Source of the DNA: Actinomycetota bacterium
GTDB taxonomy: Bacteria > Actinomycetota > Nitriliruptoria > Nitriliruptorales > JAHWKO01
Direction: 5' to 3'
Length of the DNA: 64,000 nt
Assembly (NCBI GenBank): GCA_019347675.1
Contig: JAHWKW010000017.1
Coordinates: 1 to 64,000 of the forward strand
The notes beneath the pieces are model-generated. The model ran no database searches. It had not been told where the DNA came from and worked only from the letters and a program-made list of their open reading frames with translations. Both the position numbers and the translations under genes were made by a program. This document shows, piece after piece, positions 1 through 64,000 of this stretch (the stretch's first letter is position 1; every line of letters starts with the position of its first letter).

Positions 1-1
1 C

Positions 2-61
2 AACAACATCGTCGACGAATCCTCGGCCGCGACCGCCGTGGCCGAGACCACCACAGACTGA
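2..61 (+). CDS. C-terminal end of an upstream gene (partial)
   Basis: Only the last 19 codons are inside the window. They read as an open frame rich in Ala, Thr and Glu that ends in TGA at 59-61. The stop overlaps the ATG of the next gene (TGATG), which suggests translational coupling and argues that this is the true end of a real upstream gene. Nothing in the fragment identifies a function. Confidence 0.4.
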   Translation, partial: NNIVDESSAATAVAETTTD

Positions 62-309
62 TGCCCTGCCACCCCCACGTCGACAGCGACACCTACGACG
101 CGCTCAACCTCGCGCTATGCACCCTCGCCGACCGGCGCTGCGCACTGCACTGGGGCGACCCCGCCGAACACATCGCCCTACTTGCCAGCCTCATCCTCGA
201 AGCCAACTCCCAGCTCACCCTCAAGATCCAGCAAGCCCTCGACCATGGCTACAACTGGAACCAGATCCGAGACCGCCTCGGAACCCCCGACCCCCACGGT
301 CGACGCTGA
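61..309 (+). CDS. Small hypothetical protein with HTH-like C-terminus
   Basis: An 82-residue protein of unknown function. Its ATG overlaps the preceding stop codon. The middle is predicted helical. The C-terminus contains GYNWNQIRDRLGTPDP, which resembles the start of a helix-turn-helix such as those in small actinobacterial DNA-binding proteins (W-x-x-I-x-x-x-L-G-T). The protein ends where the recognition helix would begin, so the motif is either partial or truncated. Neighbours are a possible nuclease downstream and a coupled gene upstream, so a small regulator of a defence or mobile locus is conceivable, but this is inference. Confidence 0.45.
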   Translation: MPCHPHVDSDTYDALNLALCTLADRRCALHWGDPAEHIALLASLILEANSQLTLKIQQALDHGYNWNQIRDRLGTPDPHGRR

Positions 310-482
310 CCAACGCCACCCCCTACAGCTACCCACGTCCCCCCAGTCCCACCAACCATGACGCCGCCGGTCCCACCACAGACGTCGCGCAACACCCGCA
401 CTACTTCGCGATGTCGGTGGAGCGCGTGCGCGAAGCCATCAACTCCTCGGCGCAGACCGTCGTCCACCGGACCGCGTAGCGA

Positions 483-1199
483 ATGTCCACTCCCCCCGAG
501 CCGACTGGGCTGCAAGGCGTCGATGACCTCACAGCCCTAGAACGACCCACGATCGAGGACTACTGCAAGGCGTCGGCCGCGTACATCCGGAGCGCCACAC
601 AGCTCGGCGGCAAGAAGGGCAAGGCCGCGCAGATCCGGCTCTCGAACGCGCTCGCGGAGGTAACCCTCGCGGACCTCCGAGAGCAGGGTCTGGGACTGGA
701 GGCCGCGATAGCAGGGGAGCGCCAGGTTGGGGGTGGTCTGCGTCGCGTCAAGGCGGATGTCTCAGAGATCTCGGATACGCACGGCTTGACGCTGGCCGTC
801 GAGATCAAGCCTGTGCATCTCGCCGTGGGCCGTGCGATCTGGAACCGATTCGGTGACGTGCGGACCTTCGCCGTCAACATCCACCTGAAGTTTCCTTTCG
901 CCGTCGTCGGAGGAATCCTGACTTTACCCACGACTGAACGGGTGAGATCGGGTGACGACACTGACTGGAAGTCGACGACTCACCTTGTGTCTCGGGCGGT
1001 CTCACGATTCACGCGAGCTGGTGGCCGTAAGACCGAAGGCGACGCTCCACATCTCCTCGAAGGCATCGCCGTTGTCGCATTCGACCGACAGACTGGTGAA
1101 CGAGAGCCTGATCTGCCTCCAGTTGGGAGCGGTCTTCGTTGGATCGAATTCATCGAGCGCGTAGCCGATGCATACGACGCTCGCTTTGGTGAAGTCTGA
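483..1199 (+). CDS. Putative PD-(D/E)xK-type nuclease (restriction-like)
   Basis: A 238-residue soluble protein. Residues 91-110 read ADVSEISDTHGLTLAVEIKP: acidic residues followed about ten residues later by a hydrophobic strand and E-I-K (Glu107, Lys109). That layout matches the PD-(D/E)xK core, in which the Asp and the E-x-K chelate the metal. The next 40 residues look like an amphipathic helix and two strands, as expected for the fold. The N-terminal 60 residues are helical and basic. No methyltransferase is visible, although the genes upstream are cut by the window edge. A solitary restriction-like nuclease is the best reading; no family was firmly recognised. Confidence 0.4.
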   Translation: MSTPPEPTGLQGVDDLTALERPTIEDYCKASAAYIRSATQLGGKKGKAAQIRLSNALAEVTLADLREQGLGLEAAIAGERQVGGGLRRVKADVSEISDTHGLTLAVEIKPVHLAVGRAIWNRFGDVRTFAVNIHLKFPFAVVGGILTLPTTERVRSGDDTDWKSTTHLVSRAVSRFTRAGGRKTEGDAPHLLEGIAVVAFDRQTGEREPDLPPVGSGLRWIEFIERVADAYDARFGEV

Positions 1200-1496
1200 C
1201 CCTTCGATGGCACACAGACCTGAGGTCGAGGCCCGTTCGGCCCTTCCTGGACACGATTCCTGGTCCGTGCTGGCCAGAGGAGGGCATCCGCGTCGCGGAC
1301 CAATCCACACAAGCGGACGCGTGCTCCAAGGCCCAAAGCTAGACGCGACCCGTTCGCTTGTGTGCCATTCTTGACACCAGGGTCGGTTAGCGTCCACGGA
1401 CGTGGTGTAGCTGGGGGTCGGGGCGGGACCATAGTCGTTCTGATCCACAACTTCAGTGTCGTTGGAGGCCGAGCGCAACGGAACAGAGGGAATCTC

Positions 1497-1667
1497 ATGG
1501 CGGAACAGCTCGACACGAGCAAGGGCTGGTGCTGTGACGGCCGCACCTGGACGGAGCATGCCCACGATAGCGGCGAGTGCTGCCAACCGGAGGGTAAGGA
1601 CATCGAGGATCTTCCCCCGGAGGGCGAGCGGTTGGCCCGCGAGCGCGTAGCGGAGACAGGGTCCTGA
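1497..1667 (+). CDS. Small cysteine-rich hypothetical protein
   Basis: A 56-residue protein starting at ATG 1497, after a short purine-rich stretch (aacagaggga). It has two CC pairs (GWCCDG near residue 13 and GECCQP near residue 29) in a Trp/His/Asp-rich setting. Four cysteines in two close pairs could bind one metal ion. The C-terminal half is acidic and charged. It has no recognisable family and stands alone between a nuclease-like gene and a broken Rieske gene, so it could be a fragment. Confidence 0.35.
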   Translation: MAEQLDTSKGWCCDGRTWTEHAHDSGECCQPEGKDIEDLPPEGERLARERVAETGS

Positions 1668-1704
1668 TTCGGAGTCAGGCATCGACTGGGTGACTGGGAC
1701 CCCG

Positions 1705-2507
1705 TTAGCCGCGCTTCGCTGACCGGACGAGGATCTTTCCGTCTTCAACCCGAGCTTCGCAGGCGGGCTGAGAAACGGTTGCCGGTCAGTGGACCAGTCC
1801 GCCGTTATCGAGGCGGAAGGTACTGAGGTGCCACGGGCAGACCACGCACCCGCTTCGAATCTGCCCTTGTGGAGGGGGCCGCCGGCATGGCCGCAGCGGT
1901 CAGCGATGGCGTAGATGTGCTCGTCGCGACGGATGAGCAGCACCCGCACCTCGTCTGCGTGGGCGGTGACCGGCTCGTCCTCGGGCAGGTCGACGTGGTC
2001 GGGCACTGGCGTCCATCCCCAAACCTCCTCCTGCCAGGCGTTGCGGTTAACGTTGACGCCCTTGGCGAACGACAGGTGTCCGCCGAGGTAGCCGCCAACG
2101 CCGACCGCGACGGCTCCGACCAGGCTCCAGGCCAAGCCCTGGGTTCGCTGGCCCCGGCGGCGGGCCAGGAGCGACAGGCTGTAACAGGCGACGGCGGTGG
2201 CGTTGGCCGTAGCGTGCACGACACCGATGCGGCGCGGGGCACCTGGGTCGTCCGACCAGTCAGACAGGCCCGAGGCCGCGGTCGGTAGGGCGGCGAGCAG
2301 GCCCAGGCGGATGAGGCGCTCGGAGGCTTGATGGCCGTGGCGGCTACCCCCGGGATCGAGGACGACGGCGCTCGCCCACGCGCCGATCGACACGTCGGTG
2401 AGCATCGGGTGCAGCGGATGTCCCAACCAGGCGCCACTGAGGACGTCTTTGGTGTGCCGGTGGCGCACGGCCGCGCCACCTTCCTGCTCAGAGGCCTCGC
2501 CCCGCAT
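1705..2507 (-). pseudogene. Broken DUF2231 membrane protein fused to Rieske [2Fe-2S] domain
   Basis: The frame from ATG 2507 encodes a DUF2231 membrane domain (GHPLHPMLTD, several hydrophobic helices, GLSDWSDD) followed by a Rieske domain. Rieske motif 1 (DRCGHAGGPLHKG) is in the starting frame. Motif 2 (CVVCPWHLSTF) is in another frame because one base appears to be missing near 1849. A TGA at 1786-1788 then interrupts the last part, where VHGPATVSQPA would be expected. The natural end is the TAA at 1705-1707. Family members are membrane-anchored iron-sulfur proteins thought to transfer electrons. Two lesions within about 70 bases indicate a recent pseudogene, or assembly errors. An alternative start lies at 2537. 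Confidence 0.75.
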
Positions 2508-2537
2508 CGAGCGTCTCCATACCTCCCAACCGCTCAA

Positions 2538-2959
2538 CCAGTTCGTACAGCGTCATTCCTTTCCAACCATCAACCGCGATCATCCTTCCCGACCCTGCTG
2601 TGCGGCCGTCGTGGCCTCATCGAACTCGTGGTCGTCTCTCGCCCTCAACTCATCCATTCGGGGCCGGGTGAGTGTCCCGCGAAGGCTAGACACGGAGCGG
2701 ACCTGCGTTTCAACGGCGGACTTCGACGCCTACTGACCAACCACATCCCAAGGAGAGGGCAGCGTGTTCACCAGTCACGCTCCGAGCACAACGTGATCCC
2801 GCACGCTGCATGAGTTCCTTTACGAGAGCCGTACCCGAATGATTTCGACCACCCGGCCGTCGTTTCCGCCGTCCGTGAACTCGGCTCCGGTCTCAAGCCG
2901 GTCATCGCCCGCGAGCGGGGCGCAACCGTACGCGTATGGGCAGTGCAGTGCGGCAGAGG
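2538..2959. other. Intergenic stretch without a supported gene
   Basis: About 420 bases between the broken Rieske gene and a secreted-protein gene. Reading 2820-2950 on the plus strand gives a protein-like stretch without a stop (DFDHPAVVSAVRELGSG and following), but it has no start codon and no family I recognise. It may be the decayed end of a lost gene. Nothing else is evident apart from the terminator hairpin at its right edge. Confidence 0.3.
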
Positions 2960-2984
2960 GAGGGGCCTCCCGACGAGGCCCCTC
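2960..2984 (-). terminator. Intrinsic terminator-like hairpin
   Basis: AGGGGCCTC (2961-2969) pairs with GAGGCCCCT (2975-2983) around the loop CCGAC, with one further G-C pair outside. It lies 27 bases past the stop of the minus-strand LVIVD/PA gene. The following tract on that strand is CT-rich rather than a clean T run, so it is a moderate terminator. Confidence 0.6.
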
Positions 2985-3010
2985 TAGTTGTCGTCAGCAG
3001 TGATTTGTCG

Positions 3011-5056
3011 TCAGCGTCTGTCGGGGCTGAGGTTGCCGGAGCCGCGGTTGCCGCCGGCTTTGGGGTTGGTGGATCCGGCGCCGAGGAGCTTGAGGATGTA
3101 GAGCCCGCCGTTGCGGTCCGACGCATAGATCCACGGGCGGTTGTCCTCCTTGAAGATGCCCCAGACGTCCTGGATGCCAGCGTTCTGCTCTTCGAACGCG
3201 TCGCCGGTCGGGTTGTAGCGAGCGATTTCGACGGGGTTGTAGGGATCGGTGACGTCGGCGACGAGGACGCCGTTGGCGTACCAGGAGAAGTAGGCGAGGG
3301 TTCGGTTGCCCTGGTTCTCGACGATCACGTTGTGGCTGGAGTAGACGCCGCGCGGGTCGCAGGAGGCGTCGAGCGGGTTGGCACTGCAGACGGTGTTGAA
3401 GGTGCTCGCCAGGACCGGGTCGGCCGGGTCGCTGTAGTCCCAGATGCGGAATCCGCTCCAGCCGTCCGGCACGGCCTCGCCGCGCACGGGCTCGCCGCGC
3501 ATGCCGATGTCCAATTCGTCGGCGCTTTCGACGCCGAAGATGGCCAGGCCAGTGGAGTGGGCCACGAAGATCGTGGGCAGCTCGCGTGGTTCGCCGCCGG
3601 GCGTCAAGACCGACTCGTCGCCGGGTGCGTTGAAGATGATGACTGCCTGGTACCCGCCGGCGTCCTGGATGTTTTGCACCTTCTCGTCGAACCGGCACGC
3701 GCCCCGCATGGCCACGGCGATGTCGTCACCGCCACCAGGGGGCACCCGTTCGCTGGCGTCGCAGGCCAACCCCACGAACACGGCGTCGCCTTCGAACGCG
3801 CGCTCGGGCAGGTCCGCGATCAAGGGCGTGAAGGCCGCCTCGGCGGCGTCGAAGATGCCGACCAAGCCCTCGGCGATGAACAGCCGGAGTTTGAAGGGCG
3901 CGAAGTCTTCCTCACCCTCGACGACGACGCGACCGTTGCCGCTCGGCCACACCGAGTGGCTGTTGACCTCGCCATCCTCACTCGTCGGGTCGATGGCCAC
4001 CGATACCACCTGCGGGTTGGCCAGGTCGGTCAGGTCAAGACGCACCAAGCCGGCGTCCCAGTTGGCGAGGTAGGCGAGCATGCCGTCGTCGGACACCCAG
4101 AAGTCGTGCAGGAATCGGTTCTGCGACGCGCCGAAGCCTGCAGCCAGCCAGGTCTGCCACACCTCGAGGATCAGATCAACATCCTCGGTCGTCGCCCAGT
4201 CCACCGACGGGTCGAACAGCTCCTCGGCTCCCCATATGGTGACGAGCTGAGGGTTGACCGGGTCGGTGATGTCGAAGATCTGGAAGTTGGCCAGCAAGCC
4301 CTCGACCTGGACCGCCACGAAGTCGCGTCCGCCCCGGCGGAACAGGTAGAGGTTGTGGACACCGACGTCGTCGGTGCCCAACAGCTCCACCACGGTCGGG
4401 TTGACGTCACCGGTCGTCACATGAGCAAGATGCACCGGATTCCGCGGGTCGCTGACGTCGTAGATCTCAAAGCCGCCGGGGCCGCCAGCGCAGGGCTCGT
4501 TTGAGTGCACCAGGATGTCGCTGCCGCGCATCGACTCGACTTTGACGTCGTTGATGCGGCTTCCCTCCACGGAGGGGATGGTGCCGATGTAGGCCGGCCG
4601 GTGGCGATTGTGCACGTCGAAGATTGGGATCCCCGGCTCCGCGACGTTCTGAGCGAGAACGACCTCGCCGACGCCCGGCACGTAGCCCTCGCCGGTTCCG
4701 CACGGCTCGTTGAACGTTCCCAGGTACGCGAAGCGGTCGTGAACCCACAGGTCGGTGGTGGCGTTCGGCACCAGCCGCTCGCCGCGGCCAACCAACTCCA
4801 GGTTCTTCACCCGTCCCCGGCGAGCGGACGGGCCGGTCGAGACGACGTTGTCCTGCTCTTCGTCCTGCTGCTGCAGGGCCGCGTCGGGGTCGCGCGGGAA
4901 AGATGTTTCCAGCTGATGGTCGAGATCGTGATCGTGTGCTGGGTCACCGGTGGCGTCGGGGTGCGCGACTGCCGCACCCGGCATCAGGACAACCAGCGCC
5001 AACACGGCGGCGAACAAGGCGGACCTTCTCGCCTTAGACACCAGAGCTGTCGACAT
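3011..5056 (-). CDS. Secreted LVIVD-repeat / PA-domain protein
   Basis: A 681-residue exported protein. Residues 1-31 form a signal peptide (basic start, long hydrophobic core, AVAHP cleavage region). Much of the rest consists of LVIVD-type beta-propeller repeats recognisable by recurring IFDVHN.., IYDVSDPRNPVHLA, IFDITDPVNPQLV, VADVTDPYNPVEIA. A protease-associated (PA) domain is inserted near residues 430-520 (CDASERVPPGG, IAVAMRGACRFDEKV, GYQAVIIFN). The family is extracellular, and PA domains usually bind peptides or substrates. No catalytic triad is visible, so the protein is probably a binding or surface protein. The start is set by AGGAGG just upstream of the ATG. It is a single-gene unit with a terminator downstream. 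Confidence 0.85.
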   Translation of the reverse strand: MSTALVSKARRSALFAAVLALVVLMPGAAVAHPDATGDPAHDHDLDHQLETSFPRDPDAALQQQDEEQDNVVSTGPSARRGRVKNLELVGRGERLVPNATTDLWVHDRFAYLGTFNEPCGTGEGYVPGVGEVVLAQNVAEPGIPIFDVHNRHRPAYIGTIPSVEGSRINDVKVESMRGSDILVHSNEPCAGGPGGFEIYDVSDPRNPVHLAHVTTGDVNPTVVELLGTDDVGVHNLYLFRRGGRDFVAVQVEGLLANFQIFDITDPVNPQLVTIWGAEELFDPSVDWATTEDVDLILEVWQTWLAAGFGASQNRFLHDFWVSDDGMLAYLANWDAGLVRLDLTDLANPQVVSVAIDPTSEDGEVNSHSVWPSGNGRVVVEGEEDFAPFKLRLFIAEGLVGIFDAAEAAFTPLIADLPERAFEGDAVFVGLACDASERVPPGGGDDIAVAMRGACRFDEKVQNIQDAGGYQAVIIFNAPGDESVLTPGGEPRELPTIFVAHSTGLAIFGVESADELDIGMRGEPVRGEAVPDGWSGFRIWDYSDPADPVLASTFNTVCSANPLDASCDPRGVYSSHNVIVENQGNRTLAYFSWYANGVLVADVTDPYNPVEIARYNPTGDAFEEQNAGIQDVWGIFKEDNRPWIYASDRNGGLYILKLLGAGSTNPKAGGNRGSGNLSPDRR

Positions 5057-5353
5057 ACGGCCTCCTACTCGCTTCTCATGGCCCCCCCCGTGTTGGGAAG
5101 CAACACGCGACCCGGGTTGGCCAGCCGGATCGAGAAGGTAACTCCACGCGCTTTGAGTGTCTATAGCCGATCCGCGTTGGTTCGGGCGTTTTCTCCCAAG
5201 GCGTTTGAGCGCCGCGGCTCACGTGGGACCCCGAGACGCCCCGAAGAGCGCCTCGTACCGCCGAGGGGTTGCTCACCGACCGGTTACCGGTGAGCCCGCT
5301 GTCGAGGGACCGCCCTCGACTCCTGCCGCGCAGCGGAGTGCGTGCGGATAAGT
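5057..5353. other. Intergenic, no gene seen
   Basis: About 300 bases upstream of the secreted-protein gene. It must hold that gene's promoter, but I cannot assign -35/-10 boxes with confidence. A short inverted repeat (CTCACC near 5272, GGTGAG near 5289, around the palindrome ACCGGT) is present. No convincing reading frame exists on either strand. Confidence 0.4.
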
Positions 5354-5700
5354 GGCTCTTCTGACGTTTCCGTGGGTTGAAGTCACAGGGTTGTGAGTAG
5401 AACCGCCGTCTCCTGCCGACGTTGCCGGCTGCTTCCGGCTGATCACGTGGAAGGAGACCCTCGGGATATGGCGGCGGTTTCTGGGGTTGGGCGAGCGCAC
5501 CACACTCGAGCGGGTGGACTTCGACGAGGACGACGATGTGGTGGTCGCCCAGGTGCGACCAAAGTCGCACGTGGAAGCGGCGCTGCGGGAGGTGTTGGCG
5601 CCGGTCACCGGGCTACGACGGCGGTGAGGGTCGGCGTCCCTGTGCGCCGACCCGTTTCACGTCGTCGCTCGGGCCACCGATGCGCTCGAAATCCCTTGAG
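5354..5700 (+). mobile_element. Decayed ISL3-family insertion sequence remnant
   Basis: The left end GGCTCTTCTGACGTTTCC at 5354 resembles the terminal inverted repeat of ISL3-family elements. Downstream, the start of an ISL3 transposase can be read in pieces. WRRFLGLGERTTLERVDFDE is followed by VVVAQVRPKS in one frame; after a frameshift near 5570 comes the zinc-binding part CGRCWRRSPGYDGGEGRR; after an apparent internal deletion come CADPFHVVARATDALE and a stop near 5698. The last piece corresponds to the DPFHV motif of the catalytic core. No right end is visible. The element is inactive and was assigned only from motif memory. Confidence 0.65.
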
Positions 5701-5902
5701 GGCGACCGCGTGGAGGACGAGACCAGCGAAGCCGGCGACCGCAGTGAACGAGGTGACGACGGTGACGGCGGTGGTGAGGCGGCGTGACGGCGGCTCCGGC
5801 GGCACAGGCCCCGACGGCCCTCGGATGTGACCGGGACGTGACCGGCACTCAGGTGGGCCGCCCGAAGGCCTTCCCTCGCACCCCGTATGACCTGTGGAAA
5901 CG

Positions 5903-5979
5903 TGGTGGACCCGATCGGATTCGAACCGACGACTTCCTGCTTGCAAAGCAGGCGCTCTGCCAAGCTGAGCTACGGGCCC
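5903..5979 (-). tRNA. tRNA-Ala(TGC)
   Basis: The reverse strand folds as a cloverleaf. The acceptor GGGCCCG pairs with CGGGTCC, the D arm is present, the anticodon stem-loop is CCTGC-TTTGCAA-GCAGG with anticodon TGC, and the T arm carries GGTTCGAATCC. The 3' CCA is encoded (TGG at 5903-5905 on the plus strand). The anticodon reads Ala GCN codons. It stands alone between the IS remnant and a lipoprotein gene. Confidence 0.97.
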
Positions 5980-6184
5980 GCGACGGTCTGGTGACCGGGA
6001 TCACGGCCGGTCACGGATGGTATCGGAGCATCCACGCCCCATCCCGATCCGACGGCTGGCGGTCCCACGGTGGATCGGAGACACCACGGGCGAGGTCCGC
6101 GACGGGTCCACACCGGCGGGGAAGCGCTTAGGGACCTGGACCCACCGCCTAAGCTGCTCGGCCCACGAACGATCAGGCAAGCCG

Positions 6185-6655
6185 ATGTGTCACCGCAAGG
6201 GCCTCGCGGCCGCCATCGTGATGCTCATCGTGGCGGCCGCCTGCGGGACCGGCGGCGACCAGGCGGGCGAAGTCCGACCGCAGCCGACGGTGACCGTGAC
6301 GGTGACCGCCTCACCCGACGCCGACGGTCCCTGCGCCGACCCGCCGTCCGGCACTGATCTCATCTTCGTGGGGCAGCCCTCACCTGGCGAGCGGGTCACC
6401 AGCCCGTTCACCGTCGACGGGTGCAGCTCCACGTTCGAAGCCAACGTCGTGTGGGAGCTGCTCGACGCTGACGGGGGGACGCTGGCGGACGGGTCCACGA
6501 TGGGCGGCACGATGGGGCAGCCGGAGCGGTTCTCCTTCGATGTGGAGTTCGACGTCACCGGCGAGGAGATCGGAACCCTGCGCGTGTACGAGTCGTCCGC
6601 GGAGGACGGCTCCGAGCTCCACGTGAACTCGCTGCCGCTGGTTCTCCAGCCCTGA
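6185..6655 (+). CDS. Lipoprotein with Gmad2-type immunoglobulin-like domain
   Basis: A 156-residue predicted lipoprotein. Residues 1-21 form a signal peptide ending in a lipobox (IVAAAC), so the mature protein would be lipid-anchored at the outer face of the membrane. A Thr/Val-rich linker (TVTVTVTASPDADG) follows, then a beta-rich domain beginning LIFVGQPSPGERVTSPFTVDG and ending near RVYESSAEDGS. This matches the Gmad2 immunoglobulin-like domain found in spore-germination and other exported proteins. The ATG at 6185 gives the natural signal peptide; upstream in-frame codons do not. The ligand or partner is unknown. The terminator at 6788-6819 may end its transcript. Confidence 0.75.
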   Translation: MCHRKGLAAAIVMLIVAAACGTGGDQAGEVRPQPTVTVTVTASPDADGPCADPPSGTDLIFVGQPSPGERVTSPFTVDGCSSTFEANVVWELLDADGGTLADGSTMGGTMGQPERFSFDVEFDVTGEEIGTLRVYESSAEDGSELHVNSLPLVLQP

Positions 6656-6787
6656 CGCTGCGCTGCCGCTGCGCCCGTTCCTTGCCGTGCGCGGACGAAA
6701 CGGTCCTCGCCATCGCGGTGGAACCGGGGCGCGTCCGGCCGGCAAGGTGATCGACGCGGGCGGACGCACGGCGCGGCGGTGAGGGCA

Positions 6788-6819
6788 GAGGCCGGGCCCC
6801 GCGACGGGGGCCCGGCCTC
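6788..6819. terminator. Bidirectional intrinsic terminator
   Basis: A 13-bp perfect stem: GAGGCCGGGCCCC (6788-6800) and GGGGCCCGGCCTC (6807-6819), loop GCGACG. It sits between the convergent lipoprotein and SOD-fusion genes and could serve both strands. There is no strong T tract on either side. Confidence 0.7.
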
Positions 6820-6876
6820 GTGGGGCGGTTCAGCCGCGGTCGGCCACGCTGCCGTCAGGCAGCCGTGCGCCGGTCG

Positions 6877-8919
6877 CTAGCAGCCCTTGCCCCGCGCGCG
6901 GTTCTCGAACCCGGTCACGACCTCGTTGGCCAGCGCCGCCGTCCCGCCGTAGGCGTACTCACGGACGATCGCATCCGCGTTGTCGCACGCGTACGTCGCG
7001 ACGGCCGGATGCAGGTTGGTCTCGTCGGTCAGCAGCACCGGCCCACCGAGGCGTCCGACGTGCGGCCCACCGGCGAGGGCGTCGGCGAAGTACGGGTCGG
7101 TGGGTTCGGGGCTGAGCCCGTCACGCGACAGGGCCACGAACGTCGGGTTCGGGAAGAACCGGTTGGCGACGGCGATCGCCGTCTCGATGCGGGTCGGACC
7201 GAACAGCTTGTTCTCGTTGGGCACGCCGGCGTAGGCCCGCGCCGCCGGGCCACCCACCGCGAACGCCGGCTCGTTCGCGTGCGCGGCGATGTACGCGGTG
7301 GTGGCCGGGTGCGGGTTGTCGCCCACCGAGTACACGATCACCGCGTCCGAGTCGACGCCGGCGGCGCCGGAGGCGACCGCGTCCGGCCAGTTGTACCCGG
7401 TCGTGACGATGATCCGGTCGTGGGTGGCGTCGAGCTCCTCGGCGACCCGGATCGCGGTCTCCACGCGGGTCGTCCCAGCCAGCCGCCGGGTGGTGTAGCC
7501 CAGGTCCTGGACGGCCTGTTCGACGGCCGGGCTGATCGCCGCCGACCCGCCGAGGATGAAGACGGTCTTGCCTTCCGGCAGGACCCGCTTCAGCTCGGTC
7601 TCGGTTGTGTCGGTCAGGCGATCGCGCTCGGTCAGCAACGTGACGCCGCCCCTGGCTTCGGCCAGCGGGGCGCCGGTCAGCGCGTCGGCGTACACGAACG
7701 CACGCGCCAGGACCACCGCCTCGGCACGTTCGGGGAGCGCTGTCGGGAAGGTGTTCTGCGAGATCGCCGCGGTCGTCCCGAACCGGTCCGGGCCCCACAG
7801 CCGGAGCGCGCCCTCGATCATCCCGCAGGCCTCGCGGCCGCCGGCGTCACCGGTGGCGCGCGTGACGGCGTCTGGCTCCGGCGGCTGGTAGCGGTTGGGG
7901 ATGTTGGCGTAGTTGTCGGGCAGCTCGTGGACGATGACCGTGTGGCCGGCGACGTCATTCAGCCGCCGGACACGGTCGGTCTCGAACGCCAGCGTCGCCG
8001 CCTCGGCCGGCATGTAGAGCACCGGCATGTCGCCGTCGTGCGCCGGGTGGCTGTTGGGCGGGTCGTCGGGGTTGAGGTGCCCGAGCGCGTGACCGAACGA
8101 CAGCTGCCCCTTGGCCTTGATGCAGCGGTCGCCGGCGTGGACGTGGAACCCGTGGAACGCGTTGGTCGGGGTGATCCCGCCGACGGCCGCGGCCACCAGC
8201 ATGGAGGTCGGGTCGGTGGCGGTGGCCTCCTGGAACACGACCGTCCCGGCGTCGGCACCCGCCTTGTTCACCATCGCGACATCGATGGCGTCCCCGGTCG
8301 GCAGCGTGATGTCGGTCGGCGTCGTGCCGGGCGCGATCACCCCGCAGGCCTCGCGGGGACCGGCGTCGCCGGTCGCCAGGGTCATGGCGTCAGGACCGGG
8401 GGTCCCGCCGGAGGTGTACCGATCGGGGATGTTGGCGTAGTTGTCGCGGCCGGCGTGGACGATCACCGACCGGTTCACGACCTCGGCGACGGTGAACCGG
8501 TTGGTGGCGAAGGCGAGCGCCGCGGTGCCGTCCGCCTTGACGTACAGCACCGGCATGTCCCCGGCGTGCGCGCCGTGCTCCGTGCCACCCGGGTTGTAGT
8601 GGCCTCCGGCGGTGGTGAAGGGCCCGTCCGGGGCGGTGGGGTCGCACACCGGGTTCTCATGCACGTGGAACCCGTGGAAGGCCCCTGGGGTGATCCCACC
8701 GGTGATGGTCGCTTCGACCAGCGTCAACCCGCCCTCGACCTCGACGAAGTTGACGTGCCCGACCGGTTCCCCGGCGGCGTTGTTGAGGACCGTGGTCGCG
8801 GTCGCCCCGACCTGGCCGTGCGCCACAGGCGGTGCGGCCACCACCAAGGCGGCAGCCAGTGCAGCCGCCACCGCGAGCGCGCCCCCCCGACGCCGGCGGC
8901 CAGCAACAGATACTCCCAT
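6877..8919 (-). CDS. Exported double Cu/Zn-superoxide dismutase-like protein with cell-wall-binding repeats
   Basis: A 680-residue exported protein. Signal peptide about 1-35 (RRRRGGALAVAAALAAAL, cleavage near AHGQ). There are two tandem SodC-like domains, about 40-180 and 185-330. Both keep the metal ligands: HGFHVHE, GGHYNPGG, HGAHAGDMP, VIVHAGRDN in the first; HGFHVH, GHLNPDD, HPAHDGDMP, VIVHELPDN in the second. Residues about 345-660 are three type-2 cell-wall-binding repeats (RLWGPDRFGTTAAI, RLAGTTRVETAI, LFGPTRIETAI). SodC enzymes convert superoxide to peroxide and oxygen; the repeats would hold this one in the wall. The ATG at 8919 gives the signal peptide, whereas upstream codons do not. 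Confidence 0.85.
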   Translation of the reverse strand: MGVSVAGRRRRGGALAVAAALAAALVVAAPPVAHGQVGATATTVLNNAAGEPVGHVNFVEVEGGLTLVEATITGGITPGAFHGFHVHENPVCDPTAPDGPFTTAGGHYNPGGTEHGAHAGDMPVLYVKADGTAALAFATNRFTVAEVVNRSVIVHAGRDNYANIPDRYTSGGTPGPDAMTLATGDAGPREACGVIAPGTTPTDITLPTGDAIDVAMVNKAGADAGTVVFQEATATDPTSMLVAAAVGGITPTNAFHGFHVHAGDRCIKAKGQLSFGHALGHLNPDDPPNSHPAHDGDMPVLYMPAEAATLAFETDRVRRLNDVAGHTVIVHELPDNYANIPNRYQPPEPDAVTRATGDAGGREACGMIEGALRLWGPDRFGTTAAISQNTFPTALPERAEAVVLARAFVYADALTGAPLAEARGGVTLLTERDRLTDTTETELKRVLPEGKTVFILGGSAAISPAVEQAVQDLGYTTRRLAGTTRVETAIRVAEELDATHDRIIVTTGYNWPDAVASGAAGVDSDAVIVYSVGDNPHPATTAYIAAHANEPAFAVGGPAARAYAGVPNENKLFGPTRIETAIAVANRFFPNPTFVALSRDGLSPEPTDPYFADALAGGPHVGRLGGPVLLTDETNLHPAVATYACDNADAIVREYAYGGTAALANEVVTGFENRARGKGC

Positions 8920-9036
8920 GTGACTTCTCCCTCGCCCCACGATGGTCGTGCAGAGATTAGACCTCCGGTGCCAGGGTTGGGAACTCGGGACACCCGCCGC
9001 GCGTAGGCTGCCGCCACCACGCCCCGGGGGACGGAT

Positions 9037-9426
9037 GTGAGCCACCACGTCCTGGTCGTCGACGACGATACGAGCGTGCGCCTGGTGCTCGGCATCCAGA
9101 TGCGTGCGGAAGGGTGGCGGGTCCGGGAAGCCGACACCGCCGAGCAGGCCGCTGCGATCCTGCGGGAAGAGGACGTTGACGCGGTCGTCCTCGATCACCG
9201 CCTGCCTGGCGCGTGGGGTCTGCGCACCTCCACGCACCTGCGCGAGCAGGGCTTCGACGGCCCGATCGTGATCTTCACCGGGAACCTCGACGCGGCGGTG
9301 CGGGCCGAGGCCGCCGAGCTCGACCTCCCGGTGGTCGAGAAACCCGACTCGTCACAGGTCGTCGACCTGCTCCGCGACGCCCTCGGTGGCCCGCAACGGG
9401 GGCGCCGCCAGCGACGCCGCCGGTAG
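9037..9426 (+). CDS. Stand-alone response-regulator receiver domain
   Basis: A 129-residue single-domain CheY-like protein. The acidic pocket is in VVDDD (residues 7-11), the phospho-acceptor is Asp53 in VVLDHRLPG, the switch residue is the Thr of IFTGN and the invariant Lys is in VEKPD. There is no output domain; the last 15 residues are an Arg-rich tail. Family members receive a phosphoryl group from a histidine kinase and act by protein contact. No kinase gene is nearby, so the partner is unknown. Translation starts at GTG 9037, since the VLVVDDD strand needs that N-terminus. It is transcribed divergently from the SOD-fusion gene. Confidence 0.85.
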   Translation: MSHHVLVVDDDTSVRLVLGIQMRAEGWRVREADTAEQAAAILREEDVDAVVLDHRLPGAWGLRTSTHLREQGFDGPIVIFTGNLDAAVRAEAAELDLPVVEKPDSSQVVDLLRDALGGPQRGRRQRRRR

Positions 9427-9485
9427 GCCGCGTCCCGCAGGTACGCTGCGGGGCCGAAGCGCCTGCTTCCAGGAGCACCGTGACC

Positions 9486-10679
9486 ATGCGCGAAGCCGTG
9501 ATCGTCGAGGCCGTCCGCACCCCCCAGGCCCGTGGCAAGCCGGACGGCAGCCTGCACCACGTTCACCCGGCCGATCTGCTCGCAGAGACGTTGCGTGGCC
9601 TGGTCGACCGGGCGGGGATCGACCCGCGCGAGGTCGACGACGTGATCGCCGGCTGCGTGTCGCAGGCCGGCGAGCAGACGTACAACATCGCCCGCAACGC
9701 GGTCCTGGCCGCCGGCTTCCCCGACACGGTCCCCGCCACCACGGTCGACCGCCAGTGCGGTTCGTCGCAGCAGGCGGCTCACTTCGCCGCGCAAGGGGTG
9801 ATGGCCGGGGCCTACGACGTGGCGATCGCGTGCGGGGTCGAGTCGATGAGCCGGGTTCCGATGGGGTCGTCGCTGGCCGGGAAGAACCCGTTCGGGTCGA
9901 AGCTGTTCGAGCGGTACCCGGAGGGGCTGGTTCCCCAGGGGATCTCGGCCGAGCTGATCGCCGCCCGTTGGGGGTTGTCCCGCGACGCGCTCGACGAGCT
10001 TGCGCTGCGCTCACACCGGCGCGCCGCTGCCGCCGCCGGCGACGGCCGGTTCGACCGCGAGATCCTCCCGATCAAAGCCGTGCAGGACGACGGCTCGATC
10101 GCGGAGGTCACCACCGACGAGGGAATCCGGCCCGACACGTCACGGGAGGCGCTGGCGGACCTGCGCCCCGCCTTCTACGACGAGTCGCTCGCCGAGCGCT
10201 TCCCCCAGATCCGGTGGGTGATCACCGCCGGGAACGCCTCGCAGATCTCGGATGGGGCCGCGGCGGTGCTGATCGCCACCCCGGACAAGGCCGAGCAGCT
10301 GGGTCTGGAGCCCATGGCCCGGTTCCACACGTTCGCGCTCGCCGGCGACGACCCGATCCTGATGCTCACCGGCGTGATCCCCGCGACCCGCAAGGCGTTG
10401 CAGCGCGCTGGGCTGACCGTCGACGACATCGACCTGTTCGAGGTCAACGAGGCGTTCGCCCCGGTCGTGCTCGCCTGGGCCGAGGAGCTGGGAACCGACC
10501 TCGACCGCGTCAACGTCAACGGTGGCGCGATCGCGCTCGGGCACCCGCTGGGCGCCTCAGGCGCGCGGCTGCTGACCACCCTGGTGCATGCGATGCGAGC
10601 CCGCGGCGCCCGCTTCGGCTTGCAGACCATGTGCGAGGGCGGCGGGCTCGCCAACGCCACCGTCCTGGAGCGTCTGTAG
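9486..10679 (+). CDS. Acetyl-CoA C-acetyltransferase (thiolase)
   Basis: A 397-residue thiolase of normal family length. It condenses two acetyl-CoA, or cleaves 3-ketoacyl-CoA, in the cytoplasm. The nucleophilic Cys is in DRQCGSSQQAAH (near residue 89), the His is in GGAIALGHPLGASGARL and the second Cys is in QTMCEGGG. Asn-Glu-Ala-Phe (EVNEAFAP) completes the set. It starts at ATG 9486, though GTG 9480, closer to the AGGAG, is also possible. No beta-oxidation partners are adjacent, so the direction of the pathway is not evident from context. A small membrane zinc-ribbon gene follows after 3 bases. Confidence 0.93.
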   Translation: MREAVIVEAVRTPQARGKPDGSLHHVHPADLLAETLRGLVDRAGIDPREVDDVIAGCVSQAGEQTYNIARNAVLAAGFPDTVPATTVDRQCGSSQQAAHFAAQGVMAGAYDVAIACGVESMSRVPMGSSLAGKNPFGSKLFERYPEGLVPQGISAELIAARWGLSRDALDELALRSHRRAAAAAGDGRFDREILPIKAVQDDGSIAEVTTDEGIRPDTSREALADLRPAFYDESLAERFPQIRWVITAGNASQISDGAAAVLIATPDKAEQLGLEPMARFHTFALAGDDPILMLTGVIPATRKALQRAGLTVDDIDLFEVNEAFAPVVLAWAEELGTDLDRVNVNGGAIALGHPLGASGARLLTTLVHAMRARGARFGLQTMCEGGGLANATVLERL

Positions 10680-10682
10680 GCA

Positions 10683-10994
10683 GTGATGGTTGTCTGGATC
10701 GTGCTCGGCCTCGCGGCGATCGTCGTGGCGGTCGTGTTCGGGGCCAAGTGGGTCCTTGCCCCGCTGTTGGGCGTCGCGATCTACAGGGCCGGAACGTCGA
10801 TGCTGCGTGGGATGGCGGCCGGCGCCGGCGCCGCCGACCCCGCTCCGCAGCCTGCAGTCGGACGCGGGGAACGCACCCTGTACTGGTGCGCGCAGTGCGG
10901 CGCGGAGCTGCTGCTGGTGATGCGGGGCGCCGCCACCTCCCCCCGCCACTGTGGGGAGCGGATGCACGAGCGCGTCGAGCTGGTCCGCGAGTGA
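10683..10994 (+). CDS. Small membrane protein with zinc-ribbon-like motif
   Basis: A 103-residue protein. Residues 1-34 form a transmembrane helix (VWIVLGLAAIVVAVVFGA). The C-terminal half carries WCAQCGAELLL and later RHCGERM, a C-x2-C...C pattern that could bind zinc as a short ribbon, though only three Cys plus His are visible. It lies 3 bases after the thiolase stop and is probably co-transcribed. GTG 10683 or ATG 10686 are both usable starts. The function is unknown. Confidence 0.6.
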   Translation: MMVVWIVLGLAAIVVAVVFGAKWVLAPLLGVAIYRAGTSMLRGMAAGAGAADPAPQPAVGRGERTLYWCAQCGAELLLVMRGAATSPRHCGERMHERVELVRE

Positions 10995-11147
10995 GTCGCA
11001 GCCAGTGGGCGACTGCCTGATCAGTTCAAGATGCCCACAGATTGTGGATGAACGCGGTGGACAACCCCGGCGCGGGACGACATCCGTGTGCTTCGTTATC
11101 CCCAGGACGTGGATCGACGTGGGGAAGAACCACACCCGTGCAACTCG

Positions 11148-11396
11148 TCATCGCCACTGGGTGAGGAAGCCGAAGCCGACCGCCATCAACGCGAACCCGG
11201 CGACCAGCCCGAGGTTGCCGTCCCACAGGACGTTCGGCACGTACGTCACAATCACCACCACGACGCCGAGGACCAGCAGCGACACCCCGACCGTGGGCAC
11301 CCACGGCGGGCTGGGCTTGGGCTTGACGGGCGGGCCGGCTGCTTTGCTCGGCCGCGGCCTGGCCTTACCCTTCCTGCGATGTCGACTCTCAGGCAC
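11148..11396 (-). CDS. crgA: Cell division protein CrgA
   Basis: An 82-residue protein with the CrgA layout: a basic Lys/Arg/Pro-rich cytoplasmic N-terminus (residues 1-30), PPWVP, a first transmembrane helix (VSLLVLGVVVVIVTYV), then the signature LWDGNLGLVAGFALMAVGF and GFLTQWR at the C-terminus. CrgA is a small integral-membrane divisome protein of Actinobacteria that bridges FtsZ, FtsQ/FtsI and peptidoglycan synthesis. It starts at GTG 11396; the frame upstream is not CrgA-like. It is divergent from the sortase gene. In many actinobacteria crgA lies near the pknB cluster, as here (about 20 kb away). Confidence 0.9.
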   Translation of the reverse strand: MPESRHRRKGKARPRPSKAAGPPVKPKPSPPWVPTVGVSLLVLGVVVVIVTYVPNVLWDGNLGLVAGFALMAVGFGFLTQWR

Positions 11397-11465
11397 GATC
11401 CGGTCCAGATGCGTCGGTCGGCGGCCGATGGTACCGATACGGCTGCACCCCACCGCCGCGGAGTA

Positions 11466-12128
11466 ATGGTGTCCAAGGTCCTGCGTGCGGTCGGATGGCT
11501 GCTCATCGCCACCGGCGCGGTCATCCTGCTCTACATGGTCTACCTGCTGTTGTGGACCAACCGCAGCGCCGACGCGTCGCAGCGTGAGCTGCTCGACCAG
11601 TGGGAGGTCTCGTACGGCGCGCTGGACGGCGACCCCGCCGCGCCGGCCGAACCCGCCGCACCGGCCGACCCGGGACCGGTCGACCCTGGCGGCGCCTACG
11701 CCGCGATGTGGTTCGAGCGGCCGGGGAACGACACTGCGCCCGTCCGCGACGGCGTGCTGTTCGTGGTGGAGGGGACCAGCCTGGAGGTCCTCAAACGCGG
11801 TCCCGGTCACTACACCGACACGGCTGCGCCAGGCGAGTCCGGCAACTTCGCGGTGAGCGGACACCGCACCACCTACGGCGCGCCGTTCTACCACCAGGAC
11901 CAGTTGCAGCCAGGAGACGAGATCCACGTCGTGGACCGCGAGCGGCGCGAGTGGGTGTACGTCGTGCGCCGTTCGCAGGTGGTCGCGCCCACCGCGATGT
12001 GGGTGATCGGCCGCGACCCGCTGGGGACGGGGCAGCCGACCATGACGCTGACCACCTGTCATCCACGGTTCAGCGCCGCCCAACGGCTGGTGACCTTCGC
12101 CGAGCTCCGCCCGGAGCCCACGACGTGA
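11466..12128 (+). CDS. Class E sortase
   Basis: A 220-residue membrane-anchored transpeptidase. One N-terminal transmembrane helix (WLLIATGAVILLYMVYLLL) is followed by a Pro/Ala linker and a sortase domain. The catalytic His is in FAVSGHRTTYGAPF and the Cys is in TMTLTTCHPRFSAAQRL, the class E form, with a downstream Arg that fits. Sortases cleave LPxTG-like signals and attach proteins to peptidoglycan; a candidate substrate ending in LPRTGG lies at 22472-24199. The stop overlaps the GTG of the next gene by 4 bp, so the three downstream genes form a coupled unit. Confidence 0.9.
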   Translation: MVSKVLRAVGWLLIATGAVILLYMVYLLLWTNRSADASQRELLDQWEVSYGALDGDPAAPAEPAAPADPGPVDPGGAYAAMWFERPGNDTAPVRDGVLFVVEGTSLEVLKRGPGHYTDTAAPGESGNFAVSGHRTTYGAPFYHQDQLQPGDEIHVVDRERREWVYVVRRSQVVAPTAMWVIGRDPLGTGQPTMTLTTCHPRFSAAQRLVTFAELRPEPTT

Positions 12129-12286
12129 CCGGCGGCCGGTTGCCGACAGCCGTGAAGGTGCTGCTGGGTCTGGCGCTGGCGGCGGTGGCGATCGTGGTCC
12201 TCTTCACGTGGGTGTTCCCGTGGGTCGAGCAGCGCATGGAGGATCCCACCCTCGAGACCGGCGCGACCGGCACCTGGTCGAGGTGA
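12125..12286 (+). CDS. Small single-span membrane protein coupled to sortase
   Basis: A 53-residue protein with one transmembrane helix (VKVLLGLALAAVAIVVLFTW) and a short charged tail. It starts at GTG 12125 inside the sortase stop, and its own stop overlaps the GTG of the next gene. Two 4-bp overlaps in a row support it as a real gene despite its size. It has no recognised family. Its position suggests a partner of the sortase or of the BrkB-family protein. Confidence 0.6.
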   Translation: MTGGRLPTAVKVLLGLALAAVAIVVLFTWVFPWVEQRMEDPTLETGATGTWSR

Positions 12287-13230
12287 CCTCTGGCGCCGAT
12301 CGAGCGGAGCAGCGGCCTGCCGACCGCTCGGATGTCGGCGCCGATGAGCGGCTCGACGACCGCTCGGACGTCGCCGGCATGGCCGCGCGGACGGCGCAGC
12401 GGCTACCCGACCCGGTGGGGCGGGTCACGCTCGACGCGGTCGCGCATCTCCACGGCACCCGCTTCGTCGGATTGGTGGCCGAGGTCGCGTTCTTCGCCGC
12501 GGCGGGCCTGATCCCGCTCGTCGTCGCGGCGCTGGCGTTGATCGGGGGGTTGGACTGGCTCATCGGGGCCAGCACGGCCGCGCAGGTCATGGACAACCTG
12601 CGGACGGCGATCGTCTCGACCTTCGACCGAGACGTCGCCAACGCGGGCGTCGCGGCCGTGTCCCGCTTGTTCGACGGCAACGCGGTGATGCTCCTGTACC
12701 CGCTGGGCGTGGCGATCGCGCTGTCGTCGCGCGGGTTCACCGGCGCGATGCGCGGCATCACGACCCTGTACGGAACGGCCGAACGCCGTGACCTTTGGCG
12801 CGACGCTCTGGCCACGGTGGTCTTCACGTTGGCAGCCGCGCTCCTGGCGGCCCTGGCGATCCTCGGCATGCTCCTGCGCCCCATCGAAGGCGAAGGATTC
12901 GCGCGGATGTACTCGTTGGGCCGGTGGATCGCCGTCCCGGCCGGGTCGTTGGCGTGGATCACCACGCTGTACCACTACGCCCGCGGCTGGGACCGTCCGT
13001 GGCGAGCCGAGCTACCGGGCGCGGCCGTGGCCAGCGCAGGCCTGGTGGTGTCCGGCCTGGTCTACGGCGCCTACATGCGGGCCACGCCGTCGCTGGGGCT
13101 GGGATCGTTCCTGGGCCTCGTCCTCGGGGGCGCGGTCGCGACGTTCACGCTGTTGTTCTTCCTGGCCGCCTCGATCATCGTGGGCGGGGCGGTGAACGCC
13201 CGGCGGGACGCCCCGTCCCACGCCGACTGA
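12283..13230 (+). CDS. YihY/virulence factor BrkB family membrane protein
   Basis: A 315-residue protein. An acidic N-terminal tail of about 40 residues precedes a domain of about six transmembrane helices with YihY/BrkB features: HGTRFVGLVAEVAFFAAAGLIPL at the start, LLYPLGVAIALSSRGFTG and YARGWDRPWRAELPGA in the middle. The family was once thought to be ribonuclease BN, an idea since abandoned; the molecular role remains unclear. It starts at GTG 12283, overlapping the previous stop. It converges with the polyprenyl synthase gene. Confidence 0.85.
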   Translation: MTSGADRAEQRPADRSDVGADERLDDRSDVAGMAARTAQRLPDPVGRVTLDAVAHLHGTRFVGLVAEVAFFAAAGLIPLVVAALALIGGLDWLIGASTAAQVMDNLRTAIVSTFDRDVANAGVAAVSRLFDGNAVMLLYPLGVAIALSSRGFTGAMRGITTLYGTAERRDLWRDALATVVFTLAAALLAALAILGMLLRPIEGEGFARMYSLGRWIAVPAGSLAWITTLYHYARGWDRPWRAELPGAAVASAGLVVSGLVYGAYMRATPSLGLGSFLGLVLGGAVATFTLLFFLAASIIVGGAVNARRDAPSHAD

Positions 13231-13273
13231 CGCCGGCGGGCCAAACCAAGGTCCCAAGCGTCAGTGGTGGCCA

Positions 13274-14350
13274 CTACCGGCGGCGTTCGACCAGGACGGC
13301 CGCTAGCTCGTGCAGCAGGCGTCGCTCGTCGGGTGCGATCGGCGACGCGTCGATCGCGGTCCTGGCCTCGGCGGCGAGCTGGCCCACCTTGGCTTCGGTG
13401 GCGGCCAGCCCACCTGAGCTCGAGATGAGGTCGCGGAGCTGGTCCGCTTCGGCGGCGGTGAGATCCGGTTTGCCGAACACGGACTCGAACCGACTCCGCT
13501 GGTCGTCTCGCAGGCGCTGCATGGTGAGAGCGACCAGCAACGTGCGTTTGCCCTGGGCGAGATCCGAACGGGCCGACTTGCCGGTCTCGACCTCCGACCC
13601 GAAGACGCCGAGGATGTCGTCGCGCAGCTGGAAGGCTTCGCCCAGTGGCACGCCAGCGGCCCGGAGCGCCCGCGAGACCGGCCCCTCGCCGGCCGCGAGG
13701 ATGGCTCCGATCTCCAGCGGTCGCGCCACCGAGTACCGGCCGGACTTGTAGCTGGCGATCGCCAGCGCCGCTGCGGGTGAGGCCTGCTGGTCGTGTGCGG
13801 CGACCAGATCGAGGAACTGCCCGGCGCTCAGCTCCTCGCGCATCGCGGTGAACGAGCGCAGGGCGGCGACGAACCGTTGGGGGGGGACGTCGGCGGCGGC
13901 CTCGGCGAACAGCTCGTCGGCGAGGACGAACGCGAGGTCACCGAGGAGCAGCGCGGCGGACGCGCCGAACGCCTCAGCGCGTCCGGCCCACCCGGCGTCG
14001 CGGTGGCGGTCGGCGAAGGCGACGTGGGCGGTCGGCCGTCCCCGTCGGGTGGCGGCGGCATCCACCAGGTCGTCGTGCACGAGCGCGGAGGTGTGCAGCA
14101 GCTCGACTCCCAGGGCCGGGCCCAGGGCCGGCGTGATGTCGGCTCCGCCCGCCGCCCGGAACCCCACCAGGAGCAGGACAGGACGCAGCCGCTTCCCCCC
14201 GCCGTTGACGAACGCGCGCAGCTCCTCGCTCAGCGGTCGCAGGTCGGAGTGCAGTCCCACCAGCCGTTGGTCGATCCGCGCCATCGCCCCACACAGCTCG
14301 CGGTCGAAACGGGAGCGCACCTCATCGAGGTCGGCCGGCAACTGCGCCAT
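13274..14350 (-). CDS. Polyprenyl (geranylgeranyl-type) diphosphate synthase
   Basis: A 358-residue trans-isoprenyl diphosphate synthase that elongates allylic diphosphates with isopentenyl diphosphate. GGGKRLRP binds pyrophosphate. The first Asp-rich motif is LVHDDLVDAAATRRGRP (DDxxD) and the second is FQLRDDILGVFG. Two small residues near the first motif (HTSA) suggest a C20 or longer product. ATG 14350 is preferred over 14380 because AQLPADLDEVR starts the usual first helix. It is divergent from the adenylating-enzyme-like gene. No carotenoid or menaquinone genes are adjacent. Confidence 0.92.
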   Translation of the reverse strand: MAQLPADLDEVRSRFDRELCGAMARIDQRLVGLHSDLRPLSEELRAFVNGGGKRLRPVLLLVGFRAAGGADITPALGPALGVELLHTSALVHDDLVDAAATRRGRPTAHVAFADRHRDAGWAGRAEAFGASAALLLGDLAFVLADELFAEAAADVPPQRFVAALRSFTAMREELSAGQFLDLVAAHDQQASPAAALAIASYKSGRYSVARPLEIGAILAAGEGPVSRALRAAGVPLGEAFQLRDDILGVFGSEVETGKSARSDLAQGKRTLLVALTMQRLRDDQRSRFESVFGKPDLTAAEADQLRDLISSSGGLAATEAKVGQLAAEARTAIDASPIAPDERRLLHELAAVLVERRR

Positions 14351-14467
14351 GCGGGCCAGTATGGCGCACCGCCGCGGCACCCATAGACGCTTCTGCGCTG
14401 CTCGTTACACTCCTCGTGCCGCTGTCTGTCGGCCGCGTACGGCGCCGAGTCCACTCCGAGGAGCGAA

Positions 14468-15877
14468 GTGCCACACGAACCGGCGCCTCAGCGCACGATG
14501 CCGGATCCGGCGGCGCTCCCCCGGCCGTGGATCGGCTCGTACCCGCCCGGTGTGCCGCCGCGATACCCCATCCCCGACGTTGCGGTGACACGACTGCTCG
14601 ACGACGCGGCACGGGACTTCCCCAACGTCACCGCGACGTGGTTCTGGGGCGCCACGCTCAGCTACGCCGAACTGCTCAGGCGCGCCGACCGCCTGGCGGC
14701 CGCGTTCCTCGCGCTCGACGTCACTCCCGGGTCACGCGTCGGCGTGGTTCTGCCCGACGTCCCCGCCCGGCCGATCGTGCTGTTCGCGACCTGGCGTGTC
14801 GGAGCGGTCGCCGTGCCCGTCGACGCCGACGCATCCGAGGCGGATCTTCACCACGATCTCGACTGCACCGGATGCGTCGCCGCGGTGTGCCTGTCGGCGG
14901 TGGTCCCACGTGTGAACGCTGTCCGTGGCCGTCTTCCGGCGCTGCGGCACGTCGTCGCGACGGGACTCGAGGACTGGTTGCCGTTCCCCCGGGACCGGCT
15001 GTTCCCGATGACCGGCCGGCGCAGCGGGCAGTACTACAGGCTCCGACCCGACGACGACGTCGAGGGGCTCACTGCGCTGGTGGAGCGGCACCGGCGGGTG
15101 GCGGGCCAGGTGGTCGTCGCTCCAGACGACCCGGCCGCCATCGTCCACGCGGAAGGGCCGGGACGCGCACACCGCGCCGTGATGCTCAGCCACCGCAACC
15201 TGCTCGCCAGCGCTCTCCAGGTCCGGCTGTGGATCCCTGATATCCAGTCCGGCCGGGAACGCATCGTCGTGGCCGGCACGGTCCCCGGGGCGGGCGGCGT
15301 CACGGTGGGGGCACTCACCGCCACGTTGACGGCCGCCACGCTGGTGTTGGCCCCTGCCGACGGTGAGCCGTTGCGCGCCACGGTGGAACGGACGCGGCCG
15401 ACCATCCTCGTCGGGTGCCCGGCCGCGTTCGGGCACCTGGCCCAGACCGGCGCACGTGGGCTTGACGCTGCCCGGGTGTGCCTGGTCCTCGGGGCGCTGA
15501 CGTCGGATCTGGTCGGCTGGTTGCGGGAGCACAGCGGGGCGCGGCTGCGAGCGGCGTACGGGCCGGGCAGGGGGCCCATGACCCACGCCAACCCCGTCTA
15601 CGGTCCTCCCGTCGGCGGCAGCATCGGCTTGCCGATGACCGAGACCGTGGCGGCGGTGGTCGACGCCGACGACCCGACCCGCGTCCTGCCGCCCGGTTCG
15701 CTCGGCGAGCTGATCGTGCACGGCCCGCAGATCCCTGGCGGTTACTGGCGCCAGCCCGGTCCCCTGGCCCACCGCCTTCACGACGGGTGGTTGCGCACGG
15801 GCGACCCGGCCACCATGGACAGCGACGGATGGTTCGTGGTGACCGACCAGCGGCGATGGGACAGGAGCGGGCAGTGA
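14468..15877 (+). CDS. Degenerate AMP-forming synthetase/ligase-like protein
   Basis: A 469-residue protein resembling the large N-terminal domain of acyl-CoA synthetases. The core is recognisable: DFPNVTATWFWGATLSYAEL near residue 50, VVLPDVPARPIVLFATWRVGAVAVPVD, HRAVMLSHRNLL, LGELIVHGPQIPGGYW and GWLRTGDPATMDSDGW. The P-loop that normally reads like Y-T-S-G-T-T-G-x-P-K-G is VHAEGPGRAHRAV, lacking the Ser/Thr/Gly run. The protein stops shortly after the A8 motif, so the mobile C-terminal domain with the catalytic Lys is missing. It is therefore probably not a normal ligase. It starts at GTG 14468 after GAGGAG. The stop overlaps the next gene by 4 bp. Confidence 0.75.
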   Translation: MPHEPAPQRTMPDPAALPRPWIGSYPPGVPPRYPIPDVAVTRLLDDAARDFPNVTATWFWGATLSYAELLRRADRLAAAFLALDVTPGSRVGVVLPDVPARPIVLFATWRVGAVAVPVDADASEADLHHDLDCTGCVAAVCLSAVVPRVNAVRGRLPALRHVVATGLEDWLPFPRDRLFPMTGRRSGQYYRLRPDDDVEGLTALVERHRRVAGQVVVAPDDPAAIVHAEGPGRAHRAVMLSHRNLLASALQVRLWIPDIQSGRERIVVAGTVPGAGGVTVGALTATLTAATLVLAPADGEPLRATVERTRPTILVGCPAAFGHLAQTGARGLDAARVCLVLGALTSDLVGWLREHSGARLRAAYGPGRGPMTHANPVYGPPVGGSIGLPMTETVAAVVDADDPTRVLPPGSLGELIVHGPQIPGGYWRQPGPLAHRLHDGWLRTGDPATMDSDGWFVVTDQRRWDRSGQ

Positions 15878-16476
15878 CGCCCCGGGTGGTGATCATCGAC
15901 AACTACGACTCGTTCACGTACAACCTCGCGCAGCTACTCGGGGAGCTTGCCGTCGACGTCGACGTCGTCCGCAACGACGCGTTTACGGTCGCCGACCTGG
16001 TGGCGGAGCTGCCGGACGGGGTGGTGATCAGTCCCGGGCCCGGGACCCCCGCCGACGCTGGGCTATCCGGCGACGTGGTCCGGGCCGTGGCCGGCACCCG
16101 CCCCGTCCTGGGCGTGTGCCTGGGGCATCAGTGCATCGGCGACGTCTACGGTGCCCGGGTCGTCCCCGCCCCGGACCTTGTGCACGGCAAGACCAGCCGG
16201 ATCTACCACCGCCGCGAGGGGGTGCTGGAGGGGCTGCCGGTTCCGTTCGAGGCGACCCGGTACCACTCGCTGATCGTGGAACGCGACTCGCTCCCGGCCG
16301 AGCTGAAGGTCACCGGCGAGACCTCCGACGGGCTGGTCATGGCGATCCGGCACCGCAACGTCGACGTGGAGGGTGTGCAGTTCCACCCGGAGTCGATCCT
16401 CACCGGCGTGGGAATGCAGCTGCTGGGCAACTTCGTCGCGCGGTGCCGGCAGGCAGCGACGAACGGCTCGGCGTAG
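15874..16476 (+). CDS. TrpG/PabA-type glutamine amidotransferase
   Basis: A 200-residue class I glutamine amidotransferase, the small subunit of anthranilate or aminodeoxychorismate synthase; it supplies ammonia from glutamine. It starts VVIIDNYDSFTYNLAQLLGEL; oxyanion motif SPGPGTP; nucleophile GVCLGHQCIG; His/Glu pair in VEGVQFHPES. Length and motifs are normal. The GTG at 15874 overlaps the preceding stop. In Actinobacteria a trpG-like gene commonly lies near pknB; here it is 14 kb away. No trpE or pabB partner lies in the window, so tryptophan versus folate use cannot be decided. Confidence 0.93.
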   Translation: MTPRVVIIDNYDSFTYNLAQLLGELAVDVDVVRNDAFTVADLVAELPDGVVISPGPGTPADAGLSGDVVRAVAGTRPVLGVCLGHQCIGDVYGARVVPAPDLVHGKTSRIYHRREGVLEGLPVPFEATRYHSLIVERDSLPAELKVTGETSDGLVMAIRHRNVDVEGVQFHPESILTGVGMQLLGNFVARCRQAATNGSA

Positions 16477-16527
16477 CAACCAGTCGGCAGTCCCTCCAGC
16501 CTGCGGCGAAGGAATGCGACGCTGCCT

Positions 16528-16620
16528 CAGCGCCGGCGGCGGAGGAACAGCGCCAGGCCCAGCGCGGCGATCGCTGCCAGGCCAGCCCACCGCCGGTGAC
16601 CGGGAGCGGCCGGGGCGAGT
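16528..16620 (-). pseudogene. Orphan LPxTG sorting-signal remnant (frameshifted)
   Basis: On the minus strand LPVTGGGLA is read in one frame, and GLAAIAALGLALFLRRRR followed by TGA in the next. Together they make a complete LPxTG cell-wall sorting signal (motif, hydrophobic span, Arg tail) split by a frameshift. No exported protein is open upstream, because the antiporter gene ends at 16668. It looks like the surviving tail of a lost sortase substrate. Confidence 0.45.
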
Positions 16621-16667
16621 CACGTCGACCCCGACGAGGAGCCAGCGTCGTCGACTGGGCGGGATGG

Positions 16668-18800
16668 TCAGCTGGGCTCAGCGGGGAAGACGACGACGGC
16701 CACCGGCGGATGGGCGTGCTCGAGCAGGTACTCGGTGCCGTGCCCAAGGAACGGTCGCCCGTCGTGTGACCGGACCTGTGCGCCGAGCACGATCAGGTCC
16801 ACGTCTCGTTCGTTGGCAGCCGCCAGGATCTCCTCGTAGGCCACCGGTCCCGCCCGTGCCTGCGCCGACGCTGCCCCGCCGAACCGTTCGGCCAGCGTCC
16901 GTGCGCGGCGCAGCTGATGCGCAGCCAGGCGCCGGGTTCCGCGGCGATCGATGCGGCTCACCACGTGCAGGGCGTCGACCGTCGCGTCGACGTTCGACGC
17001 CAGCACGTAGGCGATCTCCTCTGCTGCACGGCCGATCAGGGTCCCCGTCACCGGGACCAGGATGCGGGCGAGGTCGTCAGGGCCCCCGCCGGCCGATGGC
17101 CTCGGCGACGAGCGGCGGACGAGCAGGACCGGGATCCGGGTCCCGGCCAGCAGCTGTTGCAGCTCTCCGGACAGCTCGTGGGTGCCACGGAAGCCTTCGT
17201 TCAGGCCGACCGCGAGCAGGTCGTACCCGAGGCCGGCCTCCTCCAGGATGGCGGCCGCCGCGCCGTCGCGCGATACCACCCGTCGCGCGTCGACCGGACG
17301 CTCGCCGAAGCGGTCACGGACGGTGGCGGCGCGTGCCCGCCGGCGGGCCATCTCGGCCTCGTCCTCGTCGGGGTGGTCGACGGTGAAGACCGTGACGTGA
17401 GCGTCAGGTTGCAGCACCAGGTCGAGCATCCGGCCCGCCACCACGGAGTTGTCCCCACCGCGTGTCGGGAGCAACGCATGTCGGGCGTTGGCGATGATGC
17501 TGGCAGCAAGCAGCTCCTCCCGCTCCAGCCGCTCGGCCTCTTCCGGCGTGGCCTGCATGCGGCGCAGCACCGGGCGGAGCAGCGGCGGGGCCGCCATCGA
17601 GGTGACCATCGCCATCAGCACCACCGCTGTGTAGGAGCTCTCGTTGAGGACGGCGAGGCGCAGCCCGATGGCCGCCAGCACGATCTCCATCGCGCCACGG
17701 GCGTTCAACCCGATCCCTGCCGCCAGGCTCTCCATCGGTGACAGACGGCTGATGCGGCCGCCGACGTAGGAGCCTCCCAGCTTGGCGACAGCTGCCACGG
17801 CGAGGACCGCGACGGCCGCCGACGCGTTCCGCCACGACGCCAGCGTCCCAAGGTCGACGTACAGCCCGGCGGTGGCGAAGAAGATCGGGGCGAACGTGGT
17901 GGTACTCATGTGCTCGATCGCGTGCTGGACGTCGCGCGGCAGGAACCGGGACCGGCCGAGCACGACGCCGGCGACGAAGGCTCCGATCACCGCCTCCATC
18001 CCGATGGCATGGGTGATGGCGCCCGACACGAGGACGACCAGGATGGTGACCGTGAAGCTCCCGGCGAAGCCGTTACCACCCCGCCGGGCGCGCCGCAGCC
18101 CGGCGTCGACGACGCGCTGTCCCGCCGTCATCGCCAGCGCAACGAAGACGGTGATCCCGGTGATCGCCACGGCCAGTGGCCGCGGTTCGAACCCGCCGGT
18201 GTGGACCACGCCGATCAACACGCCCAGCAGTAGCCACCCGACCAGGTCGTTGACCATCCCGGCGGCGACCGTGATCTGGCCGAAGTTGCGGCGCATCAGC
18301 CGCATGTCCTGCAGGATCTTCGCGACCACCGGTAACGCCGAGATGCTCAGCGCGACCGCAATGAACATGGCGAAGATCGTCCGACCGGCGCCGTCCCCGA
18401 CGTACGTGTCGGGCATGACCAGGCCGAGGGCCAATCCCAACGCCAGCGGGACGATCAGGCTGCCCAGGGCCACTCCCGCTGATTGGCGTCCCAAGCGGCG
18501 CAGCAGCCGCAGGTCGGTCTCGAAGCCGGTGACCGCCAGCAGGAGCACGATCCCGAGCCACGCGATCGCCAGGACCAGTGCGCTCTCGATCTCCCCGCCC
18601 GGGAACAGGCGCTGCGCGAGACCTGGTGCGAGCCGTCCGAGGATCGACGGGCCGAGGACCAGGCCCGCGGCGAGCTCGCCGACCACCGGCGGCTGACCCA
18701 CCCGCTGGGCGAGCGCACCAAGACCCCGGGCGGTTGCCAGCAGGACGGCGAGCTGCACCCAGAACAGGAGCAGCTCGTGTTCGCCGACGGGCGTGAGCAC
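16668..18800 (-). CDS. CPA2-family cation:proton antiporter with UspA-like tail
   Basis: A 710-residue membrane protein. Residues about 1-410 form the transporter domain with some 12 helices (VGELAAGLVLGPSILG, SISALPVVAKIL, GMVNDLVGWLLL, GLNARGAMEIVLAAIGL); the N-D in the middle helix is the expected ion-binding position of the NhaS3/KefB-like group. Residues about 430-710 are two universal-stress-protein-like domains (VTVFTVDHPDE.., ARILVPVTGTLIGRAAEE.., VDLIVLGAQVRSHDGRPFLG), presumably cytoplasmic nucleotide sensors. The role is Na+ or K+/H+ exchange for pH or ion balance. The GTG at 18800 gives the first helix directly. Confidence 0.88.
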   Translation of the reverse strand: MLTPVGEHELLLFWVQLAVLLATARGLGALAQRVGQPPVVGELAAGLVLGPSILGRLAPGLAQRLFPGGEIESALVLAIAWLGIVLLLAVTGFETDLRLLRRLGRQSAGVALGSLIVPLALGLALGLVMPDTYVGDGAGRTIFAMFIAVALSISALPVVAKILQDMRLMRRNFGQITVAAGMVNDLVGWLLLGVLIGVVHTGGFEPRPLAVAITGITVFVALAMTAGQRVVDAGLRRARRGGNGFAGSFTVTILVVLVSGAITHAIGMEAVIGAFVAGVVLGRSRFLPRDVQHAIEHMSTTTFAPIFFATAGLYVDLGTLASWRNASAAVAVLAVAAVAKLGGSYVGGRISRLSPMESLAAGIGLNARGAMEIVLAAIGLRLAVLNESSYTAVVLMAMVTSMAAPPLLRPVLRRMQATPEEAERLEREELLAASIIANARHALLPTRGGDNSVVAGRMLDLVLQPDAHVTVFTVDHPDEDEAEMARRRARAATVRDRFGERPVDARRVVSRDGAAAAILEEAGLGYDLLAVGLNEGFRGTHELSGELQQLLAGTRIPVLLVRRSSPRPSAGGGPDDLARILVPVTGTLIGRAAEEIAYVLASNVDATVDALHVVSRIDRRGTRRLAAHQLRRARTLAERFGGAASAQARAGPVAYEEILAAANERDVDLIVLGAQVRSHDGRPFLGHGTEYLLEHAHPPVAVVVFPAEPS

Positions 18801-18907
18801 CGATCCCCTTCCCCGAGGGACTCAGGATCCGGGGATACCACACCGTACAGACGTTGCCCCACCGCCCGGCGCCGTGGTCGAAGTCCGCCTGTCCACCGAC
18901 GTCAGCG

Positions 18908-19912
18908 TCAGCGCTGCAGGGCCTGGATGGCGGAGGCGAGGTCGGCGACGGCGATCACCGTCAGGCCGGCGGGGGCGGCCCGGCGCGCCTCGTCAGCCTG
19001 GGCGGCGGGTGCGATGAATATCTCGGCATCGGAGAGGACCGCACCGCGGACCTTCTCCGCGATGCCGCCGATCGGTCCGACGCGACCGTCGATGGTGACC
19101 GTGCCGGTCCCGGCGATGATCCGGCCACGGGTCAGGTCGGTCTGGTCGAACAGCTCGAACACCGTCAGGGCGAGCATCACCCCAGCGGACGGCCCACCGA
19201 TCGCCGACCGGTCCTGGACCGCGATGCCCGCGGGGAAGTCGATGTTCTGGTTGACCGTGCGGACCAGGACCCCGATCCCCTGCTGATCGAGGCCAGGCAG
19301 GTGACCGACCGTGACGGTCACGGTGACCTCCTCGCCGTCGCGCAGGACCGTCAGCTGCAGGTCCTCGCCAGTTCCGGTTTGGGCCGTCCTGGTCGCCAGC
19401 TCGGCCGCCAACCGCACCGGCATGTCCCCGACGGCGACGACCACGTCACCGGGCTGCAGCGGGCCATCGGCAGGGCCACCGGGGACCACGCCGACCACCT
19501 CGGCGCCCTCTCCGTCGACGGTGACCTCGATACCCGCCGCACGCAGTCCGACCGCGGCCGCCACCCGGACGCTCTCTTCGAACAGCTGTCGCTGAGTCTC
19601 GAAGAACTCCTGCTCATCGATCCCGGGAGGGATGACCGCTTGCCGAGGTGTGACGTCCTGGTAGGGGTCGAGCATCGCCAGGAACGCCTCGACCGCCGTG
19701 GCTTGTCCGACCCCGACGGTGGTGAGCAGCAGCCGGCCGCTGATGTCGTCGACGGCCCCCTCGACCGCGATCGCTGGCCGACCGGCGTGCTCGTCGGGTG
19801 CCTGGTACACCGGGACCGCCGGGGTGGGCGCCAGGACGAACAGCGGGAGGGGAACCGTCCAAGCCGACGCCGCCAGCACCGCGATGGACAGCAGGAACAC
19901 CAGCTTGCGCAA
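18908..19912 (-). CDS. PDZ domain plus Lon-type (S16) protease domain, secreted or membrane-anchored
   Basis: A 334-residue YlbL-like protein. Residues 1-30 are a signal anchor (LVFLLSIAVLAASAWTVPLP). A PDZ domain spans about 130-210 (AGIEVTVDGEGAEVVGVVPG, LQPGDVVVAVGD). The C-terminal half is a Lon proteolytic domain with the catalytic Ser in GGPSAGVMLAL and the Lys in GGIAEKVRGA. Family members are extracytoplasmic peptidases without ATPase modules. Only 2 bases separate it from the upstream site-2 protease gene, suggesting joint function in membrane proteolysis. Confidence 0.88.
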   Translation of the reverse strand: MRKLVFLLSIAVLAASAWTVPLPLFVLAPTPAVPVYQAPDEHAGRPAIAVEGAVDDISGRLLLTTVGVGQATAVEAFLAMLDPYQDVTPRQAVIPPGIDEQEFFETQRQLFEESVRVAAAVGLRAAGIEVTVDGEGAEVVGVVPGGPADGPLQPGDVVVAVGDMPVRLAAELATRTAQTGTGEDLQLTVLRDGEEVTVTVTVGHLPGLDQQGIGVLVRTVNQNIDFPAGIAVQDRSAIGGPSAGVMLALTVFELFDQTDLTRGRIIAGTGTVTIDGRVGPIGGIAEKVRGAVLSDAEIFIAPAAQADEARRAAPAGLTVIAVADLASAIQALQR

Positions 19913-19914
19913 CG

Positions 19915-21135
19915 TCAGCTGCCCCAGCCGTCGGTCGTTGCCCGTGAGGGTGCCGGGGTGTCATCGGGAAGGTGACCACCACGGCCGGTGCCGCGCCGCT
20001 GACCCCGCCGGCCGCCGCTCGCTTCACGGGACGCGGCGGCCTCGACCCGGGCGGGCGTGAGAAGGCCGACCAGCCGTCCTTCCTCGTCGACCAGGGCGAG
20101 TACCCCTTCCTCGGCCAGCTCGTCGCGCAGTTCCCGCAGCGGTGTCCCCGGACGTGCGGCGGCGACCGCGTCCCGCGGCCGCATCACCTCCATCACGCTG
20201 GTGCGGTCACGTCGACGGGGTGGGATGGCTTCGAGGTCACGCCGGACCACCACCCCGATCGTCTCGCCCCGCGCGCTGACGGGCAGGACACGGACCCCGG
20301 GGTCGTCGACGCGTTGCATCGCCTCGGCGACGGTCTGCGTGCTGGCAACCGGCTGGGGGAGGGCCCCTGCGACGTCACCGGCCGGCCGGCCGGAGAGCCG
20401 CGAGCGCGCGTCCGCGTAGCGCACTTCGCTGCTCGCCGCCTGGAACAGGAACCAGCCGATCAGCGCCCACCACAGCATCCCGAGGTTGCCGGCACTTGCC
20501 AGCCCCCACAGCCCGATCACGACGAACATACCGCCGAGGAACTGGCCGCTCCGTGCGGCGAAACGGACGGCGCGGCCGCGGTCGCCGGTCACCGCCCACA
20601 CCGCCGACCGCAGGATACGCCCGCCGTCCAACGGGGCGCCCGGCAGCAGGTTGAACACGGCCAGCCCCAGGTTGATCCAAGCCAGGACGCCCGCCACGTC
20701 GGAGACCACGACCAGCCACCCGATCCCGGCGACGACGCCGCCGCCTGCTGCCGCCGAGATGACCCCCAGCATCGCGGCGATCACCAGGCTGACGTACGGG
20801 CCGATGGCTGACAGCGCGAACTCGTCGCGCGGGCGACGCACGTCGAAGCTCGTCTGGGTCACGCCGCCGAACAGGAACAGCGTGATGCTGTCGACCTGCA
20901 CCCCGCGGTGTCCGGCTTCCAGCGCGTGGCCGAGCTCGTGGGCGAGGACGGACCCGAAGAAGATCAGTGTGGCGACGACCGCCAGCCCGATCGCGACGGG
21001 GAGCGGATGTCCGTAGCGTGAGCCGAAGAGGAACCAGAAGTTGAACGCGACGAGTAGTGCGATGATGACCCACGACGGGTCCACGCGGACGTCGACCCCG
21101 CCGACGGACCCGATCGTGAAGGCGCGGGGGAACAC
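19915..21135 (-). CDS. Site-2 protease family metalloprotease with CBS domains
   Basis: A 406-residue intramembrane zinc protease. The zinc motif HELGH lies in GSVLAHELGHALEAG, and the third ligand is in LPGAPLDGGRILRS. About six transmembrane helices cover residues 15-220. The C-terminal region (about 240-370) has paired CBS-like sequences (TVAEAMQRVDDPGVRVLPV, SVMEVMRPRDAVAAARP) that may sense adenine nucleotides, as in SpoIVFB/Rv-type proteins. The start is GTG 21135, giving VFPRAFTIGSVGGVDVRVDP, the family N-terminus; earlier in-frame codons are not family-like. It is upstream of and nearly abutting the PDZ-Lon gene. Confidence 0.9.
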   Translation of the reverse strand: MFPRAFTIGSVGGVDVRVDPSWVIIALLVAFNFWFLFGSRYGHPLPVAIGLAVVATLIFFGSVLAHELGHALEAGHRGVQVDSITLFLFGGVTQTSFDVRRPRDEFALSAIGPYVSLVIAAMLGVISAAAGGGVVAGIGWLVVVSDVAGVLAWINLGLAVFNLLPGAPLDGGRILRSAVWAVTGDRGRAVRFAARSGQFLGGMFVVIGLWGLASAGNLGMLWWALIGWFLFQAASSEVRYADARSRLSGRPAGDVAGALPQPVASTQTVAEAMQRVDDPGVRVLPVSARGETIGVVVRRDLEAIPPRRRDRTSVMEVMRPRDAVAAARPGTPLRELRDELAEEGVLALVDEEGRLVGLLTPARVEAAASREASGGRRGQRRGTGRGGHLPDDTPAPSRATTDGWGS

Positions 21136-21229
21136 GGGGCGGACGCTACCAGCGAGCCCGGGTGGGCCGGCCGGGCTCCCCGTCCGAACGCTGTCGTGGC
21201 GGTTGCAAGCCGCAGTTATGGTGGCGCGC

Positions 21230-22399
21230 ATGAGCCTGCTTGACACGATCCTTGAGCTGCTCGACCTTCGCGATGACGTGGGACTGCTCTCCGTCTACGT
21301 CGGGATCACCCCCGAACGGGCCGCGGAACCCAAGCCGGGGTGGCCGATCGCGATCCGCAACCAGCTGCGCGATCTCAGGCAGCGGGTCCGCGACGAAGGA
21401 CCACACCAACGCTTTGTGGCGGTCAACGAGCGGATCGACGCGTTGAACGGCGAACTGACCCGGCTGTTGGACGCGTCGCGCCACGGGCGTGGTCGAGCGT
21501 TGTTCGCGACCGTCACCCGCGACCGGGTCGAGACGCTGTCGATGCAGATCCCGTTCCGCGAACGGGTGATCCTCGACCGCACCGCCTACGTCCGACCGCT
21601 GATCACGGCGCTCGACGAGGGCCGCGCGGCGGGGATCGCGGTGGTGCACCGGCGGGGGACGCGGCTCCTGGAGTGGAACCTCGGAGAGTGCCAGGAGCTG
21701 ACCAGCGAGGAGTTCACCATCGGTGGGCGCCTGTGGCGGAAGAAGTCCGGACCCGCCCCCGCGCAGCCGCTCGACGCCCGCCCCGGCGGGCAGAGACGCG
21801 ACGAGTTCGAGGAGCGCGTCCACGAGAACCTGCTGCGGTTCGTCCGCGAACGCGCGCGAGACGTCGCCGACGAAGCCAACAGCCGCGGGTGGGACCGGCT
21901 GATCCTCGCCGGCGATCCGCGGCTGACCAAGCCGTTCGCGGAGGAACTGCACCCCGCCGGCGGCGAGCAGCTGGAGGTCACCGACCTGTCCTGGGAGGAC
22001 GAGGCCCCCAACGTCATCGCCGAGCAGGCGTGGGACATCTTCCGCACGTTGCGCACCGCCCGGGCACGGCGGCTGGTGGAGGACGCCAGAGACCGGACGC
22101 TGTCGGGCGGTGCCGGGGCGCTGGGCCTCCGCGACGTGTTGGACTCCCTCAACGAGGGCCGCGTCGACGTCCTGCTCGTCGACGCCGACGCGTCCTTCCG
22201 CGGGTACCGCACCGACGACGGCCTGCTGTACGCCGACGCGACGCACCCGGCAGCACGCGACGGCGTCCAAGAACCCCTCCTCGTGGAACGGATGATCGAG
22301 CGTGCGCTCGACACCAGCGCGAACGCTGTCCCGGTGGAGGCCGAAGCCGCTGAGCTGCTGCGTGACCACGACGGCGTCGCAGCCGTGCTGCGCTGGTGA
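21230..22399 (+). CDS. baeRF-type (eRF1/Vms1-like) protein
   Basis: A 389-residue cytoplasmic protein resembling bacterial relatives of archaeal/eukaryotic release factor eRF1. Residues 1-120 are an N-terminal domain (LLSVYVGITPERA, IRNQLRDLRQRV). The middle (about 125-260) fits the VLRF/Vms1-like domain (AGIAVVHRRGTRLLEWNLGE, WRKKSGPAPAQ, RDEFEERVHENLLRFV). The C-terminus resembles the L7Ae-like third domain (LVEDARDRTLSGGAGALGLRDVLDSLNEGRVDVLLVD). Relatives are thought to act at stalled ribosomes or on peptidyl-tRNA. ATG 21230 is preferred; ATG 21218 is in frame. The gene is divergent from the site-2 protease gene. Confidence 0.7.
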   Translation: MSLLDTILELLDLRDDVGLLSVYVGITPERAAEPKPGWPIAIRNQLRDLRQRVRDEGPHQRFVAVNERIDALNGELTRLLDASRHGRGRALFATVTRDRVETLSMQIPFRERVILDRTAYVRPLITALDEGRAAGIAVVHRRGTRLLEWNLGECQELTSEEFTIGGRLWRKKSGPAPAQPLDARPGGQRRDEFEERVHENLLRFVRERARDVADEANSRGWDRLILAGDPRLTKPFAEELHPAGGEQLEVTDLSWEDEAPNVIAEQAWDIFRTLRTARARRLVEDARDRTLSGGAGALGLRDVLDSLNEGRVDVLLVDADASFRGYRTDDGLLYADATHPAARDGVQEPLLVERMIERALDTSANAVPVEAEAAELLRDHDGVAAVLRW

Positions 22400-22417
22400 T
22401 GCACGCGCGGACATGAA

Positions 22418-22453
22418 CGGACGGGCCGCACCCTCCAAGGTGCGGCCCGTCCG
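22418..22453. terminator. Bidirectional intrinsic terminator, 15-bp perfect stem
   Basis: CGGACGGGCCGCACC (22418-22432) pairs perfectly with GGTGCGGCCCGTCCG (22439-22453), loop CTCCAA. It lies exactly between the convergent baeRF and LPxTG genes. Confidence 0.85.
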
Positions 22454-22471
22454 TCTGGGTGAGTCAGGCGG

Positions 22472-24199
22472 TCAGCGCACGCGTCGGCGCAGCGCCAGCG
22501 CCAGGCCCGCCAATGCGAGACCAGCGACGGTCGCTGCAGCCGGCCCACCGGTCCGCGGCAGCTCCCGTGCGGATGGGGTGGGAGCCGGGCCGATCACCTG
22601 AGGTGCGTCGAGCCGGAACCGGCCGTCCAGCGGGGCACCCACGCCACCGAACGCGTCGTCCTGGCCCGCCACGGGCCGGTCGAAGCACTGGGCCGTTGCC
22701 GCCACGTCGTCGTGGAACACACCGGAACCCGAGTTCTGGCTCACCTGGACGGTGATCGTCGCCGACCTGGTCTCACCGGGCGGGATCGGCCCGATGTCGT
22801 TCCACACGACCCGGTTGTTGCTGACCTCGCTGGCCTGCGGGTCGGTCCCGCGGACGTCCCAGGCCACGCCCGCGTCACCGGTGATGGTGTCTTCGACGCG
22901 CACGTTGCGCAGCTCGCAGGCGAAGTGGTTCAGCACCGTGATCGTGTAGACGAACGTGTCCCCGGGCTGGACCTGGTCGGGCGTCACGGTCTTGTTGACG
23001 GGGAGCGGGCACAGCAGGCCGCCCGCCGGGACGGTCGCGGCCACCTCCATGTGACCGACACGGATGTCGCCGAGCTCCGCGAGGCTCACGCGGACCACGT
23101 CCACGGCCGCGGAGACCGACGTGGCCGTGACCTGTGGCTGCGTGTCCGCGCCGCCACCGATCGCACGCGGGTCCTCACCGATCGCGATCTCCACGCCGGG
23201 GATCTGGTTGATCACCAGGCCCTCGTCGCCGAGGAGCTGCTGGGTCGTGACCGTGAGCACTTCCTCGATCGCGCCGCCCCCGCTCTGTCGCAGGAGCCGC
23301 AAGACCGGCGTCTCGGGCGACACGTCGCCCGGTCCGTAGTGCACGAACGAGCTGCCTTCGGTCCCGCCGGCGTGTGCCCGGAGCACCCACTCGCCGAGGA
23401 ACTCCAGCGTGAGGACCTCCTCGCCGCCGAGGTTGATGCTGACCGGTGCGATCGTCTGGCGGTTCTCGGCCACCAGCGCCAGGGCGTTGCCGGCAGGTTC
23501 ACCGTCGGCGTTGATCTGCGGTGCCAGGTAGTTCCGCGACAGCGACCACGAGACGTTGCGCTCGGGCTGGTCGGCCTGGGTGGCCAGGACCGGCTGCTCG
23601 AGGCCCTCCTGCTCCTGTCCGGCCTGCTCCTGGTCGAGGAGCTGGGCGTTCTCGGCGTACCCCAGCCCGTAGGAGATGTCGGCCCCCAGGTTCCGACATG
23701 CGTCGGGGCCGGTCGCGGGCGCGGCGAAAGCCTCCCCGCGGAGCGTCGAGGCGTAGGCGAGCGGGTCGGCGTCGACCGGCCCGATCTCGTTCACCACCGG
23801 TCCGGTCCGCGGCGGTGCGGCCGCCTCGGACAGGCCCGCCAGGCGGACCTGCGGGTCGTCGGTCCCTGCAGGCTCACCCAAGGCCGCGTCGAGGCCGTAC
23901 CCGCGCCCGTAGCTGTCCTTGCCCGTCTGCGCGGGCTGGACCAGCGCCCCGTACTCGTTGGTCCTCTGGGTGGCGAGTCCCTGGCTGTCGACCGTCGCCC
24001 CGGAGAAGGCGACCTCGGCGTCCACGGCGCGCGTGTCCGCTGCGCGCAGGGCATCGGCGTGGATCACCGCCCCGTTGGAGTAGGCGGAGAAGGCCGCCTG
24101 TTCAAGCGGCACCTGCGCAGAGGCGCCCGGTGCCCCCAGCGCCAGCAAGGCGACCACCCCGGCGACCGCCGTGAGACGTATACGGAAACGTGAGCCCAT
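22472..24199 (-). CDS. LPxTG-anchored surface protein with DUF11-type repeat
   Basis: A 575-residue surface protein. Signal peptide 1-28 (VAGVVALLALGAPGASAQ). A long unassigned region follows (about 30-390), with choice-of-anchor-like features such as AYSNGAVIHADAL. A DUF11-like beta domain spans about 410-510 (VNKTVTPDQVQPGDTFVYTI, TVLNHFACELRNVRVEDTI). The C-terminus is a sorting signal: ELPRTGG, hydrophobic stretch, RRRVR. It would be exported and covalently linked to the wall by a sortase; a class E sortase is encoded at 11466-12128. It starts with ATG at 24199. The function of the exposed region is unknown. Confidence 0.82.
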   Translation of the reverse strand: MGSRFRIRLTAVAGVVALLALGAPGASAQVPLEQAAFSAYSNGAVIHADALRAADTRAVDAEVAFSGATVDSQGLATQRTNEYGALVQPAQTGKDSYGRGYGLDAALGEPAGTDDPQVRLAGLSEAAAPPRTGPVVNEIGPVDADPLAYASTLRGEAFAAPATGPDACRNLGADISYGLGYAENAQLLDQEQAGQEQEGLEQPVLATQADQPERNVSWSLSRNYLAPQINADGEPAGNALALVAENRQTIAPVSINLGGEEVLTLEFLGEWVLRAHAGGTEGSSFVHYGPGDVSPETPVLRLLRQSGGGAIEEVLTVTTQQLLGDEGLVINQIPGVEIAIGEDPRAIGGGADTQPQVTATSVSAAVDVVRVSLAELGDIRVGHMEVAATVPAGGLLCPLPVNKTVTPDQVQPGDTFVYTITVLNHFACELRNVRVEDTITGDAGVAWDVRGTDPQASEVSNNRVVWNDIGPIPPGETRSATITVQVSQNSGSGVFHDDVAATAQCFDRPVAGQDDAFGGVGAPLDGRFRLDAPQVIGPAPTPSARELPRTGGPAAATVAGLALAGLALALRRRVR

Positions 24200-24225
24200 C
24201 GTGAGTACTCCCTAGCTCGGGGCCG

Positions 24226-24253
24226 GGGTGAGGGGCGCCCCCTGGCCTCACCC
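24226..24253 (-). terminator. Hairpin downstream of PGRP gene
   Basis: GGGTGAGG (24226-24233) pairs with CCTCACCC (24246-24253), with a GC-rich loop that includes the palindrome GGCGCC. It lies 66 bases past the amidase stop and just upstream of the LPxTG gene, so it could separate the two transcripts. There is no T tract. Confidence 0.45.
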
Positions 24254-24318
24254 AACTTCCACGCCATGCATCTGGGTGTACGGCGCACAAGCCTGTCAAC
24301 GATCGTGGTGCTGGCTGG

Positions 24319-25674
24319 TTACGCGGACGACCGCATCGGCCGGTCGCCGCGGTCCGATCGTGGCCCGTACCGTAGACGAGTCGAACCCGCTATGGCCAGG
24401 ACAGCCAGCTGCAGCGCGCTTCGCGGCGACAGACGCAGGCCCGGGGGGAGCCCAGCCCCGACCGCCGAGATGTCCGTTCCGTCGGCCGCGAACGCCGTCG
24501 GTCCGGCGGCCAGCAGCGGTGGGCCATCCGGCCACGCGGCGGCCAACTCGGCGGCGCGTTGGCGGACGTCCCCCAACACGGCGTACAGGTGGCGTCCCGG
24601 GCACGACGTGTTCGCGGCCGTGTCGAGGTGGCCGGAGACGACAGGGACCGTCACGGTCGACCCCGGTCGGTAGCGCGACAGCTTGGGGTTGACGTCGGTG
24701 GACGTCACCACGTCGGTCCATCCCACCGGGTCCAGGCCGTGGACGGCGGCTTTCCACGCGATCACCCGGGCGAGCCCCTCCAGGGCCGGAGCCGGGACCG
24801 GCTGTGTGTCGAAGTCACCGATGACCGACACGCCCACCGAGCGCTCGTTGAAGCCCGAGGCGTGAGCCCCGACCACGGGTCGTTCGACCCCGCCGGCGCG
24901 GCCTTCGAAGACGCGCCCGTACCGGTCGATCAGGAAGTTGTACCCGATGTCCGACCAGCCTCGTTGTCGCACGTGGAACAGGCAGATGGCCCGGACCACG
25001 TCGTCGGCCTCTTCAGGCGCGTAGTTGGGGAAGATCGCGGTGTGATGAACGTACGCCATCTGCACGTCGGTGGCGTACCGGGCCGGCGTGCGCGGCCGGC
25101 ACTCTCCGTTGGGGTCCCATTGGCTGCGTGAGACGAACTCAGGGGTGGCCGGGGCGGCGTAGGCAGCGCCCGGACGACCGAGCGGGTCGTAGGCCAGGCC
25201 GGCGTCCCCATCCATGCTGATGCGTGTGACGTCCAGCGCCGGGGTGTCGCCGCGGACCCGGAACTGGAACGCCTGCACCTGGCCGAGCCAGACCGGCCCC
25301 GACGCGGTGTCGTGGTCACCATCGGCATCGACGTCGACCGGGAACCACGGGCCCCAGCCGCCGGTGTCACGCCCGCGGACCTCGACCTCGATCCCGGCCG
25401 TGGCGTCCCAGTCGGCACCGACCAGAACCGCGTGCTGCTGCACCGCCGGGGCGCGGTGCCAGCCGTCAGCGTCCGCCGCGGCCCACGTGTCGACCGTCAG
25501 CGACCGCACGCGGCTCGTGGGTGCGTCGCCGGGTGGGGACAGCCGTCCCGGCAGGCTCAGCGCGGCGACGACGGCCACCAGCGTGGTGACGCGGACGATC
25601 GTCCACCATCGCGTCCACGTCCGGGCGGTTGCCCGATCGGCCACGCGTCGCTCCCCCCGTCGCGGACCGGGCAT
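24319..25674 (-). CDS. Exported PGRP-type N-acetylmuramoyl-L-alanine amidase
   Basis: A 451-residue exported protein. Residues about 20-45 form a signal/anchor (TIVRVTTLVAVVAALSLPG). An unassigned beta-rich region spans about 60-165. The peptidoglycan-recognition/amidase domain spans about 170-360: FVSRSQWDPNGECRPR, zinc His in AYVHHTAIF, GWSDIGYNFLIDRYGRVFEGR, GAHASGFNERSVGVSVIGDF, and His and Cys in VSGHLDTAANTSCPG. The enzyme cleaves the lactyl-Ala bond of peptidoglycan. The last 60 residues contain a hydrophobic stretch. ATG 25674 was chosen because the frame further upstream is antisense to the kinase gene. It is divergent from the kinase gene, only 15 bases apart. Confidence 0.88.
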   Translation of the reverse strand: MPGPRRGERRVADRATARTWTRWWTIVRVTTLVAVVAALSLPGRLSPPGDAPTSRVRSLTVDTWAAADADGWHRAPAVQQHAVLVGADWDATAGIEVEVRGRDTGGWGPWFPVDVDADGDHDTASGPVWLGQVQAFQFRVRGDTPALDVTRISMDGDAGLAYDPLGRPGAAYAAPATPEFVSRSQWDPNGECRPRTPARYATDVQMAYVHHTAIFPNYAPEEADDVVRAICLFHVRQRGWSDIGYNFLIDRYGRVFEGRAGGVERPVVGAHASGFNERSVGVSVIGDFDTQPVPAPALEGLARVIAWKAAVHGLDPVGWTDVVTSTDVNPKLSRYRPGSTVTVPVVSGHLDTAANTSCPGRHLYAVLGDVRQRAAELAAAWPDGPPLLAAGPTAFAADGTDISAVGAGLPPGLRLSPRSALQLAVLAIAGSTRLRYGPRSDRGDRPMRSSA

Positions 25675-25689
25675 GCTAACGGAGGGCGC

Positions 25690-26676
25690 ATGTCGAGGCA
25701 GAGGACGGTCCCGCAGCGCCCGGCGTCGCCCGACTCGCGAGAGGCCACGGCCATGACGAGCATCGCCACGCTCACGCTGAACCCGGCGTTGGACAGCGCC
25801 ACGCAGGTCGACCGGGTCGTCCCCGACGAGAAGCTGCGCTGCACGCGGCCCGAGGTCGAACCGGGCGGCGGCGGGATCAACGTCGCCCGGGTGGTGGCGC
25901 GGCTCGGCGGGAGCGCCGTCGCGGTCTACCCGGCTGGCGGCCCTCCGGGCCGCCACTTGCACGAACTCCTCGAGGACGAGGGCGTCGACAGCCGCCCGGT
26001 CACCGTCCGCGAACCCACCCGGACCAACCTGCACGTGTCCGAGTCGGACACCGAGTCCCAGTACCGCTTCGTGATGCCCGGCGGCAGCCTCGCCGAAGAC
26101 GAATGGCGCCGCTGCCTCGCCGCGGCCACCTCGCTCGGGGCCGGCTACCTCGTCGCCAGCGGCAGCCTCCCGCCCGATGTCCCCGATGACCTGTACGCCC
26201 GCATGGTTCGCGAGGCGCCCGATGACTGCCGGGTCGTGGTCGACACGTCGGGGCCGGCCCTGCGTGCGGTCGCCAACGCCGGGGCGTACCTGCTCAAACC
26301 CAACGCCAGCGAGCTCCGCGACCTGTGTGGCGACCTGCGGGAGGAAGCCGACCTGGAGAACGCCGCCGAGGACCTCGTCGACTCCGGAGCCGCGGACGCG
26401 GTGCTGCTGTCGCTCGGTGCCGGCGGGGCGTACCTGGCCGTGCGGGGAGGCAAGGGCCATGCCCTGCGGGCCCCGACCGTGCCGATCCGCAGCCGGGTCG
26501 GTGCCGGCGACAGCATGGTCGGCGGGATCGTGACCGCCCTGGCACGCGGCTGCGATCTGATCGAGGCGGCGCGATTCGGGTTGGCGGCGGGCGCGGCGGC
26601 GGTGATGACCCCCGGCACCCAGCTCTGCCGCCGCGAGGACACCGAGCGGCTGTACGAACGCGAACAGCCCCAGTAG
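25690..26676 (+). CDS. PfkB-family sugar kinase (1-phosphofructokinase-like)
   Basis: A 328-residue ribokinase-fold kinase. TLTLNPALDSATQVD is the family N-terminus; EPGGGGINVARVVARLGG binds sugar; VRAGAGDS-type motif VGAGDSMVGGIV contains the catalytic Asp; LKPNASELRDL is also typical. It is related to 1-phosphofructokinase/tagatose-6-phosphate kinase and would phosphorylate a sugar phosphate with ATP. ATG 25690 has GGAGG at ideal spacing, but the 21 residues it adds are disordered and non-conserved. ATG 25753 gives the standard family start, so the true start is undecided. No PTS genes are nearby. Confidence 0.9.
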   Translation: MSRQRTVPQRPASPDSREATAMTSIATLTLNPALDSATQVDRVVPDEKLRCTRPEVEPGGGGINVARVVARLGGSAVAVYPAGGPPGRHLHELLEDEGVDSRPVTVREPTRTNLHVSESDTESQYRFVMPGGSLAEDEWRRCLAAATSLGAGYLVASGSLPPDVPDDLYARMVREAPDDCRVVVDTSGPALRAVANAGAYLLKPNASELRDLCGDLREEADLENAAEDLVDSGAADAVLLSLGAGGAYLAVRGGKGHALRAPTVPIRSRVGAGDSMVGGIVTALARGCDLIEAARFGLAAGAAAVMTPGTQLCRREDTERLYEREQPQ

Positions 26677-26703
26677 CCACCGCGAGGGTGGACCGGGTCG
26701 GTT

Positions 26704-27864
26704 TCAGGCCACCACGGCCAGCGGGACGAGCCGCTCGGTGTCAGTGAGCGCCCCGTGGTGGCCGACCAGCTCACGCTGCTGGGGATCGACGTGCTTCTGC
26801 ACGATCGCGATCGCGTCGGTGGCGACCGCCAGCACATCCCCGATCCGCCCCCGGACCCGATCGGGGACGTGCGGGCCGTACCAGTCAGCCTCCATGGCCT
26901 CCTCCCGCGACACCACCGCGGCGACGGCCCCAAGCTGGGATCCCCACGCGGCCAGGACGCTGCTGGCCGCGCCGGGCTCCGCGTGGACGTGCCGGCATCG
27001 CGGCTCCCCAGCCAGCACCCGCACGCCCTCCATCAACTCCGGGTGGTCGCTCACCTCGACCTGCCGGGCCCGGGGGACATCGACCATCCCGTGGTCGCCG
27101 GTGACCACCAGGAGCGTGGCGTCGGGCAGCTCGTGCGCGAGCCGTGCGACGAGGGCGTCGATCCGCGCCAGCTCGCGGCGCCAATGTGGGCTGTTCACGC
27201 CGTGGATGTGCCCGACGCGGTCGAGGCCACCGTGGTAGGCGTACACCAGCCGACGTTCGGCGGCCGCCAGCGCCCCGAGCGTCAGCGTCACCAGGTCGGC
27301 GGGCGTGTCGGCCTCGATCTGCATGGCGCCGCGTATGATCGCCCGCGACAATCCCGATCCGGCGTGCTTGGACGGTCCGACCGCCACGGGACGTAACCCA
27401 GCGGCGGCGGCCCGCTCGAACACGGTCGGTATCGGCTGGAACACCTCGGGGACGACGGTCGCGTCCAAGTGCACCCGTGGTCCCACGCCGTGCAGCTTCC
27501 ACGCCAGGACGTTCATGGGACGGGTGCGGTCCGGCAGTGCCACGGTCGCCCCGGTCAGGCCGTGCACGCCGGCAGGACGGCCGGTGCCGATCGCTCCCAG
27601 GCTGGCGGCGGTGGTGGTGGGGAAAGCCGCGTCGAGGGCGTCGGGGCGGGCGGCGCGGTGGAGGAACGGGGCCAGGTCAGCGTGGGCGGCCAGGGCTTCC
27701 CAGCCGAGCGCATCCACCACCAGCAGGCACACCCGCGTCGCCGACGGCAAGCCGATCACGTTGGGCTCGGCGGTCATCCCGACGGCGTGGAGCAGCGCAC
27801 AGCCGAGGTCGGCCAGGGACGCCTGCCCGTACCGTGGCGCCGGCAGCGTGGCTGTCACGGGCAC
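26704..27864 (-). CDS. Alkaline-phosphatase-fold nucleotide pyrophosphatase/phosphodiesterase-like protein
   Basis: A 386-residue cytoplasmic-looking enzyme of the type I phosphodiesterase/AP superfamily. Metal-site motifs are LLVVDALGWEAL (first Asp), the nucleophile Thr region FPTTTAASLGAIGTGRPAG, YAYHGGLDRVGHIHG, VVTGDHGMVDVP and LVGHHGALT. No signal peptide is present. Substrates of close relatives are nucleotide or sugar-nucleotide diesters, so the exact one cannot be given. It starts at GTG 27864, five bases after GGAGG; GTG 27858 is an alternative. It converges with the PfkB gene. Confidence 0.82.
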   Translation of the reverse strand: MPVTATLPAPRYGQASLADLGCALLHAVGMTAEPNVIGLPSATRVCLLVVDALGWEALAAHADLAPFLHRAARPDALDAAFPTTTAASLGAIGTGRPAGVHGLTGATVALPDRTRPMNVLAWKLHGVGPRVHLDATVVPEVFQPIPTVFERAAAAGLRPVAVGPSKHAGSGLSRAIIRGAMQIEADTPADLVTLTLGALAAAERRLVYAYHGGLDRVGHIHGVNSPHWRRELARIDALVARLAHELPDATLLVVTGDHGMVDVPRARQVEVSDHPELMEGVRVLAGEPRCRHVHAEPGAASSVLAAWGSQLGAVAAVVSREEAMEADWYGPHVPDRVRGRIGDVLAVATDAIAIVQKHVDPQQRELVGHHGALTDTERLVPLAVVA

Positions 27865-27907
27865 GCGACCTCCACACGATCCGGTACAGACTGAACGTAA
27901 CAGTCGT

Positions 27908-28681
27908 TCACGGCTGTTCGGGTCGGTGGACGTGGACGGTGATGTCGTCGGCTGCCCGGATGGCGTCGACCAGCCGCTCTTCGCGACGCACCCGCGCACC
28001 CGGCCACACGACCGACCGCACCACATCTCCTTCGACGACGGCGCCCTTCCCGATCACGCTCTCGCCTCCGGAGGCGACCAGGTTGGCGGCGAGATACTCG
28101 GCGGGGGTGCCGCAGTCGAAGTACGGCACAGTGCTGTCGACGAGGTCGAGGCGGCCGGCCTCGGCGTGCGGCGCGAACACGCCCTGGTACAACCCGAGCC
28201 GCTCGGCGGGGAGGTCACGGACCACCGTCCACGGCAAGACAGCCGCCCCGCAGTAGCGCCGCCCGTCGAAGTCGGCCCGCTGGAGATCGCGGACGGTCAA
28301 CAGCCGCGCCCGCGTGCGGTCCCAACCGGCCACGAAGCCGTCGAGGTCGTGGGCGTGGTAGACGTCGACGTTGAGCACGAGCACGTGTCGCCCGTCGATC
28401 CAGGCGCGCAGCCGTCCGAGCGCACCAGCGGTCCCCAGCGCCTGTGGGGCCTCGACCGAGACGTGCACGCCGCGGGCGGAGAGGTGCGGTTGGAGCTGGT
28501 CACGGCCGTGGCAGACGTTCACGGCGACCCGCTCGACGACCGGCTGCAGCCGGCCGAGGGCCCGGTCGACCAGCGGGACGTTGTTGACCGGGCAGAGCGC
28601 CTTCGGGCGGACGTGCGTGAGCGGTCGCAGGCGCGTCCCCGCACCCGCGGCCAGCACCACCCCGACCAGGTCGGAGGTCAA
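27908..28681 (-). CDS. Sugar-phosphate nucleotidyltransferase
   Basis: A 257-residue NTP-transferase of the glucose-1-phosphate thymidylyl-/mannose-1-phosphate guanylyltransferase type. The signature VVLAAGAGTRLRPLTHVRPK binds nucleotide, with the following NNVPLVDRAL and VLNVDVY (metal Asp). The C-terminus has a short left-handed helix-like part (VIGKGAVVEGDVVRSVVWPGA). It makes NDP-sugars for cell-envelope polysaccharides. It starts with TTG at 28681, overlapping the upstream channel gene's stop by 4 bp (TTGA), so the two are coupled. The specific sugar is not determined. Confidence 0.85.
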   Translation of the reverse strand: MTSDLVGVVLAAGAGTRLRPLTHVRPKALCPVNNVPLVDRALGRLQPVVERVAVNVCHGRDQLQPHLSARGVHVSVEAPQALGTAGALGRLRAWIDGRHVLVLNVDVYHAHDLDGFVAGWDRTRARLLTVRDLQRADFDGRRYCGAAVLPWTVVRDLPAERLGLYQGVFAPHAEAGRLDLVDSTVPYFDCGTPAEYLAANLVASGGESVIGKGAVVEGDVVRSVVWPGARVRREERLVDAIRAADDITVHVHRPEQP

Positions 28682-29502
28682 GCGGCAGCCTGCTGCGAGG
28701 GACGGGCACGTTCCTCGTCGACCTTCCGACGGCCGACCTGGACCAGACGCAGGGTCGTGACCAGCCCGACCCCTCCGATCAGGTTGCCCAACACCGACCA
28801 GGCGAAGACGCCCAGCCAGTCCAGGTAGCCGAACGGTGCGCCGACGTGCAACGCAGCGAACATCTCCAGTGATGTCACGATCGAGTGCAGCATCGGCGTG
28901 CCGGCCAGCAGGAACGCGGTCACGATCCCAGCGGTGAGCTTGCCGAGCATGGACCGGGTGCCCCGTTCCATCCAGGTCATCAGCGTCATCGTTGCGCCGG
29001 CGAGGATGGCGCTGGCCAACGTCGTGGCGCCGATGCCCAGGTCGGGGTAGTGCTCACCGGTCTCGATCACCACCGCGGCCTTGTGCAGGCGTGGGACGGC
29101 CCAGATGACCAGCCCCATCATCACCCAGCCGCCCAGCAGGTTGGTGACGGCCGTCCCGGCCCACAGCCGCCCGACCGCCATCCAGCGCGCGTTGTGTGCC
29201 ACCACCGCCGTGATCGGGACGAGGAAGTTCTCGGTGAACAGCTCGCTGCGGGCGAGGATCAGCGCGATGAACCCGATGCTGAAGGCCAGGGCACCGAGGA
29301 GCCGGCTGCCGGTCGCCTCACGCACGATCAGCAGCGCCAGCACCCCGAAGCCCAGGTCGATCCCGCCGACCGCGCCGGTGGACAGCAGCGACGCCCAGGA
29401 TCGGTGCAGCCGCTCGACGCCCTCGGCGACCGACTGCTCGAAGGTGGTGTGGACGGTCTCCTCATCCCGCGACTCGGACTCGACCGTCTGCTGCTCCGCC
29501 AT
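28678..29502 (-). CDS. Formate/nitrite transporter (FocA/NirC) family protein
   Basis: A 274-residue channel protein. A charged N-terminus (residues 1-35) precedes six transmembrane helices. FNT features include GGIDLGFGVLALLI, GFIALILARSELFTENFLVP, the conserved ELFTEN stretch, the N-L-L-G-G-W motif and GNLIGGVGLVTTLRLVQ. FNT proteins are pentameric channels for small monovalent anions. This member belongs to the divergent YfdC-like group rather than classical FocA. The start is ATG 29502. It is coupled to the nucleotidyltransferase gene, an unusual pairing. Confidence 0.85.
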   Translation of the reverse strand: MAEQQTVESESRDEETVHTTFEQSVAEGVERLHRSWASLLSTGAVGGIDLGFGVLALLIVREATGSRLLGALAFSIGFIALILARSELFTENFLVPITAVVAHNARWMAVGRLWAGTAVTNLLGGWVMMGLVIWAVPRLHKAAVVIETGEHYPDLGIGATTLASAILAGATMTLMTWMERGTRSMLGKLTAGIVTAFLLAGTPMLHSIVTSLEMFAALHVGAPFGYLDWLGVFAWSVLGNLIGGVGLVTTLRLVQVGRRKVDEERARPSQQAAA

Positions 29503-29562
29503 CGCCTCCCCCACGTCCGCTCCCACGGTAGTGGCCCCCGGTCGTGACTTAGCCTGGCCGCG

Positions 29563-30027
29563 ATGGCACAGCGTGCGGTGATCGTCGACCTCGACAGGAC
29601 GCTGGCGTCCGTGGCCTGGCGCGTGCACCACGTCCGTGGCCGTCCGCGGGACTGGCAACGGTTCTTCGCCGGCATGGGTGAGGACGCGCCGGTCCCGTGG
29701 GTGGTGGAGCTGCTCCGCGCTGACCACGGCGACGCCGAGAAGCTGATCGTGACCGGCCGTCCCGACGACTACCGCCAGGTCTGCGAGCGGTGGCTCGCCG
29801 AGCACGACGTCCCCTACGACCAGCTGCTGATGCGCCGCGGCGGCGACTTCCGCCCCGACCACGTGGCCAAGGCCGAACTGTACGAGCGCCACATCCGCGA
29901 CCGGTTCGACGTCGCGTTCGTCGTCGACGACCGCCCCGCCGTCGTGCGGATGTGGCGGGCGCGTGGGCTGCACGTCGTGCAGCCAACCGACCCCGGCCTG
30001 GCGCCGCTGCGCGCATCGGCGACCTGA
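29563..30027 (+). CDS. HAD-type phosphatase domain protein (PNKP 3'-phosphatase-like)
   Basis: A 154-residue HAD-fold phosphatase. Motif I VIVDLDRTLASV has the nucleophile Asp and the D+2 acid-base residue. Motif II is LIVTGRPDDYR. The Lys is in DHVAKAELY, and motif IV is VAFVVDDRPAVVRMW. Size and motifs match the phosphatase half of T4-type polynucleotide kinase-phosphatase. The substrate may be nucleic-acid 3'-phosphates or a small molecule. It is a single gene, divergent from the FNT gene. Confidence 0.8.
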   Translation: MAQRAVIVDLDRTLASVAWRVHHVRGRPRDWQRFFAGMGEDAPVPWVVELLRADHGDAEKLIVTGRPDDYRQVCERWLAEHDVPYDQLLMRRGGDFRPDHVAKAELYERHIRDRFDVAFVVDDRPAVVRMWRARGLHVVQPTDPGLAPLRASAT

Positions 30028-30048
30028 CGCCACCGCCACGACGTCAGG

Positions 30049-30381
30049 TCAGCGGCAGTTGCGGCTGGTGTAGTCGGCGATCCGTTGCCGTGCCGGCTCG
30101 GCGTCGGCGTGCGGTCGGTGCTGGTCGGCGACGACGAGGCCGACCTCGTCGCGGAGCTCCGCCGGGGCGTTGGCCAGGAGCACCACCTGCACGTCGTGGT
30201 CGTGCTCGCCGGCCTGCGTGCCGTCTTCGTGGGGGTGGTCGCCGCTGGGATCAGCATCGCCGCGGCCCTGCTGAGCCTGCTGGGTGTACACGTCCCAGGC
30301 GTCACAGAACGCCTGGGACGAGGTGTTGGACCCGCCGCACGCCACCGACGCGGCCGCGACCACAGCGACGATCCAGCGCAT
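30049..30381 (-). CDS. Small lipoprotein downstream of pknB
   Basis: A 110-residue predicted lipoprotein: signal MRWIVAVVAAASVACGG with a Cys lipobox, then a His/Asp-rich linker (HPHEDGTQAGEHDHD) and a charged C-terminal region ending in NCR. It follows the PASTA kinase gene by four bases and is probably the last gene of the cell-shape operon. The function is unknown; the location suggests an envelope role. Confidence 0.65.
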   Translation of the reverse strand: MRWIVAVVAAASVACGGSNTSSQAFCDAWDVYTQQAQQGRGDADPSGDHPHEDGTQAGEHDHDVQVVLLANAPAELRDEVGLVVADQHRPHADAEPARQRIADYTSRNCR

Positions 30382-30385
30382 CACG

Positions 30386-32158
30386 TCACGCTCCGCCGGG
30401 GTCGACCGGCAGTTGCACGGCCTCGGTCGGTGATGGCGAGGGGCTCGGCGTCGGCGTCGGTGATGGAGACGGTGACGGGGTCGGTGGCTCCTGGGGTCCC
30501 TCACTGACCACGATCGTGACCTCCGAACCCTTGCGTGCGGGCTGGTTACCGTCGGGGTTCTGGCGGATCACGCGGCCGCGGTCCACGGCCGGGTCGAACT
30601 CGCGGACCACGAGCGGCTTGAACTCGCGCTCCTCGAGCTGGAAACGGGCCTCCGACTCGGTCTGCCTGACCACGTTGGGCACGATCTCGGTCTCCTGACC
30701 GGCGCTGACGATCAGCGTCACGGTGGAGTTCTTTGGTACCCGCTCCCCGCCGGGGGGGTCGGTGCCGATCACCCGGCCGCTGGGCACCTCGTCGGAGAAC
30801 TCCTTGACCCGGTCACCGACCGACAGGCCAGCCTCCCGGATGGTGGCGATGGCGTCCTCCTCGGCCGAGCCGGCCACGTTCGGCACGGTCACCGGCTGCA
30901 CGCCTCGCGACACGGTCAGCACGACGACCGCGCCGTCCTCCACCTCGTCGCCGGGGGCAGGGTCCTGATCGACCACGTGCCCGTCCGGGATCGTGTCGTG
31001 GTAGACGCCGTCCGCTGCGGTTCGCGGCGTCAGCCCGTACGCCTCCAAGGTCCCGTAGGCAATCGCGATCGGCTCGCCGATGACCCTGGGCACGGTCCGT
31101 GTCAGCGTGGCGTCGCCGCTGAGCAGCGAGGCCAGCAGCCACAACCCTCCGGCGAACGCCAGGACCGTGAAGATCCCCAGCGCCAGGTAACCGAGCGTGC
31201 GCCGACGGCGCTGCTGTGTGGCGGTCGGCGGGGGTCTGCGCGGGGCGAGTTCCGAGTCGATCACCGCGGTGTCGTCGGGCAGGAGCACGGCGGGAGCCTC
31301 GACCGACTCGCCGGCGTGGGCCCGCACGAGGTCGTCGCGCATGGCCTGCGCGCTGGCGTAGCGGTTCGCCGGGTTCTTGGCCACCGCCTTCATGGCGATC
31401 GCCTCCGCCGCCGGGGAGACGTCCGGGTTCCGCTCGCGGGGCGGGCGGGGCTGCTCCTGGACGTGCTGGTAGGCCACGCCCACCGCGCTGTCTCCCTGGA
31501 AGGGGGGGCGGCCGCTGAGCATCTCGTACAGGACGATGCCCAGGGAGTAGATGTCCGAGCTGGCGTCCAGGCGGGCGCCCTGTGCCTGCTCCGGCGAGAG
31601 GTACGCGGCCGTGCCGAGCACCGCGGCGGTCTGGGTGACGGTCTCGGCGTCGATCGCCCGCGCGATCCCCAGGTCCGTGACCTTCACGTCGCCGTTGTCG
31701 TCGATCAGGATGTTCCCGGGCTTGATGTCACGGTGGATGATCCCCCGGCTGTGGGCGTACGCCAGCGCCGAACAGACCTCGGCGCACACCTCCAGTGCCC
31801 GCTCCTCGGTGAGCCCGCCGTGCGCCATGATCTGTTGCAGCGAGCGGCCCTGGACGAGCTCCATCACGATGAACGGCAGACCGTCGTGCTCGCCGGTGTC
31901 GTACACCGCCACGATGTTCGGGTGGTTGAGCGCTGCGGCCTGCTGGGCTTCACGGCGGAAGCGCTGCTGGAAGTCCGGGTCGTCGTGGAAACGTGCCGAC
32001 AGCAGCTTGACGGCGACGGGGCGGTCGAGGACCTCGTCGCGCGCCGCCCACACCTGGGCCATGCCGCCCCGGCCGATGGGTCGATCCAAGCGGTAGCGGC
32101 CACCGAGCAGGAGTCCCGCACCGGGCACGGCGGAGCCACCACGGGTCTGCGAACTCAC
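30386..32158 (-). CDS. pknB: PASTA-domain Ser/Thr protein kinase (PknB-like)
   Basis: A 590-residue membrane kinase. The kinase domain spans about 18-285: GRGGMAQVWAA, VAVKLL, IIHRDIKPGNILID, KVTDLGIAR, YLSPEQAQG, DIYSLGIVLYEMLSG. A juxtamembrane region precedes one transmembrane helix (LALGIFTVLAFAGGLWLLAS, near 330). Three extracellular PASTA repeats follow (TVPRVIGEPIAIAYGTLEAY.., TVPNVAGSAEEDAIATI.., IVPNVVRQTESEARFQL..). A Ser/Pro-rich tail ends the protein. PASTA repeats bind muropeptides or lipid II and link wall state to phosphorylation of division proteins. Classical PknB has four repeats. It starts at GTG 32158. Confidence 0.95.
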   Translation of the reverse strand: MSSQTRGGSAVPGAGLLLGGRYRLDRPIGRGGMAQVWAARDEVLDRPVAVKLLSARFHDDPDFQQRFRREAQQAAALNHPNIVAVYDTGEHDGLPFIVMELVQGRSLQQIMAHGGLTEERALEVCAEVCSALAYAHSRGIIHRDIKPGNILIDDNGDVKVTDLGIARAIDAETVTQTAAVLGTAAYLSPEQAQGARLDASSDIYSLGIVLYEMLSGRPPFQGDSAVGVAYQHVQEQPRPPRERNPDVSPAAEAIAMKAVAKNPANRYASAQAMRDDLVRAHAGESVEAPAVLLPDDTAVIDSELAPRRPPPTATQQRRRRTLGYLALGIFTVLAFAGGLWLLASLLSGDATLTRTVPRVIGEPIAIAYGTLEAYGLTPRTAADGVYHDTIPDGHVVDQDPAPGDEVEDGAVVVLTVSRGVQPVTVPNVAGSAEEDAIATIREAGLSVGDRVKEFSDEVPSGRVIGTDPPGGERVPKNSTVTLIVSAGQETEIVPNVVRQTESEARFQLEEREFKPLVVREFDPAVDRGRVIRQNPDGNQPARKGSEVTIVVSEGPQEPPTPSPSPSPTPTPSPSPSPTEAVQLPVDPGGA

Positions 32159-32288
32159 GATCCGGCTCGTTCCACGTCGGATGGCGGCGCAACCGTATCA
32201 GCACGCGCTGCTGCGGTGGCTGCTCCGGGCGCCCTGGACCCGCCGGGCGGTCGCGCGACGTGAGCCTGGAACGCCCGCCCGCGTGCGC

Positions 32289-33845
32289 CTACGTCTGGCC
32301 TGGCGGCTTGTCCGCCTGGCCTGGCGGGTCGCCTCCATGGCCGGGTGGTTCGCCTCCCTGACCTGGCGGCCGCACCGGCGCGTTCGCCGGTGGTCCGCCG
32401 GGCTCCTGTTGCGGAGGCTGGTCCGGCTCCGCGACCGGTTCCTGCGTGTCTGGGTCCGGCGGCTGGCCCGGTTGCTGCCCCGGTTGGTCCGTGACGTCAG
32501 CTGGTGCGGTCGTGTCCGGCGGTCGGGCGGGGGCGGTGGTGGCCGGCCCGGGCGGTCCCGACGAGATCGTCAGCTGCACCACCGTGGCCGGCGCCACCTG
32601 GTCTCCCGCGCCAGGCTGGGCTGCGACGACGTGTCCGGCGGGGATGTCGCTGTGGGGTTCGTCACCGGCCCGCCGACCGGACAGACCGTTGGCGTCCAGA
32701 CGTGCCAACGCGACCTCCAGCGGGGCGCCGACGACGTCAGGGACCCGCACCACCTCGACGCTCGGGTCCTCTCCGGTCGTGATCAGCAGCGCCGCGATGG
32801 TTGCCGCAGCCACCATCAGCGCCGTCGCCACCCAGGCCAGCGACGCCCGGCGCCGCTCGTCGCCGTCACCGTCGGCGGGGGCAGCAACCGGTTCGCGCGG
32901 GGCGGTGTCGCCCACGCGGTCGAGCATCCGCGCGGCAGCGTCACCAGCAGCCCCGGCTGCCGCGGCGCGCGCGGCGGCGTGGTCGGCCACGACGGGTTCG
33001 CCGTGGCGCACCGCCAGAAGGTCGTCGCGCATGGCCTCCGCCGACGGGTAGCGGTCGGCGGGGTCCTTGGCGAGGGAGGTCAGGACGACCGCCTCGAGCT
33101 GCGGCTCGATGCGGTCGGTCCGGTCACGTGGCGGCACGGGGGTGTCCGACACGTGCCGGAGCGCGACCTGAATCGGGGAGTCCCCCGTGAACGGTGGGCT
33201 GCCGGTGAGCATCTCGTACAGAACCGTCCCCAGCGAGTAGACGTCGGAGCGGGCGTCGACCGGGGCGCCCTGGGCCTGCTCCGGTGAGAGGTACGCAGCG
33301 GTGCCCAGCACGGACGTCATCGCCAAGGTGTCCCCGCCCACGGCATGCGCGATGCCGAAGTCGGCGACCTTCACGGCGCCGTCGTCGGCGACGAGGATGT
33401 TGGCGGGCTTGATGTCGCGGTGGACCAGACCGGCGTCGTGGGCAGCACCCAACGCGACGCACACGTCGGTGCAGATCTCGAGCGCACGGTCGGTTGCCAG
33501 TCCACCGTCGATCAGCGCGTCGAGGGATCGGCCCTCCACCAGCTCCAACACCAGGTAGGGCCGCCCGTCGTCCTCGCCGTAGTCGTGCACCGCGACGACG
33601 TTGGGATGGTTCAACGCGGCGGCTGCGCGCGCTTCACGTTCGAAGCGGACCAGGGACTGCTCGTCGTCCGCGAACAGCGGCCGCAGGACCTTCACCGCCA
33701 CCTCACGGTCGAGGCGTTGATCGTGGGCGGCGAAGACATGGGCCATGCCGCCGCGCCCGATCGGTCGCTCCAGGCGGTACCGGCCGCCCAGCACCTGGCC
33801 CATCCAGGCCGGGGGAGGCCCCGGCCGCGGTGACGGAGGGGTCAC
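32289..33845 (-). CDS. Second Ser/Thr protein kinase with one PASTA repeat and Pro/Gly-rich tail
   Basis: A 518-residue membrane kinase in the pknA position. Kinase domain about 20-285: GRGGMAHVFAAHD, VAVKVL, VHRDIKPANILV, KVADFGIAHAV, YLSPEQAQG. One transmembrane helix (ATALMVAAATIAALLIT, near 355) is followed by a single PASTA repeat (RVPDVVGAPLEVALARLDAN to TISSG) and a tail of about 110 residues rich in Pro, Gly and Gln (repeated PPGQ.., PPGHGGD..). PknA usually lacks PASTA repeats, so this protein is intermediate. GTG 33845 overlaps the PBP stop (GTGA); ATG 33803 is an alternative start. Confidence 0.9.
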   Translation of the reverse strand: MTPPSPRPGPPPAWMGQVLGGRYRLERPIGRGGMAHVFAAHDQRLDREVAVKVLRPLFADDEQSLVRFEREARAAAALNHPNVVAVHDYGEDDGRPYLVLELVEGRSLDALIDGGLATDRALEICTDVCVALGAAHDAGLVHRDIKPANILVADDGAVKVADFGIAHAVGGDTLAMTSVLGTAAYLSPEQAQGAPVDARSDVYSLGTVLYEMLTGSPPFTGDSPIQVALRHVSDTPVPPRDRTDRIEPQLEAVVLTSLAKDPADRYPSAEAMRDDLLAVRHGEPVVADHAAARAAAAGAAGDAAARMLDRVGDTAPREPVAAPADGDGDERRRASLAWVATALMVAAATIAALLITTGEDPSVEVVRVPDVVGAPLEVALARLDANGLSGRRAGDEPHSDIPAGHVVAAQPGAGDQVAPATVVQLTISSGPPGPATTAPARPPDTTAPADVTDQPGQQPGQPPDPDTQEPVAEPDQPPQQEPGGPPANAPVRPPGQGGEPPGHGGDPPGQADKPPGQT

Positions 33846-35329
33846 CCGCCGGTTCGCTGCAGCGCAGCGGCCATCACCGCCCGTGCCATGGGAGCCGCCA
33901 ACCCGCCACCGGTCGCGCCCTCCCCGGCGTTGGGCAGCACCACCCCGACCGCCACCCGTGGCACCGGCGCCCCGCCACCCGGGTCCGGGGTCGCCGCGAA
34001 GCCCGCGAACCACACGTGCGGGGTGATGCGCTGGCCGGGGTCGGCCGTCCCGGTCTTGCCCCCCACCGTCGCCCCATCGATCTGGGCGCGACGACCGGTG
34101 CCGTCGCGGACGGCGCGCACCATCAGGTCGCCGAGCTTGGCAGCGTTGTTCTCGGTCATGGCCTGCGCCGTGAACGCCCCGTCGATCCACGGGCCGCTGT
34201 CGGCACCGCGGACGCGTCGGCCGCTGCGGTCGAGGACCTCGGCGACGACGTGCGGGCGCATCAGGACCCCCCGGTTGGCGATGGCCTGCACGACCATCGC
34301 CGTCTGCAGGGCGGTGGCCTGCACGTCGAAGGCGCCGAGCGCCGCCTGGGCGGCCTGCGGCGGGTCGAGGTCGTCGGGGATCACGCTCTCGACGACCGGC
34401 AGCTCGTAGGGAGGACGACGGTTGAAGCCGAACTTCTCCGCCTGTTCGACCAGCGCGTCAGCGCCCAGCTCGACCCCCAGCCGGGCGAAGACGGTGTTGC
34501 ACGACACGACCAGCGCCTCGGCGAGCGTGAGCGTCCCCCCGCCACGGCACGTCCCGCCGCCGTAGTTGCGGATCGCGTGGGTCGTCCCCGGCGGGCTGTA
34601 ACTGGGGACGTCCTCGAACGCGGTGTCGACGCTGAAGCCGTGTTCGAGCGCGGCTGCGGCCACGACCAGCTTCATGGTCGAACCCGGCTGGTAGCGGCGC
34701 TGGGTCGCCCGGTTGGCGAGCGGCTTGTCAGGATGGTTCTCCAGCTGCTGCCAGTAGGTGCGGATCTGCTCCGGGTCGTGGCTGGACAGCAGGTTTGGGT
34801 CGTAGGTCGGGTTGGAGACGTGCGCCAGGACCGCACCGGAGATCGGATCGAGTGCCACGATCGCGCCGGGTCGGTCGCCCAGTGCGTCGTGTGCCGCCTT
34901 CTGCGCCGCGGGGTCGACGGTCAAGCGCACCACGTTGCCCGCCGGGTCCTGAGCGCCGAGCAGCTGCGCCAGGTTCTGTGCCAACAGGTCGGTGGGGGTC
35001 CCGGTCAGCATCTCGTTGAGGGCCGCTTCCAGCCCCGCACGCCCGAAGATGACCGAGTAGTACCCGACCAGGTGCGCGTACAGCCTCGCCGGGTCGTACC
35101 GGCGCAGGTACTTCAGCTGGTGGTCTGTCTCGACGCTGAACGCGATCCGCTCGTCGCCGACCACGATCGGCCCGCGCTGGATCTTGTACTCCTGGAGGAG
35201 CAGTCGGTGGTTGGCGGGGTGGTTGACGAACTCGTCGGCGCGGATCAGCTGGATGACGTTGAGGTTGACGAACAACGCACCGAACAGCACGAGCATGACG
35301 GTGGCGACGCGACGCACCTGGCGGGTCAC
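33842..35329 (-). CDS. pbpA: Penicillin-binding transpeptidase (PbpA-like)
   Basis: A 495-residue class B PBP. N-terminal signal anchor (ATVMLVLFGALFVNLNVI), non-catalytic dimerisation region to about 170, then the transpeptidase domain. The active Ser is in QPGSTMKLV, the SxN motif is VSCNTVF and the KTG motif is VGGKTGTADPG. It cross-links peptidoglycan during growth and division, with the adjacent RodA-type glycosyltransferase as likely partner. It starts at GTG 35329, overlapping the rodA stop. Phosphorylation by the neighbouring kinases is known for mycobacterial PbpA; here it is inferred. Confidence 0.94.
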   Translation of the reverse strand: MTRQVRRVATVMLVLFGALFVNLNVIQLIRADEFVNHPANHRLLLQEYKIQRGPIVVGDERIAFSVETDHQLKYLRRYDPARLYAHLVGYYSVIFGRAGLEAALNEMLTGTPTDLLAQNLAQLLGAQDPAGNVVRLTVDPAAQKAAHDALGDRPGAIVALDPISGAVLAHVSNPTYDPNLLSSHDPEQIRTYWQQLENHPDKPLANRATQRRYQPGSTMKLVVAAAALEHGFSVDTAFEDVPSYSPPGTTHAIRNYGGGTCRGGGTLTLAEALVVSCNTVFARLGVELGADALVEQAEKFGFNRRPPYELPVVESVIPDDLDPPQAAQAALGAFDVQATALQTAMVVQAIANRGVLMRPHVVAEVLDRSGRRVRGADSGPWIDGAFTAQAMTENNAAKLGDLMVRAVRDGTGRRAQIDGATVGGKTGTADPGQRITPHVWFAGFAATPDPGGGAPVPRVAVGVVLPNAGEGATGGGLAAPMARAVMAAALQRTGG

Positions 35330-36675
35330 GACGGGCTCCGGCGGGCGGCGGCGCGTCCGATGCGCGCCGTGCGGCGGGCCGAGTCACTGACCCGCAGCAG
35401 CAGCGCGATCAACAGGTAGTTGGCGATCAGGCTCGAGCCCCCGTACGAGACGAATGGCAGCGTGATGCCGGTCAGCGGCACCAGCCGCGTGATCCCACCC
35501 ACGATGACGAACACCTGCAGCGCCAAGATCGTCGACAGGCCCGCGGCCAGCAGCGTGCCGACCTCGTCGGTGGCGGTCAGCGCCGCCTTGTAGCCGCGAG
35601 CGACCAGCAGGACGAAGCACACCAGCGCCGCGGTGGTGCCCAACAGCCCCAGCTCCTCGCCGAGCACCGCGAAGATCGCGTCGGTCGCCGCGGCGGGGAT
35701 GTCGGGCTGGCCCAGACCCAGTCCCGTGCCGGTCACTCCCCCGGTGCCGAGCGCGAACAGAGACTGCACCAGCTGGTAGGCCTCATCGTTGATCCGTTCG
35801 GGCGCCCACGGGTCGAGCCAGATCGTGAAGCGCTGCCGCACGTGACCGAACGTGGCGTAGGCCATGGCGCCGGCGGCCGCGAACGTGGCGATCCCCACCG
35901 ACGGGTAGGCCAGACGCCCCGTCGCGATGTACAGCATCGCGACGAACACCCCGAAGAACAGCAGGCTGCTGCCGAGGTCCCGTTGCGCCACGAGGATCGC
36001 CACCCCCCCCAGGGCGGCCACCAGGACCGGAGCGAGGTGGCGCACGGGCGGCAGCAGCACCGGACCGATGCGGGTGGTGGCCACGGACAGCAGCGCGCGC
36101 TTGTCCTCCAGGTACCCGGCGAGGAACACCACCATCGCGATCTTGGCCAGTTCACCCGGCTGGAACGTCACCGGGCCGAGGTCGACCCACAACCGGGCGC
36201 CGTTGATCTCCCGCCCGATCTCCGGGGTCATCGGCAGCAGCAGAAGGACCAGCGCGGCGAGCCCCGCGGTGTACCGGTAGCGGGCCAGCTGGCGGTGGTC
36301 GGTCACCGCCAGCAGCGTGAGCGCGAACAGACCGATCCCCACCACGGTCCACGTCGTCTGGGCAACGGCGAGCTCCGTGTCCTGCGCGAAGTCGACGCGC
36401 CGCACCAGCACCAGGCCGAGGCCGTTCAACAAGAACGCCACCGGCAGGATCACCGGGTCGGCAAACGGGGTGAGGCGACGCACCGCCAGGTGAGCCACCA
36501 CGGCCAGGGCGGCGAGGGCCCCGCCGTAGGCCAGCGTCCCGGTCGGCAGGTCGCCGGCAGCCGCCACTCCCATCAAGGCGTACGCGCCGAGCACCACGAC
36601 CAGCGCCAGGAGGAGAAGTTGCCGCTCCTGGTTGCGCGCCTGCTCGGCGATGGAGGTCCCCGAGCCGCCGTTCAC
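35326..36675 (-). CDS. rodA: FtsW/RodA/SpoVE family SEDS glycosyltransferase
   Basis: A 449-residue polytopic protein with about 11-12 transmembrane helices. Family motifs are NGARLWVDLGPVTFQPGELAKI, QRDLGSSLLFFGVF (with the essential Asp region), GLGLGQPDIPAAATDAIFA and TLPFVSYGGSSLIANYLLIALLLR. SEDS proteins polymerise lipid II into glycan strands together with a class B PBP, here the coupled pbpA product. It starts at GTG 36675 within the upstream PP2C stop. Mycobacterial synteny makes this RodA rather than FtsW. Confidence 0.94.
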   Translation of the reverse strand: MNGGSGTSIAEQARNQERQLLLLALVVVLGAYALMGVAAAGDLPTGTLAYGGALAALAVVAHLAVRRLTPFADPVILPVAFLLNGLGLVLVRRVDFAQDTELAVAQTTWTVVGIGLFALTLLAVTDHRQLARYRYTAGLAALVLLLLPMTPEIGREINGARLWVDLGPVTFQPGELAKIAMVVFLAGYLEDKRALLSVATTRIGPVLLPPVRHLAPVLVAALGGVAILVAQRDLGSSLLFFGVFVAMLYIATGRLAYPSVGIATFAAAGAMAYATFGHVRQRFTIWLDPWAPERINDEAYQLVQSLFALGTGGVTGTGLGLGQPDIPAAATDAIFAVLGEELGLLGTTAALVCFVLLVARGYKAALTATDEVGTLLAAGLSTILALQVFVIVGGITRLVPLTGITLPFVSYGGSSLIANYLLIALLLRVSDSARRTARIGRAAARRSPS

Positions 36676-37901
36676 AACGCGGTCGGGGTCGGCGTCGGCG
36701 TCGGTTGACGTTGTGACCCTTGCGGCGTGGCGCGGCTCGGGGCGTTGTCGACGATGTAGCGGGCGTCGAGCAGGTCGGCCGCCGGGATGCCCTCCTCCAG
36801 TTGCCGGACGTACCAGGGGGGGACGTCTCGGACGGTCAGGTCGGTCGTCTCCGCCACCCAGGACATCTCGATGGGACCCAGCTCGGCCGGGATGCCGTGG
36901 TAGATCGCGACGCGCTCGGCCTCGAGTCCGACGAAGAACGAGCGCGACAGCAACCACCAGCCTCCCAGCGCAGCCACGACGATCAACGCGATGACGGCGC
37001 CGATCACCGCTGCGACCCGCTGCGCTCGCCCGGATCGGGTGGCCTCGTCGGTGGTCCCGACGGCGCCCGGCAGCTGCCCCCCGAGCGTCCCCAGATGGCC
37101 CAGCCGGTCCGCCCAGTCCTCCTCCAGACGTTCGGCGTGGGTGTCGGTCCGGATCACCTTCGCCGTTCCGTCGTCGGAATGGAGCCCGCCGTAGCGCAGC
37201 AGCACCACCGTGATGTTGTCGGGACCGCCCGCTTCGTTGGCCAGGTCGATCAGACGCTGCACCGTCGTCTCGGGCCGGTGGCCGGCGTTCAGCGTCGCGA
37301 GGATCTGGTCGTCGGAGACCGGGCCGGTCAGCCCGTCGGAGCACAGCAGGACCTGATCGCCGTCAGCCAGGTCGATCGTGAGCGTGTCGACGTCCAGATC
37401 GACGTCCACGCCGATCGCGCGCGTGACGATGGAGCGCTGCGGGTGGTAGGCGGCCTCCTCCTTGGTGATCCGGCCTTCCTCGATCATGTGCGCCACCAAG
37501 GTGTGGTCGCGGGTCAGCTGAGTCACGTCGTCGTTCCGGACCAGGTAGGCGCGCGAATCGCCGACGTGGCCCACGTGCAGTCGCCGTCCCTCCACGATCG
37601 TCGCGGTCAACGTCGTTCCCATCCCGTGCAGGTCGGGCTCGTCCGCGGCCTTGCGGACGACCGCGGCGTTGGCTGCGAGAATCGCGTCGAGCAACGCGGC
37701 TTGAGCGCTGGCGGCGTCGGAGTAGACCTTGCCGTCGAGACCCTGGATCGGCAGCAGCGCGGTCGCTGCGGCGACGTCACCGGCAAGGTGTCCGCCCATC
37801 CCGTCGGCGACGGCGAAAACCCTCTCGCCGGCGTAGTACGAGTCCTCGTTGCGGGGGCGTACCCGGCCCTTGTGGGTGGCGGCTGCCGTCTCCAGGCGCA
37901 T
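36672..37901 (-). CDS. pstP: PP2C-family Ser/Thr phosphatase (PstP-like)
   Basis: A 409-residue membrane phosphatase. Catalytic domain about 1-235: RNEDSYY, FAVADGMGGHLAGD, HVGDSRAYLV, LTRDHT, LLCSDGLTG and GGPDNITVVLL, with the metal-binding Asp residues present. One transmembrane helix near 315 (AAVIGAVIALIVVAALGGWWLL) precedes an extracellular domain of about 75 residues ending in a Thr/Pro tail. It dephosphorylates substrates of the neighbouring kinases. Start ATG 37901 follows AGGGAG. The stop overlaps rodA by 4 bp. Confidence 0.95.
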   Translation of the reverse strand: MRLETAAATHKGRVRPRNEDSYYAGERVFAVADGMGGHLAGDVAAATALLPIQGLDGKVYSDAASAQAALLDAILAANAAVVRKAADEPDLHGMGTTLTATIVEGRRLHVGHVGDSRAYLVRNDDVTQLTRDHTLVAHMIEEGRITKEEAAYHPQRSIVTRAIGVDVDLDVDTLTIDLADGDQVLLCSDGLTGPVSDDQILATLNAGHRPETTVQRLIDLANEAGGPDNITVVLLRYGGLHSDDGTAKVIRTDTHAERLEEDWADRLGHLGTLGGQLPGAVGTTDEATRSGRAQRVAAVIGAVIALIVVAALGGWWLLSRSFFVGLEAERVAIYHGIPAELGPIEMSWVAETTDLTVRDVPPWYVRQLEEGIPAADLLDARYIVDNAPSRATPQGSQRQPTPTPTPTAL

Positions 37902-37983
37902 CACCGGCTCCCTTGCGAGCCGGTCGCCCGTCGTTGCGACTGTGGCCCCCGTTGTCTGACCGGTCGTGTGTTCGGAGCGGGGG

Positions 37984-38445
37984 TCATCGACGGACCTCCA
38001 CGCGGGTCTTGCCGATCCGCACCTGGTCGCCTGCGGCGACGGGGGTGGCCTGGGACACCTTCGCACCGTTGAGGTACGTGCCGTTGGTCGACCCCAGGTC
38101 GCGGACGACCCAGCCGTCGCCGTTGGGGGCGACGATCGCGTGCTCGTCCGACACGTAGACGTCGTCGAGCGTCACGGTCATCCTCTCGCTGCGACCGAGG
38201 GTGACTGCTTCGTCACGAAGCGGGATGACGCTCGGCCGTCCGTCCGGGGGGTGAACAACGAGCTCGCGTGGTGGGCGGCGGTTGCTGCGCTTCGAGGACG
38301 AGCCGGCCACGGCCGGCCGGGGACTGGAGGGGCGGCGACGCGGACCGTAGAGGTCGGCGGTGACGGCGCGGATGGCCTGGACCAGGAACAGGTACAGCAG
38401 CGCCAGTAGGACCAGCTTGAGCAAGGTGAGCAGTGCGATCGGCAC
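37984..38445 (-). CDS. fhaB: FHA-domain protein FhaB (FipA-like)
   Basis: A 153-residue protein. One N-terminal transmembrane helix (LTLLKLVLLALLYLFLVQAI) is followed by a basic linker and a C-terminal FHA domain (about 75-150: VTLGRSERMTVTLDDVYVSDEHA, LGSTNGTYLNG). FHA domains bind phosphothreonine. In mycobacteria FipA links PknA-phosphorylated division proteins such as FtsZ and FtsQ. It starts at GTG 38445. It lies between fhaA and pstP in the conserved order. Confidence 0.93.
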   Translation of the reverse strand: MPIALLTLLKLVLLALLYLFLVQAIRAVTADLYGPRRRPSSPRPAVAGSSSKRSNRRPPRELVVHPPDGRPSVIPLRDEAVTLGRSERMTVTLDDVYVSDEHAIVAPNGDGWVVRDLGSTNGTYLNGAKVSQATPVAAGDQVRIGKTRVEVRR

Positions 38446-38488
38446 GGTCGGTGGTCACCTCGGGGCAGCAGGGACGGTACGCACGCGG

Positions 38489-39205
38489 TCACCCTTCCAC
38501 GAGTTCAACGACGGCCTCGCCGAGTTCGATGCGGTCACCGGCGCGGATTGCCCGCTCGTTCGTCTCCGTGCCGTTCACGCGGGTTCCGTTGGTCGAGTCC
38601 AGGTCCACCACCCACCAGTCGCTGCCGCGCCTGACGAACGCGGCGTGCTGGCGGGACACCGTGGGTTCGTCCAGGTGGATGTCGCAGTCCGAGCGGCGGC
38701 CAGCGACCATCCGGGTGCCGGACAACCGGATCTGGGCGTCGCGCCCGCCTCCGCGCACGACGCGGAGCGACGCCTGCCGCCCCGGCGGAGGCGGACGTTC
38801 CTCGAGGTCGGTGACGGCTCCGGTGGCATCGGGGTCAACGGCCTCGACCCGTCCGGCCAGCTCGTAGGTGCCGTAGCCGACGTCGTCGGCCGGTTCGATG
38901 CGGACCAGGGCCGGCCCGCGGAGCAGCCAGTCGTTCTCCGCGGCCGTGCCCAACACGACCTCGCCGAGCTCCTTGCGGAGCCGCTCTCCGAACGTCGACA
39001 GTCGTTCGATGTCCTTGGGGTTGAGGCGGAAGCGGTAGACGTTGGGGACCACGACCCCATCGTCGGTGACGTGGCGGTTGGCGGCGGCGTAGCGTCGCAG
39101 CGCCTTGGCCAGCTCGATGGGTTGCAGCCCGGAGCGGAACGCGCGGGCGAAGAAGCCCTCGACGGCATCTTCGAGCCGACGCTCGAAGTCGTTCAGTACG
39201 CCCAT
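38489..39205 (-). CDS. fhaA: FHA-domain protein FhaA with DUF3662 N-terminus
   Basis: A 238-residue cytoplasmic protein. The N-terminal DUF3662 domain (residues 1-115: GVLNDFERRLEDAVEGFFARAF, PIELAKALRR) is joined by a short Pro linker to a C-terminal FHA domain (about 150-235: GRRSDCDIHLDEPTVSRQHA, DSTNGTRVNG). Mycobacterial FhaA binds the phosphorylated pseudokinase domain of MviN and restrains peptidoglycan synthesis. It is shorter than the mycobacterial protein, which has a long linker. ATG 39205 is the start. It is the first gene of the operon, with tRNA-Leu just upstream as in Mycobacterium. Confidence 0.93.
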   Translation of the reverse strand: MGVLNDFERRLEDAVEGFFARAFRSGLQPIELAKALRRYAAANRHVTDDGVVVPNVYRFRLNPKDIERLSTFGERLRKELGEVVLGTAAENDWLLRGPALVRIEPADDVGYGTYELAGRVEAVDPDATGAVTDLEERPPPPGRQASLRVVRGGGRDAQIRLSGTRMVAGRRSDCDIHLDEPTVSRQHAAFVRRGSDWWVVDLDSTNGTRVNGTETNERAIRAGDRIELGEAVVELVEG

Positions 39206-39497
39206 CGGCGTCCTCACTGCGCCAAGGCGACGTCCACCAACCCGTGCCGCGGCCTCTGCCCGCACCGCAAGCTAGAGCGGACCCGGTCGCCCTCCGGGCC
39301 CGCCCCCTGTTCCCTCGATGGAACGCGCGACCCTATCCGAGACGCGAGCCGGCCACCTGTCCGAACGGGTAGCGGGCAGGCGACGCTGCGTCAGCGACGC
39401 GCTGACGACCGACCATCCAGTCGGTCACCCCGTCGCCACGCACGGTCGCTGTCCAGCATGTCGGCCGGTACGCTCCTCGTCCGGCGTAAGCCGTCCC

Positions 39498-39581
39498 GGG
39501 CGAGTGGCGGAATTGGCAGACGCGCACGGTTCAGGTCCGTGTCCCCGTAAGGGGGTGGAGGTTCAAGTCCTCTCTCGCCCA
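39498..39581 (+). tRNA. tRNA-Leu(CAG)
   Basis: Class II cloverleaf: acceptor GGGCGAG pairs with CTCGCCC, anticodon stem-loop CACGG-TTCAGGT-CCGTG gives CAG, a long variable arm (TCCCCGTAAGGGGGTG region) and T arm GGTTCAAGTCC. The discriminator is A. The encoded 3' end reads ACC and then T, so CCA is not fully encoded. It is the insertion target of the downstream element, whose attL restores the 3' part of the gene. Confidence 0.97.
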
Positions 39582-39582
39582 C
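39524..39582 (+). repeat. attL: 59-bp repeat inside tRNA-Leu
   Basis: Starts GCACGGTTCAGG and ends TCTCTCGCCCAC, from the anticodon stem to the tRNA 3' end. The same 59 bp recur identically at 47680-47738 and with one T-to-C change at 48713-48771. An integrase gene lies 75 bases downstream. Confidence 0.92.
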
Positions 39583-39612
39583 CTATCCTGACCTGCGGAA
39601 ACACCAAAAGCG

Positions 39613-39643
39613 AGAGCCCCCGGTCTACGCCGGGGGCTCTTTT
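39613..39643. terminator. Intrinsic terminator after tRNA-Leu / integrase
   Basis: AGAGCCCCCGG (39613-39623) pairs with CCGGGGGCTCT (39630-39640), loop TCTACG, then TTT (plus strand). It lies between attL and the convergent integrase gene and can end both transcripts. Confidence 0.85.
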
Positions 39644-39656
39644 GGTCACGGTTTGG

Positions 39657-40820
39657 TCACGAAACGCCGAGGATCGCTGCGGCGGCCACCTCCGCGGCCG
39701 ACTCGTCGTCGCCAACGAACACATGCGCGTAGACGTCGAGCGTGATCGCGACGCTGGCGTGCCCGAGCCGCTTCGACACGACGTGCGGCGACACCCCGGC
39801 TCGCAGGGCGGCCGTCGCGTAGCTGTGCCGCAGGCCGTGGACGCCGATCTCGGGCAGGCCGAGCGCGCGGCAGTGACGCAGGAACCACGTCGAGGCCCGG
39901 TCGGGGTGGATCGGACGGCCGTCCTCCCAGCAGAACACGAGCCCCCGGTCGGGGCGGGCTGACAACCCCTCCGCTAACCGCTCCGCGAGTTGACCCTTGC
40001 GGTGCCCGCGGAGGACCGCCACCGTCGAGGTGTCGAGCGCGATCGTCCGTTCGGCCGAGCCGGTCTTGCCGTCGGTGGACCACACCGGACGTTTGTCGGC
40101 CACAGTGACAGTCTGTGCGACTCGCAGCCGTCCGCCGTCGAGGTCGAGATCGGACCAGCGCAGTCCGAGGGCCTCGCCTCGGCGCAGGCCAGTCGTGGCG
40201 ATTAGGTACCACAGCGCGTACAGCCGGTCGCCCTGGACGTGGGCGAGGAACGTGCGGACCTGCTCGGCCGGCCATGCCTTGTCTCGGGCTGCCTTCGAGC
40301 GTGTCGCTGTGCGGGACGGCGGATGCGCGAGGTCGGCCACGTTGCGGACGACGTGGCCCCGTTCGACGGCGACCTGCAGCGCCCGCCGCAGCATCGTGTG
40401 GACGTGCCTCACGCTTTTCGGGGCGAGCGGCCCGCCGTCGCGCCGCCCCGACCGTTCCAGGTCCCGGTACAGCGCGTCGATGTGCTCGGCGGTGAGCGCC
40501 TGCAGCTTGACGCCCCCGAGGCGGGGGATCGCGTACGCCTCCGCGCACGTGCGGTAGTTCTCCAGCGTGGTGGGTTTCACGGCGACGCCGGCGAGCCAGG
40601 CACGCAGGTAGTCGGCCAGTGTCTGCGGGGAGTGGTCGACGTGGCGGCCCTCGTCGGCAGCGGCTAGCGCCTTGCGTAGCTCAGCCTGTGCGTCGCGTCG
40701 GGTGGCGAATCCTCGACGTTTGGCCTGCCGCCGCCTCCCGTCCGCACCGGGCGGCAGGTCGTACACAACCTGCCACCGTCGGCCCCGCTTCGTGTCGTAC
40801 GACCCGACCGAACCCCTCAT
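39657..40820 (-). CDS. int: Tyrosine recombinase (phage integrase)
   Basis: A 387-residue site-specific recombinase. Residues about 1-60 are an AP2-like arm-binding region ([20 protein letters not shown]), about 65-170 the SAM-like core-binding domain ([12 protein letters not shown]), and the rest the catalytic domain. Arg I is in [15 protein letters not shown], the Lys region is in KTGSAERTI, His-x-x-Arg in [10 protein letters not shown], His in [13 protein letters not shown] and the nucleophile Tyr in DVYAHVF. It would integrate the element at attB in tRNA-Leu and excise it with Xis. ATG 40820. Its 3' end lies close to attL, as is usual. Confidence 0.95.
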
Positions 40821-41644
40821 CGTTTCCGCTCCTTCTTGCGACGTCGGTAGTTGCGCTGCGCTTGAGCGCGGGCGCAGCCCTTCGAGCAGTACATGACCCC
40901 GGTCGTGCGGTGCTGGCCCTGCGCGGCTCGGCCGCGCTGCCGGACGAACACCCGCCCGCACGTCTCGTTCGCGCAGACGTGGGTGGTCGCGTTCTCGGCG
41001 ACGAGGTTCGCGAGCTGGAGCGCCGCAGCGGCGTACACGTTCGGCAGGCGTATGCCGGTATCCGGGTCGTCGGCCAGCCGCACATGGACGTGGAACGGCG
41101 CCAGTGCCGCGTTCAGGAACGACACCCACCGCCCCCAAGAGGCGTCACCCGAGGACGGCGGGGAGAGGCCGACCTCGCCCCAGGCGGCTGCGGGTCCTTT
41201 GCCCTGCGTGGCGAGCATCCAGTGGCGTGCGAGCGCCTGCATCGCACGAGCGTGGATCGCGGCGGCCTCGACCTGCACGAGCAGCCCCGGGGCCTCCCCG
41301 AGCACTTCGACCGCGTAGACGTCGCGGACGGCGGTGAGCCCCCGGTACGGCCCGGACCCGGACGTCGTTTCACTCGCCGGCAGGAAGGCGAACGGGTCCT
41401 CGCCGAGCGTGGTCAGCGGCCCCCATCGCTGGCTGAAGGCGACGACCGCCTCCGGGTCGTTCGCGTCGAGATCGCGCAGCTCACGGAGAACGAACTCATC
41501 GGGCAGTTCGACCATGTCCACGAACGCCCCGTAGCGCAGCCACCCACCGTCGACGTGCTCGACGGCGATGCGTCGGAGGGGCGGCACCGGGACGGGGGAG
41601 CCCGGCCAGTGCGTGAGACGAAATCGTGACAGGCCGTCCGTCAT
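40817..41644 (-). CDS. CGNR-like zinc-finger protein coupled to integrase
   Basis: A 275-residue protein. The N-terminal two thirds are helical with no recognised fold ([12 protein letters not shown] near 140). The C-terminus has [16 protein letters not shown]..., then [20 protein letters not shown]: four Cys arranged as C-x4-C...C-x3-C with basic flanks, the pattern of CGNR-type zinc fingers thought to bind DNA. Its stop overlaps the integrase start by 4 bp, so the two are translationally linked. A regulator or accessory protein for recombination is likely. It is divergent from xis. Confidence 0.65.
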
Positions 41645-41729
41645 TCCATGCGCTCCCGGGGTGTACCGTTACGTCAGTTCGGGAAAGCGTACCACGCCCC
41701 CGGAACGAGCGGGACAGGAAGGACAGGAG

Positions 41730-41933
41730 ATGACGACACCGAACGACGAACGACTGACCTACACGGTCGAAGAAGTCGCGCAGCTGCTCGGCGTGAGTAG
41801 GAACGCCGCCTACGCCGCTGTGGGCGCAGGGTTCATCCCGAGCATCCGGGTGGGCCGACGGATCGTGATCCCCAAGGTTGCGCTCGAACGTCTTCTTGAG
41901 CAGTCCGCCGACTCGACAGTCGTGGGCGCGTGA
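41730..41933 (+). CDS. Excisionase / MerR-like helix-turn-helix protein
   Basis: A 67-residue protein: TYTVEEVAQLLGVSRNAAYAAV is a winged HTH, followed by GFIPSIRVGRRIVIPKVALERLL, the typical wing of excisionase-family DNA-binding proteins. It should bend DNA at att sites to direct excision and may repress the divergent integrase operon. ATG 41730 follows GGACAGGAG. The intergenic space (41645-41729) is where both promoters and operators must be. Confidence 0.88.
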   Translation: MTTPNDERLTYTVEEVAQLLGVSRNAAYAAVGAGFIPSIRVGRRIVIPKVALERLLEQSADSTVVGA

Positions 41934-41996
41934 GCGCCCCGCAACGCAGGACGGCCACCGCCTCGCCAGCAGTGGCCGCCCCGAGAAGGGACCTGC

Positions 41997-42266
41997 ATGT
42001 CCCCCACCACTACGAACCGTAGCAGGCCCTCAAGACGTGACCCCGCCGCGGATGCGGTCCGTCAGGTACTGCACGGCGACGACCTCGTGACGCTCGGCAT
42101 CCGCGCCGATGGGCCGCTCGCATGGGCCCCGGACCCCGAACCGGCACCGACCAGTGCGGTGGAACGGGGCCGGCTGCGGGTTCTTGCCCGGCGGCGCGCC
42201 CGAGCGATCGACCTCCACCGGCGCCACGTCACCCAGCTCGACCGCGAGCTTGAGGTGGCGGGATGA
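41997..42266 (+). CDS. Small hypothetical protein of the element
   Basis: An 89-residue basic protein, Arg-rich at its C-terminus (RLRVLARRRARAIDLHRRHV), which looks helical. No family was recognised. Its stop overlaps the next start (ATGA), making it the first of five coupled genes. A nucleic-acid-binding role is possible from charge alone. Confidence 0.55.
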   Translation: MSPTTTNRSRPSRRDPAADAVRQVLHGDDLVTLGIRADGPLAWAPDPEPAPTSAVERGRLRVLARRRARAIDLHRRHVTQLDRELEVAG

Positions 42267-44056
42267 GCGCCCGCGAGGTTTGTGCGGCGTGCGGCGGAAC
42301 CGGCGACGATTTCGACGGCAACCCGTGCCCCGCCTGCGGCGGTACCGGGGAGGTCCCGCAGGCGCCGGCACTGGTCGTGACGGCCGCCCCGCCGCTTCCT
42401 ACCCCACCCCCTGACGGCGAACGACCTCGCGCGGACGGCTGGGTGACCCCGGTACCGCTACGTCGGCGGCTGTCTCCACCGCCGTTCCCCGTCGACGTGT
42501 TCCCCGACTGGCTGGCGGCGATGGTGACCGCGACGGCGGAATTCACTCAGACCGACCCGGCCATGCCGGCGGCAGTCGCACTGTCGGTCCTCGCCGGCTG
42601 CGCGGGCGGGCGCCTTGAGGTCGAGGCCCGTCCCGGCTGGCGCGAACCGACCCACCTGTTCATCGCGACGGTCGCGCGCCCCGGCGAACGCAAAACGCCA
42701 GTGCAGCAGGCGCTGGTCCGGCCGCTGCGCGAAGCGGAGGACGCCCTCGTCGCGAAGGCTGCGCCGAAGGTCGCCGAGGCCGAGACGCGGCGCGAGATCG
42801 CCGCGAAGAACGCCGCGCAGGCCAAGGCTAAGGCTGCGAACGAGGACGGTCCCCGCCGCGACAAGCTGCAGGCCGAAGCGGTGTCCGCCGCACTGGCCGC
42901 CGAAGCCATAGACGTCCCGACCCTTCCCCGGCTCATCGCCGGGGACGTCACCCCCGAAGCGCTCGCGACCCTGATGTACGAGAACGCCGGCAAGGTCGCG
43001 CTCGTCGCCGACGAGGGCGGGATCTTCGACGTGCTCGCCGGTCGCTACTCCGCGATCCCCAACCTCGACGTGTTCCTCCAAGGGCACGCCGGCAGCCCGC
43101 TGCGGATCGACCGCAAAGGCCGGCCGCCCGAATACGTCCGCAAGCCTGCGCTCACGGTTGGGCTGATGGTCCAGCCGCAGGTGCTGCGCCAGGTCGGCGG
43201 CAACCTGACGTTCGCCGGCCGTGGACTGATCGCCAGGTTCCTGTTCGTGCTGCCGACCACGATGGTCGGCCGGCGCAGGGTCGACCCCGAACCCGTGCCC
43301 GAACAGGTCGCGCAAACGTACGGCCGCGTCGTTCGTGGCCTCGCGGAGACGCTGGCCGGGTGGACGGACCCGGCCGTCGTCACCCTGACCGGCGACGCGC
43401 AACGAGCGATGTTCGCGTTCGCGCAGGACGTCGAGGACCGGCTCGGACCCGGCGGTGACCTCGACCACGTCGCCGACTGGGCGGCCAAGCTCGTCGGCGC
43501 GGTCGTCCGGATCGCGGGGCTGCTGCACGTCGCCCGTCACCCTGACTCGTGTTGCAGGAGGCCGGTCGACGCGGACACGATGAACACCGCAGTTGACCTC
43601 GGCCGGGTGCTCACCGCCCACTACTTGTCGGCGGTCGATGAGATGGGCGCCAACCCCGAGGTCGACAAAGCCGAGTACGTGCTCGACGTGCTGCGGCGGA
43701 TGGGTCAGGACCGCCCCGCCGACCGCCCCGCCGCAGCGGACGGTCCGCTCACCGTCACCGTCCGTGACGTGTTCACCCGCGCGTCCCGCAGCCGCCTGGC
43801 GACCGTGGACGACCTCGCCCCCGCACTCGACCTACTGGAAGCCCACGGCTACGTCCGGCGGTTGCCCGCTCCCGATCGTTCCGGGCCGGGACGCCCCCCG
43901 TCTCCGAGCTACGAGGTCAACCCCCTAGCACTCGCCGCAGAAACCGCAGTATCCGCAGAATTAGGGGTAGGGCACGGTCCGGCAGGACCCGACAGCAATT
44001 CTGCAGGTATTGCGGGTATTGCGGCAGGGTCCAGAGGTGTCGGAGGTGCGCCGTGA
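42263..44056 (+). CDS. DUF3987-type replication protein with N-terminal DnaJ-like zinc motif
   Basis: A 597-residue protein. Residues 8-30 carry two C-x2-C-G-G-T-G modules (CAACGGTGD, CPACGGTGE), resembling half of a DnaJ zinc domain. A Pro linker leads to a DUF3987-like region from about 80 (FPVDVFPDWLAAMVTATAEFTQTD, FIATVARPGERKTPVQQAL, LVADEGGIFDVLAGRYS, GRGLIARFLFVLP). The Walker-A-like GERKT is in the usual DUF3987 position. Residues about 480-545 look like a winged helix. Such proteins replace or accompany primase/helicase in small mobile elements. It ends in an Ala/Gly-rich tail. Confidence 0.75.
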   Translation: MSAREVCAACGGTGDDFDGNPCPACGGTGEVPQAPALVVTAAPPLPTPPPDGERPRADGWVTPVPLRRRLSPPPFPVDVFPDWLAAMVTATAEFTQTDPAMPAAVALSVLAGCAGGRLEVEARPGWREPTHLFIATVARPGERKTPVQQALVRPLREAEDALVAKAAPKVAEAETRREIAAKNAAQAKAKAANEDGPRRDKLQAEAVSAALAAEAIDVPTLPRLIAGDVTPEALATLMYENAGKVALVADEGGIFDVLAGRYSAIPNLDVFLQGHAGSPLRIDRKGRPPEYVRKPALTVGLMVQPQVLRQVGGNLTFAGRGLIARFLFVLPTTMVGRRRVDPEPVPEQVAQTYGRVVRGLAETLAGWTDPAVVTLTGDAQRAMFAFAQDVEDRLGPGGDLDHVADWAAKLVGAVVRIAGLLHVARHPDSCCRRPVDADTMNTAVDLGRVLTAHYLSAVDEMGANPEVDKAEYVLDVLRRMGQDRPADRPAAADGPLTVTVRDVFTRASRSRLATVDDLAPALDLLEAHGYVRRLPAPDRSGPGRPPSPSYEVNPLALAAETAVSAELGVGHGPAGPDSNSAGIAGIAAGSRGVGGAP

Positions 44057-44547
44057 CAACGTGGGATGAACGGCTCGAAACCGCCCGCCGCGCGGTCGAC
44101 CTGCTCACCCGCCACGGCCCGATCGTCCCCACCCACGTCGCCGACCAGACGGACGCCGCAGCCGCCGAAGCGTTCGCCAGCTTCCGCCGGCTGGCCGGCC
44201 TCGCCCCCGACCTCACCCACCGTGTCCCGCGAGACGACGCCCGCGCGGCCCTGCTCGCTGCGTTCCTCGACTGCCGGGTCTGCCCCCACATCCGCGAGGA
44301 CGCCCCCGAAGCGCTGTACGTCCGCCTTCCCCTTCGCCGCGCGGATTGCGCCCGCTGCGTCCGCACGATCCGCCGGCCACCGCCCGACGAGGACGACCGC
44401 TGCGACCTGTGCGGCACCCGCGGCGTCGTCACGTTCCGGCCGATCGCGCTCCACATGGGGCCACTGCTGTTCACCGGGGACCTGTGCCGGGGCTGCGCCC
44501 GACTGGTCATCGCCGACCTCGATGACGACGGCGGAGGCGCAGCGTGA
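44053..44547 (+). CDS. Cys-rich hypothetical protein of the element
   Basis: A 164-residue protein. The N-terminal helical part is followed by several Cys pairs: DCRVCPHI, DCARCVRTI, DRCDLCGTRGV and DLCRGCARLV. The last two could form one treble-clef zinc site (C-x2-C...C-x2-C). GTG 44053 overlaps the previous stop. Possibly a DNA- or RNA-binding accessory protein; no family was recognised. Confidence 0.55.
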   Translation: MTTWDERLETARRAVDLLTRHGPIVPTHVADQTDAAAAEAFASFRRLAGLAPDLTHRVPRDDARAALLAAFLDCRVCPHIREDAPEALYVRLPLRRADCARCVRTIRRPPPDEDDRCDLCGTRGVVTFRPIALHMGPLLFTGDLCRGCARLVIADLDDDGGGAA

Positions 44548-44747
44548 CCGCCCTCGACGCCCTCCACGCCGAAGCCGCCGCCCTCACCGAGCAACTGGCC
44601 GCGCTGCGCCAAGCCAACGCGGACGGCCGCGTCCCGCACCACGCCGTCGCCGTGGCCGAATACTTGCTGCAGCAGTTGCACCGCAGCATTGCCCGCCTCG
44701 AAGCAGACGAGGACGAGACCGTCACCAGGACAGGAGACACCACATGA
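44544..44747 (+). CDS. Small helical hypothetical protein
   Basis: A 67-residue acidic protein that is predicted to be a helical hairpin or coiled coil (LHAEAAALTEQLAALRQAN, VAEYLLQQLHRSIARLEADE). It overlaps both neighbours by 4 bp, which supports it as real. The function is unknown. Confidence 0.5.
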   Translation: MTALDALHAEAAALTEQLAALRQANADGRVPHHAVAVAEYLLQQLHRSIARLEADEDETVTRTGDTT

Positions 44748-45205
44748 ACCGCCCCACCACCGCCACCGCTCTCGCACTCCGACACATGAACGACAAGGAA
44801 CTCCGCGTGCTCTACGTCGCGCTGGCCAAGACACTCGACCCCGACGGCGACACCGACCTCGCCGAGGCTGCGTGGCTTTGGACCAAAGCCCGTGAGCTGA
44901 CCGCCGAACTTCGCCGCCGACACCTCGCCCCGTTCGACATGACCACCCCACCCCAGGCCGACGAGACCCCCGACATCCTCACAGCCGACGACGCCCGCCG
45001 CCTCGCTCGCGAGTACCGCGACGTCGCCGCCGCGATGACGATGCGAGGTGACCTCCCCCACCTGCCCGACTGGTACTTGGCGGCGGCAGCCGAGCTCGAC
45101 CACCACGCCCGCCGACGCGCCAACGAGCTGAACCAGCTCGACAAGCTCGACGCGGACCAGGCCGACGACCACCCCGACGACGACCACCCCGACGACCAGG
45201 ACTAA
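44744..45205 (+). CDS. Hypothetical protein with acidic Asp/His tail
   Basis: A 153-residue helical protein. ATG 44744 overlaps the previous stop and follows CAGGAG. The C-terminus is a low-complexity acidic repeat (ADQADDHPDDDHPDDQD). It is the last gene of the coupled run before the leader region. No family was recognised. Confidence 0.5.
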   Translation: MNRPTTATALALRHMNDKELRVLYVALAKTLDPDGDTDLAEAAWLWTKARELTAELRRRHLAPFDMTTPPQADETPDILTADDARRLAREYRDVAAAMTMRGDLPHLPDWYLAAAAELDHHARRRANELNQLDKLDADQADDHPDDDHPDDQD

Positions 45206-45394
45206 GCCTCAACTACACCTGACGACACCGCAGCCACGAAGACCCCGCCTCACGGGGATGATCGCCCCCGCCCCGGCCCAACCCGGCTCGAAAAGTCTGG
45301 GTCCGACCCGCTCCTCCCCACCTGCGCCCCTCATTTCGATCGCGTACAAGCTGGGGCTTTGGTTGTGCGAGGTGCGCTTTTTGTGTGCGGGGTG

Positions 45395-45505
45395 CGCGCA
45401 CGCGCCTTTACGCCGATCTACCGCGGTGCAACGCCGGTTCACCGCCGTCCAACGCCCGTCTACCTCGGTCGAGGCCGGCTCATCGCGGTCTATCGCCGGT
45501 GTGGC
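45395..45505 (-). repeat. Four to five degenerate 20-22-bp tandem units
   Basis: Read on the minus strand, successive units are ACCGGCGATAGACCGCGATG, CCGGCCTCGACCGAGGTAGA, CGGGCGTTGGACGGCGGTGA, ACCGGCGTTGCACCGCGGTA and a partial TCGGCGTAAAGG. The shared pattern is about CCGGCGTTG-ACCGCGGTAGA. The spacing of two helical turns suits protein binding (iterons or an operator). Confidence 0.45.
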
Positions 45506-45536
45506 CGAGGCGGCGCGTTGAGGCGTGGTGGGACGC

Positions 45537-45564
45537 TTTACAGCGCCGGTTGAGACGGTATGGT
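45537..45564 (+). promoter_or_regulatory. Sigma70-type promoter for capsid gene
   Basis: TTTACA (45537-45542) and TATGGT (45559-45564), 16 bp apart. Each differs from consensus by one or two bases. It points at the capsid gene, giving a leader of about 65 bases that contains the terminator. Confidence 0.5.
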
Positions 45565-45593
45565 GCTCCGTAAGGCAAGCCGCGATGAGCACT

Positions 45594-45622
45594 CGCCGAC
45601 CCCGAGGGGGGTCGGCGTTTTT
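45594..45622 (+). terminator. Intrinsic terminator directly before capsid RBS
   Basis: CGCCGACCCC (45594-45603) pairs with GGGGTCGGCG (45608-45617), loop GAGG, followed by TTTTT (45618-45622). The AGGAGG of the capsid gene begins at 45626, so transcripts must read through this hairpin to make capsid. Confidence 0.85.
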
Positions 45623-45637
45623 GCGTAGGAGGACCCG

Positions 45638-46876
45638 ATGCCGACGTTCACCGAGCTGACCTCCGCGGTTCGCCGGGCCCACGCCGCGTACGACCAGGCC
45701 GTCGAGGCGGGCGCGTCGGCCGGCGACCTGGACCGGCTGGAACGTGACCTGCGTGACGCGGTCGCGGCCCGTGACGAGCGGCTCGCGGACGTGATGGATC
45801 ACCTGGAACGCGTCGATGACCCGCCGCCGGCTGGCGGGACAGGAGGCAGCATGGACAGCACCGTGGCGGACCGGGCGGTCCTCGACCGCGAACAGCGTGT
45901 CGCGGATTGGGTGGCGGGCCGCGGGGTCGCGCCCGACGACCAGCGCGACCTGAGCTTCGGACGGTGGCTGCGCGGCATCAGCACGGGCGACTGGCGGGAC
46001 GCCGAACGTGAACGTCGCGCGCTGTCCGAGGGGACCTTGGCGGGGGGCGGCTACACGGTGCCGACGGTGCTGTCGGCGGAGCTGATCGACAGGGCACGCA
46101 ACGTCGCTGCGGTGTTCCGGGCCGGCGCACGGACGGTGCCGATGGACTCACTGACCGTGAACATCGCGAGGGTGGCGGGCGACCCGACCGCGTCCTGGAA
46201 GGCCGAGAACGCGGTCATCACGGACAGTGACATGACCTTTGAGCAGGTCACGCTCAAGGCCAAGACCCTGGTGTCCCTGACGAAGGCGTCCCGGGAGCTG
46301 ATCGAGGACTCGATCAACGCCGAGGAGGCCCTGCGAGACGCGTTCGCCGCGCAGCTGGCGATCACGCTCGACAAGGCCGCACTGTTCGGCTCAGGGACGG
46401 ACCCGGAGCCGCGCGGTGTGAAGAACACGACGGGGGTTACCAAGATCTCGGCGGGCGCGAACGGCGGCATCATCACGTACGACCTGCTGGTCGACGTGGT
46501 CACGACCGGGTGGAACAGCAACGAGGCAACCGCAGGTGCGGTCATCCTCGCGCCCCGCACCGAGCGCGGCGTCCTGAAGCTGAAGGACGCGAACAACAAC
46601 CCGCTCACGCTGCCGCAGACGGTCGCCGACGTGCCCCGGTATGCGACGAACCAGGTTCCGGTGACCGAGACGCAGGGGACCGCGACGAACGCCTCCAGCG
46701 TGTTCGGGGGTGATTGGTCACAGATGCTCGTCGGGGTCCGTCACGGCCTTGAGATCGAGGTGCTCCGCGAGCGCTATGCGGACGCGTTCCAGCTCGGGTT
46801 CCTTGCGCACCTGCGCGCGGACGTCACGCTCGCCAGGCCGGCGGCGTTCACGGTTCTCGAAGGTGTCACCCCGTGA
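45638..46876 (+). CDS. HK97-fold phage major capsid protein
   Basis: A 412-residue protein. The N-terminal ~100 residues are helical and charged (VRRAHAAYDQAV, LERDLRDAVAARDERL), like the scaffold delta domain of HK97 gp5. The capsid domain begins near 135 (LSEGTLAGGGYTVPTVLSAEL) and has family features: TVNIARVAGDPTASWKAE, LVSLTKASRELIEDS, LDKAALFGSGTDPEPRG and LEIEVLRERYADAFQLGFLA near the end. It forms icosahedral heads. AGGAGG precedes ATG 45638. There is no protease gene nearby to remove the delta domain, which is unusual. Confidence 0.93.
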   Translation: MPTFTELTSAVRRAHAAYDQAVEAGASAGDLDRLERDLRDAVAARDERLADVMDHLERVDDPPPAGGTGGSMDSTVADRAVLDREQRVADWVAGRGVAPDDQRDLSFGRWLRGISTGDWRDAERERRALSEGTLAGGGYTVPTVLSAELIDRARNVAAVFRAGARTVPMDSLTVNIARVAGDPTASWKAENAVITDSDMTFEQVTLKAKTLVSLTKASRELIEDSINAEEALRDAFAAQLAITLDKAALFGSGTDPEPRGVKNTTGVTKISAGANGGIITYDLLVDVVTTGWNSNEATAGAVILAPRTERGVLKLKDANNNPLTLPQTVADVPRYATNQVPVTETQGTATNASSVFGGDWSQMLVGVRHGLEIEVLRERYADAFQLGFLAHLRADVTLARPAAFTVLEGVTP

Positions 46877-46947
46877 GATTGGCGGGGGACTGGTCGTTCG
46901 AGGGGCTGGTCCGGGAGGCGTGCGGCTACCCAAGCGAAGGAGAGGCA

Positions 46948-47166
46948 ATGGCGAAGAAGGCCGAGAAGGCACGGGTCACCGAGACCGAGGTCGGCGGGGT
47001 CGAACGGGTGGTGGCTGACGTGCCGCTGCTGGTGGAACGTCCCGACGTGGGCGACGGGGTGTTCACGTTCGTGGCGGCGGGCGACCCGATCCCCGCAGGG
47101 CTCGAGGGGTTCGCGCGGCGTGAGGCGGACGTCCCGGAGGAGCCGTCGACTCCGACCGTCGCCTGA
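46948..47166 (+). CDS. Small phage-type protein downstream of capsid
   Basis: A 72-residue protein. ATG 46948 is chosen because AAGGAGAGG lies just upstream; a GTG at 46873 overlapping the capsid stop (GTGA) is in frame and would add 25 residues. It has a Lys/Glu-rich start, then a beta-rich part (VVADVPLLVERPDVGDGVFTF) and an acidic Pro end. No family was recognised; the position matches small head-decoration or head-completion genes. Confidence 0.5.
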   Translation: MAKKAEKARVTETEVGGVERVVADVPLLVERPDVGDGVFTFVAAGDPIPAGLEGFARREADVPEEPSTPTVA

Positions 47167-47300
47167 CAGGCTCGGGGCGACCCGTCGCTGGCTAGGCGCG
47201 GGCGCCCCGGAAGGCGGGCGACCGTCGCGTTTTCACGGCCCTAGGGTTTCGCCTCCTCCGGGTCGTGGTCGCGGCGGCGTCCGCCCCACCACCCCGCGGT

Positions 47301-47513
47301 TCACTCGCTGTCGTCGTCGTGTGCGGCCGGCCGTCGTTTTCGCCGCCGCGCCGCCACGATCGCAACCACGTCCGGGTGCGCGGCCGGAAGGTGCGCCCTG
47401 AGCTTGTCGGCGGGGCCCCACCCGTCCGGGTCGTAGACGACCTCGCAGACGGGACACCCGGTCATCGGCCACGGCAGCTGCAGCTGGTCGCCGGAGGGTC
47501 GCGGCCGGGGCAT
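47301..47513 (-). CDS. Small C2H2-like zinc-finger protein
   Basis: A 70-residue protein: CPVCEVVYDPDGW followed by KLRAHLPAAHP gives a C-x2-C...H-x4-H pattern, then an Arg/Lys-rich stretch (AARRRKRRP) and an acidic tail. It is encoded near attR on the strand opposite to the capsid gene. Plausibly a DNA-binding regulator of the element. Confidence 0.5.
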   Translation of the reverse strand: MPRPRPSGDQLQLPWPMTGCPVCEVVYDPDGWGPADKLRAHLPAAHPDVVAIVAARRRKRRPAAHDDDSE

Positions 47514-47549
47514 GGTGCTAACCGTACCTGCCGTGCGTGGTCACGTCGC

Positions 47550-47629
47550 GGTCACGGTTTGGTCACGAACGGTGCGGAAACGCCTGGCAGTGGGCGGTAT
47601 CCGAAGGGACGACATCGGTGTGTTTCCGC
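47550..47629. promoter_or_regulatory. Putative integrase/Xis arm-type sites near attR
   Basis: The 20-mer GGTCACGGTTTGGTCACGAA at 47550-47569 is repeated exactly at 39644-39663 near attL. GCGGAAACGCC at 47574-47584 and an inverted GCGGAAACAC at 47620-47629 match GCGGAAACACC at 39595-39605. Direct repeats flanking both att sites are what arm-type integrase sites look like. Confidence 0.5.
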
Positions 47630-47679
47630 TGGTCAGCGGCACGGGGCGGTACAGGGTGGTAGTGGCCGGGACGCGCCTT

Positions 47680-47738
47680 GCACGGTTCAGGTCCGTGTCC
47701 CCGTAAGGGGGTGGAGGTTCAAGTCCTCTCTCGCCCAC
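47680..47738 (+). repeat. attR of the satellite element (second 59-bp copy)
   Basis: Identical over 59 bp to the 3' part of tRNA-Leu at 39524-39582. Bases on either side differ, so it is only the core and not a full tRNA gene. It also serves as the left boundary of the second, decayed element. Confidence 0.92.
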
Positions 47739-47940
47739 TTCATCGCTAGCGGGTCCTAGCTACCGGAATCCAAGCAGATAGCTCGATCCGCGACTCGCTG
47801 CACTCGGCTCGCTTCGCCCCCCTGTGGACCCGCTGTGGACCCGAAACGCGCTGCGCGGGCGCTTCATGACCGGCATCGTCCGGTTCCTGGCTGAGCGTTC
47901 CTTATGGTCCATGGTCCGCCCTCGAGCGAAAGGGTGGTCG

Positions 47941-48225
47941 GTGAGTCCTCGATGGGCGACCGTGGGTGGGGCTGGGCTGTACTTCTACGCCTCGGAACCA
48001 CATCAGCGCCCCCACGTCGATGTGGTCGGCCCCGACTGGAACGCCAAGATCGCCCTCGACACGTTCGAGGTCCTGGTTAGCTCCGGCAAGGTCCCGCCGA
48101 AGGTGATCCGGCGCACCGTGGAGCTCCTACGCGAGCACCAGGACGAGGCGATCGCCGCCTTCCACGCGACCGGAGAGCATCGCTTCCCAGGTACCCTCGA
48201 GTCCGGAGAGAACGACCGTGACTGA
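47941..48225 (+). CDS. DUF4160 domain protein
   Basis: A 94-residue protein. GAGLYFYASEPHQRPHVDVVG, then GPDWNAKIALDTFEV and PPKVIRRTVELLREHQDEAI, match DUF4160, a small family usually paired with DUF2442 in toxin-antitoxin-like or mobile loci. The start is taken as GTG 47941, behind AAAGGGTGG, which gives the family's usual length; the frame is open back to 47824. Its end overlaps the DUF2442 gene by 8 bp. Confidence 0.75.
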   Translation: MSPRWATVGGAGLYFYASEPHQRPHVDVVGPDWNAKIALDTFEVLVSSGKVPPKVIRRTVELLREHQDEAIAAFHATGEHRFPGTLESGENDRD

Positions 48226-48490
48226 CAACATCGAACCACTGATCCGCGTGACCGGCGTCAAGGTGCTGGCCCGCTACATCGTCGAGCTCACCTTCGAGGA
48301 CGGCAGCACCAAGGTCATCGACCTCGAACCGCACCTGTGGGGCGAGATGTTCGAACCGTTGGCCGAGGACTACGAACGGTTCCGTCAGGTCAGGGTCGAT
48401 GATGCAGCAGGGACCATCGTGTGGCCGAACGGAGCTGATCTCTCCCCGAGGATGCTGTACGCCGAGTCGAAGGCGGTCACTCCCGTCTGA
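48218..48490 (+). CDS. DUF2442 domain protein
   Basis: A 90-residue protein: RVTGVKVLARYIVELTFEDGSTKVIDLEPHLWGEMFEPL, then DYERFRQVRVDDAAGTIVWPNGADLSPRMLY, the full DUF2442 fold. The family is often adjacent to DUF4160, and the two may act as a pair. It starts at GTG 48218. The cargo location between two att copies suggests an addiction or defence role, but this is not demonstrated. Confidence 0.85.
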   Translation: MTDNIEPLIRVTGVKVLARYIVELTFEDGSTKVIDLEPHLWGEMFEPLAEDYERFRQVRVDDAAGTIVWPNGADLSPRMLYAESKAVTPV

Positions 48491-48507
48491 CCAAGCGGAG
48501 CCGAACG

Positions 48508-48678
48508 TCAGGTCCCGTAGATCGCGGCGGCGGCGCGGTCGGCGGCGGCCTGGTCGTCCTGCTCGAACACGTGGGCGTCGATCGACAGGGTGATGACCCC
48601 CGAGGAGTGACCCAGTCGCTTCGACACGACCTCAGGGGACACCCCGGCTCGCAGGGCGGCCGTGGCGTAGGTGTTCCG
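48508..48678 (-). pseudogene. C-terminal fragment of a second integrase, catalytic Tyr lost
   Basis: The fragment [20 protein letters not shown], then RLGHSSGVITLSIDAHVFEQ, is clearly homologous to residues about 330-387 of the intact integrase. It has the LGH motif, but the nucleophile is Asp (SIDAHVF) where the intact protein has Tyr (DVYAHVF), and the usual HxxR is RNTY. Everything upstream is missing; at 48679-48712 three copies of GAAACGCGCT-like decamers abut the third att site. Confidence 0.8.
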
Positions 48679-48712
48679 ACGGAACGCGCTGAAACGCGCT
48701 GAAACGCGCTGC

Positions 48713-48771
48713 GCACGGTTCAGGTCCGTGCCCCCGTAAGGGGGTGGAGGTTCAAGTCCTCTCTCGCCCAC
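48713..48771 (+). repeat. Third att copy
   Basis: 58 of 59 bases match attL and attR (one T-to-C change in the variable-arm region). It marks the right end of a second, 1.0-kb remnant element that shares its left att with the satellite's attR. Confidence 0.9.
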
Positions 48772-48843
48772 TACCCATGCCAGCCCGTACGCCGTTCATC
48801 CCGCCTCCCATCGCGGATCCGACCTGATGCAGCTCCCGGGTCG

Positions 48844-49317
48844 TCAGGCGTGGCGCGGTGGCCGCCAGTCACCTTGAGCTGGCCGGGCGGGAGCGATCAC
48901 GGTGTCGCCTGCCAGTGCCCGTCGGAACTCCTGCAGCAAGCCGTGCAGCTGGTCGGTGAACCCGGTTCCGATCGTGTCCTTCTCCAGGTAGGCGAACGCC
49001 CCGCGGGCCTGTGCCGCTCCCCCTATCACCTGCTCGTCGAAGTCTGACAGCGCCACCACCATGGTCCGCGGCGAACGGGTCAGCACCTGTGGCATCGCCT
49101 CCAACCCGTCCATGCGCGGCATCCGTAGGTCGAGGAGGATCAGGTCGGGTTGGTGCTGGGCGACCGCGTCCACAGCCGCCCGCCCATCGGCGACCTCGGC
49201 AGCAAGGCGGAACCGTGCATCGCGGCTGAGGTGGCTGCGGACGAGGAGGCGCAGGTCGTCGTTGTCGTCGGCCACCACGACGGTGGCCGGAGCGTCGGTG
49301 TCGGGATGGTGGCTCAC
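48844..49317 (-). CDS. Response-regulator receiver protein
   Basis: A 157-residue CheY-like protein. The acidic pair is in VVVADDNDD, phospho-acceptor Asp63 in LILLDLRMPRMDG, the Ser switch in VVALSDFD and the Lys in AYLEKDTIG. The last 40 residues are not a known output domain. The start is GTG 49317. The layout resembles the N-terminal half of NarL-type regulators without the HTH. No kinase is adjacent. It is the first chromosomal gene right of the att cluster. Confidence 0.85.
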   Translation of the reverse strand: MSHHPDTDAPATVVVADDNDDLRLLVRSHLSRDARFRLAAEVADGRAAVDAVAQHQPDLILLDLRMPRMDGLEAMPQVLTRSPRTMVVALSDFDEQVIGGAAQARGAFAYLEKDTIGTGFTDQLHGLLQEFRRALAGDTVIAPARPAQGDWRPPRHA

Positions 49318-49472
49318 GGGACGACTATGACTATACGGAGGCGCGCACGCGATCGACCCGTGCCTGCAGGCGGTGCCGCGCACACCGGACCGGTCGGACG
49401 TCGGGTGATGTGGTGGCGGGCGGCCGTAACCTGCTACAACTGTCGTACCTCACAGCCGAGAGAGGGGATCTG

Positions 49473-49670
49473 ATGTTGCGCACCCGTAGTTCTAAGTTGA
49501 CCCGACTGTTCGTCGCCGGCGCCGCCGTCGGGGCGCTGGCCGCAGGCGCCGTCGCCTGTGAAGCCGAGGTGGAGGAGCCGGAGAACGGCGCCGAGACCGA
49601 GCTGACTCCGACGGAGACCGAGACCGAGGTCGAGGTCGAGACCGAGACCCCCGAGGCGCCGGCGACCTGA
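49473..49670 (+). CDS. Tiny acidic lipoprotein (1)
   Basis: A 65-residue predicted lipoprotein: basic start (RTRSSKLTRLF), hydrophobic core and lipobox GAVACEAE, then a mature part of about 37 residues that is almost all Glu, Thr, Pro and Val (TPTETETEVEVETETPE). ATG 49473 follows GAGAGGGG. It shares its plan with the gene at 49864. Probably a surface-exposed charged tether; the function is unknown. Confidence 0.65.
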   Translation: MLRTRSSKLTRLFVAGAAVGALAAGAVACEAEVEEPENGAETELTPTETETEVEVETETPEAPAT

Positions 49671-49863
49671 TCGCTCGGACCGGGTCGTACCGACGACACC
49701 GGTCGTGCGGACAGCCGTCCCAACGGGCGGCGTTCGTGCGTCCGACGTCCCTCCCGCCGCGACACTGCGCAGGCATGCCAGTGGGGCCTGCTGTGCGGGA
49801 GGGACCGCGCGGAGCGGGGGCCGGACGGACCGTCCGTCGACGAGATCTGAGACAGGGGCGAGG

Positions 49864-50037
49864 ATGGTGAGCTCGAAACTCATGCGCACTGCCGTAACCG
49901 GCGCGGCCACAGCTGCGCTCGCGTTCGGGGCGGTGGCTTGTGGCGGTGGCGGAGGCGGCACGGAGGAGACGGCGCCGCCAGAGACCACGACCGGCGGGGT
50001 GACGACTCCTGAGGCGACCGAGTCGCCGGCCCCCTGA
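49864..50037 (+). CDS. Tiny lipoprotein (2)
   Basis: A 57-residue predicted lipoprotein: KLMRTAVTGAATAALAFGAV then AC-GGGGGG lipobox, with a mature part of Thr, Pro, Glu and Gly (EETAPPETTTGGVTTPEATE). It lies 193 bases downstream of the similar gene at 49473 and looks like a diverged paralogue. A strong hairpin follows. Confidence 0.65.
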   Translation: MVSSKLMRTAVTGAATAALAFGAVACGGGGGGTEETAPPETTTGGVTTPEATESPAP

Positions 50038-50060
50038 CCGGGCGACGTGACGACACGCAG

Positions 50061-50086
50061 GCCGCCCCGGCACCCGCCGGGGCGGC
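50061..50086 (+). terminator. Intrinsic terminator
   Basis: GCCGCCCCGGC (50061-50071) pairs perfectly with GCCGGGGCGGC (50076-50086), loop ACCC, followed by CGTTCTT. It ends the twin-lipoprotein transcript. Confidence 0.75.
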
Positions 50087-50150
50087 CGTTCTTCGTGACC
50101 GTTCCTCGTGTGACCGTTCTTCGTGTGACCGTTCTTCGTGTGACCGTGCG
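50087..50150 (+). repeat. 15-bp tandem repeat, about four copies
   Basis: Unit TGACCGTTCTTCGTG, repeated head to tail (first full copy with one C change, partial copies at both ends). It lies between the terminator and the ABC-transporter binding-protein gene. Confidence 0.85.
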
Positions 50151-50279
50151 CTCCTTGCTTCCTCCTACCACAGTCGTAGGATGGGCCGGGCCCCGTGACG
50201 TGCGGGGCGCGGCCGGATGCAGTTCCCGCCGCGGACCGGACGCCGCACGCTGTGCGGACATCGACGAGCAGGAGGGAAC

Positions 50280-51623
50280 ATGGAGCGCACCAGATCGATG
50301 CGCATGGCGGCCGTGGTCGCCGTTCTGAGTTTGGGGCTCACCGCCTGCCCCGACGGGGAAGAACCGGATGAGGATGGCTTCGCGCCTGGACCCGGGACCC
50401 CGACCCCCACCGAAGAGGTGGAGGTGACCGGGCGGGGCGACGGACAGTTGACCATCGGCCGGGTCCTGCCGGAGTCGGGGTTCCTCGACTACCTGGGCGA
50501 ATCGATGATCAACGCCACAGAGATGGCCGTCGAGGACATCAACGAGGCAGGCGGTGTGCTCGGCCGCGACGTCCGGCTGCTCGAAGAGGACTCGGGCACC
50601 GATCCGACGGTCGCCGGCCCGAACGTCAACAGCCTGCTCGCGTCGGGTTCCGACGTGATCGTCGGGGCGGCCGCATCGGGCGTCACGCTGTCGTTCCTGG
50701 ATGTTCTGTTCCAGAACCAGATCGTCAACTGCTCACCGTCGGCGACCTCGCCGGAGTTCCTCACACAGCCCAACGCGGCGTTCATGTTCCGCACGGTGGC
50801 GCCCGATGACGCGGTCGCTCCGGTCATCGCCGACGAGATCGTGACACGCGACGGCCACTCCTCCGTCGTCATCGTCAACCGCTCCGACTCCTACGGTCAG
50901 AGCCTCGCCGACCTGGTGCAGGAGGAACTCGAGGCGCTGAACGCTGAGGTTCTGGCCACCGTGGAGTACACCGAGGAGGAGCAGACCTTCGACACGCAGG
51001 TGAACACGGTGACCGAGAACGACCCCGACGCGGTCGTGTTGATCGCCTTCCGTGAGGGCGCGACGTTCCTGCGCCGGCTCGCCGAGACCGACTTCGACGT
51101 GTCGGCCGTGTACGGAGCGGACGGCGTGTTCTCCGGGCGCCTGCCGGAGTTCGCGGCCGGCGAGGGCGGAGACGTCTCGATCCTCGACGGCATGAAGGTC
51201 ATCGGTGCCTCCGGCTCGCAGGACTTCAACGAGCGCCTGAACGAGTTCCTGCCGGAGGAGGCCAAGAGCGAGTTCATCTACGGGGGTCAGTCCTACGACT
51301 GCGTGACGATCCTGGCCCTGGCGGCCGAGCAGGCCCAGACCGACGACTCGTCGCAGTTCGCCGACCTGATCCTCGACATCACCCGGGGCGGCGAGAAGTG
51401 CACCGACTTCGCGTCGTGCAAGCAGCTCCTCGATGACGGTCAGGACATCGACTACGACGGGGCCTCGGGTGAGATCGAGCTGCGCGAGCCCGCGGGCGAG
51501 GGCAACCTCGGCAACCCGACCGTGACCACCTACGCGGTGGCGAGGTACGAAGACGGAGAGCTGACGCCCGTCCGCTCCGAGCGCGTCGACCTCGACATCG
51601 GGGCGACACCGACGCCGCAGTAA
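50280..51623 (+). CDS. ABC transporter substrate-binding lipoprotein (LivJ-type)
   Basis: A 447-residue lipoprotein: signal MERTRSMRMAAVVAVLSLGL with lipobox LTAC, acidic linker, then a type I periplasmic-binding fold (IGRVLPESGFLDYLGESMI, ATEMAVEDINEAGGVLGRDV, DPTVAGPNVNSLLASG, SSVVIVNRSDSYGQSLADLV). It belongs to the branched-chain amino acid/amide-binding group and would deliver substrate to the LivHM permease encoded on the opposite strand. ATG 50280 follows GGAGGGAAC. The real ligand is not known. Confidence 0.88.
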   Translation: MERTRSMRMAAVVAVLSLGLTACPDGEEPDEDGFAPGPGTPTPTEEVEVTGRGDGQLTIGRVLPESGFLDYLGESMINATEMAVEDINEAGGVLGRDVRLLEEDSGTDPTVAGPNVNSLLASGSDVIVGAAASGVTLSFLDVLFQNQIVNCSPSATSPEFLTQPNAAFMFRTVAPDDAVAPVIADEIVTRDGHSSVVIVNRSDSYGQSLADLVQEELEALNAEVLATVEYTEEEQTFDTQVNTVTENDPDAVVLIAFREGATFLRRLAETDFDVSAVYGADGVFSGRLPEFAAGEGGDVSILDGMKVIGASGSQDFNERLNEFLPEEAKSEFIYGGQSYDCVTILALAAEQAQTDDSSQFADLILDITRGGEKCTDFASCKQLLDDGQDIDYDGASGEIELREPAGEGNLGNPTVTTYAVARYEDGELTPVRSERVDLDIGATPTPQ

Positions 51624-51647
51624 CGCCGTCCGTCGTCCGTCGAACGC

Positions 51648-51680
51648 AGAGGGGTCGGGGCGGGATGCCTCGGCCCCTCT
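51648..51680. terminator. Terminator between convergent livJ- and livF-type genes
   Basis: AGAGGGG (51648-51654) pairs with CCCCTCT (51674-51680), with an inner CGGGGC/GCCTCG pairing across a GGGAT loop. It lies between two convergent stops and could act on both strands. Confidence 0.65.
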
Positions 51681-51694
51681 CGTCTGGCCGCGTC

Positions 51695-52468
51695 TCACTC
51701 GACGCGGGACAGCGTGCCGAGGTAGAGGTCGATCACCTTCTCGTCGTGGAGCAGCTCCTCGCCGGCGCCGGTGTAGGCGTTTTGGCCCTGGTCGAGCACG
51801 TAGCCGCGGTCGCACAGTTGCAGGCAGCGACGGGCGTTCTGTTCCACCATCACGATCGAAACGCCGGCCTGGTTGATCGTCTGCACCCGGTCGAAGGTGT
51901 CGTCCTGCAGGTTGGGGGAGAGGCCGGCGGAGGGCTCGTCGAGCAGCAGCACCCGCGGCTCCATCATCATGGCCCGCGCCATCGCGACCATCTGACGTTC
52001 GCCTCCGGACAGGTCCCCGGCCCGCTGGCTGCGGCGGTGTCGCAGCAGCGGGAACAGCTCGCTGACGTACTCGAAGCGTTCCCGGAACGAGGCCGGTTGA
52101 AGGTACGCCCCCATCTGGAGGTTCTCCTCGATCGTGAGCGAGGGGAAGACGTTCCTGGTCTGGGGGACGTACCCGACGCCCCGTCCCACCAGTTCGTGGG
52201 GCGTCAGGGAGGCGATGTCCTCGCCGGCCAGGACGACCGACCCGGCTCGGACCGGGACGAGGCCGAAGATGGCCTTCACGAGCGTGGACTTTCCGGCGCC
52301 GTTGGGCCCGATGATGCCCACCAGCTCGCCGCTGTACAGCTCGAGATCGCAGCCGTTGAGGATGTCGACCTCGGGCAGGTAACCGGCGACGATCCCCTTG
52401 GCCTCCAGGATCGGTCGGCGGCTGTCGCTACGGTCGGCTGCCGAGTCGACCGGCTCGTCGTCTGTCAC
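51695..52468 (-). CDS. livF: ABC transporter ATP-binding protein (LivF-type)
   Basis: A 257-residue ATPase. Walker A GPNGAGKST, Q-loop VPQTRNVFPSLTIEENL, signature LSGGERQMVAMARAM, Walker B VLLLDEPSAGLSP and His-loop replaced by VEQNARR as usual for LivF. It powers import with LivG. The start is GTG 52468 behind AGGAG; the N-terminal 20 residues are acidic and variable. It is the last gene of livHMGF. Confidence 0.93.
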   Translation of the reverse strand: MTDDEPVDSAADRSDSRRPILEAKGIVAGYLPEVDILNGCDLELYSGELVGIIGPNGAGKSTLVKAIFGLVPVRAGSVVLAGEDIASLTPHELVGRGVGYVPQTRNVFPSLTIEENLQMGAYLQPASFRERFEYVSELFPLLRHRRSQRAGDLSGGERQMVAMARAMMMEPRVLLLDEPSAGLSPNLQDDTFDRVQTINQAGVSIVMVEQNARRCLQLCDRGYVLDQGQNAYTGAGEELLHDEKVIDLYLGTLSRVE

Positions 52469-52527
52469 GATCGGCTCCTGTTCGACGTGTCTTCTCGGAG
52501 CGCGGACGGCGATCCCGAGCGCCCGTC

Positions 52528-53391
52528 TCAGCGGGCGGCGCCCGGCTGATCGTGGTGGCGACCGAGGTACGCATCGATCACGTCGTCGTTGTTGGCGATG
52601 CTGTCGGGCGGTCCCTCGGCGATGATCTGCCCCTCGGCCATGCACACGACCCAGTCGCTGATGTTCATCACGATGTCCATGTCGTGCTCGACGAACACGA
52701 CCGTCATGCCCCGGCCGGGGAGCTGGAGCATGTGGTCGAGGAGGGTCTGGGCGAGGGCCGGGTTCACACCCGCCATCGGCTCGTCGAGCATCACCAGCCT
52801 CGGCTGGACCATCAACGCGCGTGCCATCTCCAGCAACTTGCGCTGCCCGCCGGACAACGTCGCGGCGTACTCGTGCCGCATCCCAGCCAGATCGAACCGC
52901 TCGAGCTCCTGGTCGGCGCGTTGTTCGATGTGCTGCTCCTGAGAAACCCAGCTGCGCCGGAACAGCGCCCGCCACAGCGTCTCGCCGCCCTGCCCGGTGG
53001 CGCCCAGCTTCATGTTCTCCAGGACCGTCAACCGCGACAGGACCTTCGTCAGCTGGAAGGTGCGCACCATCCCCGACTGCGCGACCCGGTACGACGGCCT
53101 GCCTTGGATCTCGACGCCGTTGAACTGCCAGGTTCCCCGGTCGCGATCGTCGAACCCGGTCAACAGGTTGAAGAAGGTGGTCTTGCCGGCCCCGTTGGGA
53201 CCAATCAGGGCGGTGACAACCCCACGTTGGATCTCGAGGTGATCGACGTCGACCGCCACGAGGCCACCGAACTGGCGGTGCACGTCATCGACGACCAGGA
53301 TCGGGTCGGGTTTGGAGACGCCCGGCTCCGCCGGCACGTCCGCGAGCGTCGCCGCGCGGCCGGAGGTGGACGTGGGTCCCTGCTCAGACAT
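52528..53391 (-). CDS. livG: ABC transporter ATP-binding protein (LivG-type)
   Basis: A 287-residue ATPase. Walker A GPNGAGKTTFFNLLTGF, MVRTFQLTKVLSRLTVLENM, signature LSGGQRKLLEMARAL, Walker B LVMLDEPMAGVNP and His loop FVEHDMDIVM. LivG is longer than LivF in the helical region, as here. An N-terminal extension of about 30 residues is disordered. The ATG overlaps the livM stop by 8 bp. Confidence 0.94.
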   Translation of the reverse strand: MSEQGPTSTSGRAATLADVPAEPGVSKPDPILVVDDVHRQFGGLVAVDVDHLEIQRGVVTALIGPNGAGKTTFFNLLTGFDDRDRGTWQFNGVEIQGRPSYRVAQSGMVRTFQLTKVLSRLTVLENMKLGATGQGGETLWRALFRRSWVSQEQHIEQRADQELERFDLAGMRHEYAATLSGGQRKLLEMARALMVQPRLVMLDEPMAGVNPALAQTLLDHMLQLPGRGMTVVFVEHDMDIVMNISDWVVCMAEGQIIAEGPPDSIANNDDVIDAYLGRHHDQPGAAR

Positions 53392-54376
53392 CGAGGATCA
53401 GTTCCCGTTTGCTGCCGAAGATACCTTGCGGCCGGTAGATCATCAGCAGGATGACAGCCAGCCCGACCAGCGCCAGCACCAGCGCCCCGATCGAGTCCTC
53501 CGTGGCGATGATCGGTGGCACCAGCCCCTGCGACGCGAGCTGGCGGAGCATCGATGTGACCCCGCTGAACAGGAACCAGAAGATCATCGTCCCGATGACC
53601 GGCCCGAACGTGGTGGCCGCCCCGCCGACGATCAGGATGGCGTAGGCGAAGAACGTCTGCTGCGGCCGGAACGTCAGGGGCGTGACCGCCGAGGTCTGGA
53701 TCGTCAGCATGATGCCGCCCAGGCCGCCGATCGCCCCGCCGATCATCAGGCTCTGCATCTTGTACCAGAAGGCGTTCTTGCCGAGGCTGCGCACCGCATC
53801 CTCGTCCTCACGGATGCCGCGGATCACCCGTCCCCAGGGGCTGCGCACCAGCAGGTACACGAAGTAGGTGGCCGCCGCGACCAGCGCCCAGGTCACCAGC
53901 ATCGACCACAGCTGGCCGTGCAGATACGACCAGTTACCGAAGACCGTGTAGCGGCGGGGGGTCAGCGGGTTGAGCTCGTAGAAGGCGTTCGCCACGTTGC
54001 GCAGCCCGAACGGCCCCCCGGTGAGGTCCCGGGAGGCGTTCGACCCGAACACCAGACGGATCACCTCTGCCGCCGCGATCGTGACGATCGCGAAGTAGTC
54101 GCCACGCAGCCGCAGGGTCGGCAGCCCCAGTGCGACCGCGAGGACCAGCGCCGCCACGATCCCGACAGCGATCCCCACCCACAGAGACAGCCCGAAGATC
54201 TGCACCGCGACGCCGACCCCGTAGGCGCCCACCATCGCGAACCCGATCTGACCGAAGTTCAGCAGCCCCGTGTACCCGTAATGGACGTTCAACCCGATCG
54301 CCATCAGCGCGAACCAGGCCGCCTGGGGACCGAACGCCTCGCGAAGCGCGTTGCCGGCGACGACGTCCCACTGCAT
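53384..54376 (-). CDS. livM: Branched-chain amino acid-type ABC permease (LivM)
   Basis: A 330-residue permease with about nine transmembrane helices. NVHYGYTGLLNFGQIGFAMVGAYG and TLRLRGDYFAIVTIAAAEVIRLV are LivM signatures; SPWGRVIRGIREDEDAVRSLGKN is the EAA-type coupling loop that contacts the ATPase. It forms the membrane pore with LivH. ATG 54376. Confidence 0.93.
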   Translation of the reverse strand: MQWDVVAGNALREAFGPQAAWFALMAIGLNVHYGYTGLLNFGQIGFAMVGAYGVGVAVQIFGLSLWVGIAVGIVAALVLAVALGLPTLRLRGDYFAIVTIAAAEVIRLVFGSNASRDLTGGPFGLRNVANAFYELNPLTPRRYTVFGNWSYLHGQLWSMLVTWALVAAATYFVYLLVRSPWGRVIRGIREDEDAVRSLGKNAFWYKMQSLMIGGAIGGLGGIMLTIQTSAVTPLTFRPQQTFFAYAILIVGGAATTFGPVIGTMIFWFLFSGVTSMLRQLASQGLVPPIIATEDSIGALVLALVGLAVILLMIYRPQGIFGSKRELILDV

Positions 54377-54435
54377 CTGCCGTCAGCTCCTGTCCGCGTC
54401 GCCGGCGGTGATCGAACCCCAACAGCTGCCCGGCG

Positions 54436-55722
54436 TCACCCCAGCCGCTCCTTGCGTCCGAGGATTCCCTGGGGGCGGATCAGCAGGACGAGCACCAGTA
54501 CGAGCAGAGCCCAAGCATGTTGAAGCTCTGCCCGTAGCCACACCGTGCTGACCTGGCTGACGATCCCGATCACCAGACCGCCGACCATCGCGCCGTACGC
54601 GGTGCCGAGACCTCCCAGGATCACCGCGGCGAACATCAGCAGCAGCAGACGGAACCCCATGGTCCACTCGACGGCGGTGACCAAGCCCTGCAGCACCCCG
54701 CCGATGCCGGCCAGCGCCCCGCCGAGGATCCACACCACCAGGATCACGCGGGCCACGTCGATGCCGGAGGATTCGGCCAGGTCCGGGTTGTCGGCCACGG
54801 CGCGCATCGCTTTGCCCATGCGGGTGCGCTCGATCATCATCGCCACGCCGACCAGGATCGCGGCGGACAGCGCCATGACGGCGAGATCGCGGGGCGTCGC
54901 GGCGACCGGTCCCCACCGGATCCGCTGCTGCACGGTGTACTGGGCGTAGGGCGACTGGCGGCTGCCGTACCACAGCACCAGCACGTGCCGCATCAGCAGC
55001 GACAGGCCGATCGTGATCACCAGGAACTGGAAGCCACCGACCCGTCGCTCGCGCAGCCGCGCGAACATGCCTGCCTCCAGGCCACCCGCGAAGACTCCGC
55101 CGACCGCCGTGGCGAGGATCGCGGCGAACACCAGGTGCAGCTGCGGTCCTTGGACGTTGAGGAACCACGCGACGATCGCGCCGAACGTCACGAACTCGCC
55201 GTGCGCGAAGTTGATCAGCCCCGTCGTCCCGAAGATCAGCGACAGCCCCACGGACGTGATGGCGATGATCAGACCGAACTTGATGCCGTCCACGAGCCGC
55301 TGTGCGAGAGACCGGAACGGGAAGCTGAATCCACCCGCCGCGCTCTCGCCCATCGGGAACAGGACGCGCCGACTGCTGCCGCGGACCGTGATGGTCGTGG
55401 GGTTGTTGTCGGGGTTCTTCAGGCTGACGTCCTCGGGGAGCGTGTCCTCGTTGATCTCGATCACGTAGGCCCCGCTGCGGGGAACGTCGACACTCCAGTC
55501 CCCGTCAGCGTCGGTCTCGACCGTCTCCTGGAAGCCGGCGTCCTCGCTGAACACGATCAGCTCGACCCCGTCGAGGGGTTGTCCGTCGGCTGTCTGAAGC
55601 GTGCCGAACACGCCGGGCTGTCGTTGGTCCTGCCGGTCGCCGCTCTCACCGCTCAGGGCGGCAGCGGTGGCCGTCAGCGAAGCCAGCACGATCATCACCG
55701 CGGCCGTCAGCCAACGCCGCAC
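54436..55722 (-). CDS. livH: LivH-type permease with N-terminal exported carboxypeptidase-regulatory-like domain
   Basis: A 428-residue protein. Residues 1-25 form a signal peptide (WLTAAVMIVLASLTATAAAL). Residues about 37-120 form a carboxypeptidase-regulatory-like beta domain (GVFGTLQTADGQPLDGVELIV, ETDADGDWSVDVPRSGAYVIEI). The LivH permease begins near 140 (LVDGIKFGLIIAITSVGLSLIFGTTGLINFAHGEFV) and has the coupling loop RTRMGKAMRAVADNPDLAESSGI. Ordinary LivH is about 290-300 residues and lacks the outer domain. It is the first gene of the operon, 59 bases before livM. Confidence 0.88.
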   Translation of the reverse strand: MRRWLTAAVMIVLASLTATAAALSGESGDRQDQRQPGVFGTLQTADGQPLDGVELIVFSEDAGFQETVETDADGDWSVDVPRSGAYVIEINEDTLPEDVSLKNPDNNPTTITVRGSSRRVLFPMGESAAGGFSFPFRSLAQRLVDGIKFGLIIAITSVGLSLIFGTTGLINFAHGEFVTFGAIVAWFLNVQGPQLHLVFAAILATAVGGVFAGGLEAGMFARLRERRVGGFQFLVITIGLSLLMRHVLVLWYGSRQSPYAQYTVQQRIRWGPVAATPRDLAVMALSAAILVGVAMMIERTRMGKAMRAVADNPDLAESSGIDVARVILVVWILGGALAGIGGVLQGLVTAVEWTMGFRLLLLMFAAVILGGLGTAYGAMVGGLVIGIVSQVSTVWLRAELQHAWALLVLVLVLLIRPQGILGRKERLG

Positions 55723-55818
55723 GGCCTGCCGAGGGATCGGACCCTCCCTTCCATCTGTGCCGCGGGGAGTCTAGATGTCGAAGGCGCCGTCGCTCGACGC
55801 GGCGCCGTGCTGGGTACC

Positions 55819-56388
55819 ATGCTGTCCAGCTCGAACAGGGACGCCCCGGTGCAGTTATCGGACCAGCTGCTCGCCCTCCTCACGATCGTCTCGCTCATCG
55901 GCGTCGTCGTCCTCGGAAGCGCGCTGACGGTCGTCGCCCTCCGCCTGAGGCGCCTGCGCACCGGGTACGACGCTGTCCTCGACCCGGCCCGGCGCGAGGA
56001 CCTCTTCGAGGTCCTCGAGCGCCGCTTCGGCGAGGTCGAGCAGTTGCGCGAGGCGATCGCGGTGGTGCACCGCAACACCGAGCATCTGCGCAGCCTGCTG
56101 CGTGCGGCCGTGTCGCGTGTCGGCGTCGTCCGCTACGACGCGTTCGACGACATGGGCGGGGCGCTGTCGTTCTCCGCGGCGATCCTCGACGAGTCCGGCG
56201 ACGGGGTCGTGTTGTCATCCATCAACGGACGGACAGAGGCGCGGACCTACGCCAAGCCGGTAACAGGCGGGACGAGCTCCTACAACCTGTCGCCCGAGGA
56301 GGAGGCAGCGATCGACGCGGCGCTCACGGGCGAGCGCCAGGCCGTGGTCAACCCGCCGCGCCGCCGCCGTGGCCGCGCGGCGTCGTAG
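55819..56388 (+). CDS. DUF4446 family membrane protein
   Basis: A 189-residue protein. One N-terminal transmembrane helix (ALLTIVSLIGVVVLGSALTVVAL) is followed by a coiled-coil-like helix (RREDLFEVLERRFGEVEQLREAI) and the DUF4446 core (VGVVRYDAFDDMGGALSFSAAILD, DGVVLSSINGRTEARTYAKPV). The C-terminus is Arg-rich. DUF4446 genes occur in many Gram-positives with unknown function. It starts at ATG 55819 (GTG 55849 is possible). It is 6 bases upstream of pheA, so probably the same transcript. Confidence 0.85.
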   Translation: MLSSSNRDAPVQLSDQLLALLTIVSLIGVVVLGSALTVVALRLRRLRTGYDAVLDPARREDLFEVLERRFGEVEQLREAIAVVHRNTEHLRSLLRAAVSRVGVVRYDAFDDMGGALSFSAAILDESGDGVVLSSINGRTEARTYAKPVTGGTSSYNLSPEEEAAIDAALTGERQAVVNPPRRRRGRAAS

Positions 56389-56394
56389 ACCGCC

Positions 56395-57315
56395 GTGACG
56401 CTGGCGTACCTGGGTCCACCCGGCACCTTCTCCGAGACCGCAGCGCGGCTGGTCGCGGGCGCCGACGGCGATCTGGTCGAGCTCCCCGACGTCCTGGACG
56501 TTCTCCGAGCGGTCGCCGACGACCGCACCGCGCGGGGCGTCGTCCCGATCGAGAACACGCTCCAGGGCCCGGTCAGCGTGACCCTCGATGCGCTCGCGTT
56601 CGAGGTCGAACTGCTGATCGAGGCTGAGCTGGAGCTGCCGGTGCACCTGGTGGCAGCCGTCCGCCCCGGCGTGACGTTCGACGAGATTGTGACGGTCCGC
56701 TCGCATGACGTGGCCCTGGCCGCCTGCCGACGGTGGCTGTCGGCGAACCTGCCCGACGCCGAGCGGATCGCCTCGACCTCGACCGCTCGGGCCGCGGAAC
56801 ACGTCGCCAACTCGGACGCTCCCGAGCTGGCGGTGGTCAACCAGCTCGCCGCCGAGCGGTACGGCCTTGACGTCCTGGCCCGCAACGTCGCGGACCGGGA
56901 GGGCAACGTGACCCGCTTCGTGGTGGTCGGCCATCGTCTGCCACGCCCGACGGGGTGGGACAAGACATCGCTGGTGGTGTTCATCGAGGAGAACCGGCCG
57001 GGCGCGCTCCTGCAGCTGCTGGAGATCTTCGCCGAGCGCGATCTGAACCTGACCAAGATCGAGTCGCGGCCCACCAAGGAGGAGCTGGGCGAGTACTGCT
57101 TCTTCGTCGACGTGGAGGGTCACCTGGCCGACGAACGGGTCGGTGACGCCCTCGCCGCGGTCAAACGCACCCACCGCGAGGTGAAGGTGCTGGGCTCCTA
57201 CCGGCGTTCGGGAGCGCGCCAGCCGGAGGAATCGCAACGCATCGCCGCTGACGACGCCGCGTACCGTGAGGCGGCTGAGTGGCTGGCGGAGTGGCGCGAG
57301 CGCATCCGCCGCTGA
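56395..57315 (+). CDS. pheA: Prephenate dehydratase
   Basis: A 306-residue enzyme converting prephenate to phenylpyruvate in phenylalanine synthesis. Catalytic domain about 1-180: YLGPPGTFSETAAR, VVPIENTLQGPVS and the TRF motif in NVTRFVVVGH. The ACT regulatory domain (about 195-270) has GALLQLLEIFAERDLNLTKIESRPTK, where phenylalanine binds for feedback control. It starts at GTG 56395. No chorismate mutase domain is fused. It is followed by serS after 65 bases. Confidence 0.94.
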   Translation: MTLAYLGPPGTFSETAARLVAGADGDLVELPDVLDVLRAVADDRTARGVVPIENTLQGPVSVTLDALAFEVELLIEAELELPVHLVAAVRPGVTFDEIVTVRSHDVALAACRRWLSANLPDAERIASTSTARAAEHVANSDAPELAVVNQLAAERYGLDVLARNVADREGNVTRFVVVGHRLPRPTGWDKTSLVVFIEENRPGALLQLLEIFAERDLNLTKIESRPTKEELGEYCFFVDVEGHLADERVGDALAAVKRTHREVKVLGSYRRSGARQPEESQRIAADDAAYREAAEWLAEWRERIRR

Positions 57316-57380
57316 CGCGGTCGCCGTGTCGGTGACGCGGTCGCTGCCGCGGGGGCGCGTGTGGCGTAGCCTCGCCCACC

Positions 57381-58640
57381 GTGATCGACGTCCGACTCCT
57401 GCGTGACGATCCCGAGGCGGTGATCGCGGCGCTGGCGCGCCGTGACATCGCCCGCAGCGACGTCGAGCGCGTGATCGACCTGGACCGCCGTTGGCGGGAG
57501 GTCACCGCCGAGGTCGATGGGCTGCGCGCCCAGCAGAACGTCCGGTCTCGGGCGATCGGGACCGCGCCGGCGGAGGAGCGCCAGGAGCTGATCGCGGCTG
57601 CGGCTGAGCTCAAAGAACCGTTGCGTCGGGCGGAGGAGGAACAGGTCGCGGTCGCCGAGGCCCGTGACGAGGCCCTGGCCGCGATCCCCAACCTCCCGCA
57701 TCCGGACGCGCCCGCCGGTGGCGAGGACGACAGCGTCGAACTCCGCCGCGAAGGGTCCAAGCCGGAGTTCGACTTCGGTGTCCGAGACCACGTCGAGCTC
57801 CTCGAACCGCCGGGTGCGCTGGACCTGGCTCGCGCTGCCAAGGTGAGCGGGGCGCGGTTCTTCTACCTCAAAGGTGAGGGCGCGCTACTGGAGTTCGCGT
57901 TGGTGCGCTACGCGCTGGACGTCGCCATGCGCCACGGCCACCAGCCGGTGATCCCCCCGGTCCTGGTCCGCGACGAGGCGCTGTACGGCACCGGGTTCTT
58001 CCCCACCGACGAGCAGCAGATCTTCGCCATGCGCGACGATCCGCTGTACCTGGTGGGCACCTCGGAGGTGTCGCTGGCCGGGATGCACATGGACGAGATC
58101 CTCGACACGGTTCCGGTCCGGTACGCGGGGTTCTCCTCGTGCTTCCGTCGGGAGGCCGGCTCGTACGGGCGGGACACGCGCGGGGTCTTCCGCGTGCACC
58201 AGTTCGACAAGGTGGAGCTGTTCTCGTTCGTGGGGCCCGACGCGTCCAGCGACGAGCACGAGCGCATCCTCGCCATCGAGGAGGAGATCATGGGCGGGCT
58301 CGGGCTGCACTACCGCGTGGTCGACATCGCCAGCGGTGACCTCGGGGCGTCGGCGGCTCGCAAGTTCGACCTCGAGGCGTGGCTGCCTGGCCAGGACGCC
58401 TACCGCGAGGTCACCTCCTGCTCGAACACCACCGACTACCAGGCGCGACGGCTGCGGGTCCGGTGGCGACGTGACGACGGCAGTACCGAGCTGGTTCACA
58501 CGCTCAACGGCACGGCGCTGGCGGTGCAGCGCACGATCATCGCCCTGGTGGAGACCCACCAGAACGCGGACGGGTCGGTGGTGGTGCCCGAGGTGCTGCA
58601 GCCCCACCTCGGTCGCGAGGTGCTGTTCGCCCGCGCTTGA
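57381..58640 (+). CDS. serS: Seryl-tRNA synthetase
   Basis: A 419-residue class II synthetase that charges tRNA-Ser. The N-terminal coiled-coil arm (residues 1-105, RRWREVTAEVDGLRAQQNVR) reaches the tRNA variable arm. The catalytic domain has motif 2 FRREAGSYGRDTRGVFRVHQF and motif 3 NGTALAVQRTIIALVETHQN; TSEV (VGTSEVSLAGM) binds serine. Length is normal. It starts at GTG 57381. A tRNA-Ser(TGA) gene follows within 55 bases, so enzyme and substrate are adjacent. Confidence 0.96.
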   Translation: MIDVRLLRDDPEAVIAALARRDIARSDVERVIDLDRRWREVTAEVDGLRAQQNVRSRAIGTAPAEERQELIAAAAELKEPLRRAEEEQVAVAEARDEALAAIPNLPHPDAPAGGEDDSVELRREGSKPEFDFGVRDHVELLEPPGALDLARAAKVSGARFFYLKGEGALLEFALVRYALDVAMRHGHQPVIPPVLVRDEALYGTGFFPTDEQQIFAMRDDPLYLVGTSEVSLAGMHMDEILDTVPVRYAGFSSCFRREAGSYGRDTRGVFRVHQFDKVELFSFVGPDASSDEHERILAIEEEIMGGLGLHYRVVDIASGDLGASAARKFDLEAWLPGQDAYREVTSCSNTTDYQARRLRVRWRRDDGSTELVHTLNGTALAVQRTIIALVETHQNADGSVVVPEVLQPHLGREVLFARA

Positions 58641-58693
58641 GTGTCGTGCTGCACCGCCGTCGGGGCGGTGACCGGCGGTATCCTCAAAGGTTC

Positions 58694-58784
58694 GGAGGGT
58701 TGGCCGAGTCCGGTTGAAGGCAGCGGTCTTGAAAACCGCCGGGCCCCGCGAGGGGTCCCGTGGGTTCGAATCCCACACCCTCCG
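58694..58784 (+). tRNA. tRNA-Ser(TGA)
   Basis: Class II cloverleaf: acceptor GGAGGGT pairs with ACCCTCC, anticodon loop CTTGAAA gives TGA, a long variable arm (GGGCCCCGCGAGGGGTCCC) and T arm GGGTTCGAATCCC. The discriminator is G. It lies directly after serS. Confidence 0.96.
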
Positions 58785-58933
58785 CCGAAATCCTTGTCCT
58801 CGAGCGCTCGGTCAGGCAGATCCGCGCGGTACGACCCACTCGTGCGGCTGGCCGGTGACGTCGCTGATCCGCTCGGGGCGGTATTTTCCAGGCACAGGCC
58901 GGCACGTGGCGGAACAGGCCGGCACGGGCTCGG

Positions 58934-58993
58934 TCGGTCTGGAAAACCGCGCGGCCCCGCGAGGGTCCGTGGGTTCGAGTCTCACACGCTCCG
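58934..58993 (+). pseudogene. 3' half of a tRNA-Ser(GGA)
   Basis: From the anticodon stem (CGGTCTGGAAAACCG, anticodon GGA) through the variable arm (GGCCCCGCGAGGGTCC), T arm (GTGGGTTCGAGTCTCAC) and 3' acceptor ACGCTCC-G the sequence is tRNA-Ser. The matching 5' acceptor (GGAGCGT) and D arm are absent upstream, replaced by a repeated ACAGGCCGGCACG. It cannot fold as a full tRNA. Confidence 0.65.
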
Positions 58994-59184
58994 CCGACGC
59001 AGCGAAGACGCGGCGAGGACCAGCAGCGCAGCGGCGTGCCGTTCCGCCAGCTGCGGCGGGCACACGTGCGGTACCTCTCGCCGCGCGCCAACCCCTGAAG
59101 GCTCGGCTCCAGTGGCTCCTGTCCCGCGCTCGACACGGGGCGGAGGTCGGGGCCACGGTGTTGCAATTCTAGGGGAGAGAAACG

Positions 59185-59814
59185 GTGGCCTTCGTGGCGT
59201 TCGACCTCGACGGGACGTTGTTCGACTCGGTTGGCATGACGGTGCAGGCGGCACGGGCGGTCCTGGACGAGGCAGGGGTGACCGCCGAGGACGACGCGAT
59301 CCGCCGGTGGATCGGACGGCCGATCGAGGAGTTCACGACCTGGCTCGCCGAGCAGGTCCCGGAACGCCTCGCCGATCGGGTGGCCGAGGAGTTCCACCGC
59401 CACGAACGGGAGCTGATGGCCGCAGAAGCCGCGCTCTACCCGGGCGTCGAGGACATGCTCGATCAGGTCCGCGAGGTCGCGGACGACCTGGTGCTGTACA
59501 GCAACGGCCGCCGCGGCTACGTCGACGCGGTATTGGACCAGACCGGCATCCGCCACCGGTTCGACTTGGTCCGTCCCCGCCGCGACCATGAGGTCGGGAA
59601 GGATCCGGTCGTGGCCGATCTGGTCCATCGACTCGGCGACGCCGGGTTGCTGGTCGGCGACCGCCGCGACGACGTCGAAGCTGCCCACGCCCACCGGCTG
59701 CTGGTGATCGGTACGGCCTACGGTTACGGCGACTCGGGAGAGCTGGCCGACGCCGACCGTACGGCCGACCGGCCCGAGGACGTCCCACCGCTGGTGCGCG
59801 ACCTCCTGTCTTGA
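59185..59814 (+). CDS. HAD-superfamily hydrolase (Gph-like)
   Basis: A 209-residue phosphatase. Motif I AFDLDGTLFDSV, an alpha-helical cap (about 20-80), motif II LYSNGRR, a Lys in VGKDPVVADLV and motif IV LLVGDRRDDVEAA. It resembles phosphoglycolate phosphatase and related housekeeping phosphatases; the substrate cannot be fixed. It starts at GTG 59185 after AGGGGAGAG. It is convergent with the next gene. Confidence 0.88.
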   Translation: MAFVAFDLDGTLFDSVGMTVQAARAVLDEAGVTAEDDAIRRWIGRPIEEFTTWLAEQVPERLADRVAEEFHRHERELMAAEAALYPGVEDMLDQVREVADDLVLYSNGRRGYVDAVLDQTGIRHRFDLVRPRRDHEVGKDPVVADLVHRLGDAGLLVGDRRDDVEAAHAHRLLVIGTAYGYGDSGELADADRTADRPEDVPPLVRDLLS

Positions 59815-59826
59815 GCGGTGACGTCG

Positions 59827-60558
59827 TCAGCGCTGACGACGGGCCACCGCCTGCAACAGCAGCCGTTCGGCGACCGGTTGTGAGAAAGCGAGCTCGTGGC
59901 CCAGATCCAGACACCGTGTCGCCTGATCGACGGCGACGTGGTGCTGGCTGCCCCGCATCCTGCGGCGCAGGGTGGTGGCCGCGGTCTCCAACGCACGTCC
60001 GATCCAGCTCTCCGACGGGCCAGGGCGCAGCGGTTCGTGCCAGCGCACCTCTCCGTCGAGCAGATCGAACGGCCGAACGATGCTCTCACGGCGGGCCGGG
60101 TGGCGGTGCGCGTCGACCGACTCGATCGCCAGGACCCGCTGGCGGAGATCACCCACACCGTCGACCACGGGCGGGATGGGATCGGCGAACGACCACGCCC
60201 GGCCGGGGAGCGCCGCCGCCAGACGGTCGGCGCCGAGCGGTGCCGCCAGCGCCAGCAACTCCACCAGCGGGGCGTGGTAGCGGCCCTCGTCGAACGGCCG
60301 CGGCCAGGCGACGAACAGCAGCTGCTCACCGTCGAACGCGACCAGGCTCGGACGCACCTGTCCCTCGGCGCGTAGGTCGAGCTCGGCGGTTGCCTCCAGG
60401 AACCGCTCCGCGTCCTCCCAGCGCGCGCGCATGGCGACCTCCCGCTCGTCGGAGGCAGCTTCGCCCGCCGCTGGCGGGGACGGGGATCGGCGTGGTTGGG
60501 CCCTGGGGATAGCGGAGAACTGGCCGTTGCGGAGATCCAGTGGCGGTCTCTGCGTCAC
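59827..60558 (-). CDS. Hypothetical protein coupled to F420-type oxidoreductase
   Basis: A 243-residue soluble protein, no family recognised. The first 40 residues are Pro/Ser-rich and likely disordered; the remainder looks like an alpha/beta fold (VRPSLVAFDGEQLLFVAWPRPF, RHPARRESIVRPFDLL). GTG 60558 overlaps the stop of the upstream oxidoreductase gene by 4 bp, which supports both the start and joint expression. Confidence 0.65.
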   Translation of the reverse strand: MTQRPPLDLRNGQFSAIPRAQPRRSPSPPAAGEAASDEREVAMRARWEDAERFLEATAELDLRAEGQVRPSLVAFDGEQLLFVAWPRPFDEGRYHAPLVELLALAAPLGADRLAAALPGRAWSFADPIPPVVDGVGDLRQRVLAIESVDAHRHPARRESIVRPFDLLDGEVRWHEPLRPGPSESWIGRALETAATTLRRRMRGSQHHVAVDQATRCLDLGHELAFSQPVAERLLLQAVARRQR

Positions 60559-61505
60559 TCCAGACGTGGGCGGACCTCGCGCGTGAAGAAGTCGATGAAC
60601 GCGTCCTGCTGTGGGCCCACCTGGTGCAGGTACACGTGATCGAAGCCAGCGTCGACGAACTCGCCGATCCTGGCCGCGTACCGTTCCGGGTCCGGTCCGG
60701 TCAACACGCCGGCGATCGCCGCGTCGTCGCGCATACGGGCCAGGGCAGCCTCGAAGTGCTCGACGGTGCGCAGGTCAGTGCCCAACGGCCCCATCCCGTC
60801 GTTGCCCCACCACCGCAGGGCGGTGCGCCGAGCTTCTTCCTCGTCCTGAGCCCAGCACACGGTCATCTTCGCGTACCGGGAGGCGTCCTGGCCGGCGGCC
60901 TGCACGAACCGTTCGACCAGCGACGAGTCGGGACTGATGGCGATCACCCCGTCCCCGTGCTCCGCGGCGATCGAGGTCGAACGGGGTCCGCCGGCCGCGA
61001 CCAGCAGCGGCGGTGGACGCTCCGGTCGGGTGTACAGGCGGGCGTCCTCGACCGTGAAGTGCGTCCCCCGGTGGGTGACGCCGTCTTGCGACCACAGCGC
61101 GCGGATCACCTGGATCGCCTCTTCGAGCATGTCGAGGCGGACGCCCGGTGGCGGCCAACGACCGCCCAGGATGTGCTCGTTCAGCCACTCACCCGACCCC
61201 ACCCCGAGGAAGAAGCGGCCGTCGAGCGCCACCGCGGCGGTCGCCGCCGCATGCGCCACGATGGCCGGGTGCATGCGCATCGTCGGGCAGGTCACGCCGG
61301 TGCCGATCCGCATCCGCTGCGTGGCCCGCGCCAGCATCCCCACCACGACCCACACGAACGGGCTCTGGCCCTGTGCCTCGAGCCACGGGTGGTAGTGGTC
61401 GGAGACGAGCGCGAAGGTGAAGCCCGCCTCCTCGGCGCACACAGCGGTGCGAACGAGTTTGTCGGGGCCGTGCTCCTCGGCTGACAGGTGGTAGCCGAGC
61501 TCCAT
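60555..61505 (-). CDS. LLM-class F420-dependent oxidoreductase
   Basis: A 316-residue TIM-barrel enzyme of the luciferase-like family. LGYHLSAEEHGPDKLVRTAVCAEEAGF is the family start; FALVSDHYHPW, RMRIGTGVTCPTMRMHPAIVAHAAAT, GRFFLGVGSGEWLNEHI and ERPPPLLVAAGGPRSTSIAA line the F420 and substrate sites. The sequence is closest to the G6PDH-related subgroup. It transfers hydride with cofactor F420; the substrate is unknown. ATG 61505 follows GGGAGG. Divergent from the hotdog gene. Confidence 0.88.
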   Translation of the reverse strand: MELGYHLSAEEHGPDKLVRTAVCAEEAGFTFALVSDHYHPWLEAQGQSPFVWVVVGMLARATQRMRIGTGVTCPTMRMHPAIVAHAAATAAVALDGRFFLGVGSGEWLNEHILGGRWPPPGVRLDMLEEAIQVIRALWSQDGVTHRGTHFTVEDARLYTRPERPPPLLVAAGGPRSTSIAAEHGDGVIAISPDSSLVERFVQAAGQDASRYAKMTVCWAQDEEEARRTALRWWGNDGMGPLGTDLRTVEHFEAALARMRDDAAIAGVLTGPDPERYAARIGEFVDAGFDHVYLHQVGPQQDAFIDFFTREVRPRLE

Positions 61506-61644
61506 GGCGACCTCCCGACGCATGAGGCAAGGCTGGCGCGTGCGCGACGCGGGCGCCGCACCGGGCTCGGACGTTCGGGCATCAGGGGATGCCCGCTCAG
61601 GCCGGAATGCTGGGGGTGACGCCGGATCCCGAGGGAGACAGCCG

Positions 61645-62697
61645 ATGACCGACCTGGTCACGACCGGACCACCGCTGCTGGAGCTGAGTTGGGGACACCA
61701 CACGACGGAGCGCGATGAGGGCAGCCTGGAGCGGGCGTTCTATCCGGCGACCAAGTACCACAAGGCCCCCGGGTACCTGCACGGTGGCGTCGCCGCGGCG
61801 GCCCTGGTCGCAGCCGGCCGCTTGCTTGGGCTGGATGCGCAGCCGCCCACGTCGGTGGCCGTATCGGTGCGCCGGCCGGTCCCGCTCGGCGATCACCTGC
61901 AGGTCGTGCTCCGCCCGGGAGACGAAGCCGCCCACCAGGCCACCATCCAACGGCTGCTCCCGCCGGACCTCGAGACCGACACGGTCGAGCGGTTGGTGGA
62001 GGGGGTGGTGCGGTTCGGGGGATACGAGCCGGCACCCGACCTCGCCGACGCTCGACAGCTGGCAGCCGTGCCGAAGCCCGACGCCGAATCCCACGAGCTG
62101 TTCGCCGACTGCTGGGTGTGCGGTCAGGACAACCCGGAAGGGCTCCAGCTGGTTCCCGGGTGGTTCGCCGACGGGCGGGTGGTGTCGCGGCTGATCGCCG
62201 ACGAGCGCTACGCCGAAGGCGGGCCGGCCGCTCCGGCGGTCTCACCGCTGTTGATCTGCGCGATGCTGGCCTGCCCCACGTTGTGGGCCTGCCGTGAGCA
62301 GCTCGGGGCCCGGCCAGAGCCGGCGGCGACGCTGGTTGACCTCGACGTCCACTTCCACGCCGACGCGCGGCCCAGCACCGTTCTGCGCACCGTCGGGTTC
62401 GAGGGCGCCAGCGGCCGGTCGCTGGAGTTCGAGGCCGACGACCCCGACCGCTACCTGCATGGGGTGTCGGCCTTGGTGGGCGAGGACGGCACCATCTACG
62501 CCACCGCGGCGGGGACGTGGGTCGCGGTCGCCGAGGTAGCGGAGCGCGAACCGGGACGGCCGACGCCGGCGCGGGAGTTCATGCCGACCAAGGCGGGACG
62601 GCCCGAGGAGCGCAGCAGCGAGGACTGGGGCGAGCCGCTGCCGGGACGACGCGAGATGCCCGGCCCGCGCTCGGACCGTCCGGGCGAGCGCGCCTGA
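61645..62697 (+). CDS. Hotdog-fold thioesterase-like protein
   Basis: A 350-residue protein with two hotdog-like halves. YHKAPGYLHGGVAAAALVAAGRLLG in the first half is the usual HGG helix of acyl-CoA-binding hotdog domains. DCWVCGQDNPEGLQLVPGWF starts the second, as in many actinobacterial hotdog thioesterases, and ATLVDLDVHFHADARPST and GVSALVGEDGTIYATAAGTWVA complete it. The C-terminal 60 residues are Pro/Arg/Glu-rich and disordered. It probably hydrolyses or binds an acyl-CoA. ATG 61645 follows GAGGGAGA. Confidence 0.8.
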   Translation: MTDLVTTGPPLLELSWGHHTTERDEGSLERAFYPATKYHKAPGYLHGGVAAAALVAAGRLLGLDAQPPTSVAVSVRRPVPLGDHLQVVLRPGDEAAHQATIQRLLPPDLETDTVERLVEGVVRFGGYEPAPDLADARQLAAVPKPDAESHELFADCWVCGQDNPEGLQLVPGWFADGRVVSRLIADERYAEGGPAAPAVSPLLICAMLACPTLWACREQLGARPEPAATLVDLDVHFHADARPSTVLRTVGFEGASGRSLEFEADDPDRYLHGVSALVGEDGTIYATAAGTWVAVAEVAEREPGRPTPAREFMPTKAGRPEERSSEDWGEPLPGRREMPGPRSDRPGERA

Positions 62698-62766
62698 TGA
62701 GTTCGCGGGGCGCGTTGGCAGCTTGGAGGTCCGTCGTCGCGTCGCGGCGGCCCTCGCGGGGCGGCC

Positions 62767-62898
62767 TTCGCGCTCCCGGCGGTGTTCGCGAGCGTCCGCG
62801 CACACGTGCCCCGTGTGGCGGGGCGGTGTTCGCGCTCCCGGCGGTGTGCCCGCGCCTCGCCGCACACGTGCCCCGTGTGGCGGGGCGGTGTTCGCGCT
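62767..62898. repeat. 62-bp tandem repeat, two copies plus 8 bp
   Basis: Copies at 62767-62828 and 62829-62890, then TTCGCGCT again. Each contains CACACGTGCCCCGTGTGGCG, which can fold back on itself (GCCCC...GGGGC). It lies between the convergent hotdog and OsmC genes, where it may end transcription from both sides. Confidence 0.85.
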
Positions 62899-63325
62899 AG
62901 CGCAGCGACGCCTCGACGGTGACCTCGCCGACGCCGGCCAGGGCCTTGGACACCGGGCAGTCCTGTTTGGCCGCCTGGACCTTGTCACGGAACTCGTCCT
63001 CGTCGAGGCCCGGGACGTCCGCTTCGGTGCGTAGGTCGATCCGGGTGATGGTCGGTCCGGCGTCGGTCGTCTCGATCGTGACGTCAGCGGTGGTGGCGAT
63101 GCTGTTGGGCTCGTAACCGGCGTCCGACAGCAGTGCTGACAGGAACATCGAGAAGCACCCGGCGTGCGCGGCCCCCACCAGTTCCTCGGGATTGGTCCCG
63201 GCAGCGTCGGCGAAGCGTGAACCCTTCGTGTACGGGCCCTCGTAACCCTGGCTCGGCAGCCGTAGCGTGCCCTTGCCCTCGTCGAGCGTCCCCTCCCAGC
63301 GAGCCTCGGCGGTGCGTGTCGGCAT
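62897..63325 (-). CDS. OsmC-family peroxidase
   Basis: A 142-residue OsmC/Ohr-family protein. The two redox Cys are in AAHAGCFSMFLSALL and KQDCPVSKALAG, with the conserved Arg/Glu region around GTNPEELVGAA. The N-terminus TRTAEARWEGTLDEGKGTLRL is typical of OsmC rather than Ohr. It reduces organic hydroperoxides using thiols. Starts with ATG 63325 after GGAGG. It complements the exported SOD, though the genes are far apart. Confidence 0.92.
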   Translation of the reverse strand: MPTRTAEARWEGTLDEGKGTLRLPSQGYEGPYTKGSRFADAAGTNPEELVGAAHAGCFSMFLSALLSDAGYEPNSIATTADVTIETTDAGPTITRIDLRTEADVPGLDEDEFRDKVQAAKQDCPVSKALAGVGEVTVEASLR

Positions 63326-63499
63326 ATCCGGTCCTCCGTTGCTGTTGTTGCTTCGCTGCGACCGTACGGCTCGTCAGGTCCGGATGCGGGCCAAGCTCCC
63401 GTACGCGGGGCGGTTCGCATGCGGGGCGCGGTCGGCCGCGAGGCTCGTCGCCGAGTCGTGCCGCCGCTACCCTGCCGTGGCCGTGTGGTCGTATCATCC

Positions 63500-63588
63500 G
63501 GAGGCTTCGCCTAGTCTGGTCTATGGCGCGGGATTGCTAATCCCGTTGGGGCTCAAGCCCCTCGAGGGTTCGAATCCCTCAGCCTCCG
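63500..63588 (+). tRNA. tRNA-Ser(GCT)
   Basis: Class II cloverleaf: GGAGGCT pairs with AGCCTCC, anticodon loop TTGCTAA gives GCT, the variable arm is TTGGGGCTCAAGCCCCT and T arm GGGTTCGAATCCC. The discriminator is G. It reads AGC/AGT serine codons. The following tRNA-Arg lies 15 bases on. Confidence 0.95.
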
Positions 63589-63603
63589 CTTCACCCACAA
63601 CAT

Positions 63604-63678
63604 GCGCTGGTAGCTCAGTCCGGATAGAGCACCTGACTACGGATCAGGCGGCCGGGGGTTCGAATCCCTCCCAGCGCG
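63604..63678 (+). tRNA. tRNA-Arg(ACG)
   Basis: Cloverleaf: GCGCTGG pairs with CCAGCGC, anticodon loop CTACGGA gives ACG (A34 normally edited to inosine to read CGN codons), T arm GGGTTCGAATCCC. The discriminator is G. CCA is not encoded. Confidence 0.95.
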
Positions 63679-63686
63679 CAACGCGG

Positions 63687-63709
63687 ATCCGGCCCTAACG
63701 GCCGGATTT
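63687..63709 (+). terminator. Terminator of tRNA-Ser/tRNA-Arg transcript
   Basis: ATCCGGCC (63687-63694) pairs with GGCCGGAT (63700-63707), loop CTAAC, followed by TTT. It lies nine bases past the tRNA-Arg. Confidence 0.75.
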
Positions 63710-64000
63710 CGCTGTTTCCGGGGACTCTGCTGGCCGGCCGCACTCCCGTGGTGTGTACAAAGTGTGCACGGTTCCGTTGAGCAGAAGATGAGAGCAACGG
63801 CCGCCTGGCGAGTAGTCGCATCGCAGGGGGGGATCAATGGACCGACGTTGTGGCCAACGGGCCGTTGTGGGCGGAGCGGTGCGACAAGCGGTGTGGACGA
63901 GCAGAGGCGCACCGCCCTCGCTCGTCGTTCGGCGTCCGGTCCCGGTCGCACGAGCCACGGGTCGCCAGAAGCGTGTGAGGAAGAAGTCGGGATCGTCGTA
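63710..64000 (+). other. Right-end intergenic region with possible start of a gene
   Basis: No complete gene is present. Two plus-strand frames run off the window edge: one from ATG 63839 behind GGGGGG, and one from GTG 63893 (VDEQRRTALARRSAS...). Neither resembles a known family over so short a stretch. The minus-strand frames here are antisense and unsupported. The region right after a tRNA-Arg could hold an integrated element, but no att repeat of the tRNA is seen in these 300 bases. Confidence 0.25.

Follow-up and report, generated by a model that had tools for sequence, protein, structure and literature searches.

An integrated, phage-satellite-like element of 8,156 bp (about 8.2 kb) is present in a tRNA-Leu(CAG) gene of an actinobacterium, and it carries int and xis, att and arm-type repeats, a helicase-type gene, iteron-like repeats and one virion gene, which encodes an HK97-fold major capsid protein (MCP). 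Occurrence of the same stripped-down plan in unrelated bacteria suggests a real phage-dependent lifestyle, not one decayed virus. Among the modes of life considered, we tentatively prefer, with slightly less than even confidence, that of a satellite supplying its own shell protein and borrowing portal, packaging and tail from a helper phage. The whole stretch of 64,000 nucleotides that was analysed is called the window below.

Boundaries and gene content of the element

An earlier note on this DNA had described an 8.2-kb unit in tRNA-Leu(CAG) bounded by a 59-bp repeat, and this description holds: the tRNA is called by ARAGORN, the direct repeat is perfect with a negligible probability of chance occurrence, and its two copies are 8,156 bp apart (Table 1). 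A second "tRNA-Leu" assigned by ARAGORN at 47654-47738 was rejected, this being attR with an unrelated 5' half. The coordinates of the earlier note omit the adjoining relic of a second element. A third att copy, identical at 58 of 59 positions, was found at 48713-48771, and the site is therefore a tandem of the intact element and an older relic. The signs of a decayed prophage (broken genes, loss of an att site, nesting among complete relatives) were not found for the element; the neighbouring relic, in contrast, can be classed as decayed.

Families were assigned by matches from Pfam, PHROGs and NCBIfam. The int, xis, DUF3987 and capsid genes are all intact, as had been claimed, with coding GC3 of 0.76-0.89. 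Plausible coding ORFs of at least 280 aa are only int, DUF3987 and capsid, the others being antisense-overlapping or poor in codon-position GC. We rejected a conserved terminator before the capsid gene; the hairpin is strong in the window and absent from close relatives.

Table 1. Features of the element and of the adjoining relic (positions in the window)
Feature	Position	Strand	Evidence
tRNA-Leu(CAG), integration target, complete copy at left end	39498..39583	+	ARAGORN
attL core, 59-bp perfect direct repeat	39524..39582	+	
Left integrase arm-type repeat (putative), GGTCACG x2, 11-bp spacing	39643..39663	+	20-bp copy recurs at right end
int, tyrosine integrase, 387 aa	39657..40820	-	Phage_integrase PF00589 1e-23, PF14657, PF14659, phrog_1 3e-76
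275-aa protein, C-terminal CGNR-like zinc motif, divergent from xis; putative regulator by position	40817..41644	-	weak PF11706, phrog_30403
xis, excisionase-family HTH	41730..41933	+	TIGR01764 (excise) 5e-11, PF12728 6e-15
orf89, no family match	41997..42266	+	coding GC profile
DUF3987 replication helicase-type protein, 597 aa	42263..44056	+	PF13148 5e-110, phrog_2373 3e-67
orf164, cysteine-rich, no assigned function	44053..44547	+	ORF call, family scan, coding GC
orf67, no assigned function; outside family-library scan	44544..44747	+	ORF call, coding GC
orf153	44744..45205	+	family scan without small-terminase match
Iteron-like array, 21-bp period, 4.4 copies; candidate replication origin	45410..45500	.	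TRF score 75
Sigma-70-like promoter, weak	45537..45564	+	sole one in region, 0.3 expected
Terminator-like hairpin, 10-bp stem + T5, 20 nt 5' of capsid	45594..45617	+	
HK97-fold MCP, N-terminal helical (delta-like) domain; internal SD-ATG at 45852	45638..46876	+	PF05065 1e-41, TIGR01554
orf97, likely start 46948, small gene after capsid	46873..47166	+	
orf70, small Cys-containing protein, no assigned function	47301..47513	-	ORF call, family scan
Right arm-type repeats (putative), GGTCACG x3, 11-bp spacing	47538..47569	+	
attR core, 59-bp repeat	47680..47738	+	
Relic of second element, same site: DUF4160/DUF2442 pair, integrase C-terminal fragment, third att copy	47739..48771	.	

The earlier note had read the element as satellite-like with the capsid as its only recognisable virion gene, and had named portal, terminase or protease homologues inside it as evidence against this. 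Profile scans support the reading: among the called ORFs except orf67, no match to portal, TerL, TerS, protease or tail proteins was found. Being small and integrated, with its own int/xis and replication gene and without the full virion gene set, the element agrees in gene content with satellites in the general sense. A whole-genome six-frame search of the source assembly gave no portal of PF04860 or PF05133; no second PF05065 capsid was found in the assembly, nor, by the portal and capsid searches, an HK97-type helper prophage. Matches to phrog_2 (TerL) in the assembly lie outside the element and were regarded as background; a control search gives such matches in 13 of 14 genomes.

The capsid protein and its relatives

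The capsid protein covers positions 1-279 of the 280 of PF05065 and scores 187 bits with TIGR01554. Its AlphaFold model (45-sequence input, pLDDT 85) has a complete HK97 fold, and a Foldseek search with the model leads to GTA and HK97 capsids. All 16 positions conserved in at least 90% of 44 relatives are kept in the protein, which is only 28-33% identical to the best phage records.

The earlier note had proposed a search of related genomes for the same gene order; the plan recurs. In other lineages of actinobacteria, capsid-only elements with clean boundaries occupy tRNA-Ala and tRNA-Glu (L016, L017), and three further loci (L015, L146, L157) have the same plan without portal. Five genomes of another single genus (L144, L147, L154-L156) have a common capsid-only module, whose serine integrases are only 24-30% alike and whose capsid has dN/dS of 0.12-0.20, indicating purifying selection; the element's own capsid has no close relative. 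In L043, unlike in the element, a protease was found with the capsid. Protease calls are those of PHROGs, since our own "protease" profile came to include capsids. We excluded the compact-looking L140 and L124 from the count, both having tape-measure-like genes, and in L020 and L042, where the contig ends at or near the capsid, the missing portal is uninformative.

Other relatives (L014, L021, L034, L038 and others) carry a head module in the order capsid-portal-protease-TerL within about 10-11 kb, with no tail genes seen, and thus members of the same capsid family are already satellite-like. Homologues of orf97 sit between capsid and portal in these relatives. Although L038 and L034 appear circular, joining the ends gives L038 a portal ORF about 110 aa too short and L034 a TerL ORF that does not stay in frame, and we therefore call both near-complete only. 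In the tree, the head-module clade together with protease-capsid rows is supported at 100/99 with the element's capsid outside, and grouping of the window's capsid with the head clade is disfavoured (AU p=0.011).

Possible modes of life

In the preferred reading, which we find plausible as the earlier note's helper-supply idea, an infecting helper phage (no resident one having been found) would trigger excision and replication of the element; its own capsid protein would assemble element-specific, probably small, heads on the helper portal; the packaging motor of the helper, or of another source, would fill them; and helper tails would complete the particles. The element would thus be a capsid-donating satellite, more stripped than cf-PICIs, which carry a whole head and packaging module. 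Speaking for this are the clean boundaries, the intact genes, the complete capsid fold with its conserved positions, the lack of another recognised virion gene, the same plan in other lineages including the five-genome module under selection, the compact head-module relatives, and a plasmid capsid found without portal or TerL (pCD630, below). Speaking against it are the lack of an HK97-type helper prophage in the source assembly and of a recognised packaging-redirection gene (TerS, Rpp-like) in the element. Fits between MCP and portal and between MCP and protease are usually specific, and use of a helper portal or protease by a divergent MCP is therefore not obvious.

It is less probable, though worth keeping in mind, that the element is a decayed prophage, or a head-module satellite that has lost portal, protease and terminase, with the capsid as a passenger. 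One 3' deletion would suffice, because the capsid gene of head-module relatives is immediately followed by an orf97-like gene and those for portal, protease and TerL; a true relic occupies the same site, and relaxed selection could account for the long end branches seen among capsid-only capsids. However, the genes, the arm sites and the two att sites are all intact, the capsid fold is complete, no portal vestige was found between orf97 and attR, and the same plan occurs in several lineages, in one genus under selection. Simple truncation of a head-module satellite is unlikely because the capsid falls outside these relatives. The earlier note had suggested comparison with sister strains to recognise a decayed remainder; in the tree, the capsid does not fall within the group that has a full head module, and sister strains are lacking because the GTDB family consists of one genome.

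Interference, the other mechanism that the earlier note had plausibly raised, is also unlikely in our estimation. The lone capsid might co-assemble with the capsid of an infecting phage or starve its assembly, either protecting the host or leading to packaging of the element in helper shells, as an analogue of Sid/CpmAB/TcaP redirection. An assembly poison or size-redirector would need the capsid alone, without portal, protease and packaging genes; the capsid is under purifying selection in capsid-only elements, and there are established cases of satellites interfering with helper capsids or remodelling them (PMC10945586, PMC12409344). Co-assembly, however, needs close similarity to the helper MCP, which the aforementioned phage records do not offer; a defence-library search of the element's scanned genes gave no convincing match; and the redirectors known so far are of scaffold type, unlike a full MCP that has an N-terminal domain and the HK97 fold. 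Reuse of the capsid, for example as an encapsulin-like compartment or in a small portal-free particle, appears very improbable, even if the element encodes no portal or motor and pCD630-type plasmids show a capsid riding a replicon without them, because no cargo enzyme adjoins the capsid, its best 50 fold matches are capsids of DNA phages, GTAs and satellites and include no encapsulin, and its N-terminal helical domain is prohead-like.

Returning to the capsid-donating satellite, a wider proposal, possible but rather doubtful, is that capsid-only elements form a distinct class of satellites, widespread in Actinomycetota and Bacillota and with cryptic plasmids such as pCD630 among its members, which would travel in heads of their own MCP with borrowed portal and motor; head-module elements might even have arisen from them when portal-protease-TerL were later gained 3' of the capsid. 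Such a descent is compatible with the tree and with the non-phage gene order (capsid-portal-protease-TerL versus TerL-portal-protease-capsid). The capsid-encoding satellites known so far come with a complete head-and-packaging module. If the element lives on its MCP alone, either a helper's portal and motor must also fit a divergent shell or the shell protein is a weapon, and either outcome would revise ideas on the specificity of head assembly. Islands with a capsid but no portal, classed as prophage remnants, may be functional, and given the selection on the five-genome capsid and the like plan of pCD630, the question can be put to the test in organisms that grow in culture.

Comparison with known systems

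The mycobacterial phiRv1/phiRv2-type elements and phiBN42_1 are like the element in having integrase, (xis, primase/helicase) and capsid within 8-11 kb and no reported portal or tail, and the phiRv1/phiBN42_1 plan, att repeats included, is found in the element. phiRv1 and phiRv2 carry a prohead protease. In phiRv1/phiBN42_1-type elements a protease lies beside the capsid, whereas here the capsid stands alone, with no protease match, in a distant actinobacterial class. phiBN42_1 is 8.4 kb long and lies in tRNA-Arg, with protease and capsid (PMC3986857). Published elements with integrase and capsid and without portal or large terminase already include the phiRv1/phiRv2 type, phiBN42_1 and candidate PICIs of mycobacteria (PMC3986857, PMC10654092), and pCD630 has a like content, so that the earlier note went too far in proposing an undescribed system. 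The Mycobacterium candidate PICIs are defined by integrase and major capsid protein (PMC10654092), a definition that the element fits with its tyrosine integrase in a tRNA, helicase and capsid; they are a loose set, some having terminase and scaffold genes, in which, as far as the text consulted tells, capsid-alone members are not singled out, and both they and the element are known from genes, not from transfer.

The cf-PICIs encode MCP, protease, portal, connectors, TerS, TerL and HNH (summarised in PMC10690885); they and the element are both of satellite type with their own HK97-type capsid, but the element has the MCP only, the cf-PICI-type portal, head maturation protease, connectors, TerS, TerL and HNH not having been found in it. 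Neither an AlpA/Stl-type regulator nor the TerS and redirection genes of classical PICIs were found there, only the xis-type HTH and CGNR-like proteins. The Streptomyces satellites MulchRoom and MiniFlayer (PMC10690885) are likewise actinobacterial with their own capsid gene, but they carry terminases, portal, scaffold and adaptor and no replicase. Head-module elements share int, rep, a capsid 43-52% identical and often an orf97-like gene with the element, and differ in that genes for portal, protease, HNH and TerL follow their capsid gene.

The capsid of the Clostridioides difficile plasmid pCD630 (33% identical, E 9e-33) matches that of the element more strongly than any phage record does. 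This 7.9-kb plasmid has one HK97 capsid gene, HNH and helicase, and no portal, TerL or protease was found in it; unlike the element, it is a free plasmid of Bacillota with HNH and no integrase. A plasmid similar to the pCD630 family has been reported in a particle-protected DNA fraction, in a variant without a recognised capsid gene (PMC10993401). We found no published account of a plan with the capsid alone that both recurs and is under selection.

Insertion site and gene content

The assembly containing the window is actinobacterial (3.49 Mb in 76 contigs, 97% complete) and is the single genome representing its family among those compared. The earlier note had described an 8.2-kb unit in tRNA-Leu(CAG) bounded by a 59-bp repeat, and this held: the repeat has no mismatch, its left copy lies in the 3' end of the tRNA gene, and the copies are spaced 8,156 bp apart. 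The 20-bp repeat within both ends resolves on a finer scale into GGTCACG motifs with 11-bp spacing, two copies at the left and three at the right, an arrangement suggestive of integrase arm sites. AttR and a third att copy enclose a DUF4160/DUF2442 pair, possibly a toxin-antitoxin-like cargo, together with a C-terminal integrase fragment that shares 74% DNA identity with the 3' end of int; therefore tRNA-Leu holds two tandem elements, one intact and one older relic.

Besides tyrosine int and xis, the element carries genes for a DUF3987 helicase-type protein and, oriented divergently from xis, a 275-aa CGNR-like protein; four small ORFs, the capsid gene, a small gene after it (orf97) and a small reverse-strand gene complete the set, all with coding-type GC by codon position (GC3 0.76–0.89). 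Gene calls and family matches agree with the earlier reading that int, xis, the replication-type genes and the HK97 capsid gene are intact. The gap between replication operon and capsid contains iterons, a single promoter-like site and a hairpin resembling a terminator; the hairpin is strong, but we gave it no weight because close relatives lack it.

Features of the tRNA-Leu locus (window coordinates)
Feature	Position	Remark
tRNA-Leu(CAG)	39498-39583	
59-bp repeat, left	39524-39582	
20-bp repeat	39644-39663, 47550-47569	just within both ends
orf67	44544-44747 (+)	
21-bp iterons	45410-45500	between replication operon and capsid
Capsid gene	45638-46876 (+)	
orf97	46873-47166 (+)	
59-bp repeat, right (attR)	47680-47738	
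Older relic	47739-48771	
Third att core copy	48713-48771	one mismatch (58/59)

Capsid protein and absent virion genes

The PF05065 match (1e-41) spans the full length of the capsid, and TIGR01554 scores 187 bits; at all 16 alignment columns with 90% or higher conservation across 44 relatives, the capsid retains the consensus residue. In an AlphaFold model built on 45 related sequences (pLDDT 85, pTM 0.74), a disordered link joins an N-terminal two-helix domain to an HK97 body, and the best solved-fold matches are GTA, D3 and HK97 capsids. On every test applied, the protein proved intact. A strong Shine-Dalgarno (AGGAGG) with an in-frame ATG at 45852, inside the gene, could yield a second, shorter product without the helical domain.

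The note had also reported no portal, terminase, protease or tail gene and proposed a profile search for the first three; searches of Pfam, PHROGs and NCBIfam with 10 of the 11 called proteins (orf67 excepted) gave no match to any of these or to a scaffold, and no portal vestige was found between orf97 and attR. A six-frame search of the whole assembly found neither HK97-type (PF04860) nor SPP1-type (PF05133) portals, and the window capsid is its only PF05065 gene. Neither the element nor this assembly (97% complete) contains a tailed prophage of these kinds, and therefore any helper would have to come from outside.

Relatives with and without a head module

The plan of a capsid without portal or TerL recurs in our sample and is under selection in one group. 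Two actinomycetotal elements, L016 (7.5 kb in tRNA-Ala, bounded by an 85-nt repeat of 88% identity, with arm-type repeats at each end) and L017 (tRNA-Glu, 8.3 kb, 51-bp perfect repeat, arm-type repeats), contain int, replication genes and capsid, with no portal or terminase found in either; locus L015 has a serine integrase, a capsid and a TerS-like gene (Terminase_7, 9e-5, below cut-off). Portal and TerL were likewise found neither in L146 and L157 nor in five genomes belonging to a single genus (L144, L147, L154-L156). These five share a syntenic module (Zn-protein, capsid, 58 aa, 141 aa; 60-84% identity), but their serine integrases resemble one another at only about 24-30%, and their capsid dN/dS is 0.12-0.20, and thus the module is not a product of random decay. 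IMG/VR recruits contigs by viral genes, so that our survey is a sample rather than a census, and capsid-only elements may be under-sampled there for this reason.

Several further loci were observed. The 10.3-kb capsid-only element of L157 (5364-5401 / 15669-15706) appears integrated at a sigma-factor gene 3' end and shares 63% integrase identity with L014, a head-module element in the integrated state. L040 (980-7429) has a capsid of the window's clade with a serine integrase, abutted on the opposite strand by the portal (phrog_64) and major head protein (phrog_212) of an unrelated phage, and is possibly a helper-embedded capsid-only element. L124 and L140 are compact integrase-bearing loci with capsid then tape-measure-like genes, no portal or terminase being seen in these stretches.

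The nearest capsids (43-52% identical) lie on 4-12 kb contigs ordered int - rep - capsid - (orf97-like) - portal - protease - HNH - TerL, in which no tail genes were seen. In another genome, G194, a compact terminase-portal-scaffold-capsid-connector element that has no tail genes occurs at two different sites in nearly identical form (L120, L121).

A tree of 42 capsids unites 12 head-module rows with two protease-capsid rows (100/99) and leaves the window, L015, L016 and L040 outside. Forcing the window and head-module rows into one clade is rejected (p-AU 0.011), and therefore the window capsid did not arise by recent truncation of a head module; a clade of the four capsid-only rows is not rejected (p-AU 0.13). 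The placement calls for caution, as the capsid-only branches are long and such branches may be drawn to the base of a tree. Multiple ancient losses would fit, as would a single capsid-only lineage later gaining portal-protease-TerL, and we lean to the gain because the head-module order is unlike that of phages (TerL-portal-protease-capsid in L012).

The best account is a satellite that would excise, replicate, supply its own shell protein and borrow portal, motor and tail from a helper. The analysis establishes the element's boundaries, its intact genes for mobility, replication and capsid, the recurrence of the plan and the selection acting in relatives, whereas all steps in which a helper takes part are inferred. 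One main rival is interference, in which the capsid protein would disturb helper assembly. The other, decay of a prophage or head-module satellite, is opposed by the five-genome synteny with its low dN/dS and by the rejected clade.

Comparison with known elements

The best-scoring capsid match outside the phylum is pCD630 of C. difficile (L163, NC_008226; 33%, 9e-33), phage records reaching 5e-24 at best among the matches listed. pCD630 carries capsid, HNH and helicase, with no portal, TerL or protease found in it, and this 'cryptic' plasmid, instead of being a plain plasmid, may be a satellite. An element resembling pCD-WTSI1, which is placed among pCD630-like plasmids (PMC6807378), was reported in a particle-protected fraction (PMC10993401); this is only a hint as to pCD630, because the variant has no recognised capsid gene.

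Integrase-plus-capsid elements are already known: PMC10654092 gives integrase and major capsid as the criterion for candidate PICIs, linked to phiRv1/2, and PMC3986857 classes phiMmcs_2 and phiBN42_1 as prophage-like elements, the latter 8.4 kb long, in tRNA-Arg, with int, xis, primase, protease and capsid. In the open-licence PMC literature we found no paper singling out capsid-alone elements. phiBN42_1 has protease and capsid, whereas the window element has a capsid without a recognised protease; cf-PICIs encode a full head and packaging gene set (PMC10690885), whereas here the capsid is the lone recognised virion gene.
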